Shown in pieces: positions 1 through 64,000 of a stretch of 64,000 bases of DNA. Under the pieces are notes generated by a model. That model made no database searches, was not told the origin of the DNA, and saw nothing but the letters and a program-made list of their open reading frames with translations. The position numbers and the translations under genes are program-made. The DNA lies in IMG/VR virus record IMGVR_UViG_3300044644_000679, positions 1 to 64,000 of that record; one strand, 5' to 3'. Position 1 is the first letter of the stretch; every line of letters starts with the position of its first letter. Source of the stretch: a virus.

Positions 1-710
1 GTTAAGCTTGGAGTTCTTGTCTCAATATCAAATAGTTTTGCCTCAGATATCAATTCATAAACTTCTTGATGAGGGTCTTGCTTTTCATTCGCGTAGAACA
101 GGTAAGACAAAAAGAATTCCTTGGTGTTATGAGCCTTAAAGTATGCACTCCAATAAGAACATACAGCATATGAAACACTGTGGGATTTATTAAATGCGTA
201 TCTTGATGATTTCTCAATCCATCCGAAAATTTCTTCTGCGTTCTCCTTACTTACAATTCCAACACGCTCTGCCCCCGCTATGAATGATTTTTTGACTTCA
301 TTCATGAGGTCAGCCTTTTTCTTTCCAATGGCCTTACGAAGAACGTCTGCCTCTTGTAAATTGAAACCAGCGATTTTCTCTGCTATACGCATAGACTGCT
401 CTTGATATACAAGAACTCCATATGTTGGCTTTAGAATCTCTTCAAGTGCTGGATGAAGATATGTTACTTCTTCTCTACCGTGCTTACGGTCTACATAATG
501 CTGGGTCATGCTTTTCCCATCAACAATTGCTTTCAAAGTTCCCGGCCTAATGATAGCAATTAGTGCTGATAGTTCTTCAATATTATTTGGTGCAACTTTT
601 TTAGACCATGATTTTCCAAGGTTACTTTCTAATTGAAAGATTCCCTTAGTCTTGCCTTCTGCGAACAGTTGCCAAGTTGTTTTATCATTATAGTCTAAAT
701 TATTTAACAT
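1..710 (-). CDS. dnaE: DNA polymerase III alpha subunit, C-terminal half (partial, runs off the window)
   Basis: This is the second half of a split Pol III-type replicative polymerase, the DNA-synthesising subunit. The reading frame opens with ATG at 710 and stays open to base 1, so about 236 residues are visible and the end lies outside. Residues near 25-60 match the DnaE segment after the third catalytic aspartate (GIFQLES, then AIIRPGTL). Further on come YGVLVYQEQSM and RYAFNKSHSVSYA, both classic alpha-subunit motifs. The start overlaps the exonuclease stop by 11 bp, suggesting translational coupling. The beta-clamp and OB-fold regions would lie outside the window. The family assignment is secure; that the two halves assemble into one enzyme is inferred. 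Confidence 0.93.
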   Translation of the reverse strand, partial: MLNNLDYNDKTTWQLFAEGKTKGIFQLESNLGKSWSKKVAPNNIEELSALIAIIRPGTLKAIVDGKSMTQHYVDRKHGREEVTYLHPALEEILKPTYGVLVYQEQSMRIAEKIAGFNLQEADVLRKAIGKKKADLMNEVKKSFIAGAERVGIVSKENAEEIFGWIEKSSRYAFNKSHSVSYAVCSYWSAYFKAHNTKEFFLSYLFYANEKQDPHQEVYELISEAKLFDIETRTPSL

Positions 711-1380
711 ACAAATTTCCGTCAGCAAAAGCCTTATCAAAGTTCATGTTTTGGTATACCGCACGATGAGTTTTCATAAGCTTAATAAATATATTTGCTT
801 CATCTTTAACGTCCTGTAGAGCATCGTGAGCATTGTCAAAACTTAAGCCCATTCTCTCACGCAAAGAATCCATGCTTATAGATCTAACACTGGGATCGCT
901 TTCAGTCCAAGCAAATACACTATCCATGATATCTATCTTATAGACTCTACTGAATAGTTTTTGCTGCTCTCTCTCTTTGTCCCAAGGTCCAAAATCTCTA
1001 CATAGTCTGTTTATTATGTGCATATCGAAGCCAATTATATTAAAACCAACAGGGATAGGATTAAAAAATGGTTCACCCTTCCAGTTGTATTGATCAACAA
1101 ATTTTGTAAATTTATTCCATACGGACTTTAAGGATGGTGCTAATTCTAATTGCTCCCTTGTCTTCTTTGTTATCTTTAGAGCTTCATCTTGTATGGGGTC
1201 AAATCCAGCCGCTATAGCTTTTTCATCATCAAAAATAGGCTTAATTTCACTGTTGAATTGCCCCTTCATCTGCAATGTTCTTCCATCTAAGGCAATAGCG
1301 GCGATTTGTGTTGGTTGAGTACGATGTGGATTGCGTGATCCTGTTTCAAAATCAAATATAATATAGTCTCTATTAGCCAT
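700..1380 (-). CDS. DEDDh 3'-5' exonuclease (DnaQ/epsilon-like) inserted between the polymerase halves
   Basis: A 226-residue proofreading-type exonuclease. The DEDDh residues are visible: D10 and E12 in FDFET, D119 in GFDMH, and H185 and D190 in AHDALQD. In cells the epsilon subunit binds the PHP domain of alpha and removes misincorporated nucleotides. The gene sits exactly between the two dnaE halves, overlapping the upstream stop by 8 bp and the downstream start by 11 bp, with a good ribosome site (AGGAG) inside the end of dnaE-N. It therefore looks like the middle cistron of one polymerase operon. Exonuclease chemistry is well supported. The role as dedicated proofreader of the split polymerase is inferred from position. 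Confidence 0.9.
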   Translation of the reverse strand: MANRDYIIFDFETGSRNPHRTQPTQIAAIALDGRTLQMKGQFNSEIKPIFDDEKAIAAGFDPIQDEALKITKKTREQLELAPSLKSVWNKFTKFVDQYNWKGEPFFNPIPVGFNIIGFDMHIINRLCRDFGPWDKEREQQKLFSRVYKIDIMDSVFAWTESDPSVRSISMDSLRERMGLSFDNAHDALQDVKDEANIFIKLMKTHRAVYQNMNFDKAFADGNLYVK

Positions 1381-2998
1381 TAGATACTCCTGTTAGTTCT
1401 TCAATCTTCATAATTTTATCTAGCAAATTGATTCCTAGAACGTCAAACTTTACGTGGCCCAGTGCCTCTAAGTCTGCCATTTCAAGTCCAGCCACCTTTT
1501 CTGACGAGCCTTTTTGTTTTACCATTGGGCATACCTTTTGAAGTGGCTCTGCTGAAATTACCACACCGGCAGCGTGTTTGCCTTGAGTTTTAAATGTTCC
1601 CTCTATCTGAATAGCTTGTTCAAAATATTCAGCATACTCTCCCTCAAGTTTTCCATCTTCTGATATTCTACAGAAATCTCTTAGATCCTCAGAGTTATTA
1701 ATCAAAGCCCACTTAATAATAGATCGATCTTCATCATCCATTTCTGCTAATTGATCTGAGATTCTTGCTTCGTCTGGTATACAGTTACTTATAGCATTCA
1801 TTTCAGAGAATGAGCAAGCCTCATTAACACGTAAAACTTCCTTAATAGCACTCTTTCCTTGAAGTCTTCCAAACGTTAACATTTGGCTAACTCGACTATT
1901 CCCATACTTATCTTTTAGATATGCAATAATTTCATCACGCTTAGTACCGGGAACGTCTATATCAATATCTGGTAGAGATATATGATCAGCACTGTTTCTT
2001 CCAGCGTTATAAAATCGTGCAAATAGAAGGTCAAACTCTATTGGGTCAATCTTCGTTATGCCAATTAAATATGAGATTAAACATCCTGCGGCAGATCCTC
2101 TACCGGGACCAGATAGCCAACCCATATCATTAACGTGCTTTATAATATCACGAACAATAAGAAAATATCCGAATAGATTAGCATCTTTAATAACATCAAA
2201 CTCTTCCTTGAATCTACTCAAATACTTCTGCTTATCTTCTTCGTTTGATACCTTGTTTTGATCTATTAATATTTTCTTCCAGCCAATACGACATAGTTCC
2301 TTGAGATAATCTTCTTCTGATGCCCCTTTTGGACATTCAAATTTAGGCAACATTGGCTTGCTGAGAATATCGTAGTCTTCACACTGGTCATAAATCTCTT
2401 TTAGTTTAGATGAGTCTAAGCCCTTAGATTCGTCTTTGTCTTTAACGTAGAAAGAGTCTTGCATAAAATATACCAATTTATCCATATGCTCTTGGGGATA
2501 TTTTGAGTCTACATTTATACCACCGCTGTTGTCTGGCCTAATGCATTTCTTTATTTTTGGTAGCGTAGTCTTCATATCAGAACATAATAATATTCTGTGA
2601 AGTTTGGCATCTTCCCTATTTGTATAATAACTAATAGGCATTGATTCAGTAGGAGCATTATAGACACTAATCAAATTTTTACTGATATTTGTGTTGTCAT
2701 ATTGCTCTGGTAATTTACCATTTTCATCTAGTGATGAAACCATCTCAATTAACTCGTACCACCCATCTTTATTCTTAGCAAAAAGTGTAGCAAAATCAAA
2801 TGAGCATCCAATGATGGGCTTTATACCCTGTTTTTTGCAGGCTTTATAAAAAGCAACTGCACCAGATAATGTTTTATAATCACAAATACCACATGCTGGA
2901 TATCCATTATACTTACATTTTTTAGCCAATTCTTCTGGCTTTGAATAACCTTTGAGCAAACTGTAATGGGTATAATTCTTCAACGGGAACCAGTTCAT
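1373..2998 (-). CDS. dnaE: DNA polymerase III alpha subunit, N-terminal half
   Basis: The first 541 residues of a DnaE-type polymerase, carrying the PHP region and most of the catalytic palm. Visible motifs are GPGRGSAAG (about 297-305), PDIDIDVPG with the two metal-binding aspartates (346, 348), and KFDVLG with the third (519). The protein stops about 22 residues after that third aspartate, and homology resumes in the gene starting at 710. The PHP region at 1-70 is degenerate: the usual HSDxS start reads YTHYS and the usual TDH reads CDY, so metal-dependent PHP activity is doubtful. A sigma70-like promoter lies just upstream. The split site differs from that of the cyanobacterial split-intein DnaE, and no intein motifs are seen. 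Confidence 0.93.
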   Translation of the reverse strand: MNWFPLKNYTHYSLLKGYSKPEELAKKCKYNGYPACGICDYKTLSGAVAFYKACKKQGIKPIIGCSFDFATLFAKNKDGWYELIEMVSSLDENGKLPEQYDNTNISKNLISVYNAPTESMPISYYTNREDAKLHRILLCSDMKTTLPKIKKCIRPDNSGGINVDSKYPQEHMDKLVYFMQDSFYVKDKDESKGLDSSKLKEIYDQCEDYDILSKPMLPKFECPKGASEEDYLKELCRIGWKKILIDQNKVSNEEDKQKYLSRFKEEFDVIKDANLFGYFLIVRDIIKHVNDMGWLSGPGRGSAAGCLISYLIGITKIDPIEFDLLFARFYNAGRNSADHISLPDIDIDVPGTKRDEIIAYLKDKYGNSRVSQMLTFGRLQGKSAIKEVLRVNEACSFSEMNAISNCIPDEARISDQLAEMDDEDRSIIKWALINNSEDLRDFCRISEDGKLEGEYAEYFEQAIQIEGTFKTQGKHAAGVVISAEPLQKVCPMVKQKGSSEKVAGLEMADLEALGHVKFDVLGINLLDKIMKIEELTGVSNG

Positions 2999-3034
2999 AT
3001 ATTTCCTTATTCAAAATCAAGAGATCAACAACTT

Positions 3035-3063
3035 ATTATACCGCCTTGGGGGCCATAAGTCAA
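3035..3063 (-). promoter_or_regulatory. sigma70-like promoter for the split dnaE operon
   Basis: On the minus strand: TTGACT, 17 bp, TATAAT, ending about 35 bp before the dnaE-N start. The spacer contains a G/C-rich inverted repeat (GGGGG ... CCCCC, about 3042-3073) overlapping the -35 region, which might also work as a hairpin at the end of the upstream unit. Confidence 0.75.
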
Positions 3064-3086
3064 TATGACCCCCATTCAAAATTTAA

Positions 3087-4073
3087 TTACCAACTCTTAC
3101 ACGCCCAATATCGACTTTTCCACTTTGGACCCGGATTATCACAATTGTGTCTAGCTCTGAAACTCTTACGTCTTTCTGGAATGTTTTTCTTAATTGTCAT
3201 ATTTGGATCGCCAAATCTAACAATAACAACATTTCCACTCTCATTTTTGACGTATACTGCAAACTTTTTAGGACCATTAGAAGTTCTAAATGGTTTATTA
3301 AGAGTAACTTTTCTTCCTTGGTACTCGCTGCCTTCACCCATATACATTAAGACTCTGCCATCTTTTTCGTAATAGCCTTTGCGTCTGTATGTATAAACTT
3401 CTCCAGTTTTTGTATCTTGATATTCATATGAACCTTCTGTTTCTTCTTCATCGTCGCCGGTATATTCATCTTCGTATTTCCCCGGTTCATAGTATTTAAC
3501 GAAATCATATACATTTTGTATATAGATTTCTGCTTTGGAAATCATATCCTTAGTCCAATCTTGGAATTCTACTGACAACTGCATAACTTTTAATTTTGTG
3601 ACTATTTCCATAAGCTGATCGTGCATTTTTTGTATTTGCTCAAGAGCCATTTCATCACCACCATCAGATTGAGCTTTTTTCCAAGCTTCTGGATCTGGAC
3701 GATCTTTGTCGCCCCTTTTTGCTGGCTTGTAGTTTTTACCTTCACGTTCTTTTTTCTTACGTATATTTTCCCATAAGCCGGGTTTTTCTGCTGCAATATC
3801 ATACTCTTCTACTTCTTCGCCAAAGTCTTCATACTCTGCTTGAGTTGGGATATAAAAATTTTCTTCTGTGATTTCTTCTTCGTATCCATAATTTTCCATT
3901 TGCAATTTAAAATCAGCCGCTTCTACGCACCCACAATCTGCGGTAGCTTGACCAATACAAATTGCCACTCTTTGAGAATTATCTGGATATTCTTTTTTCA
4001 TAACTTCGCTACCCATGCATCGTGCTACGAACTTATCTTTGTCTTCATCTTTATTTCTTTTAGGAAGTGGCAT
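3087..4073 (-). CDS. Conserved phage protein, possibly capsid-associated
   Basis: A 328-residue, very acidic, hydrophilic protein. Its C-terminal 60 residues carry a recognisable module: FGDPNM, then ERRKSFRARHNC, then PGPKWKSRYWAC. From memory this module recurs in proteins of marine T4-like phages and giant viruses, often near head genes. The N-terminal CMGSEVMKKEYPD...RVAIC segment is a second small cysteine-containing module. The start at 4073 is preferred over 4085 because GGAGACAATT precedes it at proper spacing. The enzymatic role is unknown. A structural or maturation role is only a guess. Confidence 0.6.
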   Translation of the reverse strand: MPLPKRNKDEDKDKFVARCMGSEVMKKEYPDNSQRVAICIGQATADCGCVEAADFKLQMENYGYEEEITEENFYIPTQAEYEDFGEEVEEYDIAAEKPGLWENIRKKKEREGKNYKPAKRGDKDRPDPEAWKKAQSDGGDEMALEQIQKMHDQLMEIVTKLKVMQLSVEFQDWTKDMISKAEIYIQNVYDFVKYYEPGKYEDEYTGDDEEETEGSYEYQDTKTGEVYTYRRKGYYEKDGRVLMYMGEGSEYQGRKVTLNKPFRTSNGPKKFAVYVKNESGNVVIVRFGDPNMTIKKNIPERRKSFRARHNCDNPGPKWKSRYWACKSW

Positions 4074-4932
4074 AATTGTCTCCAAGTATTAGTTTTTTAG
4101 CGTCGTTAAAAATGTTATCTAAGCTTTCTCTGGGTATTCTATTTCTAAAATAGTTGTAAGCACCCAACACCATTATGTCATTTGGATCTTTAGTTATTTC
4201 TAGCCATCCAACGAAATAATTCCAAACCCTGTCCTCTAAGACTAGTCTATATTTAACACCTTCTGGTCTACCAAATCTATGTAACCATCCTAGTTGTGGT
4301 AAGCATATTGCCCGTCCACCATTTCTTCTAAATTTTTCGTGTATATATCCTTCTTCTCCACCAAATCCTTTGAAGTGCTTATTAAAGCCTAGCCAGTTTT
4401 TTGTCTCGCATGAAAAAAGTCCAAGCCCCATCATTGGTATATCAAAAGGTTCTCCCTTTTCGTAAGCTTCTGTATTTGTCCCCCATGTTCCAAACATATC
4501 TCCACGCCAAGCGGGATCAAATTGAGTTGAATAACTAACTTGATCGTCATATATCATTGGTCCTTGTATTATATCTTTGCAGTCTGGATTACTTTCATAG
4601 TATTTTAATAGCGATTCTATTGCACCGGGCTTGATTAAAACGTGGCAGTCAATAGATATTGCATATTTACCAGACGAGTTAGAAAATATTTCATTTCTTA
4701 CTGCTGTACTAGCCTTTTCTTCATATGGTATATATTTTACGTGATTTCTAAGCCACCCAGATACGTCTTTAACAGCCTGCCCGTGCTTTCCTGTTGGATT
4801 ATTGTCTATAATTATTATCTCATAGTCAATATTTTTTAGTATCTCTTGGTACATTACTAACGATTGAGTGGTAAAATACACTCCATCAAAATCGTCATAT
4901 GTAGCCATTCCTATTGTAAGTAATTTACTCAT
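4060..4932 (-). CDS. Glycosyltransferase, family 2-like (GT-A fold)
   Basis: A 290-residue sugar transferase expected to use nucleotide-sugar donors in the cytoplasm. It opens with TIGMATYDDFDGVYFTTQSL, typical of the GT2 nucleotide-binding strand. EIIIIDNNPTG follows, then a DCH triplet (SIDCHV) standing where the metal-binding DxD normally lies. The middle GFGGEEGYIHEKFRRNGG is the acceptor-side motif of GT2/GT27 proteins. The start at 4932 follows AAAAGGAAAT, and the gene overlaps the next by 14 bp. The acceptor could be virion protein, modified DNA or a host glycan; nothing in the sequence decides. It is one of three glycosyltransferase-like genes in the window. Confidence 0.8.
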   Translation of the reverse strand: MSKLLTIGMATYDDFDGVYFTTQSLVMYQEILKNIDYEIIIIDNNPTGKHGQAVKDVSGWLRNHVKYIPYEEKASTAVRNEIFSNSSGKYAISIDCHVLIKPGAIESLLKYYESNPDCKDIIQGPMIYDDQVSYSTQFDPAWRGDMFGTWGTNTEAYEKGEPFDIPMMGLGLFSCETKNWLGFNKHFKGFGGEEGYIHEKFRRNGGRAICLPQLGWLHRFGRPEGVKYRLVLEDRVWNYFVGWLEITKDPNDIMVLGAYNYFRNRIPRESLDNIFNDAKKLILGDNYATS

Positions 4933-4943
4933 ATTTCCTTTTC

Positions 4944-5966
4944 TCAACCGGGAGCAGAATAGAATCCAATATCAAATCCTGACCTTGTACAATCCTTTAT
5001 GGTTTGTTCCATACCATTAGTTTTTATGCTATTCTCTATATATATACACATGTTCTGGTCGGTTTCGGGCCACTTGTTTTTGCAATAATGGCACAATTTA
5101 GTGCATTTCCAGTTCTCTCTATTGGGCGAAATTGGCTGTGGTTTTTCATTCTTTTTGATGTCTAGAAACCTTTCCTTTAGCATCTCCAAGAACCTTTTTT
5201 CATCAGCTTTATCAAAACACATCGAAAATGGACCACCATCCTTAATAAAAAAGATACTCATTATTGACTGCTTGTACTGGGGGAAGAGCTTAGAAATTGC
5301 ATAATTATATAGCAATAACTGAGGATCTGAACATAGCTTACCATATGTCTTTTCCTCGCCGGTTGCCCAATCTAGCCTACGACCTGTCTTCCAATCTATT
5401 ACTTCAATAATACCTTCTTCTGTTTCTGTTACTAAGTCAATAGTACCCTTAATAGCAAGCTGCCCTTTTATCTTTTGACCATTTACTTCATACTCATAGA
5501 AAGCCCAATCTTCATCGATTGGTATATCAAAGTGAGGCTCTGCCGCCACTATTTTCCTTAGTCTTGGATCAAACTGACCATTGTTATATCTAACAGCGTC
5601 AAAACACATTTTTAAACAATCTTCTCTATCTTTTTTGGTAAATTTATTATGAGAAGATCTATTAGAATAATAATCAAAACTAAGATTTAAAAGTTTATCT
5701 ATTATCTTATCTGTCAAAAATTCATTTTTATCAATGATAATAGACCCTAAAGCATCATCTTGAAATTGTATTTTTTTGATCTTTAGATTTTGTTGAATTT
5801 TTTCTTTGGTTTTAGCTAATATTTCCATAACCTTGTGGACAATAGTACCCATATCTGCACGTTTACCAGACGGTTGATTAAATCCTAAGTTATAAGTAAT
5901 AAAATAACTCATTTGACAATATTCATATTGGTTATATGAAGAACTTCTAATATAAGTACATAACAT
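4944..5966 (-). CDS. PD-(D/E)XK nuclease, RecB/Cas4-like, with probable Fe-S cluster
   Basis: A 340-residue nuclease. The PD-(D/E)XK core is visible as GTIDLV followed by IEVIDWKTG at about 145-165, with Q/Y residues downstream (SDPQLLLYNYA). A cysteine near residue 17 (YEYCQMSY) and a C-terminal group (CTKLCHYC, then NMC) match the four-cysteine iron-sulfur arrangement of AddB/Cas4 nucleases. Such phage enzymes usually act in recombination or host DNA degradation. Its neighbours are replication genes and no cas genes are present, so a CRISPR role is not suggested. The ATG directly follows the stop of the upstream HNH gene. Confidence 0.85.
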   Translation of the reverse strand: MLCTYIRSSSYNQYEYCQMSYFITYNLGFNQPSGKRADMGTIVHKVMEILAKTKEKIQQNLKIKKIQFQDDALGSIIIDKNEFLTDKIIDKLLNLSFDYYSNRSSHNKFTKKDREDCLKMCFDAVRYNNGQFDPRLRKIVAAEPHFDIPIDEDWAFYEYEVNGQKIKGQLAIKGTIDLVTETEEGIIEVIDWKTGRRLDWATGEEKTYGKLCSDPQLLLYNYAISKLFPQYKQSIMSIFFIKDGGPFSMCFDKADEKRFLEMLKERFLDIKKNEKPQPISPNRENWKCTKLCHYCKNKWPETDQNMCIYIENSIKTNGMEQTIKDCTRSGFDIGFYSAPG

Positions 5967-6650
5967 TTATTGTTCCTTTGTTATTAATTTGCATAGCTCT
6001 ATAAATCTCTCTTGACTTAATTCCCACTTCATTTTATTTATATCTTTGTGTAACCACTGGATATTGTCTGTCGTATACCCTAGATCACTGTTTATTCTGT
6101 CTAATGATGCGGTTTGTACTGTTGGTTTTTCTCCAAACTTTGGGAATTGTAATTCTAATCCAGACAAAGAACATTTTCTATTTTGCATTTTAAATTGTTG
6201 CCATAGATCATCAACAGTAATTTGAAAATTAATCTTTCTTTTTTTCGCTCCATGCTTTAATGAATAAAAATACCTTGCTGGTATAGTGTGATGTTTTCTA
6301 TTATTTTCTATTGCTATTTGGAATTTTGAACTTTTAGTGTGTTCTCTCTCTGTAATTCCATGTTTTTCTAGAGCCTTTTTTACTATAGCTTTTCTTTGAA
6401 ATCCTGCAAGTATAGCTACGTCTTTTAGACTTAAATTTTGTTTGATATAATACTCTTCAAGGAATTCTTTGGTCAATATTTTAGAACTATCTTTTAAGTT
6501 AGATCTATACAGGCCATATTTTTTTATATATTGACTTATTGAATTATGAGAATTGATATTGAATTCTTTAGCTATTTGGTTAATGCTCTTTCTTTGTTTA
6601 ATATAATGCTCTTCAAGAAATTCTTTGGTTAAAAGATCTTTTGGTTTCAT
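5967..6650 (-). CDS. HNH endonuclease with two N-terminal helix-turn-helix repeats
   Basis: A 227-residue putative homing endonuclease. Two repeated segments begin LTKEFLEEHYIKQ (about 4-40) and LTKEFLEEYYIKQ (about 58-95), each reading like a DNA-binding HTH. The C-terminal part (CSLSGLEL, TASLDRINSDLGY, NIQWLHKDIN) is a phage HNH-type nuclease domain. The start at 6650 follows AAGGAGC at ideal spacing; an upstream in-frame start at 6716 has none. It sits between the dNMP kinase and PD-(D/E)XK genes and has its own GTGTATACA promoter-like motif, as expected of a mobile gene. Confidence 0.85.
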   Translation of the reverse strand: MKPKDLLTKEFLEEHYIKQRKSINQIAKEFNINSHNSISQYIKKYGLYRSNLKDSSKILTKEFLEEYYIKQNLSLKDVAILAGFQRKAIVKKALEKHGITEREHTKSSKFQIAIENNRKHHTIPARYFYSLKHGAKKRKINFQITVDDLWQQFKMQNRKCSLSGLELQFPKFGEKPTVQTASLDRINSDLGYTTDNIQWLHKDINKMKWELSQERFIELCKLITKEQ

Positions 6651-6680
6651 ATTATGCTCCTTAGTGAAGGACTTTAGTAC

Positions 6681-6697
6681 ATAATATGTATACACAT
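6681..6697 (-). promoter_or_regulatory. GTGTATA-type promoter motif before the HNH gene
   Basis: Minus strand reads ATGTGTATACATATTATG in the short gap after the dNMP kinase gene, about 45 bp before the HNH start. It matches the motif found before other isolated genes in the window. Confidence 0.5.
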
Positions 6698-6703
6698 AAA
6701 ATA

Positions 6704-7444
6704 CTAATTTCTCCAAAAGGTATTATTCTTGAGTTCGTCACATAGAACTTCTAGTGTCATATTATGATTATCAATTACTGTATCAAAATTGTGCCAATCA
6801 AATCTGTCGCTATCTAATGATGATTCTGATTCAGAATCACTATTGAACATGTTCCTAGTTAATCTTATAACTATTCCGCCATTGTCCTTGATAGCCTTGA
6901 CTTCGTTTGGGAATCTAACATCTGGAACAATAGCCAACTGAGAATCTTCATTTAGTATTTTGTTTATTGTTGCGTGTACCCAAGCATCTGACTTAACCCG
7001 TCTTATTATTTTAGTTCCAAAGTATTCTAAAAACTCTCTATGAGTCATATTTCCAGTTTTATTTGTTGGGGTTGGCATTTCTTCCCATAGAAATGGGGTA
7101 TGTTCATTCTTTTGATCGTCAGTGCCATATACATTCTTAGAATTGAGTCCAAATAAATTAACTGACATGTCTTTCAAGTAATCTGCGAAATGGTACACCT
7201 TGACATAAGGCCACAATTCTTTTTCTGCATACTCAATAAAAATTGAGTCTTTTCTAGTAACATCAAATATTCCATATCCACTTGTTCCAGTTATATCCTG
7301 AGTATTTATTAGTAGGTTGCCATCGTCGCTGATAGCAAAATCATTAATCATAGACCTTTCTTTCAGCACTTGGCCATTAATATAATTCGCTACTGTGTTT
7401 TTACCAGACTGTTTTCTACCAGAAATCCCAATAATTTTAACCAT
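6704..7444 (-). CDS. Deoxynucleoside monophosphate kinase (T4 gp1-like)
   Basis: A 246-residue P-loop kinase that phosphorylates dNMPs to dNDPs for phage DNA synthesis. The Walker A motif GRKQSGKNT is at residues 9-17. Other family features are HFADYLKDM, the REFLEYFGTKIIRR segment and VPDVRFPNEV. The length suits T4-type dNMP kinases (about 240). It overlaps the primase stop by 8 bp and works alongside dUTPase, ThyX, dCMP deaminase and ribonucleotide reductase encoded elsewhere in this window. Confidence 0.87.
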   Translation of the reverse strand: MVKIIGISGRKQSGKNTVANYINGQVLKERSMINDFAISDDGNLLINTQDITGTSGYGIFDVTRKDSIFIEYAEKELWPYVKVYHFADYLKDMSVNLFGLNSKNVYGTDDQKNEHTPFLWEEMPTPTNKTGNMTHREFLEYFGTKIIRRVKSDAWVHATINKILNEDSQLAIVPDVRFPNEVKAIKDNGGIVIRLTRNMFNSDSESESSLDSDRFDWHNFDTVIDNHNMTLEVLCDELKNNTFWRN

Positions 7445-8477
7445 TTATTGTTCCCCTAACCTGTGGTATGATAATATTCTGTATTTGTTCGACTCTCATC
7501 TCGCCAACGTCTTTGGTTGGTATTTTGGGGAAAGATAACTTATACATTCTACCCAATTGTCTTTGGAGTTGAACTTTTGCCTCTCGACCCGCTTGATCAT
7601 TGTCTAGTAAGACTATTATATGAGTGAGGGGCATTTTAGACAGTTTTAATTCTTGTTCTTTGCTAAGATTCCTACCAAAAAGACTCATTGACTGAGTAAT
7701 ACCAGCTTCATATAGTCTCCAAACATCGCCCTGTCCTTCTACTAGAAATAATGATGATGTTTGTTTAACACTTTCTATAGCTCGGTGATAGTTATAAAAG
7801 AAATATCTCTTATCAAACCCCTTTGGGTCTAGAAGAAACTTTGGGCTTCTATATTCTTTTATAGACCTTGCTATACAAGCTATTACTTTATCGCCCGTAT
7901 CATTATGAATGGGGACTACTGATCTTTCGTATAATTTTGATCCACGATCATAACAATCTCCAACATCAAAATGAACTAAAGTTTCTGGTTTGAATCCCCT
8001 AGATATAAAATATTGTGACGGTGTTTTTACGCATTCTTCTATTTCAATTGCTGGATAATTATCATCTAGTTTAACTTTAGAGTTTATTGTGTTTACTAGT
8101 TTATTAAAGTCATCTTCTTTTATTGGTTCTTTAACAATAGTTTTTTGAGATGAGCTTCTATCTTTTTTGATACCTAGAAAATCACACGCCCATTTTAGAG
8201 CATCAGAAAATTCAGCCTCTACTCCAATCTCCTTTGAAAGTGATCCTCTTATAACTCCAAATATATCATTCCTGTATTGTTGCTGACAATCTCTAGTCCA
8301 GCATTTCCATATGCCTTTATCTTTAGAGAATGAGAATGCTCTTGGGTTATCGCTGCCTTCGTGGACAGGACAATTACAATAGATGTTATCTCCCAAAACT
8401 TCGTATTTCATACCTAGTTTTGAGAATACTTCTTCTGATTGCTCGTTAAGACTATTCTTGATCTTCTGCAAGTCCAT
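7437..8477 (-). CDS. DNA primase, CHC2 zinc finger plus TOPRIM
   Basis: A 346-residue primase that lays RNA primers for the replisome. The N-terminal zinc site is C36, H39, C59 and C64 (CPVHEG ... WKCWTRDC). The TOPRIM core shows LVEGQGDVWRL (about 246) and IIVLLDNDQAGREA (about 288), with the catalytic Glu and DxD. It is shorter than bacterial DnaG, lacking a clear helicase-binding C-terminus, as is common in phages. It overlaps the DnaB gene by 26 bp. Confidence 0.92.
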   Translation of the reverse strand: MDLQKIKNSLNEQSEEVFSKLGMKYEVLGDNIYCNCPVHEGSDNPRAFSFSKDKGIWKCWTRDCQQQYRNDIFGVIRGSLSKEIGVEAEFSDALKWACDFLGIKKDRSSSQKTIVKEPIKEDDFNKLVNTINSKVKLDDNYPAIEIEECVKTPSQYFISRGFKPETLVHFDVGDCYDRGSKLYERSVVPIHNDTGDKVIACIARSIKEYRSPKFLLDPKGFDKRYFFYNYHRAIESVKQTSSLFLVEGQGDVWRLYEAGITQSMSLFGRNLSKEQELKLSKMPLTHIIVLLDNDQAGREAKVQLQRQLGRMYKLSFPKIPTKDVGEMRVEQIQNIIIPQVRGTING

Positions 8478-9918
8478 TAATTTTTAGCTTATCTAATGTA
8501 TTCTGATCTACCATACCAGTATCTCCAACTGGTTGATTCTTAAATTCATTACGTGTTTTAAGTTCTCTTAACTTGGCGTGAGATCCCTGCATTACCATGT
8601 TGATATAATCACCATCGTCCAAACCTCCACCATGCCTTGAAACAATTGGCACAAGCTTCCTATTGCCAGCATTTGGCCCATCTTCTGCTAGTTCTTCTGG
8701 AGATTTGATTTTGAATATACTGAATGATGTACATAGCCAAATCAATCTGTCCGATCCAGAAACAGCGTCTGTGCTTTCTTTTGTTATGCCGTCACGGTTC
8801 AATTGTACAAAGGACAAGCATGGTATGTCAAGCTTGACGCAAAGATTATGTAGCGATGTAATCTGAAAACCAAGTGCTTGGTACTCTTGTATATTATTAG
8901 TAATAGAAGTGGATGACATTAACTTAAGATAATCATATATAATAAGACAGTTATTTGTCTTGCCATTATCACCCATCTTGACTTCTTGCATAACCCAACG
9001 TTTAATTAGGTTAAGTATTTGTTCAAATGGTTTTCCAGCAACGCTAACATAACTATAAGGTATAGACTCAATCTTTTCAATTGCTTCCATTACCTTGCGT
9101 CGTTTTTCTTCATCTTCTGTAAACTTACCAGTGGCTACTTCATTGATTGGAACTCCACTTATGTTTGCCAATAGTCTATTTAAATGATCTTCCTTACTCA
9201 TTTCAGTATCTAACATCAATACTGGAACTCCACCAGAAGATACATTTAATGCTACATTATCAGCGAACACGCTTTTCCCAACTTTGGGTCGTGCTGATAT
9301 TAAATCAACACACTTCCTTCGCAATCCACCGCCAATTGCTTCATCATACTTGTTGAAGCCGGTTGGAATGCCTATAATGTCACATTTATTTTCTTCTAGA
9401 AACTGTATATAATCTTTGGCATCCTTGCCAATCTTTTCTGGAAGATCGCCGCTATCATCTTCCCTTAAGAAATCAGTAACTGGATTCTCCAGTATTTGTA
9501 TAATCTCATTTATAGACTCAGCACCAGTAACACTATCTACATCTTTATGAATTTTTGCAGTAAGACCTTTTATCTTACGTGCAAATTCAAACTTCTTCAT
9601 CTGTATTGCAAAGCTAAACACATTATCTTTGTTGATTGGGAAGTCCATTAAAGACTTAATATACTTCAACTCTTGATCTGTGTTTATGCTTTCAGAAAGA
9701 TTCAACTGATCTGCTGCCGACAGTATTGATGGTATATCTACTTTCTGATCGTTGAGAATAACCTTTTCAATGCACTTAAACAATATTTGATTATTCAAAT
9801 GTCCGAAAGTATCTTGACTCACTACGTCAGATATAGCTACATATCCATCTATACCGTGCTGCAATAGTCCAGCTAAAACGGCTCTTTCTGATCCAATATC
9901 AGTTAGTTTAACTTCCAT
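8452..9918 (-). CDS. dnaB: Replicative DNA helicase, DnaB family
   Basis: A 488-residue hexameric 5'-3' helicase. The N-terminal DnaB domain opens ERAVLAGLLQH. The RecA-like motor has Walker A ARPKVGKSVFADN, Walker B region LIIYDYLKLM and the SVxQLNRDG motif. The start at 9918 is chosen because ATG follows the stop of the upstream gene with one base between; a longer frame to 9996 would overlap that gene. It lies between the primase and a small zinc-ribbon protein, forming a helicase-primase operon. Confidence 0.93.
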   Translation of the reverse strand: MEVKLTDIGSERAVLAGLLQHGIDGYVAISDVVSQDTFGHLNNQILFKCIEKVILNDQKVDIPSILSAADQLNLSESINTDQELKYIKSLMDFPINKDNVFSFAIQMKKFEFARKIKGLTAKIHKDVDSVTGAESINEIIQILENPVTDFLREDDSGDLPEKIGKDAKDYIQFLEENKCDIIGIPTGFNKYDEAIGGGLRRKCVDLISARPKVGKSVFADNVALNVSSGGVPVLMLDTEMSKEDHLNRLLANISGVPINEVATGKFTEDEEKRRKVMEAIEKIESIPYSYVSVAGKPFEQILNLIKRWVMQEVKMGDNGKTNNCLIIYDYLKLMSSTSITNNIQEYQALGFQITSLHNLCVKLDIPCLSFVQLNRDGITKESTDAVSGSDRLIWLCTSFSIFKIKSPEELAEDGPNAGNRKLVPIVSRHGGGLDDGDYINMVMQGSHAKLRELKTRNEFKNQPVGDTGMVDQNTLDKLKINGLAEDQE

Positions 9919-9919
9919 A

Positions 9920-10339
9920 TTATTTGCCGGTGCATCGATTGCAACGGTAGTAATCTCCATGAACAAACTTGGGATCTTCCTTGAATGATTTTCCACAAAC
10001 GTGGCACTCTACTTCTACTCTTTTATGTGGTTGACGGCGACGGGGTGTTCTCTCAAACTGTGGAGTTTCTACATCCTTAAACTCGCCCGTGTCTTTCCAC
10101 TCGTTCTTTCTGGCTCTCACGGCTTCTTTTCTCCTAGTATTAGAATTACTATCCTGCTTAAAAACAGTAAAATCTTCATTCACGCTTGCAGGAGGCGTGG
10201 AAGATTGTATTTTCTTTATGCTTTCCTTTTTCACTTCTTTTGGAACGCTGGCTACGGTTGGACTATCACCAACTAGTGCTTTTAATAAAGCTTGCTTTTG
10301 CTCATCGTTAAGCATATTTATAAAATCGTTCATACTCAT
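9920..10339 (-). CDS. Small zinc-ribbon protein next to the helicase
   Basis: A 139-residue, highly charged protein. The C-terminus holds CHVCGKSF ... YRCNRCTG, a four-cysteine zinc ribbon. The middle is low-complexity and arginine-rich. It is translationally linked to dnaB (stop and start one base apart). No function is recognised. A replisome accessory role, such as helicase loading or ssDNA binding, is possible from position only. Confidence 0.7.
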   Translation of the reverse strand: MSMNDFINMLNDEQKQALLKALVGDSPTVASVPKEVKKESIKKIQSSTPPASVNEDFTVFKQDSNSNTRRKEAVRARKNEWKDTGEFKDVETPQFERTPRRRQPHKRVEVECHVCGKSFKEDPKFVHGDYYRCNRCTGK

Positions 10340-10812
10340 GATCGTTTACCTTTCTCAAGTAGTATATCGGCTTTTCTCTTTAGTTCAAATACTTTACCAT
10401 CTAATGATTGTAGCCTAGCCTCTGCTACTTCTCTCATATTTTCTAGCGATGCAGCATATGAATTACTATTAGCTAATATGTGCTTCTTAGATTCGTGCTT
10501 AGTATACTGACCAAACTCTTGACTATTCTTAACAATTAGCTTTTCCATTTGATCATTGCACCAGTTCAATGCCACTTTATTCTTACTTATTTCGTCTTGA
10601 ATGTAGGTAGCGTAACCATATAAAAGATATGCGGCATCAAATAGTTCTGTTTGTGTTAACTTCCTAAGTTGATCAGAGGACATATCTGCTACAAACAAAT
10701 ATTCTTCTCTAAAAGAAGAGAACTTTGTATTACTCAAATTTATATAGTCATTAATTGATGCTATATATTCTGCTAACTTATCAGATGCCTTTAATTCTTT
10801 GTCGCCACTCAT
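10336..10812 (-). CDS. Helical protein, candidate UvsY-like recombination mediator
   Basis: A 158-residue, mostly alpha-helical, charged protein with likely coiled coil from about 90 to the end. It is two genes downstream of uvsX. Size, helical nature and position resemble UvsY mediators that load UvsX onto SSB-covered DNA, but no diagnostic motif could be matched by eye. It overlaps both neighbours (4 bp with 9920-10339, 32 bp with 10781-11203). Confidence 0.55.
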   Translation of the reverse strand: MSGDKELKASDKLAEYIASINDYINLSNTKFSSFREEYLFVADMSSDQLRKLTQTELFDAAYLLYGYATYIQDEISKNKVALNWCNDQMEKLIVKNSQEFGQYTKHESKKHILANSNSYAASLENMREVAEARLQSLDGKVFELKRKADILLEKGKRS

Positions 10813-11203
10813 CGTCGCTTTCTGAATATTTTAGGGTTATTAGTTCAATTCCATTCAACTCACACCAGTTTATCTTATCATCGTCACGAACTTGACCTTT
10901 TATGAAGTCTGCTTTGCTCCTATGAAAGAATGGATTGTACTCATAGTGCTGCTCTCCATGAACCTCAACCCCCAGTTTAATAGAAGGAATATAAAAGTCA
11001 AGGTACAGTACAGATTTTCTATGTAAGGCTGTGCTTCCCGGTAACTTTACTTCTTCTAGTATTCTATAACTATTGTAGATTTCTTTTAGTAAGTTTCTAG
11101 CCCGAATATGATATTTAGATCGCTTACGCTTGTCATCATTAAAAACATCATATCCAGTTAGATTCCACGCATATTCTTTACCATTTATGCCGGTAACTTT
11201 CAA
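10781..11203 (-). CDS. Putative PD-(D/E)XK endonuclease (Vsr/DUF559-like)
   Basis: A 140-residue protein with a compact nuclease signature: LYLDFYIPSIKLGVEVHGEQH (about 66-86), where the D...E-V-x-G-x-Q-H pattern matches very-short-patch-repair and DUF559/DUF2726 endonuclease folds. It ends with the strand GIELITLKYSE. It lies directly after uvsX with a 4 bp overlap, so a recombination or repair role is plausible. Substrate unknown. Confidence 0.7.
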   Translation of the reverse strand: MKVTGINGKEYAWNLTGYDVFNDDKRKRSKYHIRARNLLKEIYNSYRILEEVKLPGSTALHRKSVLYLDFYIPSIKLGVEVHGEQHYEYNPFFHRSKADFIKGQVRDDDKINWCELNGIELITLKYSESDDEWRQRIKGI

Positions 11204-12306
11204 TGAAGCTCCTTTATCTTGTTATAAATAAATGATGAAATTGCTAGATTGCCATTCAAGAATTCTGCTACGTTGTTAACGCCTTGAAACTTAAAGAATC
11301 TTTCTATTTCGTCTGGAGTCTTGCCTATCTGGTTTTCTTCTAGCACCTTAGAAACAATGGGATTTTCTGGTTCATCTACGGCACACTGTATAGTATACCA
11401 AGCACCAGCCGCTTTGATAAGTCTAAACTCACAGGCAATCTGAATTATCTCTTGTACTTCGTCAACTCCAACCCCGTACTTAATCCAACTTTCTGCTGTA
11501 CTATTTGGCCTACCGCCAGCGGTTGATGTTTTTATTACCCAGTTTGCTATCTGACCAACGTGTACACCAGTATCTTTTGGAACTTGCCACTTTCCGCGAT
11601 GGGTGATCACCATGTTTGTACCGGCTTGATATTGTAACATGTTTCCACAATCTGCCATCTTTTGTGGTGCATATGGAGATCCGCCAGTATTAGCAATATT
11701 ATGAGTAATACAAATTAATATAGTCTTATTCTTCATAAGCGTACCACTAATACGCTTGAAAAACATGGAGAGTAATCTTGGCAAAGCATTTCTTACGCCC
11801 GTTCTAACTTCTCCCTCTAGCTCACACGCTGGAACCATATTAGATAGTGAGTCTGTAATTATGAGGCAACCGGGATCATTGTTAATATAAAACTCAATAA
11901 TGTTTAAGAAGTCTTCTGCTGATAGAACTCTCTCATCAGTTGATTCTATAATGATAATATTATCTGGTTCTAGACCTTTAATACCATCAAAGTTTTGCTT
12001 AGATAGTCTACCCTCTGTGTTTATATAAATGATTCTTTTGTTGAGCTTTTGACACTTGGCAGCAAAATGTAATGCTGTTGTGGTTTTTCCGCTTTTTGGA
12101 TCTCCCGTCATTACTACTACAGATCCTTCTCTTAGCCCACCGCCCAAAGCAATATCAAGGGCTGGAGATATTCCTATAACTCCCAGACTATTTATATTTT
12201 GAAGAACTTCTGTTCCACTCCTAACAACATCGCCATACTTACTTACTATAGAATTACTAACCGCATCTTCTGAAAACTTACCTGTTATCTTTTTGGTTTT
12301 GCTCAT
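11200..12306 (-). CDS. uvsX: UvsX/RecA-like recombinase
   Basis: A 368-residue strand-exchange ATPase. The N-terminus leads into GISPALDIALGGGLREG and the Walker A motif GDPKSGKTT (68-76). LIITDSLSNM is Walker B, and ICITHN is the sensor region. The length is close to T4 UvsX (391) and E. coli RecA (352). It should drive recombination-dependent replication and repair along with the nearby nuclease-like and helical proteins. Confidence 0.92.
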   Translation of the reverse strand: MSKTKKITGKFSEDAVSNSIVSKYGDVVRSGTEVLQNINSLGVIGISPALDIALGGGLREGSVVVMTGDPKSGKTTTALHFAAKCQKLNKRIIYINTEGRLSKQNFDGIKGLEPDNIIIIESTDERVLSAEDFLNIIEFYINNDPGCLIITDSLSNMVPACELEGEVRTGVRNALPRLLSMFFKRISGTLMKNKTILICITHNIANTGGSPYAPQKMADCGNMLQYQAGTNMVITHRGKWQVPKDTGVHVGQIANWVIKTSTAGGRPNSTAESWIKYGVGVDEVQEIIQIACEFRLIKAAGAWYTIQCAVDEPENPIVSKVLEENQIGKTPDEIERFFKFQGVNNVAEFLNGNLAISSFIYNKIKELH

Positions 12307-12818
12307 AAATTCCTCAGTTGGTTCAACGTTGTCCTTTTTGTATTATAGCCGCTAGACGATCTAGTTTCAAGCGGTGTATTTTCTTCTTTAACTTCAAGAT
12401 TAACTTGGGGTTTATTTTGTTCTTCTTCAATCTTCTTTTGATATTTGGCAATTACTTTTTCTGCTTCTGGGCTAATCTTATATCCTCTTCCATTTTGCAC
12501 ACCAAGTACCAGTAGCCTATCAAAGTCTTTTGATTTTATAGCTTGCAATATAGCTTCTTCGCTATATTTCTTTTTAAGCTGAACCGCAGCACCGTGCTGT
12601 TTCTTCCACAACCAATGTAGTGGATCACCTTTAGTCCAGAACTTATATGAAGGTTTACCCAAGTTCAATTTTTCAGATCTTCTCAAAACTATATATTCTG
12701 CAACATATGCTTCAAAAGTACAGTATTCACCAGTATGAATATGCTTGTATTTATGAGTTTCTGACCATTCTTTTTGATACGTCTGATTAAATAATTGCGG
12801 CTTATCTTTGTTTGACAT
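12303..12818 (-). CDS. Hypothetical protein in the recombination cluster
   Basis: A 171-residue basic protein with an aromatic-rich middle (SYKFWTKGDPLHWLWKKQHG) and a disordered, Glu/Lys-rich C-terminal third. It overlaps uvsX by 4 bp. I do not recognise the family. Confidence 0.7.
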   Translation of the reverse strand: MSNKDKPQLFNQTYQKEWSETHKYKHIHTGEYCTFEAYVAEYIVLRRSEKLNLGKPSYKFWTKGDPLHWLWKKQHGAAVQLKKKYSEEAILQAIKSKDFDRLLVLGVQNGRGYKISPEAEKVIAKYQKKIEEEQNKPQVNLEVKEENTPLETRSSSGYNTKRTTLNQLRNL

Positions 12819-13230
12819 AGTTATAAATTATCGCCTCTTCAAAACATTGATCAATATTATCTTCTTCTTCAAGCTGTTTTATCAGCTCTGGAATAACCCA
12901 GATACTTTTTTCAACTCTAGATTCAAACACTTTTCCAACAGTATAAGTTTGCCTCTCTGACTGCCCAAAAGAAGCAAGGATAGATCTTGTTAGATAAACA
13001 CCGTCTGAGTTGCATGTATCAACTTCAATGGAATTAGATCTATACTGTAGACCAACTTTGGTTACACCCAGATTTTTTTGTTTACAATAATCTTTAAGCT
13101 CTAACCACTCTGAATACTCTCTTAAGTATATTTCTTCATTGTTTGTCAGGGTTGCTCTTATCCAAGTATTGTACTTGTTTTTTTTATATTCTTCTAGCCA
13201 ATCTTGATATGATCTTATGAAATTTATCAT
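12802..13230 (-). CDS. Hypothetical protein
   Basis: A 142-residue mixed alpha/beta protein in the uvsX-PhoH operon. No recognised motif and no membrane segment. It overlaps both neighbours by 4-17 bp, so it is surely translated with them. Confidence 0.68.
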   Translation of the reverse strand: MINFIRSYQDWLEEYKKNKYNTWIRATLTNNEEIYLREYSEWLELKDYCKQKNLGVTKVGLQYRSNSIEVDTCNSDGVYLTRSILASFGQSERQTYTVGKVFESRVEKSIWVIPELIKQLEEEDNIDQCFEEAIIYNYVKQR

Positions 13231-13511
13231 CTTATTTTAGTAACACATTCGTGCTTTATTGGAGTAACTTTTCTTTTTTCATCTATCATTGTAGATGCAC
13301 TTTCTGTCATTATAGTAGCACCGTTCTGACGAGCAAACTGCTGATCGATCAATGTTTTTGGTGGTTCTACTTTATTTTTCTTGATATGTTTTTCTATAGC
13401 TCCAGAAGCTCTATCTAAATCTGTTGCTATTTGTTCTATTGATTGTCCAGACTTAAATTTTTCTTCAACATAAAAAGCTTCTGCTTTTCCAAGTGGTCCT
13501 GTTTTAGCCAT
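13227..13511 (-). CDS. Small helix-turn-helix protein
   Basis: A 94-residue protein. Residues 12-40 (AFYVEEKFKSGQSIEQIATDL, then DRASGAIEKHI) read as a helix-turn-helix of the homeodomain/resolvase type. It may be a DNA-binding regulator or terminase-small-like protein. It overlaps its neighbours by 4-8 bp. Confidence 0.65.
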   Translation of the reverse strand: MAKTGPLGKAEAFYVEEKFKSGQSIEQIATDLDRASGAIEKHIKKNKVEPPKTLIDQQFARQNGATIMTESASTMIDEKRKVTPIKHECVTKIR

Positions 13512-13851
13512 TGATGAAACTCCTTTGCGCTCTAGTCATATATAGTGAGTTCTTGCTTTTCAAATACGATGTATAATAATTGTATGTTTGTTGACTTACG
13601 GGCTTATACTCTAATCTTAGATTAGACTCTCTATGACTGTCTGCTCCATAAGGATCATAAGGTTGATTATTGAATGTGATGATGGCATATTTCATCTGAA
13701 CCCTACCTTCACCCATGTCGGTAGTAATAGTCTTAGCAAAAACTCGTTCAGATTCATCTGTGATGGATCTGCCAAGTTTGTTTAACAATACTTCATGAAT
13801 TTCTTTCTTATCAATATTTTCAAAACTATCTGATGAGCTAATAAACTTCAT
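13504..13851 (-). CDS. Hypothetical protein
   Basis: A 115-residue protein without recognised domains. The second half is rich in Tyr, Asn and Ser. It overlaps the zinc-ribbon gene by 4 bp and lies in the same operon. Confidence 0.65.
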   Translation of the reverse strand: MKFISSSDSFENIDKKEIHEVLLNKLGRSITDESERVFAKTITTDMGEGRVQMKYAIITFNNQPYDPYGADSHRESNLRLEYKPVSQQTYNYYTSYLKSKNSLYMTRAQRSFING

Positions 13852-14198
13852 TTTTCACCTGTCATTATATATTTAGTTCTTTGGGTTTCTGACATTTTAT
13901 TTATTTCTTTTTTGGAGGCAGACCCCAATGAAGAAAAGTGCGAGTCATTACCCACACTCTTCTTCGATTGGGCTTCTATCTCAGACTTCTCGTAGTGACC
14001 TTTTTTAGACCAATTTCTATCCGCGAGACTTCCAATAGTCTTAGGTTCTGACATAAAAGAAGCTATGCCACCATATATTACCCTTCTCAGACCTTCTTTT
14101 CCACAATTTGTACATTGAGTCAAAGCATCATCTTTTATAGATTGGTAAACGTCCTTCATTTCATGCGAACATTCATCACAAACGTAGTCATATAGCAT
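13848..14198 (-). CDS. FmdB-like zinc-ribbon protein
   Basis: A 116-residue protein. The N-terminus MLYDYVCDECSHEM...QCTNCGKEGLRRVI matches the FmdB putative regulatory zinc-ribbon domain (two CxxC pairs). The rest is polar and probably disordered. Function in phages is unknown. Confidence 0.75.
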   Translation of the reverse strand: MLYDYVCDECSHEMKDVYQSIKDDALTQCTNCGKEGLRRVIYGGIASFMSEPKTIGSLADRNWSKKGHYEKSEIEAQSKKSVGNDSHFSSLGSASKKEINKMSETQRTKYIMTGEK

Positions 14199-14205
14199 TT
14201 TTTCC

Positions 14206-14898
14206 TCAAGATTCTAGAGCGTGTAAAACCGCTCCTAATATTCCATTTCTTTGTATATCTTGATAACCTAAACCGCAAATACCAATACCATTGATATTAC
14301 TTAATTTATCTATACATTCTAATAATCCATTACCACGATACAAGTCTGTTTGTTTTGTATCGCCATTGATCATAACCTTAGAATTCTCGCCCATTCTTGT
14401 TATAAACATTTTAATCTGCTCTAATGTGCAATTTTGGGCTTCATCTAAAATCATATATGCATTATGGAATGTTGATCCTCTCATTGTTTCTAACGGCTCA
14501 AATCTTATTCTTCTAGTATTATAGTACAAGCCAAACTTATCTCTGCCTAGAAAATATTTAAGATTTTCTTCCATAGGCTGTAAGTATGGTTTAATTTTGT
14601 CCCCAAGTTCTCCCGGTAAAGAACCAATATCTTTGCCAGTGCAAACTAAGGGTCTTGTTACTATAATGGATTCTATCTTATCCTTCATAAGATGTTCAGC
14701 AGCTATACCGGCAGCAATAAAAGATTTGCCAGTACCAGATGGGCCAGTGCAAAAAATAATATCATTCTCAACAATAGATAAGATATATTCTTTTTGATTG
14801 TCTGTTTTAGCTATTAAAACATTTTCTTTAGGAGTTTGCTTTTTATTTTTTTTGTTGTTATTATTCTTTCTCGGATTGTTATTTGCCGCTGCTGCCAA
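14206..14898 (-). CDS. phoH: PhoH-like ATPase
   Basis: A 230-residue P-loop ATPase/RNA helicase-like protein. Walker A is CTGPSGTGKSFIA (about 51-63), Walker B is AYMILDEAQN, and SKVMINGDTKQTDL is the sensor motif. The first 25 residues are Asn/Lys-rich. PhoH is common in phages of aquatic bacteria; its role is unsettled (RNA metabolism or phosphate stress). It overlaps the dUTPase gene by 20 bp. Confidence 0.92.
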   Translation of the reverse strand: MAAAANNNPRKNNNNKKNKKQTPKENVLIAKTDNQKEYILSIVENDIIFCTGPSGTGKSFIAAGIAAEHLMKDKIESIIVTRPLVCTGKDIGSLPGELGDKIKPYLQPMEENLKYFLGRDKFGLYYNTRRIRFEPLETMRGSTFHNAYMILDEAQNCTLEQIKMFITRMGENSKVMINGDTKQTDLYRGNGLLECIDKLSNINGIGICGLGYQDIQRNGILGAVLHALES

Positions 14899-15298
14899 AG
14901 CCGTTGTCTCCTCGTTGCGAGGAACCTAACGTTTCATGGACCTCCATACTTACGCGAGGAACCTCTTGGAATATAATCTGAGCGATTCTATCCCCGGTAT
15001 TTATACCTACAACTTCATCAGAAGTGTTGTATAAGCATACCATTATTTCTCCTCTATATCCGCTATCCACTACCCCTGCTAAAACATCAATTCCATGTTT
15101 AACTGATAGTCCCGATCTGGGCCAAATTAAACCGGCAAAGTGTTCTGGCATTTGTATTGCTATCCCCGTTCTGACAGTCTTACGTTGTTTTGGTGGTATG
15201 ACGGTATCAAGCACTGAGTATAAGTCAAATCCTGCGTCATTTATATTAGCTTTTGTTGGAACTTTGGCATTATTATCAAGTAATTGAACAGAAATCAT
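14879..15298 (-). CDS. dut: dUTPase (trimeric dUTP diphosphatase)
   Basis: A 139-residue enzyme hydrolysing dUTP to dUMP, supplying ThyX and keeping uracil out of DNA. All five motifs are visible: AGFDLYS, PRSGLSVKHG, GVVDSGYRGEI, GDRIAQIIF and the C-terminal RGDNGFGSSG. It overlaps nrdB by 4 bp. Confidence 0.95.
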   Translation of the reverse strand: MISVQLLDNNAKVPTKANINDAGFDLYSVLDTVIPPKQRKTVRTGIAIQMPEHFAGLIWPRSGLSVKHGIDVLAGVVDSGYRGEIMVCLYNTSDEVVGINTGDRIAQIIFQEVPRVSMEVHETLGSSQRGDNGFGSSGK

Positions 15299-16374
15299 AG
15301 ATCGAATCCTCCTAGGTCAACATCCTCTAAGTCATTCTTACTAGCACCAATCTTATATGAAGTAATTTCATGCTCTTGTGGTGCAACTTGTACTGATTCA
15401 CTATTCATCCAAGGGTCAGTCCATCCAGATATTGGGTTTCTACAACCCTTATCGTATGGTAGTCCTATATTCTTTCTTCTGGTCATACATAGCCAATCAA
15501 TGTATTCAGCCATTACCTTTTCATTTAAGCCAATGATTGATCCATCTTTAAATAGATATTCTGCCCATGCTTTTTCCTCATTTGCTGCGGATTCAAACAT
15601 TGCTACGGCTTCTTCTTGGCATTCTTCTGCTATCTTTACAAATCCCTCTTCTGGAACATTATGAAGAATCTTAATAATTTCCTGAGTATTATAAAGATGT
15701 AATGCCTCATCGCGTTTTATTAGTTTAATAATGTCTGCATTACCGATCATTTTCTTATTTTCTGCAAACGCGAATGCAGAAATAAATGAGACATAAAATC
15801 TAACTGCTTCAAGTATGTTAACGCTAATGAGAGTTAGGTAAATCTGCTTTTTTATATCTTTAACTTTGCCGGAATGACCTACTTCTCGTAAAGCGTTATA
15901 TTCTTTTATTGCTACATTAGCTCGTTTGAGAATTTCTTTGTCTGTTAAACAGCTATCTAATATTTCACTAGGATTATTATATACGTTCTTAATAATATAT
16001 GTATAGCTGTAACTATGAATTTGTTCGAAAAATTGCCAAACATTCATACAAGCTTCTAATTCTGGATTAGAAACATACTGATTGAAGCTTGGAACACCCC
16101 TACAAATAACTGAATCAAGCATAGTTTGATATTTAAGATTAGATGTGAAAATAAATCTTTCATTCTCACTCATAATATCATCATTTTTGAAGTCATTACG
16201 ATCTTTCTTCAGTTCTATTTCTTCTGGACGCCAAAAGAATTCAATTTGTTTCTTATATAAATCAAAAAATACTGGATATTTAAATTTATCATATCTCTGT
16301 AATGATAAGTTTTCGCCTAAAAATAATGGTTGCTTCAAGTAGTCAACGTTTTTAGTATTTAATATTGTTTTCAT
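15295..16374 (-). CDS. nrdB: Ribonucleotide reductase class I beta subunit
   Basis: A 359-residue radical-generating subunit. The iron ligand and radical motif EQIHSYSY shows Glu, His and the tyrosine four residues after the His. Further ligands appear in EAVRFYVSF and RDEALH. It works with NrdA to make dNDPs. An HNH gene separates it from nrdA and overlaps its start by 23 bp. Confidence 0.95.
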   Translation of the reverse strand: MKTILNTKNVDYLKQPLFLGENLSLQRYDKFKYPVFFDLYKKQIEFFWRPEEIELKKDRNDFKNDDIMSENERFIFTSNLKYQTMLDSVICRGVPSFNQYVSNPELEACMNVWQFFEQIHSYSYTYIIKNVYNNPSEILDSCLTDKEILKRANVAIKEYNALREVGHSGKVKDIKKQIYLTLISVNILEAVRFYVSFISAFAFAENKKMIGNADIIKLIKRDEALHLYNTQEIIKILHNVPEEGFVKIAEECQEEAVAMFESAANEEKAWAEYLFKDGSIIGLNEKVMAEYIDWLCMTRRKNIGLPYDKGCRNPISGWTDPWMNSESVQVAPQEHEITSYKIGASKNDLEDVDLGGFDL

Positions 16375-16801
16375 GTTCCAATCTTCTTTCTATAGCTTTA
16401 TTTATATCATCAAAAAAGCCTAACTCTTTGCGTTTACCATTAATTTGTATTCTTACTTGCCACTTTTTTCTTATTTTATTCCAAGAAATACCTCTATACC
16501 CACTAGTTGAATCTTTTCTAACATGTGAATTACTTTGATTAATTTCTTGTGTGACATCTCGTAAATTATTAATACAATTATTCTGTTTATTTCTATCAAT
16601 GTGATCTATTTGATTTTTAGGCCATTCATCATAATACAAATACCATGCCAATCTGTGTGCTTTATATCTTTTATATCCTACTGATATTACTATATACCCC
16701 TTATTATCAATAGTACCTGCGATATCTCCCGCCTTTGTATATCCCAAATTAGGATTTATTTTCCAGAATATATTTCCAGTGTTGGGGTCATATAATAACA
16801 T
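16352..16801 (-). CDS. HNH endonuclease with AP2-like domain, between nrdA and nrdB
   Basis: A 149-residue putative homing endonuclease. HRLAWYLYYDEWPKNQIDHID and NCINNLRDVT form the HNH core, and the C-terminal GYRGISWNKIRKKWQVRI is an AP2-like DNA-binding segment. The start at 16801 lies just after the nrdA stop. A longer frame to 16870 would overlap nrdA. No promoter is seen, so it depends on nrdA transcription. Confidence 0.87.
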   Translation of the reverse strand: MLLYDPNTGNIFWKINPNLGYTKAGDIAGTIDNKGYIVISVGYKRYKAHRLAWYLYYDEWPKNQIDHIDRNKQNNCINNLRDVTQEINQSNSHVRKDSTSGYRGISWNKIRKKWQVRIQINGKRKELGFFDDINKAIERRLEHENNIKY

Positions 16802-16811
16802 TTCTTTTAAA

Positions 16812-19046
16812 TTATATTGCACAAGAACCACCCTCACAGGTAGATAACAAATCTTTTTCAGTATTACCATCAGAATCTGGCGTATTGCAATAATAAAAGT
16901 TCTTTACACCATATTTATACCCCTGTATCTGATCTTTGATCAAAATACTCAAAGGAATATTGCCGTCAGGATAATGGGAATAATTATAGTATAAATTAAC
17001 ACTTATGCTCATATCAACAAATTTTTGTAACACTGCACAAATATTTAATATTGCTTTGTTGTTTGGCATTTCCCACGCTAAAGTATAGTAATTTTTACGA
17101 GAAGCATAATTTGGCACTAATTGCTTGAGGATGCCGTTCTTAGCCTTTTTATAAGACATGAGGCTACGGACAGGTTCAATTCCATTTGTGCTGTTCTGGA
17201 TGACGCTAGAGGACTCACAGGGCATTATAGCAGTCAGAGTAGAGTGTCTTAGACCATGAATTTTGATCCTAGCTCTCAAACCCTCCCAATCCATAATATA
17301 CTCTGGCTTAACCAGTTCGTCAACTGTTTTTTTGTACCAATCGATTGGAAGCAATCCGCGAGAATATTTAGTCTCATTAAATTTATTACATGGACCCTTG
17401 AGTTCAGCAAGTTTGCAGGACTCATTTAGTAAGTACCACTGAATTTTTTCCATGATTTCATGAACTAATCTTAATGTTTCGGCATCATCATATTTTAGCT
17501 TGTGCTTTGCTAAAAATGCAGCAAAATTAGTAATACCAATTCCAAGTGATCTACGATTCTTTGTAAAGTTTTCACCAGCCGCTACTGGATAATCTTGATA
17601 ATCAATAATAGATTCTAAAGACTTTACAGCAATAGAGCAAGCTTTTTCTATGTCCTTGTTATCTTCCAGTTCAAGTAGGTTTAATGCTGACAGAATACAA
17701 ATACCAATTTCGCCTTCTTTGTCATCTATAGATGATATTGGTTTAGTTGGATGGATAATTTCTTGACATAGATTACTCATGTAAACTGGGGCATCCCATG
17801 ATCCATGCTCATTAGCATTATCAATATTCATAACATAAATGCGACCAGTTTCTAATCTCTCTTTGGTAAAAATTTCAGCAAGCTTTCTTGCGTTAATTTT
17901 CTTCTTCATCTTTACGTAGCGAGCGTTTTCATATTTTTCATATAGCTTTTTGAAGTCTTCATTATTGTTCATAGAACTATAAAGACCACCAGTTTCATGA
18001 GGACTCATTAGTGTAATGTCTTCATTTTTAATTAAACGCTCATAGAATAACTTGTTAAACTGAACAGAATAATCTAGCTTTCTTACTCTATTATCGTCAG
18101 TTCCCGCGTTATTCTTTAATGTCATTATATCTTCAATTTCATAGTGCCAAAATGGAATATGCACAGTAGCAGAACCACCACGAATACCATTCTGACTTGT
18201 TGCTTTAACCGTTGACTCAAATATCTTTAAGTATGGGATAAGACCAGTATGAATTACTTCGCCGCCCCTAATGCTAGAGTTAATTGGGCGAATGCGGCCA
18301 ATATTTAAACCAATGCCAGCCCTTCTTGCAGTATACTTTCCAACAGCGTGTACGCTTGAAAATATAGAATCAAGATCATCTTCAACGTCTACTAGAACAC
18401 AGCTAGCAAACTGTTTGATTTTAGTTCTTACTCCAGCCATGATTGGAGTTGGAAGATTAATCTTAAATGTAGAGAAACATTCATATGCCTCTTCTACTTC
18501 CTCTACGGTATCAAATAAAGACATAGCGATTGCTACATAAGCAAACTGTGGTGTTTCATACATCTGTCCAGTAGACCTATTCTTAATAAGATACTTATCT
18601 ATCATTTGCTGTAATCCAGCATAAGTATATAAATAATCTCTATCATGATCCACGAACTTTTCAATCTGATCTATTTGTTCTTTACTCCACTTTGATAATA
18701 GAGTTTCATCATATATTTCAGCTTTTACATTACTAGATATATGAGACAACAAACTTGGTGGAGCATCATGGTTTTCCCAGAGATCTTTTCTAAGGGACAT
18801 ATTCAATAGTCTAGATGCAACATATTGATAGTTTGGCTTGCTGGGAGAAGTTAGATCGTTAGCAGACTTGATTAAGATTTGATGGATTTCTTCTGTGGTT
18901 ATTCCATCTTTTAAAGAGAGGTTAGCATTCATCTCTATATCTGACCAAGAAACGTTAGCGATGTCTTTTATCGCCCACTCTACAACCTTATGAATCTTCT
19001 CAACTGTATAGACTTCGAAACTACCGTTCCTTTTTTGAACGCGCAT
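16812..19046 (-). CDS. nrdA: Ribonucleotide reductase class I alpha subunit
   Basis: A 744-residue catalytic subunit (E. coli NrdA is 761). An N-terminal ATP cone (about 1-90, MRVQKRNGSFEVYTVEKI) suggests allosteric activity control. Active-site cysteines are visible in QFASCVLVD, NLCQEIIHP and GICILSALNL. Substrate loop MPCESSSVIQNSTNGIEP is intact, and the C-terminal redox pair is CEGGSC. No intein or intron is seen within it. Confidence 0.96.
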   Translation of the reverse strand: MRVQKRNGSFEVYTVEKIHKVVEWAIKDIANVSWSDIEMNANLSLKDGITTEEIHQILIKSANDLTSPSKPNYQYVASRLLNMSLRKDLWENHDAPPSLLSHISSNVKAEIYDETLLSKWSKEQIDQIEKFVDHDRDYLYTYAGLQQMIDKYLIKNRSTGQMYETPQFAYVAIAMSLFDTVEEVEEAYECFSTFKINLPTPIMAGVRTKIKQFASCVLVDVEDDLDSIFSSVHAVGKYTARRAGIGLNIGRIRPINSSIRGGEVIHTGLIPYLKIFESTVKATSQNGIRGGSATVHIPFWHYEIEDIMTLKNNAGTDDNRVRKLDYSVQFNKLFYERLIKNEDITLMSPHETGGLYSSMNNNEDFKKLYEKYENARYVKMKKKINARKLAEIFTKERLETGRIYVMNIDNANEHGSWDAPVYMSNLCQEIIHPTKPISSIDDKEGEIGICILSALNLLELEDNKDIEKACSIAVKSLESIIDYQDYPVAAGENFTKNRRSLGIGITNFAAFLAKHKLKYDDAETLRLVHEIMEKIQWYLLNESCKLAELKGPCNKFNETKYSRGLLPIDWYKKTVDELVKPEYIMDWEGLRARIKIHGLRHSTLTAIMPCESSSVIQNSTNGIEPVRSLMSYKKAKNGILKQLVPNYASRKNYYTLAWEMPNNKAILNICAVLQKFVDMSISVNLYYNYSHYPDGNIPLSILIKDQIQGYKYGVKNFYYCNTPDSDGNTEKDLLSTCEGGSCAI

Positions 19047-19072
19047 AATCCCCTCTTTCTTTTAATCAACTA

Positions 19073-19711
19073 TCAATATTCGTTAAAAAGTTTTCTAAAC
19101 AATCTTTCAAGTATAAACTTTAATATAACGGGCAAAACAACATAGATTAGCAAGAATGATAGTATAACAGACCCATGAATTACTTCTGGATCTTGTTTTA
19201 CATTAGACATTACGAAGTCTTTGCAGTCTCTTTTTAGTTGCCTCTTGCTATATTTGTCACACTCCGCAAAGTTCATTCCGCCTTGGCTAGCTATTGTAGC
19301 CCATTCGTTGCCATACTGCAAACATTTTTTGGCTAAAAAGTTTCTTTCTTCGTCTGCGTATTCAGCATCAATCTGAGCTTCTATGTCGCTAGTGTCGAAA
19401 GAACCACCAAACAGAGTTTCTGAGTTTTCATCATAGGAAAACTTGATATCTGGAAGGTATCTCAACTTTAGTGTACCACCATCTTTACCCAAAGTCAAGC
19501 CCTGTACGTAAGCACTTAACTTTATGTACTTTTTCCAAGTGACTTTTGGGAGAGATTCAGTAAATGAAAGAATGATATTTTCAGAGGTATCTTTTATGAC
19601 TTTAATATCTAATGGTTGGGGGAAACTTATATTTAGATTTTTAATGTCATAACCATTCTTTGAAAAGATAAAATCAACAATCTGTTTAATTTGTAAAATT
19701 GGTATTGCCAT
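19073..19711 (-). CDS. Hypothetical protein with C-terminal membrane anchor
   Basis: A 212-residue protein. The last 35 residues contain one strong membrane helix (VILSFLLIYVVLPVILKFIL) followed by a basic tail. The body is soluble mixed alpha/beta. It follows three small membrane or lipoprotein genes and may belong to a membrane/lysis cluster. Confidence 0.65.
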   Translation of the reverse strand: MAIPILQIKQIVDFIFSKNGYDIKNLNISFPQPLDIKVIKDTSENIILSFTESLPKVTWKKYIKLSAYVQGLTLGKDGGTLKLRYLPDIKFSYDENSETLFGGSFDTSDIEAQIDAEYADEERNFLAKKCLQYGNEWATIASQGGMNFAECDKYSKRQLKRDCKDFVMSNVKQDPEVIHGSVILSFLLIYVVLPVILKFILERLFRKLFNEY

Positions 19712-19712
19712 A

Positions 19713-20180
19713 TTAATTTTTCTGTATTAGTGACCAAGCCAAGCCCATAAATCTATCTGAGATTTTATTTTTTTCTTCATCTGTTAGTTTATGATTGTCA
19801 TCACCACCAGCGGCAGAAGTAATTAAATCTATGATAGCGACATCTAAATCTTTATACTTATCGTTCATAGCCCCTTCAAAGAATCCACTTGCAGATAATG
19901 CTAGCACATCATTTACTTGTTGTAACTGAGCGTCATAGGTTTTTACCCTACTAGCAAACTCTTGACTATATATAGCCATCTTTGCTCTATCGGTAGGGTC
20001 AGTAATTAATGATGATACCGGTTTAACAAGTTCTATTATTTCATCGCTTGGGCGATCTATATTTAGAATAGCAACATCGGGCTTTGGAAAAACTGGAATT
20101 AAATTTAATACCGGTTTGTATAAAGCTAAACCTAGTAAAACTAGTGCTATAAGATTTCTAACCTTAAGAAACTTTTCCAT
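19713..20180 (-). CDS. Membrane-anchored hypothetical protein
   Basis: A 155-residue protein with an N-terminal membrane helix (NLIALVLLGLALYKPVLNLI) and a polar helical body. The start at 20180 follows GAGGACAACG and is preferred over 20192. The topology would place the body outside the cytoplasm if the helix acts as a signal anchor. Function unknown. Confidence 0.65.
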   Translation of the reverse strand: MEKFLKVRNLIALVLLGLALYKPVLNLIPVFPKPDVAILNIDRPSDEIIELVKPVSSLITDPTDRAKMAIYSQEFASRVKTYDAQLQQVNDVLALSASGFFEGAMNDKYKDLDVAIIDLITSAAGGDDNHKLTDEEKNKISDRFMGLAWSLIQKN

Positions 20181-20439
20181 CGTTGTCCTCAATTACTTTG
20201 TTTAATAGTGGAAATACTTCGTCTAATTTCTCAGACGCTACGGTTAAATGGTATTCATCGCATTTATTTTTTAGCTGATACCATAAACTAACTATTTCCA
20301 AAAATCCCTCTTCTTTGTTCTCTACAACTTTGACTTTAGACTTAGCAAATAATCTAGATACCCAGTATGGAATATCTACAAAGTTAGTTGCTAATATAAG
20401 TAAAGCAATTACAATCAACCAAACATTCCACGATTCCAT
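20164..20439 (-). CDS. Small membrane protein
   Basis: A 91-residue protein with one N-terminal membrane helix (WLIVIALLILATNFVDI) and a charged helical tail. It overlaps the next gene by 17 bp. Spanin- or holin-accessory-like architecture, but no specific family recognised. Confidence 0.65.
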   Translation of the reverse strand: MESWNVWLIVIALLILATNFVDIPYWVSRLFAKSKVKVVENKEEGFLEIVSLWYQLKNKCDEYHLTVASEKLDEVFPLLNKVIEDNDGKVS

Positions 20440-20443
20440 CTTA

Positions 20444-20749
20444 TTACCTCTTTAAATTAGTGGTCTTTGCATGAAATGGACACACTGTTTTATGACCATC
20501 TCCTTGAACTATTATTCCCGTGCCTTTGCAAACGCATTTGGCTGGGTCTGGATCAGTATCCACAACGGGCTGTGGTTTTGGATCTACCTTAAAAACCTCT
20601 TTTTCTGCGTTATCAAAAGCTGCTTTACACTTCTCTTGCCACTCCGTTACGTAAGAAGAGTACATATTTGTTATATCTTCTGGATTGACAGAAAACATAT
20701 TATTTGAGCATCCAGCTAATAATAATGCTAATAGTATATATTTATTCAT
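20444..20749 (-). CDS. Putative lipoprotein with cysteine motif
   Basis: A 101-residue protein beginning with a lipoprotein signal (LLALLLAGCSNN, lipobox LAGC). The C-terminal CVCKGTGIIVQGDGHKTVCPF resembles a DnaJ-type zinc knuckle (CxCxGxG ... CP). It follows the second fibre-protease pair. It could be an outer-membrane spanin-like or surface-exclusion protein; neither is proven. Confidence 0.65.
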   Translation of the reverse strand: MNKYILLALLLAGCSNNMFSVNPEDITNMYSSYVTEWQEKCKAAFDNAEKEVFKVDPKPQPVVDTDPDPAKCVCKGTGIIVQGDGHKTVCPFHAKTTNLKR

Positions 20750-20757
20750 TGTAATTC

Positions 20758-22056
20758 CTAGTATAAAGTGAATGAAGACAAATCAATTGTTGTTACAGTA
20801 TATGAACTACCAGATCTATTATTTCTTGTCCAAAGTAGATTCATATTAGTATTTAATGTACTTATAAAATTACTATAGAATGGTCCACTGTCTGGTCCGG
20901 TCCATGTTATTATCAAAACCAATTGATTATTGATGATTAAAAATGATGGGTTACCACTATCTCCACCGATTATTGATTCATGAAATAATATTCTATTTGG
21001 GTATGTATTATAATAACTATTATTGGGATCAAGATAATTTTGTGTTGGTTGCTGTGTATATGCGGAACTGCCCGTTGGGTCCACGTATAGAAATTCTTTT
21101 ACTAAAGCTTTTTCTTCTTGATCTAAAGATAGCATTGGAAGTCTGTAGATGGTATAAGTACCACTTTTATTTCTATAAATTGTAGGTAAATATATAGACC
21201 AATTAGAAGGAAGTAATTTGGCAAAACTAATGGAATTTGGTACGTCAGAATCTAAAAGTCCCAAATAAATATCACTAGTCAATGTTGGCATTTTGTCTAT
21301 TAATGTTCTTTCTATAACGACATTATCATTAGTAACAAATCTAACTTTAGCCCCGATATCTATTTCATAATGAGTAGCAAAAACTAAGTGACTTGGGCTA
21401 ATTAGAGTTCCAGCTCTAGTATTTGATCCAGTTGTATTCCAAGGACTTATGCAAGTTAAATCTAAATCATAAGCCCAACAATTAGTATTTCTAACGTATG
21501 TAGAAGTTGAATGGTTTTGAGTACTATAAATATCTTTTGCTATAGTTGGGTTTTTATTTAATAGTCTATTATCGACGCTATCAGAACAATTTTTTGCTAA
21601 ACTACCAGATGTAAATTCACAAAAAGCATCTATTTGTCCACCTATATTACAATTGACATTTACTTCTGCAATGTTAAAATCAGATGTATTTATTCCACTT
21701 GCTATAATTTTTACTGCTCTTTTAGAAGTGCTTCCCGTTGGCACTCCAGAACATATATAGTTGTTAGGATTTAAATTTGATAAAATACTGTTATCTGTAC
21801 TATATACAGTAACTGATATATCATCTTGTTTATATAATATTATATTAAAATCAGTTATAGTAGATGAATTAGTAGATCTGAATACTGTAGCGTCATAATT
21901 CGTAGTATAACCAGAGCCAGTAGAAACTAATATCCTATCTTGGGGCTGTGCTGTGATTTTTACTCTATCTCCACCAATATCTGGTTTTTTAAACAGATAA
22001 GATGAATTCTCAGATATAGAACCACAATTGAGAGGTATATTTTGAGCTTCTATCAT
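20758..22056 (-). CDS. Tail-associated trypsin-like serine protease (second copy)
   Basis: A 432-residue protein. The C-terminal 230 residues look like a chymotrypsin-fold protease: His in FATHYEI, an Asp in SDIYLGLL, and the nucleophile in IGGDSGNPSF. The N-terminal half is beta-rich with several cysteines. It shares long stretches with the protease at 23370 (DVPNSISFAK, FLIINNQLV, TEIDLSSF-like ending). It abuts a fibre gene in the same order as the other copy. A virion protease that cleaves surface proteins during adsorption, or processes the fibre, is inferred. Confidence 0.75.
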   Translation of the reverse strand: MIEAQNIPLNCGSISENSSYLFKKPDIGGDRVKITAQPQDRILVSTGSGYTTNYDATVFRSTNSSTITDFNIILYKQDDISVTVYSTDNSILSNLNPNNYICSGVPTGSTSKRAVKIIASGINTSDFNIAEVNVNCNIGGQIDAFCEFTSGSLAKNCSDSVDNRLLNKNPTIAKDIYSTQNHSTSTYVRNTNCWAYDLDLTCISPWNTTGSNTRAGTLISPSHLVFATHYEIDIGAKVRFVTNDNVVIERTLIDKMPTLTSDIYLGLLDSDVPNSISFAKLLPSNWSIYLPTIYRNKSGTYTIYRLPMLSLDQEEKALVKEFLYVDPTGSSAYTQQPTQNYLDPNNSYYNTYPNRILFHESIIGGDSGNPSFLIINNQLVLIITWTGPDSGPFYSNFISTLNTNMNLLWTRNNRSGSSYTVTTIDLSSFTLY

Positions 22057-23360
22057 TATGGTGTTCCATAGCTAGCTTGACAGTAATTTACTGCCGCTAC
22101 CCATCTAATATTTTTAGTTGCTAATCCAGTAACTCTAATAGACAATCCTCCATTTGTAGCATCTGCTGCTACGCTGGCTAAAGCCGAAGTCATACCAGCA
22201 TCTTTCCAGCTTGTTTCAGTGGGTGTTTCAATCAAAGCGGTAGTACTAGCACCAACCCCTCTTTTAATACCTCCAACAAAATTCCATACGGCTGAAGAAG
22301 TATCCGTGTCATTATAAGCACTAATTTGTATGTTAAAATTTACCGTAGTTTTATCTGGTAAAAATATAAAATTTCTTGAAGTCGTGTTACTTGGAGATGT
22401 TACTAGAGATGCAGATCCATTTGCCGTTAAAATTACATTTGATGTATTACTTGAGGTTTCAGTTCTTAGCACTATGGTTGATCGCTGTGCATCTCCAGCA
22501 GAAGCAAAACTACCACCAGCCTGTGCCACTTCTCCATATAAAGTAGTTTTTGCGGATATACCACCTAAAATAGATGAATATATTCCGCTAGCAATATTGT
22601 TTTGACCGTTAATGATGCTAGAATAGTTAGCAGTTGCTGTGTTTTGATTCCCATTTCCAATAAAAGTATAATCTGAAATAGCAGAATGACCAAATCCATT
22701 TATAATAGAAGAATAAGTTCCTCTGCTCATATTAAAAGTTCCATTACATATCAACCCATAGTTAGGAGACGTTACAGTATTTCTTAAACCAGTGATTATG
22801 GTAGCGTTACTAGAGGCTGGTGATCCAGCAGTATTTCTATCTCCATTAAGAATAGATGTATAAACACCGCTACCAACACAGCCATTACCAGATAAAATTG
22901 TTATATTATAACCACTTGCAGTACAAGTATTAGCGTGATAAATACCATTATAGTTAAAACTTGAACCAAGCAGTGATGAAATTATTGAGTTTCCTGATCC
23001 CAAGCATAGATTTCCGCTTCCTAATATATTGTTAAATTTTGTAGTATTATTACCAGAGATTTCAACTATTGGGGATGAGATTACTATTCCGCCAACTGTA
23101 GATCCATCACCAACATATAGTTTTTTAGTATCGGTTGTCCATAACGGTTCTGCTACCGATGGAGTTACCAATAGTCTTTCTGAATCAAGACCCTGCTTTA
23201 ATTGCAAAGTTGCAGCTTGATTTAGTACAGAACTTCTTAATGTGCTGGCAGAAACTTTTTTTGTTATTGCTTGATCATTTGGGCTATCCACCATAACAAA
23301 AAGATCATCATCTGTTACAGATGATACTGATGGTAACTGCGTTATTTTTACAACACCCAT
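22056..23360 (-). CDS. Tail fibre/adhesin with YadA-head-like repeats
   Basis: A 434-residue fibre. Residues 1-95 form a module shared with the fibre at 24583 (ITQLPSVSSVTDDDLFVMVD and EPLWTTDTKKLYVGDG), a typical base for variable fibre tips. Residues about 120-270 hold repeated S/N-I-I/L-N/G-G units like trimeric adhesin heads (SSIINGQNN, SSILGG). The C-terminal 150 residues form a beta-rich tip. No reverse transcriptase or template repeat was seen, so it is not an evident diversity-generating retroelement target. Confidence 0.8.
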   Translation of the reverse strand: MGVVKITQLPSVSSVTDDDLFVMVDSPNDQAITKKVSASTLRSSVLNQAATLQLKQGLDSERLLVTPSVAEPLWTTDTKKLYVGDGSTVGGIVISSPIVEISGNNTTKFNNILGSGNLCLGSGNSIISSLLGSSFNYNGIYHANTCTASGYNITILSGNGCVGSGVYTSILNGDRNTAGSPASSNATIITGLRNTVTSPNYGLICNGTFNMSRGTYSSIINGFGHSAISDYTFIGNGNQNTATANYSSIINGQNNIASGIYSSILGGISAKTTLYGEVAQAGGSFASAGDAQRSTIVLRTETSSNTSNVILTANGSASLVTSPSNTTSRNFIFLPDKTTVNFNIQISAYNDTDTSSAVWNFVGGIKRGVGASTTALIETPTETSWKDAGMTSALASVAADATNGGLSIRVTGLATKNIRWVAAVNYCQASYGTP

Positions 23361-23369
23361 ATTAAACTC

Positions 23370-24581
23370 CTAATAAGATAAAAAAGATGAAAGATCTATT
23401 TCAGTTAGTTGATACCCACCGCCAAGCTGAGACATCATTGTGTTGATAGCATTTTTTCTTTGAGTTATAAATGTACCCAAACTAGAACTAGTCCAAACTG
23501 TAAGAACTACTAATTGATTGTTAATTATTAGAAATGATGGACTACCAGAATCTCCGCCAATAATATCTTCATAAAATGATAATCTAAAAGAATTTGTCGG
23601 GCGCATCAGTACAACTTGATTAGATATTGCATATAAATCAGCAACCATAGCTTTTTTTTCTTGATCCGTTATTAAAACTGGAAGTTTTATTGGATGAGAA
23701 ATAGAAGGTAAATACGATGTCCAGTTTTCTGGCAAAATTTTAGCAAATGATATACTATTAGGAACATCAGAATTTAATACACCAATAGTTATATCTGGAT
23801 AATATGGAGTGTATGAAGGATCTGTTTGCAATGTTTCAATAGTTCTATTAATAACAATATTGTCTGATGTGACATATCTTATTGTTGTTCCTACTGGTGG
23901 TTGATAGTGGGCGGCAAATAAAACATGACGAGGAGAAATAAGTACTCCCGCCATATTATTGCCACCATATGAGTTCCATGGACTTATGCACGTTAAATCT
24001 ATGTCTGAAACCCAACATCCTGTATTTCTAATATAAATATTAGATGAGTTGTTTATATTAGAAAAAATAGGTTTTGAGTAACCGGGAACTTTGTTGCTTA
24101 TACGACTGTCGATGGCATCAGTAGTATTTTTTGCTAATGAATTATTAGCCCAACTGTTAAAAGAGTCTATATTTCCAGAATATGTTTTTTGAGCATACAG
24201 TCCTATTGCTGATGTTTCACCATCATTAGATATTGCTGTAATAGTACAATATCCATCATTCTGATACGTAGCTATTCCACCATTATTATTTATAGTTAAT
24301 ACAGATGGATTGGATGATGAAAATTTAACAAGGCTATTGAATGTAGATTGATTGAATATATTTTGTATAGTAAAATCTGTAACATATTCAGCACTAGTTT
24401 GCCTATTGAGCATTTTATCTTTATCATAAGCTATAGAATTAGAGCCAGACACTGTAATTCTATTTATGACATTACCTACAATGTCAAAAGATCTATCGCT
24501 AATCCTTTTTTTAGCATAATTATTGAAGTTTACGGTTGATGCTAAACCGCAGTTAATTGGATGATTTACAGATGGATACAT
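23370..24581 (-). CDS. Tail-associated trypsin-like serine protease (first copy)
   Basis: A 403-residue protein. The N-terminal half includes a Big_2/Ig-like module (FSSSNPSVLTINNNG ... YCTITAISNDG). The protease half shows His in FAAHYQP, Asp in YPDITIGVL, and Ser in IGGDSGSPSF. It is a paralogue of the protein at 20758. It lies 1 bp from the fibre gene at 24583 and is surely co-expressed. A tail-tip protease or fibre-processing enzyme is inferred. Confidence 0.75.
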   Translation of the reverse strand: MYPSVNHPINCGLASTVNFNNYAKKRISDRSFDIVGNVINRITVSGSNSIAYDKDKMLNRQTSAEYVTDFTIQNIFNQSTFNSLVKFSSSNPSVLTINNNGGIATYQNDGYCTITAISNDGETSAIGLYAQKTYSGNIDSFNSWANNSLAKNTTDAIDSRISNKVPGYSKPIFSNINNSSNIYIRNTGCWVSDIDLTCISPWNSYGGNNMAGVLISPRHVLFAAHYQPPVGTTIRYVTSDNIVINRTIETLQTDPSYTPYYPDITIGVLNSDVPNSISFAKILPENWTSYLPSISHPIKLPVLITDQEKKAMVADLYAISNQVVLMRPTNSFRLSFYEDIIGGDSGSPSFLIINNQLVVLTVWTSSSLGTFITQRKNAINTMMSQLGGGYQLTEIDLSSFLSY

Positions 24582-24582
24582 A

Positions 24583-26088
24583 TTAGTTAGTAGTTAGTGT
24601 TACTCCTCTGGTTACTAATGCTTTTGCACTAGAGCCAGCTTTAATGATAGTGGCTGTGCCAGCACCAGTTGCTGTTTGAGATGATATAGTATAAGTAAAT
24701 TGATTACTATTAGTTACCGTAATAACAGCATACCTGTTTGCATTTGTAGCTGTTGTAATTCCACTGACTCTTAATACATCTCCACTGAGATATCCATGAT
24801 TAGTTAAATTTACAGTACAAGTTGTACCAGAACAAACGAAATTTGAACCATTGGTAGTAATACTGCCTAAATTTGAAGGAGATGCGCTAGACCCTCCACT
24901 AATATTGATACTTCTTGCATTAGGAGATCCATAAGATGTTGTTCCATTAGTTCCATCCATGTATGCGAATGTTGCTAATAAATTATCAACACTACTTTGA
25001 TTTAGCGAAGCATTAGTTATAGACACATTCAAACCACAACTTTTCCATGTTCCAAGAGAAGGAAGAGTTAGTGTTTGTAAAACGGGGGTTGTGAATGTTA
25101 TGGTACTAGAAAAAGAACTCCCTACCGCTACTATCGATGGAATAGATATTGATGTCATAGAAGACGAAGAGATATTAAAATTTCCACCGTTGCTAGTAAC
25201 AACATACTGTAATGATGGTAGAGATAAAGAGCTTAAGCTGTTTGCTGTTAAATTAAAATAATCAATAGTATTTAATAATGGTAAGCTTATTGATGTCAAG
25301 TTTGAGCCAGTAAATAATAAATATTTTGCATAAGTGAGCTTTGGCATTTGAAAAGACGTTAGAGCATTTGCTGTTAATCCAAAATTCCCAGTAATATGTA
25401 CAATTTCTGGTAATGACAGAGTTGTTAAACTATTCATCGTAGTAGAATCAAACAAATTTCCATTTATATATTTAAAATTATTTAGTAATATGCTTGTAAG
25501 ATTAGTGACAGTACCCATAGTAGAAAATAAATTACCGGTAAGACCTTCTATGTTGGATGAAATAGTAGCTATTCTACCATCAACAAAATCTTGATTATTA
25601 TAGAGGGGCCACGAACCTTCAACCCACGGTCCTGTTCCTGTTAACACATTTCCATTTATTGTCATTATGTTTTTAGGAAAAGTAATAAGGGCTGCATTCC
25701 TTGAATATATTGGAGTAGACCCTGTGATAGTCGTCGTTAGTGCAGGTATGCTTTCAGAAAAACTTATTGGCACACCTCCTTGTGTAATACCATCACCCAT
25801 TCGTAATACTTTGGAGTCGGTAGCCCATAAAGGCTCACCTTCTAATGGAGTTATTGCATTAACTTCTGCTAATGTTCCTCTACGAATTTGTAAATTAGCT
25901 GGAGATGTAATATCAACCCACTGATTATTGCGGCGACCATATGTAATAGTGCCAGATGGTGCATCAACATCCTTCCATAATATTTTTTTAGTTACAGGTG
26001 TTCCATCTGGATTATCTACCATTACCAAAACATCGTCTGGAGTTATAGAGGAACTAGATGGTAATTGGTGTATTCTTGTGACAACCAT
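24583..26088 (-). CDS. Tail fibre with leucine-rich-repeat-like body
   Basis: A 501-residue fibre. The N-terminal module (HQLPSSSSITPDDVLVMVDNP, EPLWATDSKVLRMGDG) matches the fibre at 22056. Residues about 165-355 hold BspA-like repeats (LTSISLPLLN, LSSLSLPSLQ, MTSISIPSI), a fold used for protein or glycan binding. The C-terminus has an Ig-like beta domain. Different distal domains on a shared base suggest alternative receptor binders. Confidence 0.8.
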   Translation of the reverse strand: MVVTRIHQLPSSSSITPDDVLVMVDNPDGTPVTKKILWKDVDAPSGTITYGRRNNQWVDITSPANLQIRRGTLAEVNAITPLEGEPLWATDSKVLRMGDGITQGGVPISFSESIPALTTTITGSTPIYSRNAALITFPKNIMTINGNVLTGTGPWVEGSWPLYNNQDFVDGRIATISSNIEGLTGNLFSTMGTVTNLTSILLNNFKYINGNLFDSTTMNSLTTLSLPEIVHITGNFGLTANALTSFQMPKLTYAKYLLFTGSNLTSISLPLLNTIDYFNLTANSLSSLSLPSLQYVVTSNGGNFNISSSSMTSISIPSIVAVGSSFSSTITFTTPVLQTLTLPSLGTWKSCGLNVSITNASLNQSSVDNLLATFAYMDGTNGTTSYGSPNARSINISGGSSASPSNLGSITTNGSNFVCSGTTCTVNLTNHGYLSGDVLRVSGITTATNANRYAVITVTNSNQFTYTISSQTATGAGTATIIKAGSSAKALVTRGVTLTTN

Positions 26089-26089
26089 C

Positions 26090-26338
26090 TTAAACTCCTA
26101 ATATGCCAGAAGATCCGGTAGTATAATAAGTAACGTCATCAAATCTATCTTTTAGTCTGTTTTCTATAGCTGTATATGAATAAGATTTCTCATATTCAAA
26201 TGGACTTATAAGAGCTTGATAATTGCCACTCCCACTAACTGGCTTTCCGAACCAGCAATATACAACGGCTGAACCGTTTTGAATTGTTTCTCTACCAGAA
26301 ACTACATTAGTGATTACATCTGTTGTTGAAATTGGCAT
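26090..26338 (-). CDS. Small protein upstream of the fibre genes
   Basis: An 82-residue protein, beta-rich, without signal or membrane segment, one base from the fibre gene. It may be a tail or neck component; the family is not recognised. Confidence 0.6.
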   Translation of the reverse strand: MPISTTDVITNVVSGRETIQNGSAVVYCWFGKPVSGSGNYQALISPFEYEKSYSYTAIENRLKDRFDDVTYYTTGSSGILGV

Positions 26339-26351
26339 ATTTTACCCCTTT

Positions 26352-27269
26352 TTAGAATTGATCTTTTAATGTCCAAATTACTTTTCTTGGAGGAAAGCCG
26401 TCTACATCACTAAATACCCAAGAGCCATTCTGTGCTAACATTTCTGCTGCATCTCGTTCTCTTATCCAGAAACTTCCATCTGGTTGATCTAAACGCTTCT
26501 CACCATTATTCCAAACCCCCCAAGAGTTTTGGACTAAGAATAGTGTTTCATTATAAATTTCATGAGTATCATCCATCCCAATCCAAGCCATCGCGTGACC
26601 CCATGATCCAGATCGGGCGGCAATACCATTCTTATCTCTTCTAGAACTAAATCCAGAATTACTGCATACACTAATAGAATAACCGTTGGCTATTGCATCT
26701 CTGGCTTGATCTATTGTGTTAATTAAACTGATAGTCTTAACTTGATGTTTCTTTGCTGCTTTTACTAATTCTTCTGGAACACCAGTACGACCCCATCTGC
26801 CACCAATAGCACTATATGTTGAAAGATCATAATCTCCGTACTTTTGACGAAGTAATATTCCTCCATTTTGGTGGACGAATTTAGCAGCACCACCACAAGT
26901 CATACCTTCACCGCCGTGTCCGCGTGAACCATAAATACCTTCAGTAGCACCACGGGCCACAAACTCTTCTCGTTGTCCATTTATAATTTCACAACTGCGT
27001 GTAATATCTACGCTATTTCGCGTTGCATGTGAAACACAATCTCCTTGGACTTGCCTTTCTGATGGACCAAAAGAGGGATCAAACTTCAAGAGAGACTTAA
27101 ACGGTAGGGATAGTTTTCCTTTTCCAGTACCATATAAATCATGTGCTGCCACACCAAATAGTGGATGTGGCAGTTCTCCTAAGAGCTTGTCCAACTCTTT
27201 TGGGTCACAGTATGATCCTACAAAGCCATCTTTATAGGCTTTTAATAAATCTTTCGGTGTCTTGAACAT
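26352..27269 (-). CDS. Papain-like (C1A) cysteine peptidase
   Basis: A 305-residue enzyme. All catalytic positions are present: Cys in VQGDCVSHA (about 78), His in WGHAMAWIG, and Asn in QNSWG. It lacks the usual propeptide and signal sequence. It starts within the stop of a holin-like gene (TGATG), so it could be a lysis enzyme exported through a holin, or a virion peptidase used at entry. Family assignment is good; the role is inferred from position. Confidence 0.82.
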   Translation of the reverse strand: MFKTPKDLLKAYKDGFVGSYCDPKELDKLLGELPHPLFGVAAHDLYGTGKGKLSLPFKSLLKFDPSFGPSERQVQGDCVSHATRNSVDITRSCEIINGQREEFVARGATEGIYGSRGHGGEGMTCGGAAKFVHQNGGILLRQKYGDYDLSTYSAIGGRWGRTGVPEELVKAAKKHQVKTISLINTIDQARDAIANGYSISVCSNSGFSSRRDKNGIAARSGSWGHAMAWIGMDDTHEIYNETLFLVQNSWGVWNNGEKRLDQPDGSFWIRERDAAEMLAQNGSWVFSDVDGFPPRKVIWTLKDQF

Positions 27270-27490
27270 CACTTTGAGTTATCCTTTGCCCATTTAACTA
27301 CTGTGTTAATTAATACTACTGTAACAGGCACAATTAGTGCTGTCATGCTACCAAGATCAAGCTTAGTTAGATTTTCGCCAATATATGTTAATAGTGCGGC
27401 TAAACCAACTAATGCTGCGTTCTTACCAACTGAAATAAGATCAGTTGTATTTAATGAGAATGCTTTTGAACCTACTTTTAGATCTAACAT
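27269..27490 (-). CDS. Holin-like small membrane protein
   Basis: A 73-residue protein with two hydrophobic stretches (VGKNAALVGLAALLTYIG and MTALIVPVTVVLINTVV) and a short basic tail (KWAKDNSK), the architecture of class II holins. It is wedged between a membrane PAS protein and a peptidase with which its stop and start overlap. Holins form lesions that trigger lysis; this role is likely but unproven. Confidence 0.6.
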   Translation of the reverse strand: MLDLKVGSKAFSLNTTDLISVGKNAALVGLAALLTYIGENLTKLDLGSMTALIVPVTVVLINTVVKWAKDNSK

Positions 27491-27491
27491 C

Positions 27492-28085
27492 TTATATCTC
27501 CTTGAGTTGAGAAATGCTTATTAAAAATCCACCATGCTCCTTGTCATTTATCCTATATGGAAATCCCATCATTTTTACTATCTTATCATCTACTGTTTGT
27601 ACTGTTTTGACTAATTTTCTATTCATTTTTAAGCAAGATTTCAATTCATCAAAAAGATCTTCTCTATCTTCTTCTTTTATATAATTGAGCCAATCATAAC
27701 CTTCTACACTGTTAATAACTTCTTGTGTTAATTCATAAAAATTATTATTGGTCCAAGTTAGTCTACCATGATCATCTGTTTCAAATAATGCCGCATCATT
27801 ATAGTGAAGTGCGGCTTTTGTTCTTTGTTCTATAACTTTTTGTCTTTTTTCCATCCTATTAACGGTAGATCTTAAGTCTACAATAGCGTCTTTTAGGCTA
27901 TTTCCACCATTAGTTGTTAGTTCTTTTTTGATTGTTTCTAATGATCTACCAACTTCTTCCTGCCCTTTAACAAATTTAACTGTTGGTTTTATTACCTTGA
28001 CCCACATTAAGCTAAAAAATGTTCCTAGACCACCAATGATAGTAAATATAAAGGTGATATGTTCTGGACTTTTTATGTCTAGCAT
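27492..28085 (-). CDS. Membrane-anchored PAS-domain protein in the lysis-like cluster
   Basis: A 197-residue protein. Residues 10-30 form a membrane helix (FIFTIIGGLGTFFSLMW). A charged coiled coil (about 35-90, with LTTNGGNSLKDAI) resembles DUF2746-type phage membrane proteins. Residues about 95-197 read as a PAS sensor: AALFETDDHGRLTWTNNNF, GYDWLNYIKEEDREDLF, and a final GGFLISISQLKEI strand. It has no kinase or output domain. It sits first in a terminator-bounded unit with a holin-like gene and a peptidase. PAS identity is fairly clear by pattern; a sensory role in lysis timing is hypothesis. Confidence 0.72.
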   Translation of the reverse strand: MLDIKSPEHITFIFTIIGGLGTFFSLMWVKVIKPTVKFVKGQEEVGRSLETIKKELTTNGGNSLKDAIVDLRSTVNRMEKRQKVIEQRTKAALHYNDAALFETDDHGRLTWTNNNFYELTQEVINSVEGYDWLNYIKEEDREDLFDELKSCLKMNRKLVKTVQTVDDKIVKMMGFPYRINDKEHGGFLISISQLKEI

Positions 28086-28097
28086 AATTGCCTCCGT

Positions 28098-28147
28098 AGG
28101 AAAAAGAAGGATAAAGTGCCTTAAGATTTCTCAAAAGGCACTTATCC
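28098..28147 (-). terminator. Intrinsic terminator after the structural gene
   Basis: Minus-strand hairpin with a 12-13 bp stem (GGATAAGTGCCTT paired with AAGGCACTTTATCC, one bulge), followed by TTCTTTTTCC. It separates the gene at 28160 from the PAS/holin unit, which may depend on readthrough. Confidence 0.75.
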
Positions 28148-28159
28148 AAAAATAACGAC

Positions 28160-28777
28160 TTATTCGTTACTATCTTTAGCCTTGTAGGCAACATTACGAG
28201 TTGGTAAAGCTGCTCCAAATCTATAGGTAAGTTCACCGGGAACTGCTCTACTAGTACTTGCAGCATCATCAACGGCTGGGAAGTTACCGCTGGTAGCTCT
28301 ATAAGTTACAGCAGTACCAGCACCAGTACCTCTGGTAAGACCGGGGAAATTGCCACTAGATGGAGTTGCAAGAACATTAAATGTTCTTGTAGCATATGAA
28401 CCAAACTGAGTAGTCTTTAGATTCTTATTAACTACGGCTTCTGTAGCACCACCGGGGATAGTTAAAATAGTTGAAGATGATCCATTGATTTTACCAGCAT
28501 TGGTATCACCAGCGGCCATTAATAGAAATTCGCTACCAGCGGGTGGAGTATATGCAAAAGTGCCACCCTCTTTTGCCCTTGTTACACCGTGTGGATCACG
28601 AAAATTATTTGGGGCTGTAGGTGTATCTTCAGTTACAACTGTACCATAGCCCGGAACGTCAGCTAAATTGTTGATAAGTGATAGATCTGTTAGATTTTCA
28701 CTAACAGCACCGCCATTTAGAACAACGCCACCGTCATTATTGTATGCATTTGCAGAAACTGCTTTTTGGGATGCCAT
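28160..28777 (-). CDS. Probable virion structural protein (Gly/Ala/Thr-rich)
   Basis: A 205-residue beta-rich protein with repeated motifs: SGNFPGLTRGTGAGTAVTYR, then SGNFPAVDDA. It has no cysteine and a composition typical of capsid decoration or neck proteins. The gene stands alone between candidate late promoters and a strong terminator with a good ribosome site, which suggests high late expression. The exact virion component is not recognised. Confidence 0.6.
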   Translation of the reverse strand: MASQKAVSANAYNNDGGVVLNGGAVSENLTDLSLINNLADVPGYGTVVTEDTPTAPNNFRDPHGVTRAKEGGTFAYTPPAGSEFLLMAAGDTNAGKINGSSSTILTIPGGATEAVVNKNLKTTQFGSYATRTFNVLATPSSGNFPGLTRGTGAGTAVTYRATSGNFPAVDDAASTSRAVPGELTYRFGAALPTRNVAYKAKDSNE

Positions 28778-28825
28778 ATTATTCTCCTTTTATTAAATAA
28801 AATTTGCAAAGTAATAATTCCGCAT

Positions 28826-28860
28826 CCTTTTATAGTCCAGTTCCTAAAATTATATACACA
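28826..28860 (-). promoter_or_regulatory. Candidate late promoters before the structural gene
   Basis: Minus strand carries GTGTATATAATTTTAGG and, about 20 bp closer to the gene, CTATAAAAGG, close to the T4 late consensus TATAAATA. One or both may be used by the gp55-like sigma factor encoded just upstream. Confidence 0.45.
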
Positions 28861-28861
28861 T

Positions 28862-29338
28862 TTAACAGAATTTATCTTTTATGTTGTCTGCAAGTTTGTG
28901 GATTTTACGTCTAATACTTTCCCTATTTTTACCACGTTTTTCAGATATTTCTGCTATAGTCATATTGCTAAGTCTATCTTCAATCAAATCCCTATCTTCT
29001 GAATTCTTAAACTCGTCCATTAGATCAATACTAAAAAATGGATCTGTATTGGATGCTATATTTTGGTGCAACATTCCAAAAGACTTATTTTTATTGGCAA
29101 ACTTAATCTCCTTCATGCACTCAATAAACACGCCCTTATATAGATAAGTTGTAAATTTAGCTCCCTTTTCTGCATTGTAGTTAACGAATGTTTTCCATAA
29201 CGCATTAAGTTGGCAAGTCTTTATAGAATCAGCATCTAATTGATTTCTAAATCTCTTAGAAGCCTTATTCATAATTTTAACAATATTTTCATCCTTAAGG
29301 GCAACCTGTATCTTATCATCTATGCAATTACTCATCAT
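28862..29338 (-). CDS. Sigma factor, gp55-like late transcription
   Basis: A 158-residue sigma-70-family protein that should redirect host RNA polymerase to late promoters. Residues about 45-85 (LWKTFVNYNAEKGAKFTTYL, then YKGVFIECMKEI) match sigma region 2, with the FTTYL core-binding motif. The C-terminus (MTIAEISEKRGKNRESIRRKI) is a helix-turn-helix resembling region 4. The start at 29338 follows AAAGGAGAATTTG. It lies immediately before structural genes. Confidence 0.82.
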   Translation of the reverse strand: MMSNCIDDKIQVALKDENIVKIMNKASKRFRNQLDADSIKTCQLNALWKTFVNYNAEKGAKFTTYLYKGVFIECMKEIKFANKNKSFGMLHQNIASNTDPFFSIDLMDEFKNSEDRDLIEDRLSNMTIAEISEKRGKNRESIRRKIHKLADNIKDKFC

Positions 29339-29783
29339 CAAATTCTCCTTTTATAAGTTCTTGTTCAATATCAAATCTTATATTCTGAAAATCAAACATC
29401 TGTCCTATACCAACAAAAAATCTATAACGACTAAAGATTTTTAGTATCTCAATACCGGGCATTTTATTGAGTTTATTTTTTATGGCTGGTGTAATATCGA
29501 AGTTTGTGTGACCAATCCAGCAGTCAAAATTAGCTAACATAGATATATCATCTATTACCTGCGGAGTGAGTGGCAACATCTTATGCAAAGCTGCTGACAT
29601 CATATCTTTTTTATTGTCTTCATCTTCATATGATTCGTCTTCATCATCGTCATCGTCTTCTTCACCCAAAATATCTTCTTCTGCTTCTGGCATCATATTC
29701 TGTATTATATTCTGTAATATGGGGCATGATAATTGTTTTTCAATATAATCTTCATATTTTTGCCATCCTATTTTTTTAGACAT
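29328..29783 (-). CDS. Acidic hypothetical protein upstream of the sigma factor
   Basis: A 151-residue protein with a long acidic stretch (EEDDDDDEDESYEDEDN, about 40-57) and a helical C-terminal half. It overlaps the sigma-factor start by 11 bp. Position and acidity would suit a transcription cofactor comparable to T4 gp33, but no sequence motif supports this. Confidence 0.68.
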   Translation of the reverse strand: MSKKIGWQKYEDYIEKQLSCPILQNIIQNMMPEAEEDILGEEDDDDDEDESYEDEDNKKDMMSAALHKMLPLTPQVIDDISMLANFDCWIGHTNFDITPAIKNKLNKMPGIEILKIFSRYRFFVGIGQMFDFQNIRFDIEQELIKGEFDDE

Positions 29784-29792
29784 ATATGACTC

Positions 29793-30164
29793 CTATTTTG
29801 TGAAAACTTCAGACGGTTTTATACAAGGTTCATCCGCCTTACTATCTTTATGCCCATTTATGATTTTTGCTTTAGTATCTTTACTAATAAGATTGAAAAT
29901 TTTAATTAGACAATCTTCTCTACCTTCTTCTACAAGGGCATTTTTTACTATATTCATAGTTTCTAGTATCGCCCTATCTTCTGCTAAAGTGTCGATTATA
30001 TAACACAGTGATTCAATAGATTCATCACTATAATCCTCCAGTTCTACATCCACTATCGTAGAATCTGAACCTTTAGAAACTATATAACTTATTTTTGCTA
30101 AAACTTCATTAGGTTCTGAAACTTGTTCATTATCTGGTTTTTTCTTGAAGAAATTAAATAACAT
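29793..30164 (-). CDS. Hypothetical protein
   Basis: A 123-residue helical acidic protein beginning MLFNFFKKKP, an N-terminus reminiscent of small phage accessory proteins. No domain recognised. It overlaps the glycosyltransferase stop by 11 bp. Confidence 0.68.
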   Translation of the reverse strand: MLFNFFKKKPDNEQVSEPNEVLAKISYIVSKGSDSTIVDVELEDYSDESIESLCYIIDTLAEDRAILETMNIVKNALVEEGREDCLIKIFNLISKDTKAKIINGHKDSKADEPCIKPSEVFTK

Positions 30165-31227
30165 TTAATATTTTTCTCCCGGTGTTTTTCCAGCTAAAAT
30201 TTTTAGCAGTTGTAATTCCATATTCGTTAACAGTTAAACTATTAGTTATATTTAGTTCATGGATATTTTGCATATATTTTATAGCAATATTTTTGGCCCT
30301 ATTATCTATCCTAGCCCAATTACCTTGACCGTGAAACCATTTACCGTCATATGCAGTTTCGGTTTCTTCTATAGGTATTAACAATGCATTATTAGAGTTA
30401 CAAAATTCTGTATGGGCAGAATAATCTGTGGCTATTACACGTTTTCCACAAGCCATCATTTCTAATAGCTCTAAATTCCACCCCTCTGCTCTTGCTGGAA
30501 ATATTCCACAATGAGTTTGGGACATTATATTATACACTTCTTGCTGAGTGTTCTGTCGTGGAATAATATGTATTTTAGATCCCAGTTTAGACTTTTTATA
30601 TAGATTTATCCATTCATTTTGTTCCTGCTCTGTGCAGAAAGGATTTTCGCACATCATGAATAGTTCTACATTATCATCTTCGTTAAACGCTGAGTTAAAT
30701 ATATCAACTAATACATCATGCCCCTTTCTTATTTCCCATTTACCACAATTAAAAAATCTTGTTGGACTATTTTGTGGCATTTCAGACGGCTGAAAAATAG
30801 ATGAATCAACACCCAGCGGGACTACTATAACGTTAGATTCTTCAATAGTTGTATTATTTAATACTATTTTCTTAGCCCATTCTGAACATACAAACACTCT
30901 ATCTAAAGATTGAAGTTGATGCTTTTCAAAATCATTAAACTTATCCAACTCAAATATCGGAAACCCTATTCTGGTTCCTTTGCCAGCAAATTGTGCCATA
31001 TCATGTTGATGCCATATTTTAATACATGGGGCATTATAATCATAAAACTGAGAATTTTTTATACATTTAGAGATTATGTCGGCATCTTCTTGATTTGTTA
31101 CTTGAGGTTGTCCTATCATGAATAAAGAAACTTCTATGGATTTAGATAGTTCTTTGATAATGTTTAAGGATGATACGCCGTAACCAAGCTGATTAATTGG
31201 GGCCATTACATTAATTTTAGTATTCAT
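30154..31227 (-). CDS. Glycosyltransferase, GT4 (group 1, GT-B fold)
   Basis: A 357-residue glycosyltransferase. The N-terminal domain opens with a glycine-containing loop (APINQLGYGVSSLNIIKEL). The C-terminal donor domain shows FFNCGKWEIRKGHDVLVDIF and the E-x7-E signature in PARAEGWNLELLEMMACGKRVI. The acceptor is unknown. It lies next to the sigma factor and a deoxyribosyltransferase-like gene. Confidence 0.85.
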   Translation of the reverse strand: MNTKINVMAPINQLGYGVSSLNIIKELSKSIEVSLFMIGQPQVTNQEDADIISKCIKNSQFYDYNAPCIKIWHQHDMAQFAGKGTRIGFPIFELDKFNDFEKHQLQSLDRVFVCSEWAKKIVLNNTTIEESNVIVVPLGVDSSIFQPSEMPQNSPTRFFNCGKWEIRKGHDVLVDIFNSAFNEDDNVELFMMCENPFCTEQEQNEWINLYKKSKLGSKIHIIPRQNTQQEVYNIMSQTHCGIFPARAEGWNLELLEMMACGKRVIATDYSAHTEFCNSNNALLIPIEETETAYDGKWFHGQGNWARIDNRAKNIAIKYMQNIHELNITNSLTVNEYGITTAKNFSWKNTGRKILNVI

Positions 31228-31777
31228 AGTTTATTTTGTTATTCCTAAAAAAGAACCATCGTTTTAGTTTTGTTACGTCTTCTTCTTGATTTATATAGCT
31301 AAGATAGTTTAATACCTCGCTCAGAGAATTAAATATATGTTCGTGTGGCAACATAAAGAATAACCAATTGGGTGCTTGGCTTTTACCCTGTTCGCACCAT
31401 ATTAAAACTGGCTTTTTCTCCCTATTAGCTGTTACTATCTCTTCGTATGTTCCACAAGCATGAATATTAAGATCAATATGAGCAATAATGAAGTCAGATA
31501 TATCTACACATCGCAAATCTGCACTGCGTATTATACCAAATTTCTCTTTGATCTTTTCATACTTTTCTGTCTCTTTGTAGTATTCTATCCAGTGCCTAGT
31601 CTCTTCATCTTCAATAACCCCATTGATTGGTTTGTCGCACGGGTCAATGACAGTTACCCCTAGTTCGTTTAGATATGGAGTTATTCGCTTACGCCAAGTA
31701 GTTCCACCGTCTGGAACTCTATCCATAGCACCAACTAAATAAACTCTCATGCCAACTAAGTTATTTATTGAATCCAT
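31217..31777 (-). CDS. Nucleoside 2-deoxyribosyltransferase-like protein
   Basis: A 186-residue protein. MRVYLVGAMDRVPDGGTTWR, DLRCVDISDFIIAHID and GTYEEIVTANREKKPVLIW reproduce the nucleoside 2-deoxyribosyltransferase fold, with the catalytic-type Glu in TYEE. Such enzymes swap bases on deoxyribose or hydrolyse nucleotides. The C-terminal 45 residues are an extra basic tail. The start at 31777 follows GGAGCATAGAC. Confidence 0.75.
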   Translation of the reverse strand: MDSINNLVGMRVYLVGAMDRVPDGGTTWRKRITPYLNELGVTVIDPCDKPINGVIEDEETRHWIEYYKETEKYEKIKEKFGIIRSADLRCVDISDFIIAHIDLNIHACGTYEEIVTANREKKPVLIWCEQGKSQAPNWLFFMLPHEHIFNSLSEVLNYLSYINQEEDVTKLKRWFFFRNNKINYEY

Positions 31778-32168
31778 TGTCTATGCTCCACCATACTTTG
31801 TTAATACCTAGAGATCTCATTATTCTATCACACTTATCGCACGGCTGACTACATCTTAATTCGCCACGCTTATTTAGTCTTATAATAACCATTTTGAGGC
31901 TATTATCTATATAATATTTACCCCATAAACGAGATATTAGATCAGTTTCTGCGTGAAAGTAAGGGTATTCACTATCTGTATTGAACCTTTTAGCTAATAC
32001 TAGTGCTTGAGTATGGGTTTTCTCTGGATTGTTTTGCCCTATTGCAAGAAGTTTATTTTTCTTGTATCCAAAAGCAAAGTGAAAAAATTTATTCTTAGTT
32101 TGTCTTTCCTCTTTGGCTTTAGGTAAAAGGCTCAGTGCTATTTCAAGTGATTGATCTATTATATTCAT
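31761..32168 (-). CDS. Cytidine/dCMP deaminase-fold protein
   Basis: A 135-residue protein with the deaminase zinc motif: HAETDLISRL and CSQPCDKCDRIM (HAE ... PCxxC). It is more divergent than the dCMP deaminase at 33884, so its substrate may differ. It overlaps both neighbours (4 and 17 bp), linking it to the deoxyribosyltransferase-like gene. Confidence 0.78.
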   Translation of the reverse strand: MNIIDQSLEIALSLLPKAKEERQTKNKFFHFAFGYKKNKLLAIGQNNPEKTHTQALVLAKRFNTDSEYPYFHAETDLISRLWGKYYIDNSLKMVIIRLNKRGELRCSQPCDKCDRIMRSLGINKVWWSIDNGFNK

Positions 32169-32665
32169 GAGAAATCTATAGTATTGATAGTAATAAGCTT
32201 GATAAATTCTTGAATACTAGTTACTTTATGATTATCAAAAGCTTGTTTGGTTTTCTGTTTTGCTTCTGTCTTTTTGTATCCAAGTGCTACAAGCGAACTA
32301 ATACAATCATTGTAAAGTTGCTCATCTCGTACTGGTTTTGGTTTAGGGGTTGTTGTTGTTGGTGTAATAGTAGGTATGGTTGCCGGTTGATTAATGACGG
32401 GGTTATTTTTCTTAGGTTTGGGCTTATCTGCAACGGTGCGTTTTGGTACACTCTTGACAGCACAGCTTTGTGTTGGTACAACCTTTACTTGTTTTGGTTT
32501 TTCAATATACGTGTAGTCTTCTACATATCCAATAACAAACTTATCTAGCTTGTTGAAGCTAATTGATTTGCCCTCAATGTATGCCTTATATGTATAAAAA
32601 ATTGTTAAGCAAATGATAACAAATGCCCAAAAATTTCCAACGCTAGGATGTGGCTGTGGGTTCAT
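32165..32665 (-). CDS. Membrane-anchored protein with RuvA-C-like C-terminus
   Basis: A 166-residue protein. Residues 10-26 form a membrane helix (FWAFVIICLTIFYTYKA). The middle is Pro/Thr/Lys-rich linker. Residues about 115-160 (CISSLVALGYKKTEAKQKTKQ) resemble the helical domain III of RuvA or UBA-like modules. It has the sigma70-like promoter at 32683 just upstream. Confidence 0.65.
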   Translation of the reverse strand: MNPQPHPSVGNFWAFVIICLTIFYTYKAYIEGKSISFNKLDKFVIGYVEDYTYIEKPKQVKVVPTQSCAVKSVPKRTVADKPKPKKNNPVINQPATIPTITPTTTTPKPKPVRDEQLYNDCISSLVALGYKKTEAKQKTKQAFDNHKVTSIQEFIKLITINTIDFS

Positions 32666-32682
32666 AATTTTTTCCTACTGTG

Positions 32683-32710
32683 ATCATACCATAACTATCG
32701 TCACAGTCAA
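32683..32710 (-). promoter_or_regulatory. sigma70-like promoter
   Basis: Minus strand: TTGACT, 16 bp, TATGAT, just before the gene starting at 32665 and just after a terminator, a clean transcription-unit boundary. Confidence 0.75.
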
Positions 32711-32720
32711 GACGCAAACT

Positions 32721-32758
32721 TAAAAAAAATGGCCCGAAGCACAAGGCGACGGGCCATT
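32721..32758 (-). terminator. Intrinsic terminator after the SSB gene
   Basis: Minus-strand hairpin ATGGCCCG ... CGGGCCAT followed by eight T. It ends the rIIA-to-SSB unit. Confidence 0.88.
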
Positions 32759-32782
32759 CCTTAGACAGATTGACTATCCATT

Positions 32783-33115
32783 TCACTCTTTAGAGTCTTG
32801 CCCTACAATTCCAGACGGGCCTAAAGAAATTTCATCTGCCATTACGCAGATAGAGTTCTTTTGATTCCCATCCTTATCTTGATAATCATCAATTTTTAGC
32901 TTCCCTTGAACGCCAACCAATCTGCCCTTCTTTAGATGATCCTTTAATGCTTCAGCCATTTTTCCAAAACATAGGATATTTAAGAATAGAGTATCTTCAT
33001 TGCGACGATCATTCACGGCCATACGAAACTTTGCCATAGCAGTACCCTTTTGGGTTGTGCTTAATTCCGCATCCTTTGTTAATCTGCCACAACCTAACCA
33101 TGTATTAATATTCAT
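32783..33115 (-). CDS. ssb: Single-stranded DNA-binding protein
   Basis: A 110-residue OB-fold protein: NTWLGCGRLTKDAEL, ATAMAKF-like GTAMAKFRMAVND, and LVGVQGKLKIDDYQDKDG are bacterial SSB/PriB-type signatures. It lacks the acidic DDDIPF tip used by bacterial SSB to recruit partners, ending instead in QDSKE. It protects ssDNA during replication and recombination. Confidence 0.9.
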   Translation of the reverse strand: MNINTWLGCGRLTKDAELSTTQKGTAMAKFRMAVNDRRNEDTLFLNILCFGKMAEALKDHLKKGRLVGVQGKLKIDDYQDKDGNQKNSICVMADEISLGPSGIVGQDSKE

Positions 33116-33119
33116 GCTA

Positions 33120-33437
33120 TCATACCTCCAATGCTGAACGAATTCTACCTCTTACTACCTGTGTATTGCCACGATTATAAGTGCCTAGTGTAGCACTGTA
33201 TACGTTTCTAGCAATTGATCGCGGAATACCCAGAAGTCGAGCAGCGAACTCTGTATCTTCACGATTATTACGAAAAAATCCAAACCCAGACTTGTGTGCT
33301 AAAGCAGTAATTGGATTTAATGTTACACCCTTGTAGTGACCACTTTGAATGGTGGCAACAACACGATTATGATTAATATCCCAATGATATGCATCAGCTA
33401 GGTTTGATAGTCTGTCAAAAAATTCAGTATAATTCAT
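33120..33437 (-). CDS. Hypothetical protein
   Basis: A 105-residue basic protein. The start at 33437 follows AAGGAGATTGAT; the longer frame to 33455 has no ribosome site. It is 4 bp from SSB and co-transcribed. No domain recognised. Confidence 0.68.
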   Translation of the reverse strand: MNYTEFFDRLSNLADAYHWDINHNRVVATIQSGHYKGVTLNPITALAHKSGFGFFRNNREDTEFAARLLGIPRSIARNVYSATLGTYNRGNTQVVRGRIRSALEV

Positions 33438-33438
33438 A

Positions 33439-33618
33439 TCAATCTCCTTCTTCATTGCTATTTAATTCTTCGAAAACTTGAACATCTTTAACGCCATTTT
33501 GCACATAAGCCTTTAGTTGCTCAATCTCATTTTGAATTAAAGCCTGCTGCTTTGTCAATTCTTCAATCCTTTGAGCAACATTTTGCAAATGTGCTTTTGC
33601 CATTTCTACAACCGTCAT
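33439..33618 (-). CDS. Small coiled-coil protein
   Basis: A 59-residue helical protein (LQNVAQRIEELTKQQALIQN is a heptad-like stretch). The start at 33618 follows AAGGAGAAAAAGAT. Function unknown. Confidence 0.65.
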   Translation of the reverse strand: MTVVEMAKAHLQNVAQRIEELTKQQALIQNEIEQLKAYVQNGVKDVQVFEELNSNEEGD

Positions 33619-33674
33619 ATCTTTTTCTCCTTGTTCTTTCACCTTGTTATACCCATTAGTACTGTCAAAAACAA

Positions 33675-33887
33675 TCATGGTTTTTGTTCATATGTCATAT
33701 AATCTAAAACTTGAAGATGAGTCCAATTAGGTTGATAATTGTCATCTGTTCCAAGTCTAGCAATATCTATATATTCACTTTCTAGCCTGACTACTAGTTC
33801 TGCAAGAAATTCTAGCTTGTTTGAGTAAACACATTCCTCTATCATATCTAGAGTCTCTTTTACTGTGCGTTTATTATTAGTACTCAT
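33675..33887 (-). CDS. Small hypothetical protein
   Basis: A 70-residue acidic helical protein. The start at 33887 follows GGAGTATCAAAC and overlaps the dCMP deaminase stop by 4 bp. Confidence 0.68.
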   Translation of the reverse strand: MSTNNKRTVKETLDMIEECVYSNKLEFLAELVVRLESEYIDIARLGTDDNYQPNWTHLQVLDYMTYEQKP

Positions 33888-34309
33888 GTTTGATACTCCA
33901 CACATTCGACATCAGATTCATGAAATAATTCCCTTGATAATTCAAAGTCTTTTTCCCATCTATCTATTTTGTTTACGAATGAAACTATTCTGCTTATTCC
34001 TGACTGTATTATTAAACCAGCACATCTTGGACATGGCATAAATGGGTAAGTATATAAAGTACATCCTTCTACAGATTTATTAGCAAATAAGATTGCATTT
34101 ATCTCGCCGTGTACAATAATATTATACTTTGTATCTCTCTCTTTCAGTCTATCATTATCTTCTATATGTTTAGGAAAACCATTATATCCAACAGAGACTA
34201 TTCTATTATTTTTATCAACTATGACAGCACCAACTTTAGTCGATGGATCTTTAGACCATCCAGAAATAAATTTAGCTAAATCAAGAAACCTATAATCCCA
34301 TTTAGACAT
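33884..34309 (-). CDS. dCMP deaminase
   Basis: A 141-residue zinc enzyme converting dCMP to dUMP, the substrate of ThyX. The zinc motif is VHGEINAIL and PCPRCAGLI. The family N-terminus is DYRFLDLAKFISGWSKDPSTKVGAVIVD. The start overlaps the methyltransferase stop (TAATG). Confidence 0.93.
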   Translation of the reverse strand: MSKWDYRFLDLAKFISGWSKDPSTKVGAVIVDKNNRIVSVGYNGFPKHIEDNDRLKERDTKYNIIVHGEINAILFANKSVEGCTLYTYPFMPCPRCAGLIIQSGISRIVSFVNKIDRWEKDFELSRELFHESDVECVEYQT

Positions 34310-34875
34310 TATAATTCCCAAACTATTTGATAGCCATCAAAAATAGGATCTATACCTATGTTCTTCATAAATTGTTTAACGTATTTACCTTTACCGTGTC
34401 CATTTTCAAAATTGTCATCTACAGCAATTATAGTTCCGGCAGAACATGAAGGCCAAATACATAACAATTCCATAATATGGTGCATAGATGATGGGTGAGG
34501 ATTGTTATGATCAAAATCGTAAGAATCTAGATACAAAAGATCTACTGTTTTGTTTATTTCTCTCAACTGTTTATTCATATGAAATAAATAAGAAACTGAA
34601 TCAGAACATATAAGACTTATATTTTTAGTTATACTTTTTGCTAATTCTATATTATATGGATTTATATCTATTGAATAACATTGACCTTTATTGTCTTGAA
34701 TAAACTTATCAAATATTACAGTTGACATTCCAGCACCGTAATCATTTACTTGTCTTACACAGCCAGTTTCTATAATCAACGGACTATCTTTTTTTGATAA
34801 TTTGTCAATCATCAATTGAAAAGATTCTTTGCGTAATCCATTATTGTTTATTATTTCTTGTAATTCCAGTTCCAT
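34309..34875 (-). CDS. Class I SAM-dependent methyltransferase-like protein
   Basis: A 188-residue Rossmann-like protein (Methyltransf_24 style). PLIIETGCVRQVNDYGAGMS is the SAM-binding glycine loop, CYSIDINPYNIELAK motif II, and DLLYLDSYDFD plus GTIIAVDDNF later strands. Substrate unknown; related proteins often act on sugars. It overlaps genes on both sides by a single base pair or so. Confidence 0.75.
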   Translation of the reverse strand: MELELQEIINNNGLRKESFQLMIDKLSKKDSPLIIETGCVRQVNDYGAGMSTVIFDKFIQDNKGQCYSIDINPYNIELAKSITKNISLICSDSVSYLFHMNKQLREINKTVDLLYLDSYDFDHNNPHPSSMHHIMELLCIWPSCSAGTIIAVDDNFENGHGKGKYVKQFMKNIGIDPIFDGYQIVWEL

Positions 34876-35918
34876 TAAATGCTCCTATCAAAGTGTACCC
34901 TATTAACTTTAACAAATTCTGCACATTTTGGAAGGTCTTTTATACTATCTGCCCCAACATATGCACAAGCACTTCTGATACCACCCAATATATCATCAAT
35001 GACATCTGATACCTCACCCTTATATTCTACCGTCTTAACGCGACCTTCACTGGCCCTATAATTTTTAATTCCACCATATTTTTCCTGTGCTGCATGGGAA
35101 CTCATCCCATAGAATGTTAAAACCCTACTACCGTTTATATGACTCCATTCTCCACTGCATTCCTCTGTACCAGCAATCATGCCTCCAAGCATAACAAAGT
35201 CTGCACCAGCAGCAAATGCTTTTACAACGTCTGCTGGAGTCCTACAGCCACCATCTGCACAAATTAGACCCAAGTGCTTGTGTTGTGCTTTTAATCCATG
35301 GGCAGCGTGAGAGCATTCATTAATTGCTGATAATTGAGGATATCCTACTCCAGCTTTTAGTCTTGTTGTACATGCTGATCCCGGCCCAATTCCAACCTTA
35401 ACAATATCAACGCCACCGTGAAGAATTAATTCATGAACCATTTCGGGAGTACATACATTGCCAGCCATTATAACGGGCCTAGTTCCAAACTTCTCCCTTA
35501 TTTTTGCACAGTGGTCTACAAACTTATCTGTATATCCATTAGCAACATCAATACAGATATTTGGTATATCTTCTATTCTATCAACTATCTTCCTAAGTTT
35601 GCTGACTTCTTCATCATTAATTCCCATGCTATACCAAAATGTATTTAGATCTTGGAGATTTTCTATATAATCTTCTATATTATAATGTTTGTGTAGGCAT
35701 GTGATACAATTTTTCTTTGATAGAGATTCTGCCATTTCGAATGTGCCAGTGGTATCCATATTCGCGGCCATTATAGGAACACCACTCCACTCCAAAGATG
35801 AGTGAAAAAATTTAAACGTTCTTTTTACATCGACCAAGGACCGTGAGGCGGCTCGGGATCTCTGTGGAACGAGTAATACATCATCGAAATCAAGTTTTGT
35901 ATCGTTATTAATATTCAT
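34875..35918 (-). CDS. guaC: GMP reductase (IMPDH/GMPR family)
   Basis: A 347-residue TIM-barrel enzyme, the same length as E. coli GuaC, reducing GMP to IMP with NADPH. The catalytic Cys183 lies in GPGSACTTR. Other family signatures are LDFDDVLLVPQRS, the CADGGCRTPADVVKAFAAGAD phosphate region (split by a residue), and YGMSSHAAQ. There is no CBS domain, favouring GMP reductase over IMP dehydrogenase. It would draw guanine nucleotides toward IMP, unusual for a phage. Confidence 0.88.
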   Translation of the reverse strand: MNINNDTKLDFDDVLLVPQRSRAASRSLVDVKRTFKFFHSSLEWSGVPIMAANMDTTGTFEMAESLSKKNCITCLHKHYNIEDYIENLQDLNTFWYSMGINDEEVSKLRKIVDRIEDIPNICIDVANGYTDKFVDHCAKIREKFGTRPVIMAGNVCTPEMVHELILHGGVDIVKVGIGPGSACTTRLKAGVGYPQLSAINECSHAAHGLKAQHKHLGLICADGGCRTPADVVKAFAAGADFVMLGGMIAGTEECSGEWSHINGSRVLTFYGMSSHAAQEKYGGIKNYRASEGRVKTVEYKGEVSDVIDDILGGIRSACAYVGADSIKDLPKCAEFVKVNRVHFDRSI

Positions 35919-35929
35919 TATTTACTCCA

Positions 35930-35966
35930 AGAAAAAACCGACAGGGGAATTTCTTCCCCCATCGGA
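35930..35966 (-). terminator. Intrinsic terminator after rIIB
   Basis: Minus-strand hairpin CCGATGGGG ... CCCCTGTCGG followed by six T. It would attenuate reading from rIIB into guaC. Confidence 0.82.
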
Positions 35967-35978
35967 TTTAACACACAA

Positions 35979-36848
35979 TCAAACACTAACAGCCTGCCTA
36001 CGCTTGGAAAGAACTCTATTAAGTCTATCCATCTTTGCCGTAACCTCAACAACCCAATCCCGGTTACGCTTCTTACGATTAACATGTTCAATATCATCAC
36101 CGGTCATATGAACAACCTTATCGAAAATGCTATCAAATTCAGATACAACTTCATATCGACAAGTGCGAAGCTTTTGAAACTTAGAGTCATTTGGTACGCT
36201 AACAACATCGCGTGGATTAACCTTGCAAATCATTAGACGATTGCCACCGCCATCATTATCGTTATCAATATCAATGCCGCCATAACTCTTAGCATAATCA
36301 ATAGCACCAACGTGTAGACCCTTACCACAACCGTTGTCACGATTGCTGTCTACCTTACTACGCTGGACTTCGCAAATAGAACCAACGCGATTGTCAAAAG
36401 TGCCGGAATAAATATCCTTGTAGTCTTCGCGTACAGCCTTATAGGACAAGAAACAACCATCATATGTGATAGGCATGTTCTTGTTTTCCATAAAGTCGAA
36501 CAACTCAATAACAGCATGGTCAGATGGATTCTGACTAAGATTATCAAGGAAATTCAACATAGGCTCAAAAGGAAAACCTTGCTTAATCATATCAAGGATT
36601 GTTCCAGTAAACATATCGGGCATCTTAATTCCATCCCAACTCAAGCCACCATCTTGGCAATTTACATATCCATCGCAGTAAGCATTAACATGCGAAATGA
36701 TATCGTAAGAAGCCTCAAAGTGTTCGACATTGTTATTCTTAAGATGATTAATTAACTTATTATAGTTAGGGTGGGACTTGCCGAAGCAGTATGCCTGACC
36801 ACTAACAACCGCAGTAACAGTACCGTCATTTGCAATAATGTATTTCAT
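35979..36848 (-). CDS. rIIB: rIIB-like protein
   Basis: A 289-residue protein resembling phage RIIB: an N-terminal MKYIIANDGTVTAVVSGQ, then ELFDFMENKNMPITYDGCFL and YKAVREDYKDIYSGTFDN, and GCGKGLHVGAIDYAKSYGG. In T4, rIIA and rIIB act at the membrane in lysis control and exclusion of host defences. It is separated from rIIA by about 30 bp, and AAGGAGACATAAC precedes its ATG. A TATAAT-like hexamer lies before it. Confidence 0.87.
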   Translation of the reverse strand: MKYIIANDGTVTAVVSGQAYCFGKSHPNYNKLINHLKNNNVEHFEASYDIISHVNAYCDGYVNCQDGGLSWDGIKMPDMFTGTILDMIKQGFPFEPMLNFLDNLSQNPSDHAVIELFDFMENKNMPITYDGCFLSYKAVREDYKDIYSGTFDNRVGSICEVQRSKVDSNRDNGCGKGLHVGAIDYAKSYGGIDIDNDNDGGGNRLMICKVNPRDVVSVPNDSKFQKLRTCRYEVVSEFDSIFDKVVHMTGDDIEHVNRKKRNRDWVVEVTAKMDRLNRVLSKRRQAVSV

Positions 36849-36876
36849 GTTATGTCTCCTTAAACTTATTATAGCG

Positions 36877-39009
36877 TCACAGTGAGTTAAGAACAGTTTG
36901 GGCCTTCAGGCCCGATTCAATAGTATCGATATAGTCAGCAACAAGCTTCCTATCAGCATCATTCCAAGGAATCGAAAGCAGTCTGAGCATAGGATACTTC
37001 TTCATTTCCTTGTCAAACTTGCTAGCGAACTTATTATCATCGAGTTTCACATCGCTAAAACTAACCTTCTCAACATTGGGCAACATCTTTGACATGCTGT
37101 AAATCATATTCATTTCTGTTGCAATGTTATTAATGTTGGAGCAATATTCGTTGTATTCATTAATGATGTTCTTGACTTCGCTATTAGAAGTCATCGTAAT
37201 GATATCCTTCCATCGATCATATCGCTCATTTGAAAGTGGAACCCTACGATTAACATTAATAATATTTTGCTTGTTGGTCTTTGTGGCATGATCAAAAACT
37301 TTTTCAAGTACGTTAACACCACGGGTCCAGTTACCACGCTCATCAAGCTTCCTATTCTTTACAACGGATGGCTTGACAATATAAAACGTAGCATCTTCAA
37401 CCATGTCAGAGTGATTCTTGCAAACATATTCAAGTACATTTTCAAGAAAACTGACATCAACTTCGTGAGAATCAATTTCAACAGAACCCTTAGACTCTGT
37501 GAAATAGTGAGCATTCTCATACTTTACGCTCATGTTGCAATCCTCAAAGCGACCAGTTTCTTCATTGAAAACCCGTGCCTGTACAACTGGACCAGAGTTT
37601 GTAAACCCATAACTAGAACGATTGTAATTAACTTTATCAAGAGTTGAAGTCAAGACAACATCTGTCCGATCAGCATCACCAAGGATACCATACAAACGGC
37701 AGTTGTCAATAGTCTCGCTTTCCTTAAGCTTGTAGACATAGCAAGCCTGAGAGCCACCGTTCTCTTTCATGTACTGACGAATTCGACTAACTCCACCCCT
37801 AGTAAGGTTATCAATAAAAAACTTTGTGTGAGTATTAAAGACAATACGCTCAACACCGTACTTAATATCAACCTTAGAACGATACTGGGACTTTTCCATC
37901 AAGTTAATACCACTATCTTTAGCATTGATATACTCTCCAGCAACGCTATCAAAAAGCTTCATATCATTCCAAGTGATAGACTTTTGAAGAGACTGAACAG
38001 CAGTATTGATAGACGAACACTGATTGCTAATCTGAACATACTTCATACGGGCCTTAAACAAAGAAGGCTGGCTAGCAATTTGTTCTTCAATCTTAACAGC
38101 AATCTCGTTAATGATATTATCAATCATGCTAAGAATATTCTTTTTAGTGTCTCGACTATATGAAAGAGACTCACGACTAGGAGTAATGTCAACATCTCCA
38201 ATATTCACAAAGATTCTCAGTCCGTTAGAATACTCAATAAATTCACGATGACGTTGGAAAGACTTGTCACCATTAGCAGTAAACTGGTTAACGTCAATTG
38301 GGTATGAGATCTGACCCATCACAATAAGATTCTCTCTGGCATTGTCATCAAAGTACCAGTTGGTTCCAGCCAGAACCTTATCAATGCTACGGAATGAGGG
38401 CTTATAAGCCACAAAGTTTGGCTTTACCTTGAAATGTTCATAAACATGGTGCGATTCATGTTGAAATCGGTTGATATCATACTCATTCACATTGATAGAA
38501 ACCTTGATACCATTCTGTTCGCTGGTATCAGACTCGTCCATCAAAGAGAAGACGGGACTGCCGCTCTCATCCTTATAGGCAGTATAAAGCCTACGAGTAC
38601 CATCAAGATAAGCCTCAACGGTAAAACTATCGGAGTATGCAAAGGGAGCCTTGCTACCCAGACCAAGACAACCAACCGCATCATTGCTATTATTTCGGGT
38701 GCTACGGAAATACGTAGTATAGAGTTGCATACAGTTTTCATGATCCATGCTAGTGCCGTAGTCACGAATAGAGAATACGGGCGAGATGGCGGTGGGGATA
38801 TGAACGTCAAAAGGTACGTTTGCCTTGCCAGCCTCAACGTGAGAATCGTAGGCATTAGTAGAGAGTTCACGAACAACTGCGAGAATCTTGTTAGAATAAA
38901 GACCGTCAGAAAGGATAAAGAATGCCTTAGACGATGCTTCGATGCTGAACTTGGACTCTTCAAACTGACCGGACTTCTCAATAACGTTCGTACTAGCGTG
39001 AAGTTTCAT
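36877..39009 (-). CDS. rIIA: rIIA-like protein (GHKL ATPase fold)
   Basis: A 710-residue protein. The N-terminal 200 residues form a GHKL ATPase site: VVRELSTNAYDSHVEAG (N box), FSIRDYGTSM (G1), GCLGLGSKAPFAYSD (G2), and NGIKVSINV. The rest is helical. Base composition is noticeably more G+C-rich than in the replication genes. Partner of rIIB; likely membrane-associated and early, since a strong sigma70-like promoter lies upstream. Confidence 0.9.
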   Translation of the reverse strand: MKLHASTNVIEKSGQFEESKFSIEASSKAFFILSDGLYSNKILAVVRELSTNAYDSHVEAGKANVPFDVHIPTAISPVFSIRDYGTSMDHENCMQLYTTYFRSTRNNSNDAVGCLGLGSKAPFAYSDSFTVEAYLDGTRRLYTAYKDESGSPVFSLMDESDTSEQNGIKVSINVNEYDINRFQHESHHVYEHFKVKPNFVAYKPSFRSIDKVLAGTNWYFDDNARENLIVMGQISYPIDVNQFTANGDKSFQRHREFIEYSNGLRIFVNIGDVDITPSRESLSYSRDTKKNILSMIDNIINEIAVKIEEQIASQPSLFKARMKYVQISNQCSSINTAVQSLQKSITWNDMKLFDSVAGEYINAKDSGINLMEKSQYRSKVDIKYGVERIVFNTHTKFFIDNLTRGGVSRIRQYMKENGGSQACYVYKLKESETIDNCRLYGILGDADRTDVVLTSTLDKVNYNRSSYGFTNSGPVVQARVFNEETGRFEDCNMSVKYENAHYFTESKGSVEIDSHEVDVSFLENVLEYVCKNHSDMVEDATFYIVKPSVVKNRKLDERGNWTRGVNVLEKVFDHATKTNKQNIINVNRRVPLSNERYDRWKDIITMTSNSEVKNIINEYNEYCSNINNIATEMNMIYSMSKMLPNVEKVSFSDVKLDDNKFASKFDKEMKKYPMLRLLSIPWNDADRKLVADYIDTIESGLKAQTVLNSL

Positions 39010-39054
39010 AATTGCTAATCTCCTAAAAAGTGCTTAAGTGCTGTGTGTACTTTG

Positions 39055-39082
39055 AGTATACCAGAGTTATCGGCAGTGTCAA
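39055..39082 (-). promoter_or_regulatory. Strong sigma70-like promoter for rIIA-rIIB
   Basis: Minus strand: TTGACA, 16 bp, TATACT with TGG just before the -10. It lies about 45 bp before rIIA. Confidence 0.85.
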
Positions 39083-39102
39083 GCGGCCAGTTTAATTTTT
39101 TT

Positions 39103-39405
39103 TCAACGGTTGTCTTCTACACAGAAAGATATGGGTTCTAATGCAAAGTCAACTAAATGACCATCAATATATTCTGCCCATTCATCAATAAAAGATCCTA
39201 TGGTATCTATATCATCTGTGCAATATCTATATGAATTATAATCGTTTATAGAATCATCCCAAATCACTATAGAGTCATTGGTCACTTCTACATTCTTTAT
39301 ATTTTCTTTGAAGTGCTTTGCTGCTAATAACTCAAGTGGTGAATACCTATTATCACGCATAGCACGAATAATATCACTTTCACTCATTTCAAGCTTGATT
39401 TTCAT
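39103..39405 (-). CDS. Hypothetical protein
   Basis: A 100-residue acidic protein; the ATG overlaps the thyX stop (ATGA). The middle reads SYRYCTDDIDTIGSFIDEWAE. No domain recognised. Confidence 0.68.
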   Translation of the reverse strand: MKIKLEMSESDIIRAMRDNRYSPLELLAAKHFKENIKNVEVTNDSIVIWDDSINDYNSYRYCTDDIDTIGSFIDEWAEYIDGHLVDFALEPISFCVEDNR

Positions 39406-40037
39406 TTCCAATCCAAAGCCTCACTAATTGTAGGGAATTGTTGTACAAAAATTTCTTTGCATCCATTCGCTATATCCATATGTTCCTTCTGAGTACCGCT
39501 TTTTTCTCTTAGTGCTATATACGTAATCCATGATCTGACATTTCCAGAAACATAAAGTCTGGTAGGAGTTGCTAGTGGTAATACAAACCTAGCACACTCT
39601 TTAGCCACCCCGTCTTTAATCATGTCATCGTATATTGATTTTGTTTTAGCGAAATGCTCACGAATTTTTGTATTCCATTTAACTCGTACTTCATCGCTAA
39701 TGTCATCTATACTGTTTTGTCTATTTTTAGTATCTTGACGGCGAAGTTCAAATAACGGAATGTCTTCTGCTAACAATGCTGTATCGGCATAACGTTGGCT
39801 AAACTCTTGAAAAGTAAAGCTTCTGTGTCTTAGAATCTGAGCAGCAATACCTCTTGTTGTATTAATTTCAACAGTCATAAAGCCGTGCTCAAAAATACTC
39901 CAATGCTGATGCTCAATACAATATTTCAAAAGTTTAGCATAGTTATCGTTATCTTGTCCTTTTGGATTTGATACTCTAGCACAATATGCCATTAATTTTT
40001 CTGCATCGGGAGTAACGCTAATTAATTTTACATTCAT
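39402..40037 (-). CDS. thyX: Flavin-dependent thymidylate synthase ThyX
   Basis: A 211-residue enzyme making dTMP from dUMP with FAD, methylene-THF and NADPH. The signature RHRx7S is present (R70-H71-R72 ... S80). The C-terminus holds the conserved RLYVSGNVRSWITYIALR. It completes a dCMP/dUTP-to-dTMP route with the dCMP deaminase and dUTPase in this window. Confidence 0.95.
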   Translation of the reverse strand: MNVKLISVTPDAEKLMAYCARVSNPKGQDNDNYAKLLKYCIEHQHWSIFEHGFMTVEINTTRGIAAQILRHRSFTFQEFSQRYADTALLAEDIPLFELRRQDTKNRQNSIDDISDEVRVKWNTKIREHFAKTKSIYDDMIKDGVAKECARFVLPLATPTRLYVSGNVRSWITYIALREKSGTQKEHMDIANGCKEIFVQQFPTISEALDWK

Positions 40038-40534
40038 GTTTTTTCTCTATTAAATTTATCTGTTCTAGTTTCCCACCAAAAATGCGCCATTGTTGTATCG
40101 CCATCAAAATATATTGGACAAAAATCTGGACGAAAAACGCTATTAAGATCACAGGCTATGCAAGTAAAAAATAATTGAGATCTTGGATAACCATAATCTA
40201 AAAGTTTTTGTTCTATTTTCTTAAAATTATTTCCACTGAGACATCCGCTATCTACTACAATTAAGATATAGTATGGATCTAATTGATTTGGATGAATAAA
40301 TGCTTCAAACTCATCTTTATATGGAATATTAACGGGTTCTATATCTATAGGCTCATCTTTATTTGATAATTTATGAGATATTAATTGAGCCACAAGCCCA
40401 GAATATTCATAACTTAATTGTAATATACCTATGCGACTAGACAAGTTAATAAGACTATTATGACGAATTTCATCGCATATTTTATCTATACATTTGGTTT
40501 CCCATTCTCTATCAATAAATAAACTATTTTTCAT
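40034..40534 (-). CDS. Possible phosphoribosyltransferase-fold protein
   Basis: A 166-residue protein. The segment ILIVVDSGCLSGNNFKKIEQ followed by FFTCIACD recalls the PRPP-binding loop and following strand of type I phosphoribosyltransferases, but the usual acidic pair is D-S rather than D-D. It overlaps thyX by 4 bp, so a nucleotide-salvage role would fit. Assignment is tentative. Confidence 0.55.
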   Translation of the reverse strand: MKNSLFIDREWETKCIDKICDEIRHNSLINLSSRIGILQLSYEYSGLVAQLISHKLSNKDEPIDIEPVNIPYKDEFEAFIHPNQLDPYYILIVVDSGCLSGNNFKKIEQKLLDYGYPRSQLFFTCIACDLNSVFRPDFCPIYFDGDTTMAHFWWETRTDKFNREKT

Positions 40535-40739
40535 TATACTCTCTTTGGTGATCTAGCCACTTACCATTCGTATGATGATTAAATATTGCCCTAGCCAGTT
40601 TACTAACGCTTGGAGCAGCACCGCTACCGCTAATAGAATTATCACTAGATTTTGCCCAATAATACTGAGCATCGTCTTTATCTTTAATAGTCTCATATCC
40701 AAGACCTTTGGCCCACGATCTTATTTCTGTCCAAGTCAT
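40524..40739 (-). CDS. Small hypothetical protein
   Basis: A 71-residue protein starting MTWTEI, a start also seen in two tiny genes at 55366 and 55550. It overlaps both neighbours. No known domain. Confidence 0.65.
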   Translation of the reverse strand: MTWTEIRSWAKGLGYETIKDKDDAQYYWAKSSDNSISGSGAAPSVSKLARAIFNHHTNGKWLDHQREYNEK

Positions 40740-41083
40740 TTTTGTAATTGGTCTTCTGACCTTACCTTTTGCTTGTGGGAATACCCACTAGAAAATCCAG
40801 ACATAAATGCTTCTTTTAAAAGCGGAATATCACTCTTCATTATGTTCTGGTTTTGTAGCCAATCGATGAACATTTTATCTTCGTCGCAAAGTTCTGGCCC
40901 ACATAATTCATTATACCTATACTTTATGGTATTAAACATACTGTCTATGCATATAAAGTAGAAGTCATCTTTTATACAAGAATTTTCAAAATTCTGATGC
41001 CATCCAGATATTACCACAATATCTCCAGAATGGGTGTAAATTTTATCACCAATTTTTATACGCAAGGCTTCTTTAAATATCAT
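40736..41083 (-). CDS. Hypothetical protein
   Basis: A 115-residue protein; the first half (ALRIKIGDKIYTHSGDIVVI) looks like a small beta barrel. It overlaps the next gene by 4 bp and the glycosyltransferase-like gene by 11 bp. Confidence 0.66.
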   Translation of the reverse strand: MIFKEALRIKIGDKIYTHSGDIVVISGWHQNFENSCIKDDFYFICIDSMFNTIKYRYNELCGPELCDEDKMFIDWLQNQNIMKSDIPLLKEAFMSGFSSGYSHKQKVRSEDQLQK

Positions 41084-41720
41084 ATAATTTTTCTTTTGCT
41101 ATTATCTCATAATATTCTGGAGTAAATTCGCCTTTTCTCATAGCTTCATTGTACCAAGGCGTATCTTGTTTGTCAAACAGTATTCTGTGTTGCATACTGC
41201 TATTTAATCTTTTAGACCCATTTACCTCAAATTCCCAAGGGTTTTCTGAACCGTGGTTGATCAAGCAAGATTTAAAAAACTCTTTATTCCATATAGAAGC
41301 TTGCATTGATATTGTATATAAACTATGCTGACGCAATGCATACATGTTTCCTATTATATGAAACTTATTATATAATCTACTATCTTCATGAATTCCTAAT
41401 CTATTTATTCCCTGCCGACATATTTGAATATACATATCAAATTGTGACTTTGGTATAGTTTTTCTCAAAAAATAATCATCCTGTAACCATAATACGTACT
41501 CTGTATCGACTCTATCTAGAGCATACTTTAGACAATCTGAATAAGGTATTTTGCCCGGTAAAATAGATTTAAAACCATAGTCGTTAAATTCTAGGGTTTC
41601 TGATAAAAAATATCTTGGAATATCTATATTGTGGTCCCAGTATCTGTTGAATAATAGACCAAATTTGTTCCATAGGAAATTGTATTTATCGCAAGTGCCG
41701 ACTAATAAAGTAATGTCCAT
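41073..41720 (-). CDS. Glycosyltransferase-like protein
   Basis: A 215-residue protein. DITLLVGTCDKYNFLWNKF opens the GT-A fold, and EYVLWLQDDYFL supplies a DD metal-binding motif. The C-terminal half contains the acceptor region. Short for a GT2 enzyme. It is divergently arranged with the plus-strand gene at 41782. Confidence 0.7.
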   Translation of the reverse strand: MDITLLVGTCDKYNFLWNKFGLLFNRYWDHNIDIPRYFLSETLEFNDYGFKSILPGKIPYSDCLKYALDRVDTEYVLWLQDDYFLRKTIPKSQFDMYIQICRQGINRLGIHEDSRLYNKFHIIGNMYALRQHSLYTISMQASIWNKEFFKSCLINHGSENPWEFEVNGSKRLNSSMQHRILFDKQDTPWYNEAMRKGEFTPEYYEIIAKEKLYDI

Positions 41721-41730
41721 ATTGATTTTC

Positions 41731-41740
41731 GTGTATAATT
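41731..41740 (+). promoter_or_regulatory. GTGTATAAT promoter motif (plus strand)
   Basis: Reads GTGTATAATT about 42 bp upstream of the plus-strand gene at 41782, without a TTGACA-like -35. It matches the motif seen before other isolated genes. Confidence 0.55.
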
Positions 41741-41781
41741 GTAATGAGTACTCGATTTTAGAACCTTATAAGGAGATTTTT

Positions 41782-42150
41782 ATGCCTTTTTCACCAACAC
41801 AATCTGGTAACATGTTTCCCGGCAGAAACGTATTCTTCCCCGGCATTATAGCTGGTCCATCTACTGTCACTGGTACTAGTGGCATATTCATCCCATTTGC
41901 CGCATTAGAAAGTTATAATGTTGGTAATAGTGGTGAAATCGGAGAATTAGTATATTCAATAGTAGATAAGTTTGTAACTGGTTTAAACAATTTATCTGGT
42001 GTTCCTACGCTTGCAGATGATCTCCCAAGTAAGTTTAGTGCTTCAAGACAAACATCGTTAACTTCAGATAACACTGCCACAAAAACATACTCAATGAGTT
42101 TTGATCTTAATGTTTCAAGTGCCAAGTATGATCTACAAAGCGAAGCATGA
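41782..42150 (+). CDS. Small plus-strand protein, possible virion component
   Basis: A 122-residue protein, one of only three plus-strand genes. AAGGAG lies 7 bp before the ATG. The sequence is rich in Gly, Ser, Thr and Pro at the start (FSPTQSGNMFPGRNVFFPG) and has no signal or membrane segment. It has its own promoter motif and terminator, making a self-contained cassette facing the rest of the operon. Virion decoration is a guess. Confidence 0.72.
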   Translation: MPFSPTQSGNMFPGRNVFFPGIIAGPSTVTGTSGIFIPFAALESYNVGNSGEIGELVYSIVDKFVTGLNNLSGVPTLADDLPSKFSASRQTSLTSDNTATKTYSMSFDLNVSSAKYDLQSEA

Positions 42151-42190
42151 TGGATAGGGTTTGATAGAGAACATACGTATGTTTGGTTAA

Positions 42191-42222
42191 GAGGGCGAAC
42201 TTTTAGTTCGCTCTCTTTTTTT
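42191..42222 (+). terminator. Intrinsic terminator of the plus-strand cassette
   Basis: Hairpin GAGGGCGAAC-TTTTA-GTTCGCTCTC followed by seven T on the plus strand. Its right arm overlaps the last codons of the converging protease gene. Confidence 0.88.
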
Positions 42223-42967
42223 GTATATGTGTCTTGATCCAATCTAAGAAGTTACTAATCCTCGTATGACAACCATCATCATTATACGTTGAGTCTGGCT
42301 TTTTGTCAAGGGTTGTGACACAAGAATTTATACCAGCCAATTTGCCATCTATAAATAAACCGCCGCCGCTATCCCCGCTACCTATTAAGAATTCAAGCTC
42401 TGTTCTATTTAATATAGAAGGACTGCAAATTAAAAGATCATTTTCTATTCTATCTATTTTATTTGATCCGCCCCTTTTTTTCTTGTCTCCATTCTGTATT
42501 CCAGTTATAAAAGTACCAGTTTTACCATAGCCAGCAATAGCGCATATTTTGTCAACTTCATTTGATTCTTCGTATAGCTTTGGATAAAATTCAAGCTCTA
42601 TGTCTGATGTTGTATGACATAATGCTATATCTGCAAATCCAAATTGCTTCTCTTCAAAGTTTTCATGGCATATAATTTCATCTATAACTATGATCTGTTT
42701 TTTCTTTTCGCTGTGTAAGAAAGCAAACTTAGAGTCTTTCACAACATGAGCCGCCGTTAATACCCAACGAGAATCTATAGCAACAGCAGAGGCTGAGAAT
42801 AAACCATCATTATTATAAGAACCCATTATCTCTAATACGCAATCAAATTTTTTACCATATTCAATATATTTTTCATCTGGAGTATTGGGGTCTATTGTGC
42901 CAGCATATATATTAGATATTAAACCAATAAGAAATCCAACTACGAGGTTGTTGATAAGTTTGTTCAT
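42203..42967 (-). CDS. Secreted trypsin-like serine protease
   Basis: A 254-residue S1-family protease. The start at 42967 gives a clean signal peptide (NNLVVGFLIGLISNIYAG); a longer frame to 43006 does not. The triad is visible: LTAAHV (His), FADIALC (Asp), GSGDSGGGLF (Ser). It should act outside the cytoplasm. It is shorter and closer to cellular trypsins than the two tail-associated proteases. It overlaps the upstream HNH gene by about 56 bp. Confidence 0.85.
   Translation of the reverse strand: MNKLINNLVVGFLIGLISNIYAGTIDPNTPDEKYIEYGKKFDCVLEIMGSYNNDGLFSASAVAIDSRWVLTAAHVVKDSKFAFLHSEKKKQIIVIDEIICHENFEEKQFGFADIALCHTTSDIELEFYPKLYEESNEVDKICAIAGYGKTGTFITGIQNGDKKKRGGSNKIDRIENDLLICSPSILNRTELEFLIGSGDSGGGLFIDGKLAGINSCVTTLDKKPDSTYNDDGCHTRISNFLDWIKTHIQKKRAN
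42281..42309 (-). promoter_or_regulatory. sigma70-like promoter inside the protease gene
   Basis: Minus strand: TTGACA, 17 bp, TATAAT near the 3' end of the protease gene. It could drive the glycosyltransferase-to-rIIA region below 41720 and would run antisense through the plus-strand gene. A chance match inside coding DNA cannot be excluded. Confidence 0.55.
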
Positions 42968-43274
42968 TATATGGCCTATTCTTGATTTTGAGTGATATTT
43001 GTTCACAGTCAGTGACTACATTTGTATTCCAGCTTTTGTAGTCCATCAAATGGCCCAATAATAGATGACAATCAGAGCATAATGTGATTAAATTATCTGG
43101 ATTTAATTCATTACTTGGATCTAAATGATATGGTATTATGTGATGAACTTGTAGATCGTTTTTTCTCCTACACGCCTGACAAATTGATTGATGTTTTAAA
43201 TGTTCCTTCCTGACGTTAGACCACTTGGGCGATCTAGAATAGTCAGATATTTTATCTCTTAACCAATTAAACAT
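42912..43274 (-). CDS. HNH endonuclease
   Basis: A 120-residue McrA-type HNH protein: WSNVRKEHLKHQSICQACRRK, LQVHHIIPYHLDPS and NLITLCSDCHLLL provide the HNH residues and two CxxC zinc pairs. Could be a homing nuclease or packaging-associated HNH. It follows a terminator and a GTGTATATATA motif, so it is expressed on its own. Confidence 0.87.
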   Translation of the reverse strand: MFNWLRDKISDYSRSPKWSNVRKEHLKHQSICQACRRKNDLQVHHIIPYHLDPSNELNPDNLITLCSDCHLLLGHLMDYKSWNTNVVTDCEQISLKIKNRPYNEQTYQQPRSWISYWFNI

Positions 43275-43300
43275 AATTTTCCCATAAGATTAAAAAAACC

Positions 43301-43314
43301 CTTATATATATACA
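43301..43314 (-). promoter_or_regulatory. GTGTATATATA promoter motif
   Basis: Minus strand GTGTATATATATAAG, about 30-40 bp before the HNH start, immediately downstream of the terminator at 43320. Confidence 0.55.
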
Positions 43315-43319
43315 CTAAA

Positions 43320-43350
43320 TAAAAAAGGGGGCAGCTTTCGCCACCCCCTG
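43320..43350 (-). terminator. Intrinsic terminator after the Ig-like gene
   Basis: Minus-strand hairpin GGGGGTGGCGAAAGCTGCCCCC followed by six T; the loop contains GAAA. Confidence 0.88.
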
Positions 43351-43377
43351 ATTCATTACTTATTAGGTAACTATTGT

Positions 43378-43671
43378 TCACTCTTCACGAACAAAAGCCA
43401 CGCCAAATTCACCCGGTGCTACGGGAGGTACAGTATCAACAGCAGTAAACTCCACGGTGGCTGGCGAACTTACATTGCCAGCATCGTCAACGTCTACTAA
43501 GGTTAAAACAACACTATCATTATCTGAGAATGATAGCTCACCAAAACTGGTGGTATTTGCTGGGAAGGGCGATGTTGAACGAACTTCACCATTAACAGCC
43601 ACTGAAAGTCTACGCTCTGAAACGTCACTATCAACAACTGGGCCAGCGGTTACATTATAAACTAGTGCCAT
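43378..43671 (-). CDS. Ig/fibronectin-like single-domain protein
   Basis: A 97-residue beta-sandwich-like protein (VVLTLVDVDDAGNVSSPATVEF resembles FN3/Ig strands; stated as two segments VVLTLVDVDD and AGNVSSPATVEF). The start at 43671 follows AGAGAGG. It has no signal peptide. Terminated immediately after, so likely a well-expressed virion decoration protein; inferred. Confidence 0.68.
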   Translation of the reverse strand: MALVYNVTAGPVVDSDVSERRLSVAVNGEVRSTSPFPANTTSFGELSFSDNDSVVLTLVDVDDAGNVSSPATVEFTAVDTVPPVAPGEFGVAFVREE

Positions 43672-43798
43672 AGAAAATTCCTCTCTGTATAAAAAATCAC
43701 ACTTAAATGCTATAGGATAGATACTACGCATATCCATCTTTCGCAAAACTTTTAGATATCTATTAAATAGTCTGTCATTTAGCCATAAAAACATAAAT

Positions 43799-43969
43799 CT
43801 ACTCTGCTTTGTATGTTAGCTCATCTACCTTTTCCATTATTATACTCATCTTGTGCTCATTTACACTGTGGCTCTGATTAATTTCATTAAGTATGTCAAT
43901 ATATAGTAAATTTACCGATAAAGATGATACTAATATTGAAAGTAATAATGCTACAAATGTATATTTCAT
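43799..43969 (-). CDS. Small signal-anchored protein
   Basis: A 56-residue protein with an N-terminal hydrophobic helix (YTFVALLLSILVSSLSVNLL) and a helical tail. The start at 43969 follows AAGGAG. The 128 bp between it and the Ig-like gene hold no convincing gene. Confidence 0.65.
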   Translation of the reverse strand: MKYTFVALLLSILVSSLSVNLLYIDILNEINQSHSVNEHKMSIIMEKVDELTYKAE

Positions 43970-44004
43970 GAATAAACTCCTTAAGGTGGGATATTTTAGG
44001 TAGG

Positions 44005-44208
44005 CTACCATTTTATACACCAACCGGGGGGTTTATCGTTGTCTAAAATGGCTTTTCTTTCTTCTCTAAGTAGGGCTATTTCTTTTCTTTGGGTTTTTAC
44101 TTCCAGTTTTAATGATTCTACTATATTTTTAAGGGATTCTATATCCCTCAACAGTTTATTTATATAGTCATCTATATCTACTGGAAAGTCATTTATATTA
44201 ATCTTCAT
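44005..44208 (-). CDS. Small coiled-coil protein
   Basis: A 67-residue protein; residues 15-52 form a clear coiled coil (LKNIVESLKLEVKTQRKEI). Its start is nested in the stop region of the HNH gene. Confidence 0.65.
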   Translation of the reverse strand: MKININDFPVDIDDYINKLLRDIESLKNIVESLKLEVKTQRKEIALLREERKAILDNDKPPGWCIKW

Positions 44209-44767
44209 CTATTGATCCATAATGTTTTACTGCCGCCCTAGCATTTTGCTTGTGGGTTACTCTCTCTAAATTATCAAGGCTATTATTAGACTTATTGTGA
44301 TCTATATGATTGACGATGAATAACTCTCTTAGAAATACTTTGATAGATTCTGGAGTCTTTTTATAGTCTTTTGCATTAATTTCTTTTGGTAGATTTTGAT
44401 CAAATGGCTTCCAGCTATCAATTACTAATTTATGAACTCGACAATTTAATGATTGTCTTTTAGCTCCATATCTTCCTTTTGAGCTATATTCATAATCAAA
44501 AGTACCACAATCAAATGAAATATCCACCTTATTATATCCTTGCTTACATATACGAGGTTTTAAAAGTTTTTTATATGAAGTATCAATAATGCAAATACGA
44601 TAACCACTTTTTTCCTCATTAATTCTTTTAAAATGAGAGTATATATTACCACTTTTTGAAACGCTGTATTCTTTTATTGGAATTCCATTCAAGATTACTG
44701 TGGTTAACTCTTCTTCATCGTCTACTTGATCTTCTGAAAAATCAAACTCTAGTTGATTCATTTGCAT
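44198..44767 (-). CDS. HNH endonuclease (NUMOD4-type)
   Basis: A 189-residue protein. The N-terminal part resembles NUMOD4 DNA-binding modules (KEYSVSKSGNIYSHFKR); the C-terminal IVNHIDHNKSNNSLDNLERV is the HNH core. The start at 44767 follows GGGAGGGC. It overlaps the upstream gene by 26 bp and may have invaded between two small genes. Confidence 0.85.
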   Translation of the reverse strand: MQMNQLEFDFSEDQVDDEEELTTVILNGIPIKEYSVSKSGNIYSHFKRINEEKSGYRICIIDTSYKKLLKPRICKQGYNKVDISFDCGTFDYEYSSKGRYGAKRQSLNCRVHKLVIDSWKPFDQNLPKEINAKDYKKTPESIKVFLRELFIVNHIDHNKSNNSLDNLERVTHKQNARAAVKHYGSIDED

Positions 44768-45032
44768 ATAAAGCCCTCCCAAGTGCTATTCTAACACCAA
44801 GTTTCTTATCATAGTTATCTTCTGTGCTACAAATAGCAAGTCCATGAAAACGTTCGCCAGTAGGAGAATCAATAATAACTTCGGTAGAGCCACCCTTGGT
44901 ATCTGGGCCAATAATTCCATCAGTATAACCATAGACTCTCTTACCGTTTTGCCAAGCATGATATCCATTATAAAGACGGTTGTGAAAAACTTTTACTTTG
45001 TATCCATTGTCTTGCAATTCTTTGACAGTCAT
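44742..45032 (-). CDS. Hypothetical protein
   Basis: A 96-residue protein starting MTVKELQDNGYKVKVFHNR, with a beta-rich core. Unknown family. It is the first protein gene after the tRNA-Ser gene. Confidence 0.68.
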   Translation of the reverse strand: MTVKELQDNGYKVKVFHNRLYNGYHAWQNGKRVYGYTDGIIGPDTKGGSTEVIIDSPTGERFHGLAICSTEDNYDKKLGVRIALGRALYANESTRV

Positions 45033-45057
45033 TATTCAACCTTTCATAAAAAAGTAA

Positions 45058-45144
45058 CGGAAGAAGTAGGATTCGAACCCACGGAAGTTTTTACGCTTCT
45101 TCTGATTAGTAATCAGATGCATTAGTCCACTCTGCCATTCTTCC
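45058..45144 (-). tRNA. tRNA-Ser, anticodon ACT
   Basis: An 87-nt class II tRNA. The acceptor GGAAGAA pairs fully with TTCTTCC, the discriminator is G (serine-like), and the long variable arm GAAG...CTTC is present. The anticodon loop TTACTAA gives ACT, which reads AGU; bacterial serine tRNAs for AGY normally have GCT. CCA is not encoded. The predicted transcription start of the promoter upstream falls at or next to its 5' end. Confidence 0.88.
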
Positions 45145-45149
45145 TACTA

Positions 45150-45178
45150 ATTGTATCTCTATTAGTTGCTATTGTCAA
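45150..45178 (-). promoter_or_regulatory. sigma70-like promoter of the tRNA-Ser gene
   Basis: TTGACA, 17 bp, TACAAT on the minus strand, placed exactly between the tmRNA 3' end and the tRNA 5' end. Confidence 0.82.
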
Positions 45179-45179
45179 G

Positions 45180-45527
45180 TGGAGGCGGCGAGAATCGAAC
45201 TCGCGTCCAGAATAATTTCAATATAAACATCTACATCCTTAGTTAGTTGTTCTCGCACAGCTAACAAAGCTAACAGAATTATCTGTGTCAGATTGAATAC
45301 AATCATTACCCCCATTTATGTTTGGTGAGGATACCATATCCGATTATCGGAGTCAGCATGATTGGGCAATACGGTTCATGCCACCGCACTCTTGCCTAAC
45401 TAGGTCAGGCAGCGAGAGCGAAACGAGTTTCGCCAACTAACATTTTAATCGACTTTTATACTGGCCGGTCGATTAACCAGTGGATGCCATCTATATATCC
45501 GTTTACCTGTCGATACCTTTCGCCCCC
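45180..45527 (-). ncRNA. ssrA: tmRNA (transfer-messenger RNA)
   Basis: A 348-nt tmRNA. The 5' end GGGGGCGAAAGGTATCGACA and the 3' TTCGATTCTCGCCGCCTCCA close a tRNA-like acceptor of 7 bp with the alanine determinant G3-U70; only the A73 is encoded, not CCA. The tag reading frame, after TTAGTT, reads GETRFALAA then TGA (45405-45434), a standard degradation tag ending in LAA. It rescues stalled ribosomes and tags the unfinished proteins. Its 5' base touches the stop codon of the thioredoxin-like gene, so it must be processed from a shared transcript or have a promoter inside that gene. Confidence 0.95.
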
Positions 45528-45869
45528 TTATTTTAAGAAGTTTATTAAACCGCTTGGCCCATTATAGCCAATCTTCCTTCCCTTCTCTTTACCGTTTTCG
45601 AAAACCACAAAGGCAGGGATCGTCTTTATATTGTAGCCTTCAACGATGTCTTTGTCAACATCAAAATCTACGTCTACGATGGTATAATTTTTTACAATCT
45701 CTGATAGTTGTGGGTCATTCTTCATATCATTCTTAGCTATGTGGCAGTATTTACACCAATCGGCGGAAAATATGATTAAAACCTTTTCGTTTGTATTATC
45801 AAAAGCAAAAACAGAAGCGATAGATATTAAACACGAAATCAAAAGGATAGATACTAGTGTATTTCTCAT
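45528..45869 (-). CDS. Exported thioredoxin-like protein
   Basis: A 113-residue thioredoxin-fold protein with a signal peptide (VSILLISCLISIASVFAF) and the redox motif WCKYC at about 38-42; the cis-proline region is KTIPAFVVF. It probably acts as a periplasmic disulfide reductant or oxidant. The stop codon directly precedes the tmRNA. Confidence 0.88.
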   Translation of the reverse strand: MRNTLVSILLISCLISIASVFAFDNTNEKVLIIFSADWCKYCHIAKNDMKNDPQLSEIVKNYTIVDVDFDVDKDIVEGYNIKTIPAFVVFENGKEKGRKIGYNGPSGLINFLK

Positions 45870-45911
45870 GCTATAACCCTCCAGTTGGTAAATAATATAT
45901 TCTACCTTGAA

Positions 45912-45923
45912 TATATATACACT
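45912..45923 (-). promoter_or_regulatory. GTGTATATATA promoter motif before thioredoxin/tmRNA
   Basis: Minus strand GTGTATATATATTC, about 45 bp before the thioredoxin start. Confidence 0.55.
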
Positions 45924-45929
45924 TTTTAA

Positions 45930-46118
45930 TCAATCATTATTATCAACACCACCCTCGTATGTTAACTTGGGTATTAAATCATCATTTGTTTGTTCTACCT
46001 TTTTGATGGTGATCACCAAGAATGTATCTCCTTGGTGATTTCCACCATCCAGTAATTTTTTCAGAGCATTACATACCTTTTCGCATGTAAGTTCTGGATT
46101 TATTTTAAAGCAAATCAT
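45930..46118 (-). CDS. Small hypothetical protein
   Basis: A 62-residue protein with two cysteines near the start and an acidic tail; starts on the stop of the membrane peptide gene upstream (GATGATT). Unknown. Confidence 0.65.
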   Translation of the reverse strand: MICFKINPELTCEKVCNALKKLLDGGNHQGDTFLVITIKKVEQTNDDLIPKLTYEGGVDNND

Positions 46119-46207
46119 CTTTTCTCAATTTGACAGATTATTACTGTGACTATTGCACATATAATATATACTATACCCAATATTGTCCAAGCGGTTGGTT
46201 CATTCAT
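46115..46207 (-). CDS. 30-residue membrane peptide
   Basis: Starts within the 3' end of the preceding gene and ends overlapping the next ATG. The peptide is essentially one membrane helix (WTILGIVYIICAIVTVIIC). Start and stop overlaps on both sides support translation. Confidence 0.6.
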   Translation of the reverse strand: MNEPTAWTILGIVYIICAIVTVIICQIEKR

Positions 46208-46412
46208 TTAAATCGACCTCAATTTCTGCACCATCAAATACCCAATGATCTATACTATCTATATAGTTGTGGGTTGGAATTGGTTCATTTACAATTTTGA
46301 ATTTAACGTCAAAAATTCCACTTATTCCTTGATTTTGATAAAGATACTTTATAATAGCATCCTTAACATCTTCATCGCTCATAGTTATATGAGTCTTGTT
46401 ATTAATCTTCAT
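46200..46412 (-). CDS. Small hypothetical protein
   Basis: A 70-residue acidic protein; GGAGAACC precedes the ATG at 46412. Unknown family. Confidence 0.66.
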   Translation of the reverse strand: MKINNKTHITMSDEDVKDAIIKYLYQNQGISGIFDVKFKIVNEPIPTHNYIDSIDHWVFDGAEIEVDLNE

Positions 46413-46599
46413 GGTTCTCCATAACAAATTTTTTGCTTTGCTCATTAAATAGTTTAGATATTAGATAGAATCTTTCATTTTCTAAGTATTGAATTTGTTC
46501 GTTTATGAAATCTATTCGTTTCTTAGTATCTTGTATACCTATACTGTTTTCGTACTTTTCTTTCATATACTCATTTAGTTGTTGTTCTCTTTTACTCAT
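46402..46599 (-). CDS. Small helical protein
   Basis: A 65-residue coiled-coil protein (RIDFINEQIQYLENERFYL). It overlaps both neighbours by 8-11 bp. Confidence 0.65.
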   Translation of the reverse strand: MSKREQQLNEYMKEKYENSIGIQDTKKRIDFINEQIQYLENERFYLISKLFNEQSKKFVMENHED

Positions 46600-46735
46600 T
46601 GGTTATTGCCTTTAGCTTTTTTGTGATATTCTCTATAGTTTTAATAACCGGTGCTGTTAATGCATAGTCTTTTTTATATGCCTGTATAGCATCTATAATC
46701 TTCCAAGCCTCATTTTTAGAAATATCAATGTTCAT
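46592..46735 (-). CDS. 47-residue helical protein
   Basis: ATG at 46735 overlaps the upstream stop (ATGA); ends 8 bp inside the next gene. Soluble helical peptide, unknown function. Confidence 0.6.
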   Translation of the reverse strand: MNIDISKNEAWKIIDAIQAYKKDYALTAPVIKTIENITKKLKAITNE

Positions 46736-46902
46736 ACAAATAACCTGTCCTTTAGCAATTCTGCAATAGTTTCATTAATATTTATTCCGTTTACAACTAT
46801 ATCTTTGTTAGAATCATATTCATCAATTTCCATATATTTCATGGCATTATTGAAACACCAAAAGATAGCAAACTTTTGTTCTTTTGTGAGATTACCATTC
46901 AT
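46732..46902 (-). CDS. Small hypothetical protein
   Basis: A 56-residue acidic protein. The start at 46902 (with GGGAAT upstream) is preferred; 46935 in frame is an alternative lacking a ribosome site. Confidence 0.6.
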   Translation of the reverse strand: MNGNLTKEQKFAIFWCFNNAMKYMEIDEYDSNKDIVVNGININETIAELLKDRLFV

Positions 46903-47251
46903 TTCTATAAATTCCCGGTTGTAATCTTGGCTCATAAGGTTTAACAGTCCATCCCATCATCATTAAATCTAATTTAATTTCATCAGTAACAACCCCTTCG
47001 TTGCCAGAACAATACCAATCCATATATTCTCCACTATTGATTATATCAGCTACTATGCCGCCAGACATTCTCCATGAGCAAGTCCACTCTTTATCACCAT
47101 AAAAGAATCTGTTATTGCACAAAGCCCCATATAGGTCTGTGCAATAGACTTGGCTATTAATACATTTGGCTACTATACGTTCATTATTAATGAGATCATA
47201 TTCTAAGTCTGGCTTATCAAAAACTGCTTTTAGTGTACCATTTAAGTCCAT
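46892..47251 (-). CDS. Hypothetical protein
   Basis: A 119-residue protein, Trp- and Gly-rich (GEYMDWYCSGNEG, ending YEPRLQPGIYRNEW). Unknown. Confidence 0.68.
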   Translation of the reverse strand: MDLNGTLKAVFDKPDLEYDLINNERIVAKCINSQVYCTDLYGALCNNRFFYGDKEWTCSWRMSGGIVADIINSGEYMDWYCSGNEGVVTDEIKLDLMMMGWTVKPYEPRLQPGIYRNEW

Positions 47252-47973
47252 AGCGAACTCCTAATCTTAATTAGTTCAATTAGTTTTTCAGTATCTTCTT
47301 CGTCATACTTATGCTCCATCTCATCAATTTTGCGATAGTAATACTTTCCGTCTTTTTCTTTAGTGAACAGATCATATGGATTCGCCCTGTAGTCTCTATC
47401 TAGCCACCAATTGTAAAGTTCCAAAATCTTTTGAGAGGCTATTGCTTGTGCTGTTGCCTTATTGTAATCTTCATCATCTGGATTAAAACCATTATCTTCA
47501 TTAAGTTTAAGGTCACAGGCCCAATTTAAATAGTCTAATCCTGCTTGTTTGCATCTTCCGTTAACAAACTTATAGTTACGCTCTGGATATGCTTTCATCA
47601 AATGAGCCTGATCACTCTCAACAAAAAGAACTAACTCATTAAAAAGACCATGAAGAATACGATAGTCAAGATCATAATACTTCCCCGGCTTTAGTCCTGT
47701 TCGTAAATAATGAAGTTTGTCAATATATCTGTTACGAACATAAACTTCTATGGTATAGTAAATATCCATAGGAAGATGCACAATGTCCTGTAAAAAGTTT
47801 AGAACTTCTTCAGCAATCCAGTGTCGTAAAGGGTGTTTTGTTTTAGATTCTTGTCTCCAAGTTTCCCATTCATCTAAACCTAATGCTAATGGCTTAGTGT
47901 TTCCCCTAATAAGGTCAGCGAAATGTGAGCAACTCCAGTAATTAATTCGGGATTGTTTTATAATTTTAAACAT
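47242..47973 (-). CDS. Conserved phage protein of unknown function
   Basis: A 243-residue protein with a distinctive core (YVRNRYIDKLHYLRTGLKPG, then YYDLDYRILHGLFNELV). I recall similar sequences in many large phages without a function. It overlaps both neighbours by 1-10 bp. Confidence 0.72.
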   Translation of the reverse strand: MFKIIKQSRINYWSCSHFADLIRGNTKPLALGLDEWETWRQESKTKHPLRHWIAEEVLNFLQDIVHLPMDIYYTIEVYVRNRYIDKLHYLRTGLKPGKYYDLDYRILHGLFNELVLFVESDQAHLMKAYPERNYKFVNGRCKQAGLDYLNWACDLKLNEDNGFNPDDEDYNKATAQAIASQKILELYNWWLDRDYRANPYDLFTKEKDGKYYYRKIDEMEHKYDEEDTEKLIELIKIRSSLWT

Positions 47974-48194
47974 TATAGATCAATATTCACTTCATAATTG
48001 TTAAGTATTCTGTAAAACTCTTCTCTTATTTTGACTACAGCATCACGGGCATCTGTAAATGGATCACCATATTTTTCCCATGTGCGTAATGCTTCGCTTA
48101 AATCCCATAATACTTTTTGCATACGGATTGCTTGATTCATTACGTCATACTCACGCTGATCTTCTGGAAGATCAAATTCAAATGTAGCTTTCAT
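47973..48194 (-). CDS. Small phage protein
   Basis: A 73-residue helical protein (FDLPEDQREYDVMNQAIRMQ), of a type common beside 47242-like genes in phages. No known function. Confidence 0.68.
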   Translation of the reverse strand: MKATFEFDLPEDQREYDVMNQAIRMQKVLWDLSEALRTWEKYGDPFTDARDAVVKIREEFYRILNNYEVNIDL

Positions 48195-48195
48195 A

Positions 48196-48444
48196 TTATT
48201 CCTTAAATTTAACCATTAAATATGTACCAAGAAACGCTCCAGACGCTAGCGGGATTAAGTAATAAATGTTCTTACTATATGATACTACGCCAAATGCCAG
48301 TAGACTGTAGATTATACTAGTCAAAACTGCTGCTGTAAAGGCCCGCTTTTTGTTAACGCTCATAATGTACCAAGCGTATAACATATCAATTGCAACATAA
48401 GTAACAAAGATTGTTAGTGCGGTTATGTAAGAAAAATCATTCAT
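48196..48444 (-). CDS. Membrane protein with three helices
   Basis: An 82-residue protein with three hydrophobic segments (ALTIFVTYVAIDMLYAWYIM, AAVLTSIIYSLLAFGVV, YYLIPLASGAFLGTYLMV). Could be a small membrane remodelling or superinfection protein. No family recognised. Confidence 0.68.
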   Translation of the reverse strand: MNDFSYITALTIFVTYVAIDMLYAWYIMSVNKKRAFTAAVLTSIIYSLLAFGVVSYSKNIYYLIPLASGAFLGTYLMVKFKE

Positions 48445-48725
48445 GGGAAATATCTCTTTCCATTTAAAGGATCATGATCATATGGGTAATTGAATCCCCC
48501 TAAAACTTTTCGTTTTTTATCTTTGATAAAATGTAATACTTCAGTAAAACAATCTTCACACAAATCAATATCATACTCCATACCATCATCCTTGCAACCA
48601 TAACCCCAAGTAGCACCAAGACTAGCCCATGATGGCCCCATATTTATGGTATCACAAGATTGACCACAGCAATCGCAAATGACATTATCAATTGCTTTTC
48701 TAATTTCTTCTTTGTATGTTTTCAT
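48441..48725 (-). CDS. Zinc-binding small protein
   Basis: A 94-residue protein with CDCCGQSC and LCEDCF cysteine pairs flanking an acidic loop, likely one zinc site. Unknown function. Confidence 0.68.
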   Translation of the reverse strand: MKTYKEEIRKAIDNVICDCCGQSCDTINMGPSWASLGATWGYGCKDDGMEYDIDLCEDCFTEVLHFIKDKKRKVLGGFNYPYDHDPLNGKRYFP

Positions 48726-48817
48726 CTTTTAACTTTACTTACTATGTAAAGTATAGATCGTGCCAATAATATGCCACAACATACTTCAAATATTTTAAGC
48801 AGACTTGCTGACAACAT
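48722..48817 (-). CDS. 31-residue membrane peptide
   Basis: Peptide with a hydrophobic core (IFEVCCGILLARSILYIV), start overlapping the end of the gene at 48795 and stop overlapping the next ATG. Confidence 0.5.
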   Translation of the reverse strand: MLSASLLKIFEVCCGILLARSILYIVSKVKR

Positions 48818-48944
48818 CATATTTAACGTCCTGTTGATGAATCTTTGGCTTTTTATAGCCCATAAATACTTGGCTAGTAATAACCCCCATACCAGTTATG
48901 AGAGTTACTACTATACCCACGATAAATATGGTAAAATTGTTCAT
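48795..48944 (-). CDS. Small membrane protein
   Basis: A 49-residue protein starting MNNFTIFIVGIVVTLITG with one membrane helix and a basic tail. The ATG overlaps the upstream stop. Confidence 0.6.
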   Translation of the reverse strand: MNNFTIFIVGIVVTLITGMGVITSQVFMGYKKPKIHQQDVKYDVVSKSA

Positions 48945-49099
48945 TTGAATAAATTTCCTAAAGAAAGTATACTTGGAACCCACAATCCTACGAATAGTGC
49001 CTGTTGCCTATTAAGGTCACTATCTCCTGCAAACCATAGTGTAACACTAAAAACAAAACTAGCAAATGCGGCAACAATAAAATAATTTCGACTGTTCAT
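48941..49099 (-). CDS. Small membrane protein
   Basis: A 52-residue protein with two hydrophobic segments (YFIVAAFASFVFSVTLWF, LFVGLWVPSILSL). ATGA overlap with the next gene supports translation. Confidence 0.6.
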   Translation of the reverse strand: MNSRNYFIVAAFASFVFSVTLWFAGDSDLNRQQALFVGLWVPSILSLGNLFK

Positions 49100-49113
49100 A
49101 ATATTCCTTTTTG

Positions 49114-49296
49114 TTAAATTTGAAACCCCTTTAATATATCTAATATTCGTCGGGCTAACGCAGCGCCGCCGACAATTCTACCATCAGTATAATCTTCACC
49201 ATATCCAGCAGAAGATTCGTGATCTTTTTGATCTTGAACTTTTTCACTACACAGTTTGATAATCTCAAGTATTCTATCTTTTTGTTTCTGATTCAT
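49114..49296 (-). CDS. Small hypothetical protein
   Basis: A 60-residue helical protein (YTDGRIVGGAALARRILDI). Starts inside the previous gene by 23 bp. Unknown. Confidence 0.62.
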   Translation of the reverse strand: MNQKQKDRILEIIKLCSEKVQDQKDHESSAGYGEDYTDGRIVGGAALARRILDILKGFQI

Positions 49297-49465
49297 TTAT
49301 ATTAATACCTTGATTGTATCCTTCGTCATATGCTGCTTTTAGCCAATCTTTTATTTGTAACCAATTATCCACAGGATCTTTGGGGCATTTTACAAGATCA
49401 TCGTATATTCTCTCCATTCGTAAAGAAAATGATTCGACTTCTTCTAGCCATTCATTAAAAGTCAT
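49274..49465 (-). CDS. Small hypothetical protein
   Basis: A 63-residue acidic helical protein; the start overlaps the upstream stop by 1 bp. Confidence 0.63.
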   Translation of the reverse strand: MTFNEWLEEVESFSLRMERIYDDLVKCPKDPVDNWLQIKDWLKAAYDEGYNQGININESETKR

Positions 49466-49878
49466 TATACCACCGTATTGTCAGTTGTCAACTCTCCATT
49501 ACGAACAACATAATAAATAGGCTTGCCGGATGATCTAACATATTTTCGTCCACCATCAATCATATTACCATTATCAAATGCTTTATAATCGTGATGGAAT
49601 TGAGAATATTGTAAATTACCATCATCGTCTTCTATCATGCCAAAAGTTAGTGATTCTACGCCATCAGCATTACTAATGTAAGCTTTTCCATAATGCGGTC
49701 TTAATGAAAAATATCTGTTACCAAAATCTGGATGTGGAGTTTCCCTATAAAATATATCTGCTGGATTGTCATCGCTATTTATATCAGTAGTGCAAACATA
49801 TTTAATAGGAACACCATCTCTTTGAGAATAATGCTCTACAATCTTATTTATATCGTTAATAGGAAAATGTTTTATCAT
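49465..49878 (-). CDS. Hypothetical protein
   Basis: A 137-residue acidic protein rich in Asp, Gly and Tyr. No recognised fold. It overlaps the upstream gene by 4 bp. Confidence 0.66.
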   Translation of the reverse strand: MIKHFPINDINKIVEHYSQRDGVPIKYVCTTDINSDDNPADIFYRETPHPDFGNRYFSLRPHYGKAYISNADGVESLTFGMIEDDDGNLQYSQFHHDYKAFDNGNMIDGGRKYVRSSGKPIYYVVRNGELTTDNTVV

Positions 49879-50039
49879 AGTAGTTTTTCTAGTTTTTTCT
49901 TAAGATCATTCATAACTTCTAATTCGATCTTCATGCATTCGGAAAGACCTTCCGGGCCACCGTGTATATCATCAAAGCTATCTTCAATTAACCAAAGTAT
50001 AACATCTATCTCGTCTTCTGTCAAGACTAGGTTTTTCAT
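49875..50039 (-). CDS. 54-residue acidic helical protein
   Basis: Starts on the stop of the gene at 50036 (ATGA) and ends on the next ATG (ATGA). Soluble, acidic, helical. Confidence 0.62.
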   Translation of the reverse strand: MKNLVLTEDEIDVILWLIEDSFDDIHGGPEGLSECMKIELEVMNDLKKKLEKLL

Positions 50040-50224
50040 AAAATTTTGTGCTGTTTCAATATTTTATATAGATCTTTAAGCTCACTAATATCTATTCTCA
50101 GTTCATGTGGATCGCTATTATTATAACTGAAAACTCTCACAAGATAAGGTTTGTTTTTTAATTTTTTGTTATAGTGAATTTCTATTAAGTCATATTCAAG
50201 GACTATGGTGCGAAATAGTGTCAT
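50036..50224 (-). CDS. Small hypothetical protein
   Basis: A 62-residue basic protein. The ATG at 50224 is preferred; a TTG at 50242 is in frame upstream. The ribosome site CTAGG is part of the 3' arm of the hairpin at 50228, so initiation may be structure-controlled. Confidence 0.62.
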   Translation of the reverse strand: MTLFRTIVLEYDLIEIHYNKKLKNKPYLVRVFSYNNSDPHELRIDISELKDLYKILKQHKIL

Positions 50225-50227
50225 AAT

Positions 50228-50273
50228 GAGATACCTAGCCAACTACTAAAAACTTCATTGGCTAGGCAATCTC
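50228..50273 (-). promoter_or_regulatory. Stable intercistronic hairpin
   Basis: Two arms of 15-16 nt (GAGATTGCCTAGCCAA and TTGGCTAGGTATCTC) with a 15-nt loop, between the Cys-rich protein gene and the gene at 50036. There is no T tract, so it is more likely an mRNA-stability or translation-control element than a terminator. Confidence 0.65.
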
Positions 50274-50280
50274 ACTAAAT

Positions 50281-50490
50281 TCAGTTACAGCAACTGCTGC
50301 CGCACTGGCGACTCTGCCTAGCCTTCTTTACAATACGAAATGGTGCTGTTAGAACACGCTTTGTTACGCTCACAACCGTTGATCCAGCCTTCCTAACTGG
50401 ATTAGTCGAACATGACCCGCTGCAACAATCTGCACTAGCAAGTGTAGCAGACCCAAGAACAATTGCAACCGCACAAATTAGATTCTTCAT
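50281..50490 (-). CDS. Small secreted cysteine-rich protein
   Basis: A 69-residue protein: signal peptide (ICAVAIVLGSATLASA), then DCCSGSC, a basic amphipathic middle (RVLTAPFRIVKKARQSRQ) and CGSSCCN. Eight cysteines in a small exported basic protein suggest disulfides or metal binding. The style recalls small Cys-rich exported proteins of Planctomycetes, a weak host hint only. Confidence 0.75.
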   Translation of the reverse strand: MKNLICAVAIVLGSATLASADCCSGSCSTNPVRKAGSTVVSVTKRVLTAPFRIVKKARQSRQCGSSCCN

Positions 50491-50528
50491 AAATTCTCCT
50501 TAATTAGAAATTAAAACAAAAGAATAGG

Positions 50529-50562
50529 TAAGGCGGGCCAATGGTTAAATTATCCCGCCCTA
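50529..50562 (-). terminator. Probable terminator hairpin
   Basis: Minus strand TAGGGCGGG ... CCCGCCTTA, with only a weak T-rich tail (TATTCTTTTG). Located between two genes. Confidence 0.55.
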
Positions 50563-50575
50563 CCATATTCAACAA

Positions 50576-50815
50576 TTATAATTGAACAAAGAGTTCGCCT
50601 TTTGGTCTAAGCCAAGGACTAACCTTTGACAATTTTACCATCTTGTTGATTCTACCACGATTGTCTTTGTGGCGACCAATAATATGGATTTCTCCTTCAA
50701 CGTCTTTTTGTGTCCAAGTATAGTTATTGATTACGCTATTTGGATCAACGTTATCATCACCGTAGATTTCACCTTGAACATGAAATTTTACAACTCTGTC
50801 AAATATTTTAGCCAT
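50576..50815 (-). CDS. Small hypothetical protein
   Basis: A 79-residue beta-rich basic protein (VVKFHVQGEIYGDDN). Unknown; stands between a terminator-like hairpin and the paralogous pair upstream. Confidence 0.68.
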   Translation of the reverse strand: MAKIFDRVVKFHVQGEIYGDDNVDPNSVINNYTWTQKDVEGEIHIIGRHKDNRGRINKMVKLSKVSPWLRPKGELFVQL

Positions 50816-50838
50816 GATACACCTCTCTTTATTTATGA

Positions 50839-51102
50839 TTATATAGTTTGTCGGGCCTTACGAGAAAATTCTGATCCTTTTCCCACTACAGATTCTACAA
50901 TATGATCTTCTAAAACTTCTGGACAGAATTTATTGATTTCACTTTGTAGAGTATCAACTGGATAGTTGATTTTCTCCTTGAAGAAGTAATCTTTAAATTC
51001 TTCTAGTAGCTCTAGGTTATCCATTCTACTTGTAATGTAGTCTGTATACCTTCTAACAACATAGGGTTTATTATCTTCCGTAATTGTCATTATACGTTTC
51101 AT
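50839..51102 (-). CDS. Small phage protein, paralogue of the next gene upstream
   Basis: An 87-residue protein. VVRRYTDYITSRMDNLELL and PVDTLQSEINKFCPEVLED match the protein at 51105 position by position. Start at 51102 follows GGGAGG. Related short proteins exist in cyanophages; function unknown. Confidence 0.7.
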   Translation of the reverse strand: MKRIMTITEDNKPYVVRRYTDYITSRMDNLELLEEFKDYFFKEKINYPVDTLQSEINKFCPEVLEDHIVESVVGKGSEFSRKARQTI

Positions 51103-51104
51103 GA

Positions 51105-51350
51105 TTACCTCCCACTCTTTGTTAAAGTGGCTGGGCCTTTCATGTCTTCCCAATTATCCACTAGCACATCTGGTGCTTCGTGTCTAATCTCTGCCTCTAA
51201 CGCAGAAACGGAAGAATGATCTTTCTCGACCTCTAGATAATCTCTTAGTCTATCTTTAATCTCCATAAAGTTTAAAGATCCTAAAATATGGTCGATATAC
51301 TTACGTTGAAACTCAGTCCTATTCTGTTCTGTTAAAACTTTAGTCTTCAT
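51105..51350 (-). CDS. Small phage protein, paralogue of 50839
   Basis: An 81-residue protein: FQRKYIDHILGSLNFMEIKD and SVSALEAEIRHEAPDVLVD. First gene after a structured leader of about 130 nt. Confidence 0.7.
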   Translation of the reverse strand: MKTKVLTEQNRTEFQRKYIDHILGSLNFMEIKDRLRDYLEVEKDHSSVSALEAEIRHEAPDVLVDNWEDMKGPATLTKSGR

Positions 51351-51490
51351 AAATCACCTCATAGAAAAAGTTAGATACCTTTCTATGATTCCTTTGTTCT
51401 CCGTAGTTCCACCACAGCTAACTCAGGCTTCGTAGTAACATCGAAAGATGTTTAAGCGGCAGATTCCCACCGCATCTAAATTATTATAGC
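51351..51490 (-). ncRNA. Structured leader or small RNA upstream of the paralogous pair
   Basis: About 140 nt without a gene. Minus strand holds three hairpins: GCGG...CCGC, ACATC-TTTC-GATGT, and CATAGAAA...TTTCTATG directly before the ribosome site. A TATAAT hexamer lies at about 51484-51489 without a good -35. On the plus strand the middle hairpin has a GAAA tetraloop, so the RNA strand is not certain. No known riboswitch could be matched. Confidence 0.45.
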
Positions 51491-51568
51491 CCCTAACCTT
51501 TTTCAGACACACTAATTTTTTCTACAGGTGTAGGATTATTTTCTTATTTTATAAGTTAGGAAAATAGT

Positions 51569-51772
51569 TCATTCTTGAGGAACAATCTTATTGTCATCAA
51601 CAACACACTGTCTCAAAAGATTAACAGCAGTTTCCAATAAGGAATTGGTTGTTTTCAAATCATCAGCAAGAGTATGTTCTATATTACCACCATTAAGAAG
51701 TCCTAACATAAAAAGTCTTTCTTCATAATCAAGCAAGAACTCTTGAACATCTTTTCTGAGTTTATCGTTCAT
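51569..51772 (-). CDS. Small hypothetical protein
   Basis: A 67-residue acidic helical protein (LLETAVNLLRQCVVDD) similar in layout to the gene at 52759. Overlaps its upstream neighbour by 4 bp. Confidence 0.63.
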   Translation of the reverse strand: MNDKLRKDVQEFLLDYEERLFMLGLLNGGNIEHTLADDLKTTNSLLETAVNLLRQCVVDDNKIVPQE

Positions 51773-51969
51773 TCTTCATTCTCTCTATACAAAGGATAGT
51801 CTTGTTCATTCTTTAGTAGTTTTTCGGCCAATCCCAATATCTCCCGCTCACTCCAACCACTAAAATATCCCCTCATATAAATTTGGGTCAATTCATTACG
51901 AGGAGTATTCTCATAATATTTCTGCACAGATTCTATCCAAGTTTTGGTGGCTTGTTGTAGACGATTCAT
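51769..51969 (-). CDS. Small hypothetical protein
   Basis: A 66-residue protein, helical, with an aromatic middle (YMRGYFSGWSEREILGLAEK). Start on the upstream stop (ATGA). Confidence 0.63.
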   Translation of the reverse strand: MNRLQQATKTWIESVQKYYENTPRNELTQIYMRGYFSGWSEREILGLAEKLLKNEQDYPLYRENEE

Positions 51970-52064
51970 TTGTTATACTCAACTATCCTATCTATAAATT
52001 TTAGACATTGCATAAATGCAATAAAATAAAGAAGATAATATTCCCAACGAGGTATAGTTATCAT
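51966..52064 (-). CDS. 32-residue peptide
   Basis: Peptide with an aromatic hydrophobic helix (WEYYLLYFIAFMQCL). Start overlaps the upstream stop (TAATG) and stop overlaps the next ATG. Confidence 0.52.
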   Translation of the reverse strand: MITIPRWEYYLLYFIAFMQCLKFIDRIVEYNK

Positions 52065-52186
52065 TAGTTATTCTCCAAATATTCACAAATCATACTACTC
52101 AAACCTATTGGCACAATTACTACAAAAAACAAAAATCCCAAAATCAATAGTGAGTATACTATAATATCCTCTTTAGTTAGTTTCAT
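52064..52186 (-). CDS. 40-residue membrane peptide
   Basis: One membrane helix (YSLLILGFLFFVVIVPIGL). Coupled to both neighbours by stop/start overlaps. Confidence 0.58.
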   Translation of the reverse strand: MKLTKEDIIVYSLLILGFLFFVVIVPIGLSSMICEYLENN

Positions 52187-52398
52187 TTCTTTTCCTCAAA
52201 GACTTTCATAAAATTTTCTTTCTGTTCTTTAGTGGGTCTTAAAATCACAGGGTTGTCTTTAGGATTCGCCCACAATGGAATAATATGTCCATCAGAACAG
52301 TTATTTCGATGAGCAACTGCTTGATGATATGATACAAAAACAGAATAAGAATCTGGTTGCATAACGGCCCATGCCATAGGCTCTCGTTCAATCATCAT
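52183..52398 (-). CDS. Small hypothetical protein
   Basis: A 71-residue protein; PMAWAVMQPDSYSVFVSYHQA resembles short nuclease- or DUF-type phage peptides, but is not recognised. GGGAAAAG precedes the ATG. Confidence 0.62.
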   Translation of the reverse strand: MMIEREPMAWAVMQPDSYSVFVSYHQAVAHRNNCSDGHIIPLWANPKDNPVILRPTKEQKENFMKVFEEKK

Positions 52399-52558
52399 TT
52401 CTTTTCCCTGCAAAAAAAGTTTCGTTCCATACAAATCCTAACAAAAATCCAACAGATAGCATATTAATCAAAGGATCGCTCCAAACTAAAAGAGAACATA
52501 TAAAAATAGCAGTGCTAAAATAGACTATTACTACTTTATGTATTATAGTCCAATCCAT
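52388..52558 (-). CDS. 56-residue membrane protein
   Basis: Two hydrophobic segments (VVIVYFSTAIFICSLLVW, INMLSVGFLLGFVW). Overlaps the next gene's start by 11 bp. Confidence 0.58.
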   Translation of the reverse strand: MDWTIIHKVVIVYFSTAIFICSLLVWSDPLINMLSVGFLLGFVWNETFFAGKRNDD

Positions 52559-52560
52559 AA

Positions 52561-52755
52561 TTACTTATTCTCCAAATCAGTTGGTCGATAACAACCGCCA
52601 TATACTAGCATTGTTTTATCAGCACATTGTTCCCATAACACTTCTCGTTCTTTTAGTCTACGAATCTCTGCAATTAATTGTCCAACAACTTCATCACCAG
52701 GAGGAGGAAGCAAATGTCTACAAATATCCATGCGACCTATTTCATCTTGTTCCAT
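52561..52755 (-). CDS. Small hypothetical protein
   Basis: A 64-residue protein, helical (VVGQLIAEIRRLKEREVLW) with four cysteines spread along it. Unknown. Confidence 0.62.
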   Translation of the reverse strand: MEQDEIGRMDICRHLLPPPGDEVVGQLIAEIRRLKEREVLWEQCADKTMLVYGGCYRPTDLENK

Positions 52756-52758
52756 TAG

Positions 52759-52902
52759 TTATTCTCCAATAGTTTCTTCTAACAGACTAATAGCCGTTTC
52801 TAAAAATAAATCATAATCGGCCAATCCCATAGTCTCATCATCAATAGTATTATCCCAACTAACAATAAAGTTTTTGATTCTATCCTTGAGTTCGTTAGTC
52901 AT
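52759..52902 (-). CDS. 47-residue acidic protein
   Basis: Acidic helical peptide (MTNELKDRIKNFIVSWD), similar in layout to the gene at 51569. It is the first coding gene after tRNA-Arg. Confidence 0.6.
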   Translation of the reverse strand: MTNELKDRIKNFIVSWDNTIDDETMGLADYDLFLETAISLLEETIGE

Positions 52903-52929
52903 TATTTTTCTCCAAATAGTTATCAATAG

Positions 52930-53001
52930 TAGCCCCAAGAGGAATTGAACCCCTAATCACTTTTTAGAAGAAAGTTGTTATATCCGTTTAACTATGGGGC
53001 C
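52930..53001 (-). tRNA. tRNA-Arg, anticodon TCT
   Basis: A 72-nt class I tRNA. The anticodon loop CTTCTAA gives TCT, reading AGA, a codon frequent in this AT-rich genome. T8, A9, GTTA/TAAC D stem and TTCAATT T loop are in place. Pair 1-72 is G-U and the discriminator is A; CCA is not encoded. Confidence 0.9.
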
Positions 53002-53024
53002 AAATCAAAACTTAAAACGTTTTG

Positions 53025-53030
53025 GTGTAT
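53025..53030 (+). promoter_or_regulatory. GTGTAT motif before the plus-strand HNH gene
   Basis: GTGTATTGTATTATAG on the plus strand, about 43 bp before the HNH start; it overlaps the -10 region of the opposing tRNA promoter. Confidence 0.45.
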
Positions 53031-53033
53031 TGT

Positions 53034-53062
53034 ATTATAGCGTCTACCTTATGGAATGTCAA
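53034..53062 (-). promoter_or_regulatory. sigma70-like promoter of the tRNA-Arg gene
   Basis: TTGACA, 17 bp, TATAAT on the minus strand. Confidence 0.85.
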
Positions 53063-53072
53063 GGAGTTAATC

Positions 53073-53531
53073 ATGAATCTCAAACATCATTATACAAAAG
53101 AAGTATTATCAAAAATTTGTGCAGAATCTTATAGTTATAGACAATGTTTAGAAAAAATGAATATAGTTGCAGCAGGGGGTAACTATGCTTGTCTTAAAAA
53201 ACATATTGAATTGCATAATATTGACATCTCTCATTTTACACTACAGGGTTGGAATAGAGGTAAAATAATTGGTCCTAAACGTCCAATAGAAGATTATCTT
53301 TCTAATAAAGCTGGAATACAAAGTTGGAAACTGAAACGTAGGCTCATAAAAGAAAATATTTTGGAACATAAATGCAATAATTGTAAACAAAAAACTTGGC
53401 TTAATCAACTTATTCCAATTGAGTTACATCATAAAGATGGTAATCATTTGAATAATGAACTGTCAAATTTAGAGTTATTGTGTCCTAATTGTCATGCTTT
53501 AACTGATAACTATCGTGCTAAAAATAAATAG
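53073..53531 (+). CDS. HNH endonuclease beside the intron-bearing tRNA
   Basis: A 152-residue protein on the plus strand. The C-terminus (CNNCKQKTW, PIELHHKDGNHLNNELSNLE, LLCPNCHALTDN) is a phage HNH domain with two zinc CxxC pairs; the N-terminus looks like an HTH. Start at 53073 follows AAGGAG. The stop codon overlaps the last bases of the converging tRNA gene. Confidence 0.88.
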   Translation: MNLKHHYTKEVLSKICAESYSYRQCLEKMNIVAAGGNYACLKKHIELHNIDISHFTLQGWNRGKIIGPKRPIEDYLSNKAGIQSWKLKRRLIKENILEHKCNNCKQKTWLNQLIPIELHHKDGNHLNNELSNLELLCPNCHALTDNYRAKNK

Positions 53532-53797
53532 GAGTAGTCGGATTCGAACCGACACTTTAAGGATTTTCTTACTACTATAGTTTTCACTACCATTTCTGTT
53601 TGTAGTCTGGACTTTATCTTAACCATAACTTTCGTTTTAGGTTCCTGCCGTTAAGTCTCTACACCTTCATATTTCTATGCTTGGCTCGGTATTAGCAGTT
53701 AAGCCTTCACCGAATTTGACAGGTTCTACATTAAAAGTTTCCTTTTATGCACTCAAATTGTATAAGTCCTTTGCCTCTGCCGTTGGGCTATACTCCC
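53529..53797 (-). tRNA. tRNA with group I intron, predicted spliced anticodon TAA
   Basis: Exons 53764-53797 and 53529-53567 splice to a 73-nt tRNA with AAGGA/TCCTT anticodon stem and loop CTTAAAA. This gives anticodon TAA (leucine UUA). The variable loop is only 5 nt, unlike true leucine tRNAs (class II), so charging is uncertain. The 1-72 pair is G-U and the discriminator A. Confidence 0.85.
53568..53763 (-). other. Group I intron (about 196 nt, no ORF) in the tRNA anticodon
   Basis: Exon 1 ends ACTT and pairs with intron GAGT, giving the U-G splice pair; the last intron base is G. Core strings typical of group I introns are present: AATTCGGTGAAGGC, GAGCC, GTGTAGAGACTT and AAGATAAAGTCC. 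The position, between anticodon bases 34 and 35 of U|AA, is that of the cyanobacterial and chloroplast tRNA-Leu(UAA) intron. Boundaries follow from pairing, not alignment. Confidence 0.85.
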
Positions 53798-53811
53798 GTG
53801 TTCACTTCTTC

Positions 53812-53840
53812 ATCATACCACTATCATCGGCTCTTGTCAA
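53812..53840 (-). promoter_or_regulatory. sigma70-like promoter of the intron-bearing tRNA
   Basis: TTGACA, 17 bp, TATGAT on the minus strand, about 15 bp before the tRNA 5' end; its -35 overlaps the end of the upstream gene. Confidence 0.83.
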
Positions 53841-53994
53841 GTAGCTTCTTTAGTTCTTCTTCATTAGATCTTAATCTTTTTAGTTCATCTTTGGCATTTA
53901 AGACATTGAAATTAGTTATAGTCCAGTATCCTGTGCTAATAGAATTCTCGCAACATTCAATCAAATAGTCTATAGGGTTAGAGTCCTTGTTCAT
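53824..53994 (-). CDS. Small hypothetical protein
   Basis: A 56-residue protein (start at 53994 after TAGGAG), with a Cys pair and a charged helical tail (KDELKRLRSNEEELKKLLD). The stop lies within the promoter of the tRNA. Confidence 0.62.
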   Translation of the reverse strand: MNKDSNPIDYLIECCENSISTGYWTITNFNVLNAKDELKRLRSNEEELKKLLDKSR

Positions 53995-54418
53995 TTTTAC
54001 TCCTACATGAATCACAAAGAGTGCTAATCCAACCATTTTCATTTGGACTTCCTCTGTCTCCACAAACTTCACAAATCTTATAACTCATAGCCTCTGCCAT
54101 AGAAACTAATCCTTCAACATAATCATCCCCGCCACTAAAGTATATTCTAAGACCGCCAAATTTTTCTTTGATTTGATCGAACTTTACAGGAATACAATCG
54201 TTTTTGTATTCTGGTTCAGTTTTTTGTTTATATTTTGTCTGCCAAACAATATTATTTTCGTGATTCTTAATCATAAAACAAAGAGGAGAAATAATATCAA
54301 ACCAACCATTTCCACATTCTATTCCCCATGCCATGCAACTATTTTTTATTCCAAGGTTTTTATTAGAAAAAAGTTCTGGATACTTTTCAAACAGTTGATT
54401 TTGTAGTTCTTGATCCAT
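53978..54418 (-). CDS. Conserved phage protein with zinc ribbon
   Basis: A 146-residue protein. IKEKFGGLRIYFSGGDDYVEG and ICEVCGDRGSPN ... LCDSCR define a widespread phage family ending in a four-cysteine ribbon. Its role is unknown. Confidence 0.78.
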   Translation of the reverse strand: MDQELQNQLFEKYPELFSNKNLGIKNSCMAWGIECGNGWFDIISPLCFMIKNHENNIVWQTKYKQKTEPEYKNDCIPVKFDQIKEKFGGLRIYFSGGDDYVEGLVSMAEAMSYKICEVCGDRGSPNENGWISTLCDSCRSKNEQGL

Positions 54419-54421
54419 ATT

Positions 54422-54544
54422 TTACTCCACATCATACCATTCTGGGAAAAGATCTAAATATAGTTCGCCAAATATTGGACAGTCAGTGTTTATCTGCAAA
54501 TCCAATATTGGCAAACTTTGTTCACAATCGTTAGAATCAGTCAT
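54422..54544 (-). CDS. 40-residue acidic peptide
   Basis: Starts within the 3' end of the gene at 54537 and ends 3 bp before the next ATG. Acidic, with two cysteines (NDCEQSLPI, TDCPIFGELY). Confidence 0.55.
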   Translation of the reverse strand: MTDSNDCEQSLPILDLQINTDCPIFGELYLDLFPEWYDVE

Positions 54545-54842
54545 TACCACAACTTTTACGACAACAACTTCTAATGCCATTAAAGTCTAGATCAACTGAA
54601 GGATTAGTATCTTCAGCATAAGCATAGAATGAATCTGAATACTGATCTAACTTAAATGTCTGAGTAAATGTATCAAATAATTCAGCCTGTCTCCCCTCAT
54701 GCAATACTCTGATACCAAAGAGTGTGCTAGCAATATCATCACGGTCTAGATCATGTTCTAATACTAATCTTGCTAGAAGGTTTAGTTCTTCAGCAATATC
54801 ATTCATAGCAGTTATCTTGTCTTCAAGCTTAAAGCGGTCCAT
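54537..54842 (-). CDS. Hypothetical protein
   Basis: A 101-residue acidic helical protein ending RSCCRKSCGND, a small cysteine cluster. It overlaps the upstream gene by 14 bp. Confidence 0.66.
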   Translation of the reverse strand: MDRFKLEDKITAMNDIAEELNLLARLVLEHDLDRDDIASTLFGIRVLHEGRQAELFDTFTQTFKLDQYSDSFYAYAEDTNPSVDLDFNGIRSCCRKSCGND

Positions 54843-55035
54843 GTTGTCCTCTTTCTATTTCTTGTATTAAAGTTTCATAAAGTAAATCTGTCAAATCATC
54901 TTCTTTAATTAATTGTGGGTAATACATTCTAATGGTTTCAGAATAATCATTGTCAGGCACATATTTAGCTGGTGGACTGTAATCAACAGTCGGTATTGTG
55001 GAACTAATGATTATTAATGAACCTAACTTGATCAT
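54829..55035 (-). CDS. Small hypothetical protein
   Basis: A 68-residue acidic protein with a short hydrophobic start (IKLGSLIIISSTIPT). ATGA overlap with the gene at 55032. Confidence 0.62.
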   Translation of the reverse strand: MIKLGSLIIISSTIPTVDYSPPAKYVPDNDYSETIRMYYPQLIKEDDLTDLLYETLIQEIERGQHGPL

Positions 55036-55364
55036 GTATAACGCCTAGAATATTCACCCTGTATATCACTAATAAAGTCGGGATTGTCAGTAGCATCTGG
55101 CCCAAGAATATATTCCTGCGGAACATGCTTGTAAACTCCCTTTTGCTTTGCCTCTTCCCAATCAAGACAACCAAATCTACTCCAATAAAGATACTTGAAA
55201 CCCTCATAACTTTTAGTTTCCATAAGCATCTTCTCTACCAATATACAAAGCTTCTGCTTAGTTGACTGAGGAATTCTGGTTGAAAGCATATCATTAACTG
55301 TATTCTTGATATGTTCAAGGAATTCTACAGATACTTGCTTTCTTTTCTTATTTGCAATCTTCAT
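55032..55364 (-). CDS. Hypothetical protein
   Basis: A 110-residue basic-to-neutral protein; SRFGCLDWEEAKQKGVYKHV is a distinctive core. The start at 55364 is one base after the upstream stop (TAATATG), with a GAGGAAT site. Confidence 0.67.
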   Translation of the reverse strand: MKIANKKRKQVSVEFLEHIKNTVNDMLSTRIPQSTKQKLCILVEKMLMETKSYEGFKYLYWSRFGCLDWEEAKQKGVYKHVPQEYILGPDATDNPDFISDIQGEYSRRYT

Positions 55365-55365
55365 A

Positions 55366-55545
55366 TTATTCCTCCAAAGCTGACTCATTAATAGTTATAC
55401 TAGGAAACCATTCCTTATCGTTAACCTTGAATTCATCAATACCCGCCTCATATTCTGATCCATTAGCAAAATCATAAACATACGCAACATCGCCGTGTAT
55501 GTTAGGGTGTTTGTCAATATATTCTTTTATTTCGCCCCAAGTCAT
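55366..55545 (-). CDS. 59-residue protein of a tandem paralogous pair
   Basis: MTWGEIKEYIDKH ... VAYVYDFANGSEYEAGIDEF. The Met-Thr-Trp-x-Glu start and the Y-D-F/Y-x-x-G motif are shared with the gene at 55550. Acidic, soluble. Confidence 0.65.
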   Translation of the reverse strand: MTWGEIKEYIDKHPNIHGDVAYVYDFANGSEYEAGIDEFKVNDKEWFPSITINESALEE

Positions 55546-55549
55546 TGTT

Positions 55550-55720
55550 TTATTCCTCTATGTTGTTGATTGCTAAATATGGAGTCCAACCGTCTTGCAG
55601 TAATTCCGTTATTTCTGCTTCGTGTTCTTTTCCATCTTCGTAATCATATATTTTAACTTCTTCATCTAGTGTTTCTGTATCTTGATCTGCTATAAATTTC
55701 ATCAGTTCTCGCCAAGTCAT
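55550..55720 (-). CDS. 56-residue protein of a tandem paralogous pair
   Basis: MTWRELMKFIADQ ... VKIYDYEDGKEHEAEITEL; parallels 55366. A sigma70-like promoter lies 25 bp upstream, so this pair heads a transcription unit. Confidence 0.65.
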   Translation of the reverse strand: MTWRELMKFIADQDTETLDEEVKIYDYEDGKEHEAEITELLQDGWTPYLAINNIEE

Positions 55721-55744
55721 CATAACTCCTTTGCGATTGAACGT

Positions 55745-55773
55745 ATTATACAGTATCGTCTTCCTTGTGTCAA
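55745..55773 (-). promoter_or_regulatory. sigma70-like promoter
   Basis: TTGACA, 17 bp, TATAAT on the minus strand, heading the unit from 55720 downwards. Confidence 0.86.
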
Positions 55774-56045
55774 GTACTTGAAGTTTCTTCTACCGGTTCT
55801 TCAAGGTCAACCCTAGATTTATAACTACTATAACGGTTAGGGTCGGCCATTCCACTGTCTATACGATTCTTTTTTGTTACGTAAAATCCACGATCATCCT
55901 TGCAGACTACTTCATCTGCATTAATTGAAATTGTTTTGTATTTTGATGGATCAACGATCATAGATGAATCGCTACCATATGGTGTTTTGGTTGTTACAAT
56001 TGTGCCAGATTCATGCTGGCGGGCCTTAAATAGTTTTCTTGCCAT
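55770..56045 (-). CDS. Hypothetical protein
   Basis: A 91-residue protein (start at 56045 after AAAGGATAAT), mixed charge with Ser/Thr-rich end. Unknown. Confidence 0.66.
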   Translation of the reverse strand: MARKLFKARQHESGTIVTTKTPYGSDSSMIVDPSKYKTISINADEVVCKDDRGFYVTKKNRIDSGMADPNRYSSYKSRVDLEEPVEETSST

Positions 56046-56370
56046 TTTTATTATCCTTTGCTGCAAAAGTCATACAATTTAAATCAGTATCCCAATAAGT
56101 GTCAATTAAATCTTTAGAAGCCATTTTAGATAAATGAACCCCTAAAACCCAATCATTTACATCAGTAAATATCTTTTGTAAAAGCTTAGTATTTAATAAG
56201 TAATCTCCATCTCTTTCAATGGCGTGTTGTTTTATAATAGATACTATCTCACTTGGCTTTATAAAGCCAGTAAGTTGATCTAATGGTATTTCTCTATTTC
56301 TGGCAACGTCTTTGCCAATATGCTTTGCTGTCTTTTTTAAGTGTTTAATTCTAACTAGTGGGTCTTCCAT
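56026..56370 (-). CDS. Hypothetical protein
   Basis: A 114-residue basic helical protein. Its start touches the UVDE stop by one base, so it is coupled to it. Unknown. Confidence 0.66.
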   Translation of the reverse strand: MEDPLVRIKHLKKTAKHIGKDVARNREIPLDQLTGFIKPSEIVSIIKQHAIERDGDYLLNTKLLQKIFTDVNDWVLGVHLSKMASKDLIDTYWDTDLNCMTFAAKDNKNGKKTI

Positions 56371-57281
56371 TATGCACCTATCAAATTGTTAGTGTAACGA
56401 GATATTGCATTATCCTTCATCTTGAGTTCAAAGTCAAGATCAAAATCTAATCCATAAGTGTTAAAAGAATTATTTGCGTAATCAGCGTGTGCTCTTGGGT
56501 TATTACCGGGACGGCTTTCGCTGTAGTGGAACAGGGGTTTATAGTCGCCCCACGTTGCATAGCAAGCGTTTATAGCCTCTTCCTCTGATAAACCGTCTGG
56601 ATGGCAGGCATGATGTAAGTAGTCGAATGTAATGGGTATGTTGGTTTTAGAATGGAATATAGAGGTAAGTTCACGTACACTCCAGCAATTTACTTTATCA
56701 TCGTTTTCGATGACAAGCCTGCTACGGCAATTGGGATCAAGAAGATTAAAACTGTTAGTAAATCTAGATATAATAGACTCATAATCGCCCGTTTTGTTGT
56801 GTACGTGTAAATTCATGGGTGATCGGTAGTCTGCTGGGCATCCTATACGATCCATGAAAGATGAATAAAAATTAAGTTCTGTAATTGTTTTGTTTGCTAC
56901 ATCTTTAGACAAACTTGCTAGACTATTATACTCAGATGGATGTAAAGATATCCTTACTTGATTTTGCGATATTGTATTAGCTATTGAATCAAACTCATCT
57001 TGAATATCGTCATAATTTGGTAGATTTTCTAAATATATATCTGCTTTATCATATGTAATTAATGGAAATAAGTCGCTACTTAACCTATAAGTAAGATTAT
57101 TATTAGCACAATATTCTATTGTTTTATTTGTAGTTATCATGTTATTGAGTATTCTTTCGCCAAGAATAGAAAGAGCTTCGTCTTTTGGTAAAGATGAAAA
57201 TCTTTTATATGTCATAGTTTGAAATGAATATCCTAAATTTTTGACATTTAAAGATATACAGCAAAGACCAATTTTATTCAT
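56370..57281 (-). CDS. UV damage endonuclease (UVDE/UvsE family)
   Basis: A 303-residue TIM-barrel repair endonuclease that nicks next to UV photoproducts. IGLCCISLNV opens the barrel, VRISLHPSEYN and MNLHVHNKTGDY give metal-binding His and Glu positions, and LVIENDD, PITFDYLHHACH and LFHYSESR add the rest. About the usual length (280-310). It has no visible ribosome site. A plus-strand HNH gene separates it from the nearest minus-strand promoter at 57947. Confidence 0.9.
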   Translation of the reverse strand: MNKIGLCCISLNVKNLGYSFQTMTYKRFSSLPKDEALSILGERILNNMITTNKTIEYCANNNLTYRLSSDLFPLITYDKADIYLENLPNYDDIQDEFDSIANTISQNQVRISLHPSEYNSLASLSKDVANKTITELNFYSSFMDRIGCPADYRSPMNLHVHNKTGDYESIISRFTNSFNLLDPNCRSRLVIENDDKVNCWSVRELTSIFHSKTNIPITFDYLHHACHPDGLSEEEAINACYATWGDYKPLFHYSESRPGNNPRAHADYANNSFNTYGLDFDLDFELKMKDNAISRYTNNLIGA

Positions 57282-57286
57282 AATTT

Positions 57287-57295
57287 GTGTATAGG
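57287..57295 (+). promoter_or_regulatory. GTGTATA motif before the plus-strand HNH gene
   Basis: Plus strand GTGTATAGG about 35 bp before the HNH start, overlapping the leader of the UVDE gene. Confidence 0.5.
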
Positions 57296-57328
57296 TTAGT
57301 GTAATTTAATGTGTTCTAGGAGAGTATC

Positions 57329-57934
57329 ATGTATAATAAAGTTTGTTCAGTTTGTCAAGTAGAAAAGTCTGTTGATCATTTTGAAAAAAGAAATCATAAA
57401 CCAACATATAGATGCAAAGTATGTGCGTCTCAATACCATAAAAATTATTATATTAAAAATGCAGATAAATTAAAGAATAAAACTTTAGAATTTCGTAATA
57501 ATAATCCAGAGTATATGAAAAATTGGAGAAAAAATAATGCTGAAAAAGTGACAAATCAAAAAATAAATTGGTGTCGTAAAAATAAGTATAAAATAAACGA
57601 AAATGAACGTAATAGACGTAAAAATGATATTGAATATAAAATTAAAAAAAATTTACGTAGAAGAGTCAACCAAACAATAACTAGAGACTGCAAAAGTTCT
57701 AGTACATTAGAACTGTTAGGATGTTCTACATATGATTTTTTAAAATATATGGAATCTAAATTTATAGATGGTATGAACTGGGATAATTATGGACAATGGC
57801 ACATAGATCATATAAAACCATGTTCTAGTTTTGATCTAACAAATCTAGAACAACAAAAATTATGTTTTCATTATTCTAACTTGCAGCCATTGTGGGCCAA
57901 GGATAATATTAGTAAGTCTGACAAAATTATCTAG
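57329..57934 (+). CDS. HNH endonuclease inserted upstream of UVDE
   Basis: A 201-residue basic protein. CSVCQVEKS and CKVCASQYH form an N-terminal zinc finger, and WHIDHIKPCSSFDLTN with NLQPLWAKDN is the phage HNH core. AGGAG precedes the ATG. Lysine/asparagine-rich and very AT-rich, as expected of a mobile gene. Confidence 0.88.
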   Translation: MYNKVCSVCQVEKSVDHFEKRNHKPTYRCKVCASQYHKNYYIKNADKLKNKTLEFRNNNPEYMKNWRKNNAEKVTNQKINWCRKNKYKINENERNRRKNDIEYKIKKNLRRRVNQTITRDCKSSSTLELLGCSTYDFLKYMESKFIDGMNWDNYGQWHIDHIKPCSSFDLTNLEQQKLCFHYSNLQPLWAKDNISKSDKII

Positions 57935-57946
57935 TGTGTCTACCCT

Positions 57947-57974
57947 ATTATACTTCGACCAGAGGCATTGTCAA
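57947..57974 (-). promoter_or_regulatory. sigma70-like promoter, probably of the UVDE unit
   Basis: TTGACA, 16 bp, TATAAT on the minus strand. Transcription from it runs antisense through the HNH gene before reaching UVDE 650 bp away. Confidence 0.82.
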
Positions 57975-57987
57975 CCTTGAGTTTTTC

Positions 57988-58536
57988 TTACTTGTAAATG
58001 AAAAGAACCATATTTGCAAACAAGAACGGAGTATTGTACTGAAAATTAAAGTTAACCGCAGGACTTTCATAGTTCCATATTAGTGGATTTTGTGAAGTTT
58101 TTTGATATGCAAATGTATTCATATTACTATGATTTGTTCTTATCCAATCATCCATTTTAGGATTATATCCTATTGGAACGCTTATTAAGCATGAATTAGA
58201 TTCTGATAAAATTCTTTGAATTGATTCAATGGCCCCATTTTCATTTATATATGAACTGCCATAATCATCCAATCCTATATGCTCCACTGTAGACAGTGAT
58301 AATACATTTTTGTTATTTATATCTACTTCATGTAAATACTTCTTTATATTAGCTTTCTCATCAAACGGATCAACAACGTCATGTTTTATGTCATTGTAGT
58401 ATGATGGAAGAACAGCCCCTATTTCTATTAAATTTATTTTATTTTCTGCCCATTTTCTTCCTATTGGTACTTCTATAGCTCTTTCTGTTATGTAATTACC
58501 TTGTTCAAAAAAGTAATCTATTGGATCAATTTTCAT
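57988..58536 (-). CDS. SAM methyltransferase-like protein
   Basis: A 182-residue Rossmann-like protein: INLIEIGAVLPSYY (glycine loop region), HDVVDPFDEKAN and NVLSLSTVEHIGLDDYG follow the class I methyltransferase layout. Substrate unknown; similar proteins accompany sugar pathways. Confidence 0.65.
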   Translation of the reverse strand: MKIDPIDYFFEQGNYITERAIEVPIGRKWAENKINLIEIGAVLPSYYNDIKHDVVDPFDEKANIKKYLHEVDINNKNVLSLSTVEHIGLDDYGSSYINENGAIESIQRILSESNSCLISVPIGYNPKMDDWIRTNHSNMNTFAYQKTSQNPLIWNYESPAVNFNFQYNTPFLFANMVLFIYK

Positions 58537-58576
58537 TCGTTTTTTCCTTTTTAACTTTCCTAATTTATTTGAAATG

Positions 58577-58819
58577 TCATGATTGATTCTTCTTCCAACT
58601 AAACAAACTATTTAGCCAAGCTTTTCTTTTACTACAATTACACTCTTGCAAGTTAAACCATTCCTTAAATCGCTCTTCAGTAATTCCTACTGATTTTAAT
58701 GCTCCTTCAACAACATCGCCCAAACCTACTACATTATTAACTACATGACTATTAGGACTGATGCCTTGGCTCTCTAATTGTTGTATTACTTGATCCATTT
58801 CTTGTTTGATGTCGCTCAT
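58577..58819 (-). CDS. Small hypothetical protein
   Basis: An 80-residue acidic protein; the end has LQECNCSKRKAWLNSLFSW, a small Cys/Trp motif. A GTGTATA motif lies about 90 bp upstream. Confidence 0.65.
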   Translation of the reverse strand: MSDIKQEMDQVIQQLESQGISPNSHVVNNVVGLGDVVEGALKSVGITEERFKEWFNLQECNCSKRKAWLNSLFSWKKNQS

Positions 58820-59227
58820 TTTTTTCTCCCAATTGTGGGTTTTAATCCCTTTTAGTATTTTTTTCGATGGTTTTCTGTGGGTACTTTTCCATCATTACAT
58901 AAGTAATATACACTCAAAAAGGATGCTATTCTGGGATGTTAAAGCATATACCTACAGATACGTTTAACACCATAAAAACATATATATAATATACATACTA
59001 CAAACCATATACATAAGAGTAATAACACACTACATATTGCTACCCATAATTTTGATTTGAACGTGGATAATTCACATAAATAATAAATTTTCATATATGC
59101 CTATTTTTCTAGAGTCTATGGGTACTAGGGTAGAGTGTAGAAGGTATATAAAGAGTAAGACCCACAGTAACCTTTAGGGGGCTATATGGGTCTATTGGTA
59201 TATATGTATATGTATATGGTATATATA
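58820..59227. other. 408 bp AT-rich non-coding region
   Basis: No gene is seen on either strand. It contains a GTGTATATTAC motif (58904-58914, minus), runs of TATATGTATATG-like dinucleotide repeats near 59190-59225, and an inverted repeat GACCCA...TGGGTC (59159-59192). It could be a promoter/leader region, a replication origin or a module boundary. Confidence 0.6.
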
Positions 59228-59494
59228 CTACTCTATATTAGACAGAGCCAGTTCTATCATACTAAGGTACTGATCTAGTTGTCTAGGGGTCAATTCCTTA
59301 CCATTAGCAGCAAGGGCGTGTCTATATGCTAGCCTTTCCTTAGTCTTCATCTTGGGAAGTGGGCGTAATTCTCTTAATTTTGATTTATCAGTGCAATTTA
59401 CTATTTCTTTATAGGCTCTATAAGAGTCACTATCAGTATATGGTTCCTCATACAGTTCACTCATGTATAAGAAGAATTCTTTCTTTGTAATCAT
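59228..59494 (-). CDS. Small hypothetical protein
   Basis: An 88-residue helical protein (ELRPLPKMKTKERLAYRHAL). No known domain. Confidence 0.67.
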   Translation of the reverse strand: MITKKEFFLYMSELYEEPYTDSDSYRAYKEIVNCTDKSKLRELRPLPKMKTKERLAYRHALAANGKELTPRQLDQYLSMIELALSNIE

Positions 59495-59582
59495 AGTATT
59501 TTATCCCCTTGAGATTTGGGGCGTTTTGCCCCTTATATCTATAAATAAAGATGCTAAAACATAAATATTTGAGGAATTTGAC

Positions 59583-60020
59583 CTATTTTGCATGAACAGG
59601 AATATTGGTCTTTACTATCTTATGTGGGCTACGATACATGTTTGGAATAGTATCAGACTTGATCTCTGGTCCCATATATATATACCCAAAGCCACCATCA
59701 TTAGCGTAAACAATCAAGCCATTAGTGTCTTTATTCTTAACAGTATATATACCAGCATCAGTCATGTACTGCTTATCACCATTCTCACCTATATAATAAT
59801 TACCAGATCGTCCAATGACCTTAATACGATCACCAGTAGTTAAAGACTTCCAATCTTCAATTTCCTCAAACTTCTTTACCTTCTTAACCTTAGTTGGCTT
59901 CTTACTTTTAGAAGTAGCCACGATATTGAATGGTGTATTACAATGCTTACAGGTACGTGACCTAGCACCATTAATACCATTACAACTCTTACATAATTTC
60001 TGTCCACGCTTGACTTTCAT
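59583..60020 (-). CDS. Zinc-ribbon protein with SH3-like domain
   Basis: A 145-residue protein: N-terminal zinc ribbon (CKSCNGINGARSRTCKHC), basic linker, and a C-terminal beta barrel (GDRIKVIGRSGNYYIGENGD, GIYTVKNKD) like SH3/KOW domains. Nucleic acid binding is plausible. Start at 60020 follows AAGGAG. A sigma70-like promoter and a repeat element precede it. Confidence 0.72.
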   Translation of the reverse strand: MKVKRGQKLCKSCNGINGARSRTCKHCNTPFNIVATSKSKKPTKVKKVKKFEEIEDWKSLTTGDRIKVIGRSGNYYIGENGDKQYMTDAGIYTVKNKDTNGLIVYANDGGFGYIYMGPEIKSDTIPNMYRSPHKIVKTNIPVHAK

Positions 60021-60030
60021 TTTTGTCTCC

Positions 60031-60077
60031 TTCACTGACTATAGCTACCTTGGCGATCTTAAAGAATTGAGTGATAC
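60031..60077 (-). repeat. Leader repeat, copy 1
   Basis: A 47 bp element, similar to 60168-60214 (shared CACTGACTAT, GGCGATCTTA and GTGATAC), ending directly at the ribosome site of the gene at 59583. Confidence 0.7.
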
Positions 60078-60082
60078 ACGCC

Positions 60083-60111
60083 AGTATACATCGTCTGCCA
60101 TGGTTTGTCAA
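60083..60111 (-). promoter_or_regulatory. sigma70-like promoter
   Basis: TTGACA, 17 bp, TATACT on the minus strand, before the zinc-ribbon gene. Confidence 0.83.
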
Positions 60112-60115
60112 CTTT

Positions 60116-60162
60116 AAAAAAGTTTCTACGCATATACTATTAGTATATTTATAAGTAGAAAA
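60116..60162 (-). terminator. Intrinsic terminator after gene 60204
   Basis: Minus-strand hairpin TTTCTAC...GTAGAAA with an inner ATATACT/AGTATAT stem, followed by C and six T. Confidence 0.75.
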
Positions 60163-60167
60163 GCAAA

Positions 60168-60214
60168 TCTCACTGACTATGGCTACTCTGGCGATCTTAT
60201 TAATTAAGGTGATA
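60168..60214 (-). repeat. Leader repeat, copy 2
   Basis: Second copy of the element at 60031; it overlaps the last codons of the gene at 60204 and the start of its terminator. A weaker third similarity (CTCGCTGACTGTA) lies at 60491-60526. Confidence 0.65.
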
Positions 60215-60470
60215 CAATAGATATTTTATTATTATCAGAATTGAACTTGACAAAATAACTATTGCTGATATACTTACCTTCAATACCCTCAACATAACGC
60301 TTACTATATAGATTAACGCGCCACTTATCATCAAATACATTAAAGCACTTTGAGAATATATAATCAGTGGGCTTCTCTACGTATTCAAATATAAAGTCAC
60401 ATGGTGTATATCCATAATTACTCTTCTTCACCGTAGTCTCTTCAACGTTTTCTTTTTTAATCTTTGCCAT
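60204..60470 (-). CDS. Small hypothetical protein
   Basis: An 88-residue basic protein (CDFIFEYVEKPTDYIFSKCF). AAGGAGATAATAT precedes the ATG. Unknown. Confidence 0.67.
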   Translation of the reverse strand: MAKIKKENVEETTVKKSNYGYTPCDFIFEYVEKPTDYIFSKCFNVFDDKWRVNLYSKRYVEGIEGKYISNSYFVKFNSDNNKISIVSP

Positions 60471-60613
60471 ATATTATCTCCTTGGTTAAATCTCGCTGAC
60501 TGTATTGCAATATGTTGATCTCAATATTTGGGGAAGTACACCCCCATTTGCCCAGCTTATATATTTGCCCTATCTTATCTATCCTGTGCATCTTACCAAA
60601 GACACACTACCCC

Positions 60614-60642
60614 ATTGTACCATATCGACACACTCGACACAA
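60614..60642 (-). promoter_or_regulatory. sigma70-like promoter (weak -35)
   Basis: TTGTGT, 17 bp, TACAAT on the minus strand, about 145 bp before the gene at 60204. Confidence 0.6.
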
Positions 60643-60683
60643 GTACTTGAGAACAAACGACTTACGTTGTCTTACTATTAGAC

Positions 60684-60777
60684 TTGACGTAAGTACTTGG
60701 AAATAAAAGACTTATGAATGATCGCCCCGGCCCCGGTCGCCCTAAACCCTTGCTGCTAAAGGACTTACGACGAGTCA
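60684..60777. repeat. Repeat A, rich in ACTTACG motifs
   Basis: About 94 bp partly repeated at 62379-62472. Shared blocks are TTGACGTAAGT and TCGCCCTAAA-CCTTG-GCTAAAGGACTTA. Short ACTTACG/CGTAAGT motifs recur here and at 60659. It lies between the DUF932 gene and the promoter of the next unit, in G+C-richer DNA. Confidence 0.7.
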
Positions 60778-60832
60778 GGAGTCAGTGAGAGTGGGGAAGG
60801 GGGTTTCCCCCCAACCCCAACCCTCCCACTAA

Positions 60833-62029
60833 CTAAGCGGTAAGAGCGAAAACCTTTTCGTAATCCTTGTCGGTGAAAGTATCAGCACGACGCAGGATCG
60901 TTGCCCAGCGGTCTGCGGAAGTATCCAACAGACTGCCAGCGATTTCATCGAACTTCACCCAAGTCTTATTATCAAACTTCTGTCCCGCACGGGTCAGACC
61001 ATTGATAATACCAAAGAGATTACGCTCTCCAGATTCCATAGTAATATACTGCTCAAGAAACTCAGTTGCTTCACGCTTGCTCAGTTTGTAATCCGACGAT
61101 ACCGTAGCCACGACACCCTTCACGCTAGCCTTGCCAGTTTCCAAGGCTCGGGTAGCCAGAAACTGCTTGATACCGGGAGCAAGAAGCGGAATCTGATCTT
61201 GGATATTATGAGCGATTTCCGTTTTCAGAACAGCGAGGTCGATATTGCCACGGTGAACGCGGCGAATCTTCTCACCCTTAGTCTGACCCCAGATGCAACC
61301 GTTCATACAGATGGCACGAAAAAGGCTAGGCGTCTGGCTAATGCGGCGAGTGCCGATTTCACAGTTGCCCACACTAATCATTCCACCATAATCACTATCG
61401 TCAGCACCGTAGTCCATGATAGTATCGGGGATAAGGATATTACCATAGATAGTATCCTCATCGCCACGCCAGTGACTGAAACGACCGCCGGGAACAAACT
61501 CCGACAGGGTTTCCAGATACCAGCGGTTATCAACAGGAGCATATTGCTCAGTCACGAACGCACGGCAAGTACCATCCGTATATGTACGGAGTCGGAACTT
61601 CTTATCGGCTTCGATTCGACGCAGAGCATTGTTGCCAACGTATGCCATCGTGTCAGCATCGGCAAGGTCGAAATCTTCGATATTACGCATCTCACGAAGG
61701 AACGAGGACGAGGTAACACCCACGCGAACGCTAAACTGTTCAATGGCGTGGTCCGTAGGGCGAAACTCTCGTCCATCGTTCAACTTCAAAAAGAATCCTT
61801 TATCATTACCAACACAGGTAATGTTCTTACGCTCAGTCAGAATATCCTCACGGTTCTCAATAGCGACGTTGGCATCCTGCATGACCTGTTCGTAGGTCTT
61901 GGTCTTTGCCCACCAATCCTTGTGAACATGCGTACCCTTCTCAAAACCAGTGCCAGTAGCACCAGTGAGAGTACGAACAAAATCGCCTTCGCTCGGCTTG
62001 CTCTGAATCGTCAACTTATCGTAACTCAT
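60833..62029 (-). CDS. DUF932-like phage/plasmid protein
   Basis: A 398-residue protein resembling the DUF932 (phage/plasmid-like TIGR03299) family: DHAIEQFSVRVGVTSSSFL, LRTYTDGTCRAFVTEQYAPV, and NCEIGTRRISQTPSLFRAIC. Function is unknown; members occur widely on mobile elements. Start at 62029 follows AGGAGATTGATA. It has a strong sigma70-like promoter and higher G+C than most genes here, like rIIA, suggesting early, strong expression. Confidence 0.8.
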   Translation of the reverse strand: MSYDKLTIQSKPSEGDFVRTLTGATGTGFEKGTHVHKDWWAKTKTYEQVMQDANVAIENREDILTERKNITCVGNDKGFFLKLNDGREFRPTDHAIEQFSVRVGVTSSSFLREMRNIEDFDLADADTMAYVGNNALRRIEADKKFRLRTYTDGTCRAFVTEQYAPVDNRWYLETLSEFVPGGRFSHWRGDEDTIYGNILIPDTIMDYGADDSDYGGMISVGNCEIGTRRISQTPSLFRAICMNGCIWGQTKGEKIRRVHRGNIDLAVLKTEIAHNIQDQIPLLAPGIKQFLATRALETGKASVKGVVATVSSDYKLSKREATEFLEQYITMESGERNLFGIINGLTRAGQKFDNKTWVKFDEIAGSLLDTSADRWATILRRADTFTDKDYEKVFALTA

Positions 62030-62065
62030 TATCAATCTCCTAGTAGTGGGTTATCAACTTCTCGT

Positions 62066-62093
62066 ATTATACAGGATCACTCGTCGTTGTCAA
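62066..62093 (-). promoter_or_regulatory. Strong sigma70-like promoter of the DUF932 gene
   Basis: TTGACA, 16 bp, TATAAT on the minus strand; its -35 overlaps the end of the gene at 62077. Confidence 0.87.
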
Positions 62094-62307
62094 GGTCTGG
62101 CGGAAACATTTCATCGAAACATTGTCCGCAGATTCCGCTCAACAGTAGTTCACGTTCATTCATAGAAAGATAGTGCAGGGCATCTTGAATAGCAAATGCA
62201 CCACTCAGCCAATCGTACATATCACTCTCATTGAACATCAGCACAAACTGACGCCCGCAGTTCTTGCAGAAAGCATCGCACGAAGTATCGTAAACCGCAG
62301 CAACCAT
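62077..62307 (-). CDS. Small zinc-binding protein
   Basis: A 76-residue protein with CDAFCKNCGRQ and GICGQCFDEMF cysteine pairs forming a likely zinc site. Start at 62307 follows AAAAGGAG. Confidence 0.7.
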   Translation of the reverse strand: MVAAVYDTSCDAFCKNCGRQFVLMFNESDMYDWLSGAFAIQDALHYLSMNERELLLSGICGQCFDEMFPPDLDNDE

Positions 62308-62326
62308 AACTGTCTCCTTTTCAACC

Positions 62327-62354
62327 ATCATACCATAGATATCGGCGTGGTCAA
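62327..62354 (-). promoter_or_regulatory. sigma70-like promoter
   Basis: TTGACC, 16 bp, TATGAT on the minus strand, before the zinc protein gene. Confidence 0.8.
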
Positions 62355-62378
62355 GGGGTCAGCATTAGTTTTTTCTTT

Positions 62379-62472
62379 TTGACGTAAGTTGTTGATAGAT
62401 AAGGACTTACGATAAGCGGGGCGGGCCGCGTTCGCCCTAAATCCTTGTGGCTAAAGGACTTAGAGCGAATCA
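62379..62472. repeat. Repeat B, rich in ACTTACG motifs
   Basis: Partner of 60684-60777, same order of blocks, located between the stop of the gene at 62494 and the promoter at 62327. See repeat A. Confidence 0.7.
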
Positions 62473-62493
62473 CGGTGCTAGTCTTCCCAAGCA

Positions 62494-62955
62494 TTATCCA
62501 AACTGAGTCCATCTACGCTCAGTAATAATATCTTTATATTTCTCGCCAGCAGGACTAAGTTGTACCATACCACTTACGCAGAATATACAACCATCTTCAT
62601 CTCCCGGCTCATCATATCTATCGCCTTGATCTTCATCGTAATTATCAAAGTATAAAGTCAATCCAGTTTTTTCGTTGAAAGCCTTTGTAAGATTGATAAT
62701 ATGATTGTCATACACCTTAACCATTTCCTCTGCAATCTTTTCGCTATCTTCGCTTTCTGGATTATCCAAAGATTCTAAGATATTCTCTTTGAACTGATCG
62801 GGATCGCTCCACGACATCCAACATCCAATACTATTCCAACCCACAGAATCAAAATACTTTTCCTTTTCAATAGCCGCTATTTCATCTGGACAAATCTTTT
62901 TCAGTTCATCGTATGGAATAACATAACTACTTACCGCATAACTACCCATACCCAT
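62494..62955 (-). CDS. Hypothetical acidic protein
   Basis: A 153-residue acidic protein; the start at 62955 follows AGGAGTGCTAATC. A DQGDRYDEPGDEDG stretch may bind metal. No family recognised. Confidence 0.68.
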   Translation of the reverse strand: MGMGSYAVSSYVIPYDELKKICPDEIAAIEKEKYFDSVGWNSIGCWMSWSDPDQFKENILESLDNPESEDSEKIAEEMVKVYDNHIINLTKAFNEKTGLTLYFDNYDEDQGDRYDEPGDEDGCIFCVSGMVQLSPAGEKYKDIITERRWTQFG

Positions 62956-62957
62956 GA

Positions 62958-63146
62958 TTAGCACTCCTGAGTTTCTATGTATGTTTTACCAGTAGCAGTT
63001 TCGTATACTTCTGTTATCTCCCACGACTCCATATGCCTAGTATTTATATCGGGATCATATGGTAGGAGTCTAGAGCATTTTTCTAAAGCATCCTTTTCAT
63101 TTTCACAATCACGCATAATAACACAGACAGTAACGTAATGGTACAT
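62958..63146 (-). CDS. Small hypothetical protein
   Basis: A 62-residue protein starting MYHYVTVCVIMRDCENE; the start at 63146 follows AAAGGTGTAAT. Short ferredoxin-like alpha/beta pattern; unknown. Confidence 0.64.
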   Translation of the reverse strand: MYHYVTVCVIMRDCENEKDALEKCSRLLPYDPDINTRHMESWEITEVYETATGKTYIETQEC

Positions 63147-63147
63147 A

Positions 63148-63357
63148 TTACACCTTTGAGTAGTAGTTGTTGAAAATATCATCCCACGTTGGAAACTCGT
63201 AGAAAGGATCTCCCTCGTTTACACACGCTCCCGTTTTCTGGTTGTAAACGTCATAGAAAGATACATTACGAGTATCCATATCAGCCCAAGAATCATAACA
63301 CGCATAAATATCATACTGTACATCATCCATAACATAAGTGGCTACTTTCTCGTTCAT
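63148..63357 (-). CDS. Small hypothetical protein
   Basis: A 69-residue acidic, Tyr-rich protein (YDIYACYDSWADMDTRNV), preceded by GGAGATAG. The 150 bp between it and tRNA-Ile hold no gene that I can support. Confidence 0.64.
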   Translation of the reverse strand: MNEKVATYVMDDVQYDIYACYDSWADMDTRNVSFYDVYNQKTGACVNEGDPFYEFPTWDDIFNNYYSKV

Positions 63358-63508
63358 AATATACTATCTCCTAAATGGTTGGGGGCGTGTTGACTTTTAG
63401 TATTCAAACAACGTCCTATTTATTCTTCTGTAAACAGCATACTCCAAACGAATATCATAATCATTAGTTCTATCAAGAAACCTCCCTAGTGTGATGATAA
63501 CAACACAA

Positions 63509-63584
63509 TAGGGCGTGTAGGAGTCGAACCTACCTATGAACACCTTATAAGAGTGTCGGATGCAACCGGCTTACCTTACGCCCC
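63509..63584 (-). tRNA. tRNA-Ile, anticodon TAT
   Basis: A 76-nt tRNA. The anticodon loop CTTATAA gives TAT, reading AUA. The T arm GTAGG/CCTAC with TTCGACT and the acceptor are sound, with G-U at 1-72 and discriminator A. The D stem pairs poorly and base 8 is A rather than T, so it is somewhat degenerate. Confidence 0.82.
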
Positions 63585-63606
63585 ATAGATACGGGTGACG
63601 CATAGC

Positions 63607-63635
63607 ATTGTACCATACGCCACCCGTACACTCAA
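63607..63635 (-). promoter_or_regulatory. sigma70-like promoter of the tRNA-Ile gene
   Basis: TTGAGT, 17 bp, TACAAT on the minus strand. Confidence 0.78.
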
Positions 63636-63642
63636 GGGAGAA

Positions 63643-63855
63643 TCACCGATAGCATTTCGTTTCCAACATCTTATCGCAAAGCAGGGTTCGCACAGTGTTA
63701 TCCATAGCACGAACAACAGCATACTTGCCATTGGGGCCAGTACCAACACGCAGAACACGACCAGTGTGGAACTTCAGCACGTTCTTAGTACCGTGCAGAG
63801 GATACTTACACTTGATATGACGATCCTTACGCAGACTAGCAAAGTTATTAGACAT
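63643..63855 (-). CDS. Small basic protein
   Basis: A 70-residue basic protein with a small beta-barrel look (VLKFHTGRVLRVGTGPNGKY). AGGGAGAG precedes tandem ATGs at 63858/63855. G+C-richer than average, like other early genes. Confidence 0.66.
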   Translation of the reverse strand: MSNNFASLRKDRHIKCKYPLHGTKNVLKFHTGRVLRVGTGPNGKYAVVRAMDNTVRTLLCDKMLETKCYR

Positions 63856-63865
63856 CATCTCTCCC

Positions 63866-64000
63866 TTAGTTAGAAAAAACCATCGACTCAACTTCAGTGA
63901 GGGTCAACACAACCCTTGCACCGTTCTTCTCAAACGTCACACCATCACGACTAATACGCACAACCTTGCCCGCATCAGTCTCATCATTCAATCCAAGAAT
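63866..64000 (-). CDS. Partial small protein at the window edge
   Basis: The last 44 codons of a gene beginning outside the window; visible residues read as a beta-rich C-terminus (KVVRISRDGVTFEKNG) ending at TAA 63866-63868, 11 bp before the next gene's start. Confidence 0.6.
   Translation of the reverse strand: MLGLNDETDAGKVVRISRDGVTFEKNGARVVLTLTEVESMVFSN

Follow-up and report, generated by a model that had tools for sequence, protein, structure and literature searches.

The window (the whole 64,000-nucleotide stretch of viral DNA analysed here) encodes a family C replicative DNA polymerase, DnaE, as two separate genes, with a gene for a 3′-5′ exonuclease between them. Judged by the sequences of its relatives, this arrangement (N-X-C, for the N-terminal half, the exonuclease and the C-terminal half) is conserved throughout a large lineage of phages, uncultivated and seen in metagenomes. 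Gene sequences and structure models together suggest, with a probability that we put at roughly 0.8, that the three genes specify one three-chain replicase, in which N and C dock non-covalently across the palm-fingers hinge and X is the proofreader.

Genes in the window and site of the break

The genes and their junctions are as follows.

1373-2998, minus strand: DnaE-N (541 aa), half of a family C DNA polymerase alpha subunit, with PHP, palm and thumb
700-1380, minus strand: X (226 aa), a DEDDh 3′-5′ exonuclease, epsilon/DnaQ-like, RNase_T
1-710, minus strand: DnaE-C, fingers; 236 N-terminal residues of a protein of about 523 aa, truncated where the contig stops
1373-1380, minus strand: overlap of N stop and X start, 8 nt, read from the sequence and from identical relatives
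700-710, minus strand: overlap of X stop and C start, 11 nt, read from the sequence and from identical relatives
1387-1391, minus strand: AGGAG, Shine-Dalgarno-like by reading, 6 nt before the X ATG and within the last N codons

DnaE-N has Pfam matches to PHP and DNA_pol3_alpha, and carries PDIDID at residues 343-348 and KFD at 517-519. It stops 22 residues past the D of KFD (TAA at 1373-1375), which bears out the claim of a preliminary description that the polymerase is broken just past its third catalytic aspartate. That description also placed a DEDDh exonuclease gene at the break and overlapping codons at both junctions, and both points hold in the window, where N, X and C follow one another in that order on the minus strand. 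X, which starts at an ATG at 1378-1380, fits the DnaQ/epsilon DEDDh class, with active-site residues D10, E12, D119, H185 and D190 within an RNase_T domain (PF00929, 54.9 bits, cut-off 24); compared with solved structures (PDB), it gave a single weak match. DnaE-C has a Pfam match to DNA_pol3_finger and a candidate start at ATG 708-710, with a TTG in frame at 738-740. In another contig (L003), N, X and C are identical to those of the window over the comparable length, and C is complete at 523 aa; beyond the window's end it aligns with E. coli alpha up to residue 1073 and has a terminal OB fold. The proposal of a three-cistron operon is retained for the core only, because a further gene lies upstream on the same strand (3087-4085) and other genes occur at the junctions of many relatives.

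The preliminary description had proposed aligning both halves with full DnaE proteins; structure models place the break between residues 584 and 585 of E. coli alpha, with N covering 4-584 and C covering 585-1073. The models are approximate and single-chain (pLDDT 84; pTM 0.82 and 0.70). The N model aligned with E. coli alpha chains over 4-584 or 4-585 (Z 22.6-25.1, rmsd 3.6-4.8, 486-488 residues). The C model, some of whose alignments have an rmsd around 9, aligned with 5fku over 585-1073 (Z 20.0, rmsd 9.4, 448 residues) and with M. tuberculosis 7pu7 over 613-1099 (Z 19.0, rmsd 4.7, 448 residues); 2hnh was also among the structures aligned by the models. Nothing is missing at the break, and the linker at the split site looks unconserved. 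Since the C model stops at E. coli residue 1073, the last domain of alpha (1074-1160) is uncovered. The hallmarks of a family C alpha subunit (PHP, palm aspartates, thumb, fingers and OB fold) are thus all present by Pfam, NCBIfam and the models; the single polypeptide usual for DnaE alpha is absent, the halves being separate frames in at least 198 distinct loci.

A second dnaE in the same genome had been named as an objection to a split; a single family C palm match was found in the whole 95,491-base record. With 15 related records added, PF07733 and PF17657 each matched every one of the 16 just once; the PF07733 match falls into two pieces in one record, and the fingers match crosses one or two stops in two. 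No second palm domain was found in these 16 records or in six more deep-branch records (the deep-branch search covered 14 records, 8 of them repeats). A T4-type capsid protein (PF07068) was matched in 0 of 14 records, but the control was also without a match anywhere, so the zero is uninformative.

Conservation and selection among relatives

The same gene order was sought in phage genomes, as had been suggested, and 327 of the 361 loci examined have N, X and C in that order, each as a gene of its own; at least 198 of the 327 are distinct (that is, differ in the last 200 residues of X). The 361 loci came from five scans and many contigs were fetched repeatedly; because four of the scans gave only the best 80 matches each, distant relatives are under-sampled. 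The other loci comprise 10 that are fused at this site, 23 that are unclassifiable (incomplete or too divergent) and the window's own (L001), which stands outside the 327 as the sorting read the plus strand only. All 10 fused loci are outgroups taken from the phages collection, and three of them (L078, L079, L200) are broken at other sites. As at least 198 distinct loci share the order, an assembly error or chance is excluded.

A control scan with an unsplit phage DnaE returned 80 fused loci out of 80, none with X (the best 80 of 340 confirmed stretches). The split loci form one clade in two trees, the first with 91 split and 7 fused rows and the second with 21 split rows and with 43 fused ones, made up of the 7 and of 36 control loci out of the 80, both built without bootstrap and carrying warnings on long branches and composition. 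The split looks like a single event, at an unconserved linker, that predates the diversification of this large group of phages, with X placed at the break and retained since. Scanning with L174, the member that diverges most, recovered only L174's own contig. Among 50,697 phage records there was no match of at least 60% identity to N, X or C; among the matches listed, identity was at most 33% to N, 36% to C and 27% to X, the last of which was matched in 7 of these records.

Overlaps on both sides of X, as in the window, are confined to a minority of the loci, 16 of the 198 distinct ones. Genes other than N, X and C occupy one or both junctions in many relatives, and the N-X gap exceeds 120 nt in 123 of the 198 loci. 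The same is true of the X-C gap in 73, a figure that depends on the chosen C start, so that X-C gaps are upper estimates.

Sequence conservation was compared in 173 of the 198 loci, namely the complete ones with a one-piece N (L168, without PDIDID, was left out). The PDIDID aspartates, the K and D of KFD, G.GRGS, LRK..GKK and FN.SH are invariant in all 173, as are the five DEDDh residues of X. All three genes are under purifying selection (pN 0.05-0.13 versus pS 0.66-0.86, in 12 comparisons with four relatives), and the N, X and C distances are intercorrelated at 0.90-0.92, with a permuted maximum of 0.073. The PHP motif [TSVC]DH is present in 74 of 76 long-N loci versus 2 of 97 short-N loci. 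The window is of the short-N kind; since the PHP domain of its sub-lineage is shortened and lacks the metal-site motifs, X is probably the sole proofreader there.

The split polymerase might instead be a remnant or an accessory enzyme, with replication of the phage left to the host replicase or to a polymerase encoded outside the contigs. The beta-clamp family (PF02767) was matched in 0 of 16 records, which are incomplete contigs, and the DnaE-N frame looks broken in three loci (L072, L084 and L168, the last lacking the stretch that carries PDIDID). However, the catalytic motifs are intact in the 173 loci compared, purifying selection is strong, the window also encodes DnaB-like helicase, primase and UvsX-like recombinase genes, and PolA and PolB were each matched in 0 of 16 records (linear contigs, none rated 90% complete), which makes this explanation improbable.

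One chain or three

The halves could also be joined covalently into a full-length alpha subunit, through a split intein that went unrecognised, being short or degenerate, or by some other ligation. Split inteins do occur in the same gene of relatives: L069, L070 and L167 have one around residue 300 (GPGRG/C...Int-N and Int-C...HN/SAAG), which is elsewhere than the N/X/C break, and the frames of L071 are the same as those of L070. The L167 intein scores above the curated cut-off of TIGR01445 intein_Nterm (25.5 versus 24.5 bits), and the same searches found weak intein or Hint similarity in the N1 pieces of L069 and L070. This sub-group serves as a built-in control. NCBIfam intein models gave no match at E ≤ 0.1 at the N/X/C break (window N and X, and the C of L003), in agreement with the preliminary description, which had seen no intein ends there. 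Furthermore, N ends only 13-30 residues past KFDxL in 175 of the 198 loci (the pattern failed to match in 23), C opens with ordinary DnaE sequence, and the layout expected of a split intein, in which Int-N follows the N extein and Int-C precedes the C extein, is absent at this site. On the strength of the model searches and the short N tails an intein at the break was ruled out, and joining by any covalent route appears very improbable.

A single polypeptide might alternatively arise by frameshifting, by ribosome bypass or by RNA splicing of the stretch that bears X. Junction overlaps of a few bases, as in the window and 16 of the 198 loci, speak for this, but the frame of C relative to N varies (0, 1 and 2 all occur among the 198 loci) and the gaps described above are large, so frameshift and bypass were rejected. 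An RNA family or intron at the break was also ruled out: Rfam gave nothing at gathering score at the junctions of 10 relatives, and only two matches, at chance level, in window positions 1-3100. We consider this route to one chain scarcely credible, slightly less so even than covalent joining.

With DnaE encoded as two proteins and a proofreader gene at the break, the enzyme is therefore probably assembled from pieces, unspliced. We infer that the halves form an active enzyme without splicing, and likewise their docking, activity and co-translation and the role of X as partner. In the three-chain replicase so envisaged, N, X and C of the window would probably be translated successively from one mRNA, by way of the overlapping stop/start codons. 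N (PHP, palm and thumb, with the catalytic aspartates) would fold as a chain of its own, as would C (fingers, the following helical region and the OB fold); docking across the palm-fingers hinge would restore the alpha subunit, to which X would attach as 3′-5′ proofreader, its binding to N or C being assumed. X could go further and act as an obligate assembly factor that bridges the palm and fingers chains, so that there is no polymerisation unless the proofreader is bound; we regard this extension as unlikely.

Known systems and origin of the break

Replicative polymerases usually have one catalytic chain. Here, the enzyme of a whole phage lineage has stayed divided, the catalytic aspartates in one chain and the fingers in the other, with a proofreader gene fixed at the point of division, which raises two testable questions: whether two chains can build a family C active site, and whether the N-exonuclease-C order guides the assembly of polymerase and proofreader. 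For the design of a controllable DnaE, the break also provides a natural place to divide the protein.

The gp43 protein of T4-like phages is a family B polymerase with its exonuclease inside, whereas the polymerase here belongs to family C and its break is occupied, lineage-wide, by an exonuclease gene in its own right. In the Aeromonas phages 25 and 44RR, gene 43 likewise encodes the replicative polymerase in two genes; gp43A and gp43B of phage 25 co-purify and show polymerase activity, and a seg endonuclease is associated with them, while the split NrdA of Aeh1 is also functional (PMC2988022, excerpts). Group 2.2 jumbo phages are closer in enzyme family, their Pol III alpha being, as here, a family C catalytic subunit in the form of two phage proteins, but the halves are minimal, come from distant genes and exist beside a family B polymerase (PMC7824862, excerpts). 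In our lineage, by contrast, the halves span E. coli alpha 4-1073, are neighbours around X, and PolA and PolB were not matched in the 16 records. PolC and the DnaE1-DnaQ fusions tie a polymerase to a DEDDh proofreader as well (PMC12926913, excerpts), but in one chain as opposed to three. Split phage replicases thus have precedents (PMC2988022, PMC7824862), and a DnaE split around an exonuclease gene is, as far as the excerpts extend, a new variant; the open-licence literature searched, in the portions available, holds no description of it.

DnaE is likewise in two genes in Cellulophaga phage phi13:1 and Bacillus phage Jayan, but their break lies just before PDIDID (profile positions about 325-334) and has no exonuclease. 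An X-like exonuclease (25%) is encoded by Chryseobacterium phage MA9V-3, where its scanned neighbours are a helicase and an RNase H-like protein. In DAC19 and related Bacteroides phages, about 15 kb separate an X-like gene from DnaE, which in DAC19 is one 1276-aa frame. The split-intein DnaE of cyanobacteria also distributes dnaE over two genes, but at another site, and with an intein where there is none here. The cyanobacterial split site, Y/CFNKSH, maps to FNKSH, a motif that falls inside C and whose F, N, S and H do not vary in the 173 loci, so the earlier statement that the two breaks differ is correct. In 2009, Dassa et al. reportedly described fractured genes that combine split inteins with a free-standing endonuclease. 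These genes resemble the residue-300 break of L070, where intein halves flank an ORF with weak TnsA-like endonuclease similarity, and not the N/X/C break or the window.

As to how the break arose, a free-standing homing endonuclease may have broken dnaE near KFD, with X later replacing or joining it, which would be compatible with the three-chain replicase. The window has no endonuclease at the break, but part of the 198 loci have endonuclease-type ORFs at N/X or X/C. A family of 33 ORFs occurs at X/C, one member of which (in L010) matches PF02945 Endonuclease_7, and a family of 6 ORFs at N/X was read as HNH-like, the similar ORFs of L007 and L035 being without a Pfam match. The L007 insert has a relative in the window at 5967-6716 (34% over 156 aa, E 1e-24); positions 57329-57934 show no similarity to the X/C endonuclease of L010. 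Such elements are credited with splitting nrdA, and possibly gene 43, in T4-like phages (PMC2988022, excerpts). Against this origin, which we consider possible but somewhat doubtful, the genes in the N/X gap of other deep branches are mostly small ones without an identified function, among them families of 53 and 27 ORFs. The Endonuclease_7-type family is dispersed over derived branches of the tree, the pattern that late visitors to an existing break would leave.

Three genes, one probable polymerase

The polymerase and its putative proofreader are encoded by three genes in the window, which covers positions 1-64,000 of a 95,491-base virus record:

1373-2998, minus strand: DnaE-N (N), with PHP and DNA_pol3_alpha domain matches
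700-1380, minus strand: DEDDh exonuclease (X), with an RNase_T domain match
1-710, minus strand: the first 236 residues of DnaE-C (C), with a DNA_pol3_finger domain match

As read from the sequence, the overlap is 8 nt between N and X and 11 nt between X and C, and an AGGAG lies 6 nt ahead of the X start codon. The complete C (523 aa) was taken from L003, a contig identical to the window in these proteins. N ends 22 residues past the D of its KFD motif, at the palm-fingers boundary of DnaE. The preliminary description of a DnaE split with an exonuclease gene at the break holds in the window and in 198 distinct loci, and both the observation and its conservation are near certain.

All 75 loci from a scan with N are compatible with N, X and C following one another on a single strand; where X or C is missing, the contig stops before or shortly past that point. 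Further scans started from alignments built on N, on C and on distant members of the C and X sets (best 80 each, with distant relatives under-sampled), a bacterial-genome scan with X added two MAG contigs, and outgroups came from the phages collection. The resulting 361 loci comprise 327 with the N-X-C arrangement, 10 fused ones (all outgroups), 23 that are not classifiable, and the window's own locus, which was misclassed by a strand rule. The 327 represent the 198 distinct loci, in all of which X is present as a consequence of how loci were chosen. Pairwise identity among the 173 complete loci falls as low as 35% for N and C and 27% for X. A control scan of the same collection started from five aligned phage DnaE proteins that are unsplit; all 80 of its loci (best 80 of 340 stretches) were fused, and none of these 80 had an X-like gene nearby (fetched flanks up to 4.5 kb). 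A single change of state suffices in both trees (91 split and 7 fused; 21 split and 43 fused) with SH-aLRT 100; both trees are without bootstraps and carry program warnings. One N-X-C locus (L198, 4364-8588) comes from a SAR202 bacterial bin, in which its 152,655-base contig may be phage DNA.

No N, X or C match at 60% identity was found in 50,697 phage records; the arrangement is conserved in a lineage without a close relative among them. Split phage replicases are already known; what differs here is the N-X-C order, with the gene of the likely proofreader at the break. Group 2.2 jumbo phages have a split minimal Pol III alpha, but encoded by distant genes and beside a family B polymerase (PMC7824862), and a proofreader gene at the break is not described for it, or for T4-like phages with split gp43 or NrdA, in the passages cited (PMC2988022, PMC7824862). 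Our searches of openly licensed literature listed no description of a DnaE split with an exonuclease between its parts.

Splicing and other breaks

Protein splicing could in principle rejoin the halves. However, N stops 13-30 residues past KFDxL in 175 of the 198 loci (those with the motif matched), and the usual Int-N half is longer than this. No NCBIfam intein model matched at E <= 0.1 in the window's N and X or in the C of L003, Rfam gave nothing at the junction, and loci differ in the reading frame of C with respect to that of N. These sequence features argue that no splicing occurs at this break; the short N tail and the lack of intein model matches agree with the earlier statement that no intein ends are seen.

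The strongest case for a different kind of break at N-X-C comes from relatives in which an apparent intein break occurs in the same gene as the non-intein one. In three loci DnaE-N is also broken at GPGRG/SAAG, in a manner that reads as a split intein:

L069, 5992-7966: DnaE-N in two pieces (N1, N2)
L070, 3950-6720: the same (L071 is alike)
L167, 2763-5105: the same

In each, a Cys continues the N1 piece and the N2 piece opens with a stretch ending in HN before Ser. L167 passes the curated intein_Nterm cut-off, and the Hint matches of L069 and L070 are sub-threshold. Between the intein halves of L070 lies a 291-aa ORF that just reaches the cut-off for DUF7487 and matches a TnsA-like endonuclease below threshold. 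To judge from these sequences, the three phages should build their polymerase from three pieces, with one joint spliced and one not.

Other interruptions were seen. The N frame of L072 (6990-7360) contains an insert with a frame change ahead of PDIDMD, L084 has an in-frame stop at about 6010, and L168 (4380-4560) lacks the stretch carrying PDIDID; these are either sequence errors or real breaks. Cellulophaga phage phi13:1 (L078, 3677-7277) and Bacillus phage Jayan (L079, 3932-7390) have DnaE broken just ahead of PDIDID, apparently a separate fission site.

Predicted function of the two chains and the exonuclease

N and C were modelled with AlphaFold2 (pLDDT 84). The two models align to 4-584/585 and 585-1073 of E. 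coli alpha, to 5-644/645 and 644-1121 of the Thermus protein, and to 8-614 and 613-1099 of the M. tuberculosis protein, respectively. The modelled halves fill complementary stretches of each of these solved structures, which indicates that nothing is lost at the break. The C model does not reach E. coli alpha residues beyond 1073.

Conserved in 173 loci are the aspartates of PDIDID, the K and D of KFD, the DEDDh residues of X, the GPGRGS motif (its P in 170) and the fingers motifs (the last K of GKKK in 150, the K of FNKSH in 165). Comparing the genes with those of four relatives gave, over 12 comparisons, a pN of 0.05-0.13 and a pS of 0.66-0.86. Distances measured on N, on X and on C track one another, with correlations of 0.90-0.92. 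Sixteen incomplete contigs each gave one fingers match and one family C palm match (in two pieces in one record), and none of the 16 gave a PolA or PolB match; six further records from deep branches also had one palm match each. Other window genes encode a DnaB-like helicase, a primase, a UvsX-like recombinase, a ribonucleotide reductase and a PhoH-like protein. By its sequence the polymerase looks functional, and we put the probability of a functional two-chain enzyme at roughly 0.8. Reassembly of a split phage enzyme into a working one is documented for gp43 and NrdA of T4-like phages (PMC2988022).

X is likely the proofreader of the split polymerase; that it is also an assembly bridge of the predicted replicase seems rather doubtful. 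Among the 173 loci, long N proteins (570 residues or more, n=76) mostly retain the PHP motifs (DH in 74, GxE in 74, HxHxxYS in 56), and short ones (n=97), including that of the window, mostly do not (2, 3 and 0). Since PHP domains departing from the motif are called inactive, and inactive ones are complemented by DnaQ (PMC12926913), proofreading in the branch that includes the window probably falls to X alone.

Genes at the junctions and the origin of the split

The junctions look like landing sites for further genes. Gaps exceeding 120 nt occur at the N-X junction in 123 of the 198 loci and at X-C in 73. The largest X-C gap ORF family has 33 members, one matching Endonuclease_7. The largest N-X families are small ORFs with 53 and 27 members (e.g. 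L358, 6819-6998; L061, 7907-8137), and two that were scanned (59 and 76 aa) had no Pfam match; these families are possible extra replicase subunits. Elsewhere in the gaps, individual ORFs match FkbM-type methyltransferases, a uracil-DNA glycosylase and, weakly, a glycosyltransferase. Homing endonucleases are described as targeting polymerase genes and splitting genes (PMC2988022), so such an endonuclease would be a plausible origin of the split, although most deep branches have no endonuclease-type family at the break. A window ORF in the replication cluster (5967-6716, 249 aa) has 34% identity over 156 aa to the N-X insert of another locus, L007. Elsewhere in the window, a phage-borne tmRNA gene (45058-45527, tag GETRFALAA) adjoins a tRNA-Ser gene.
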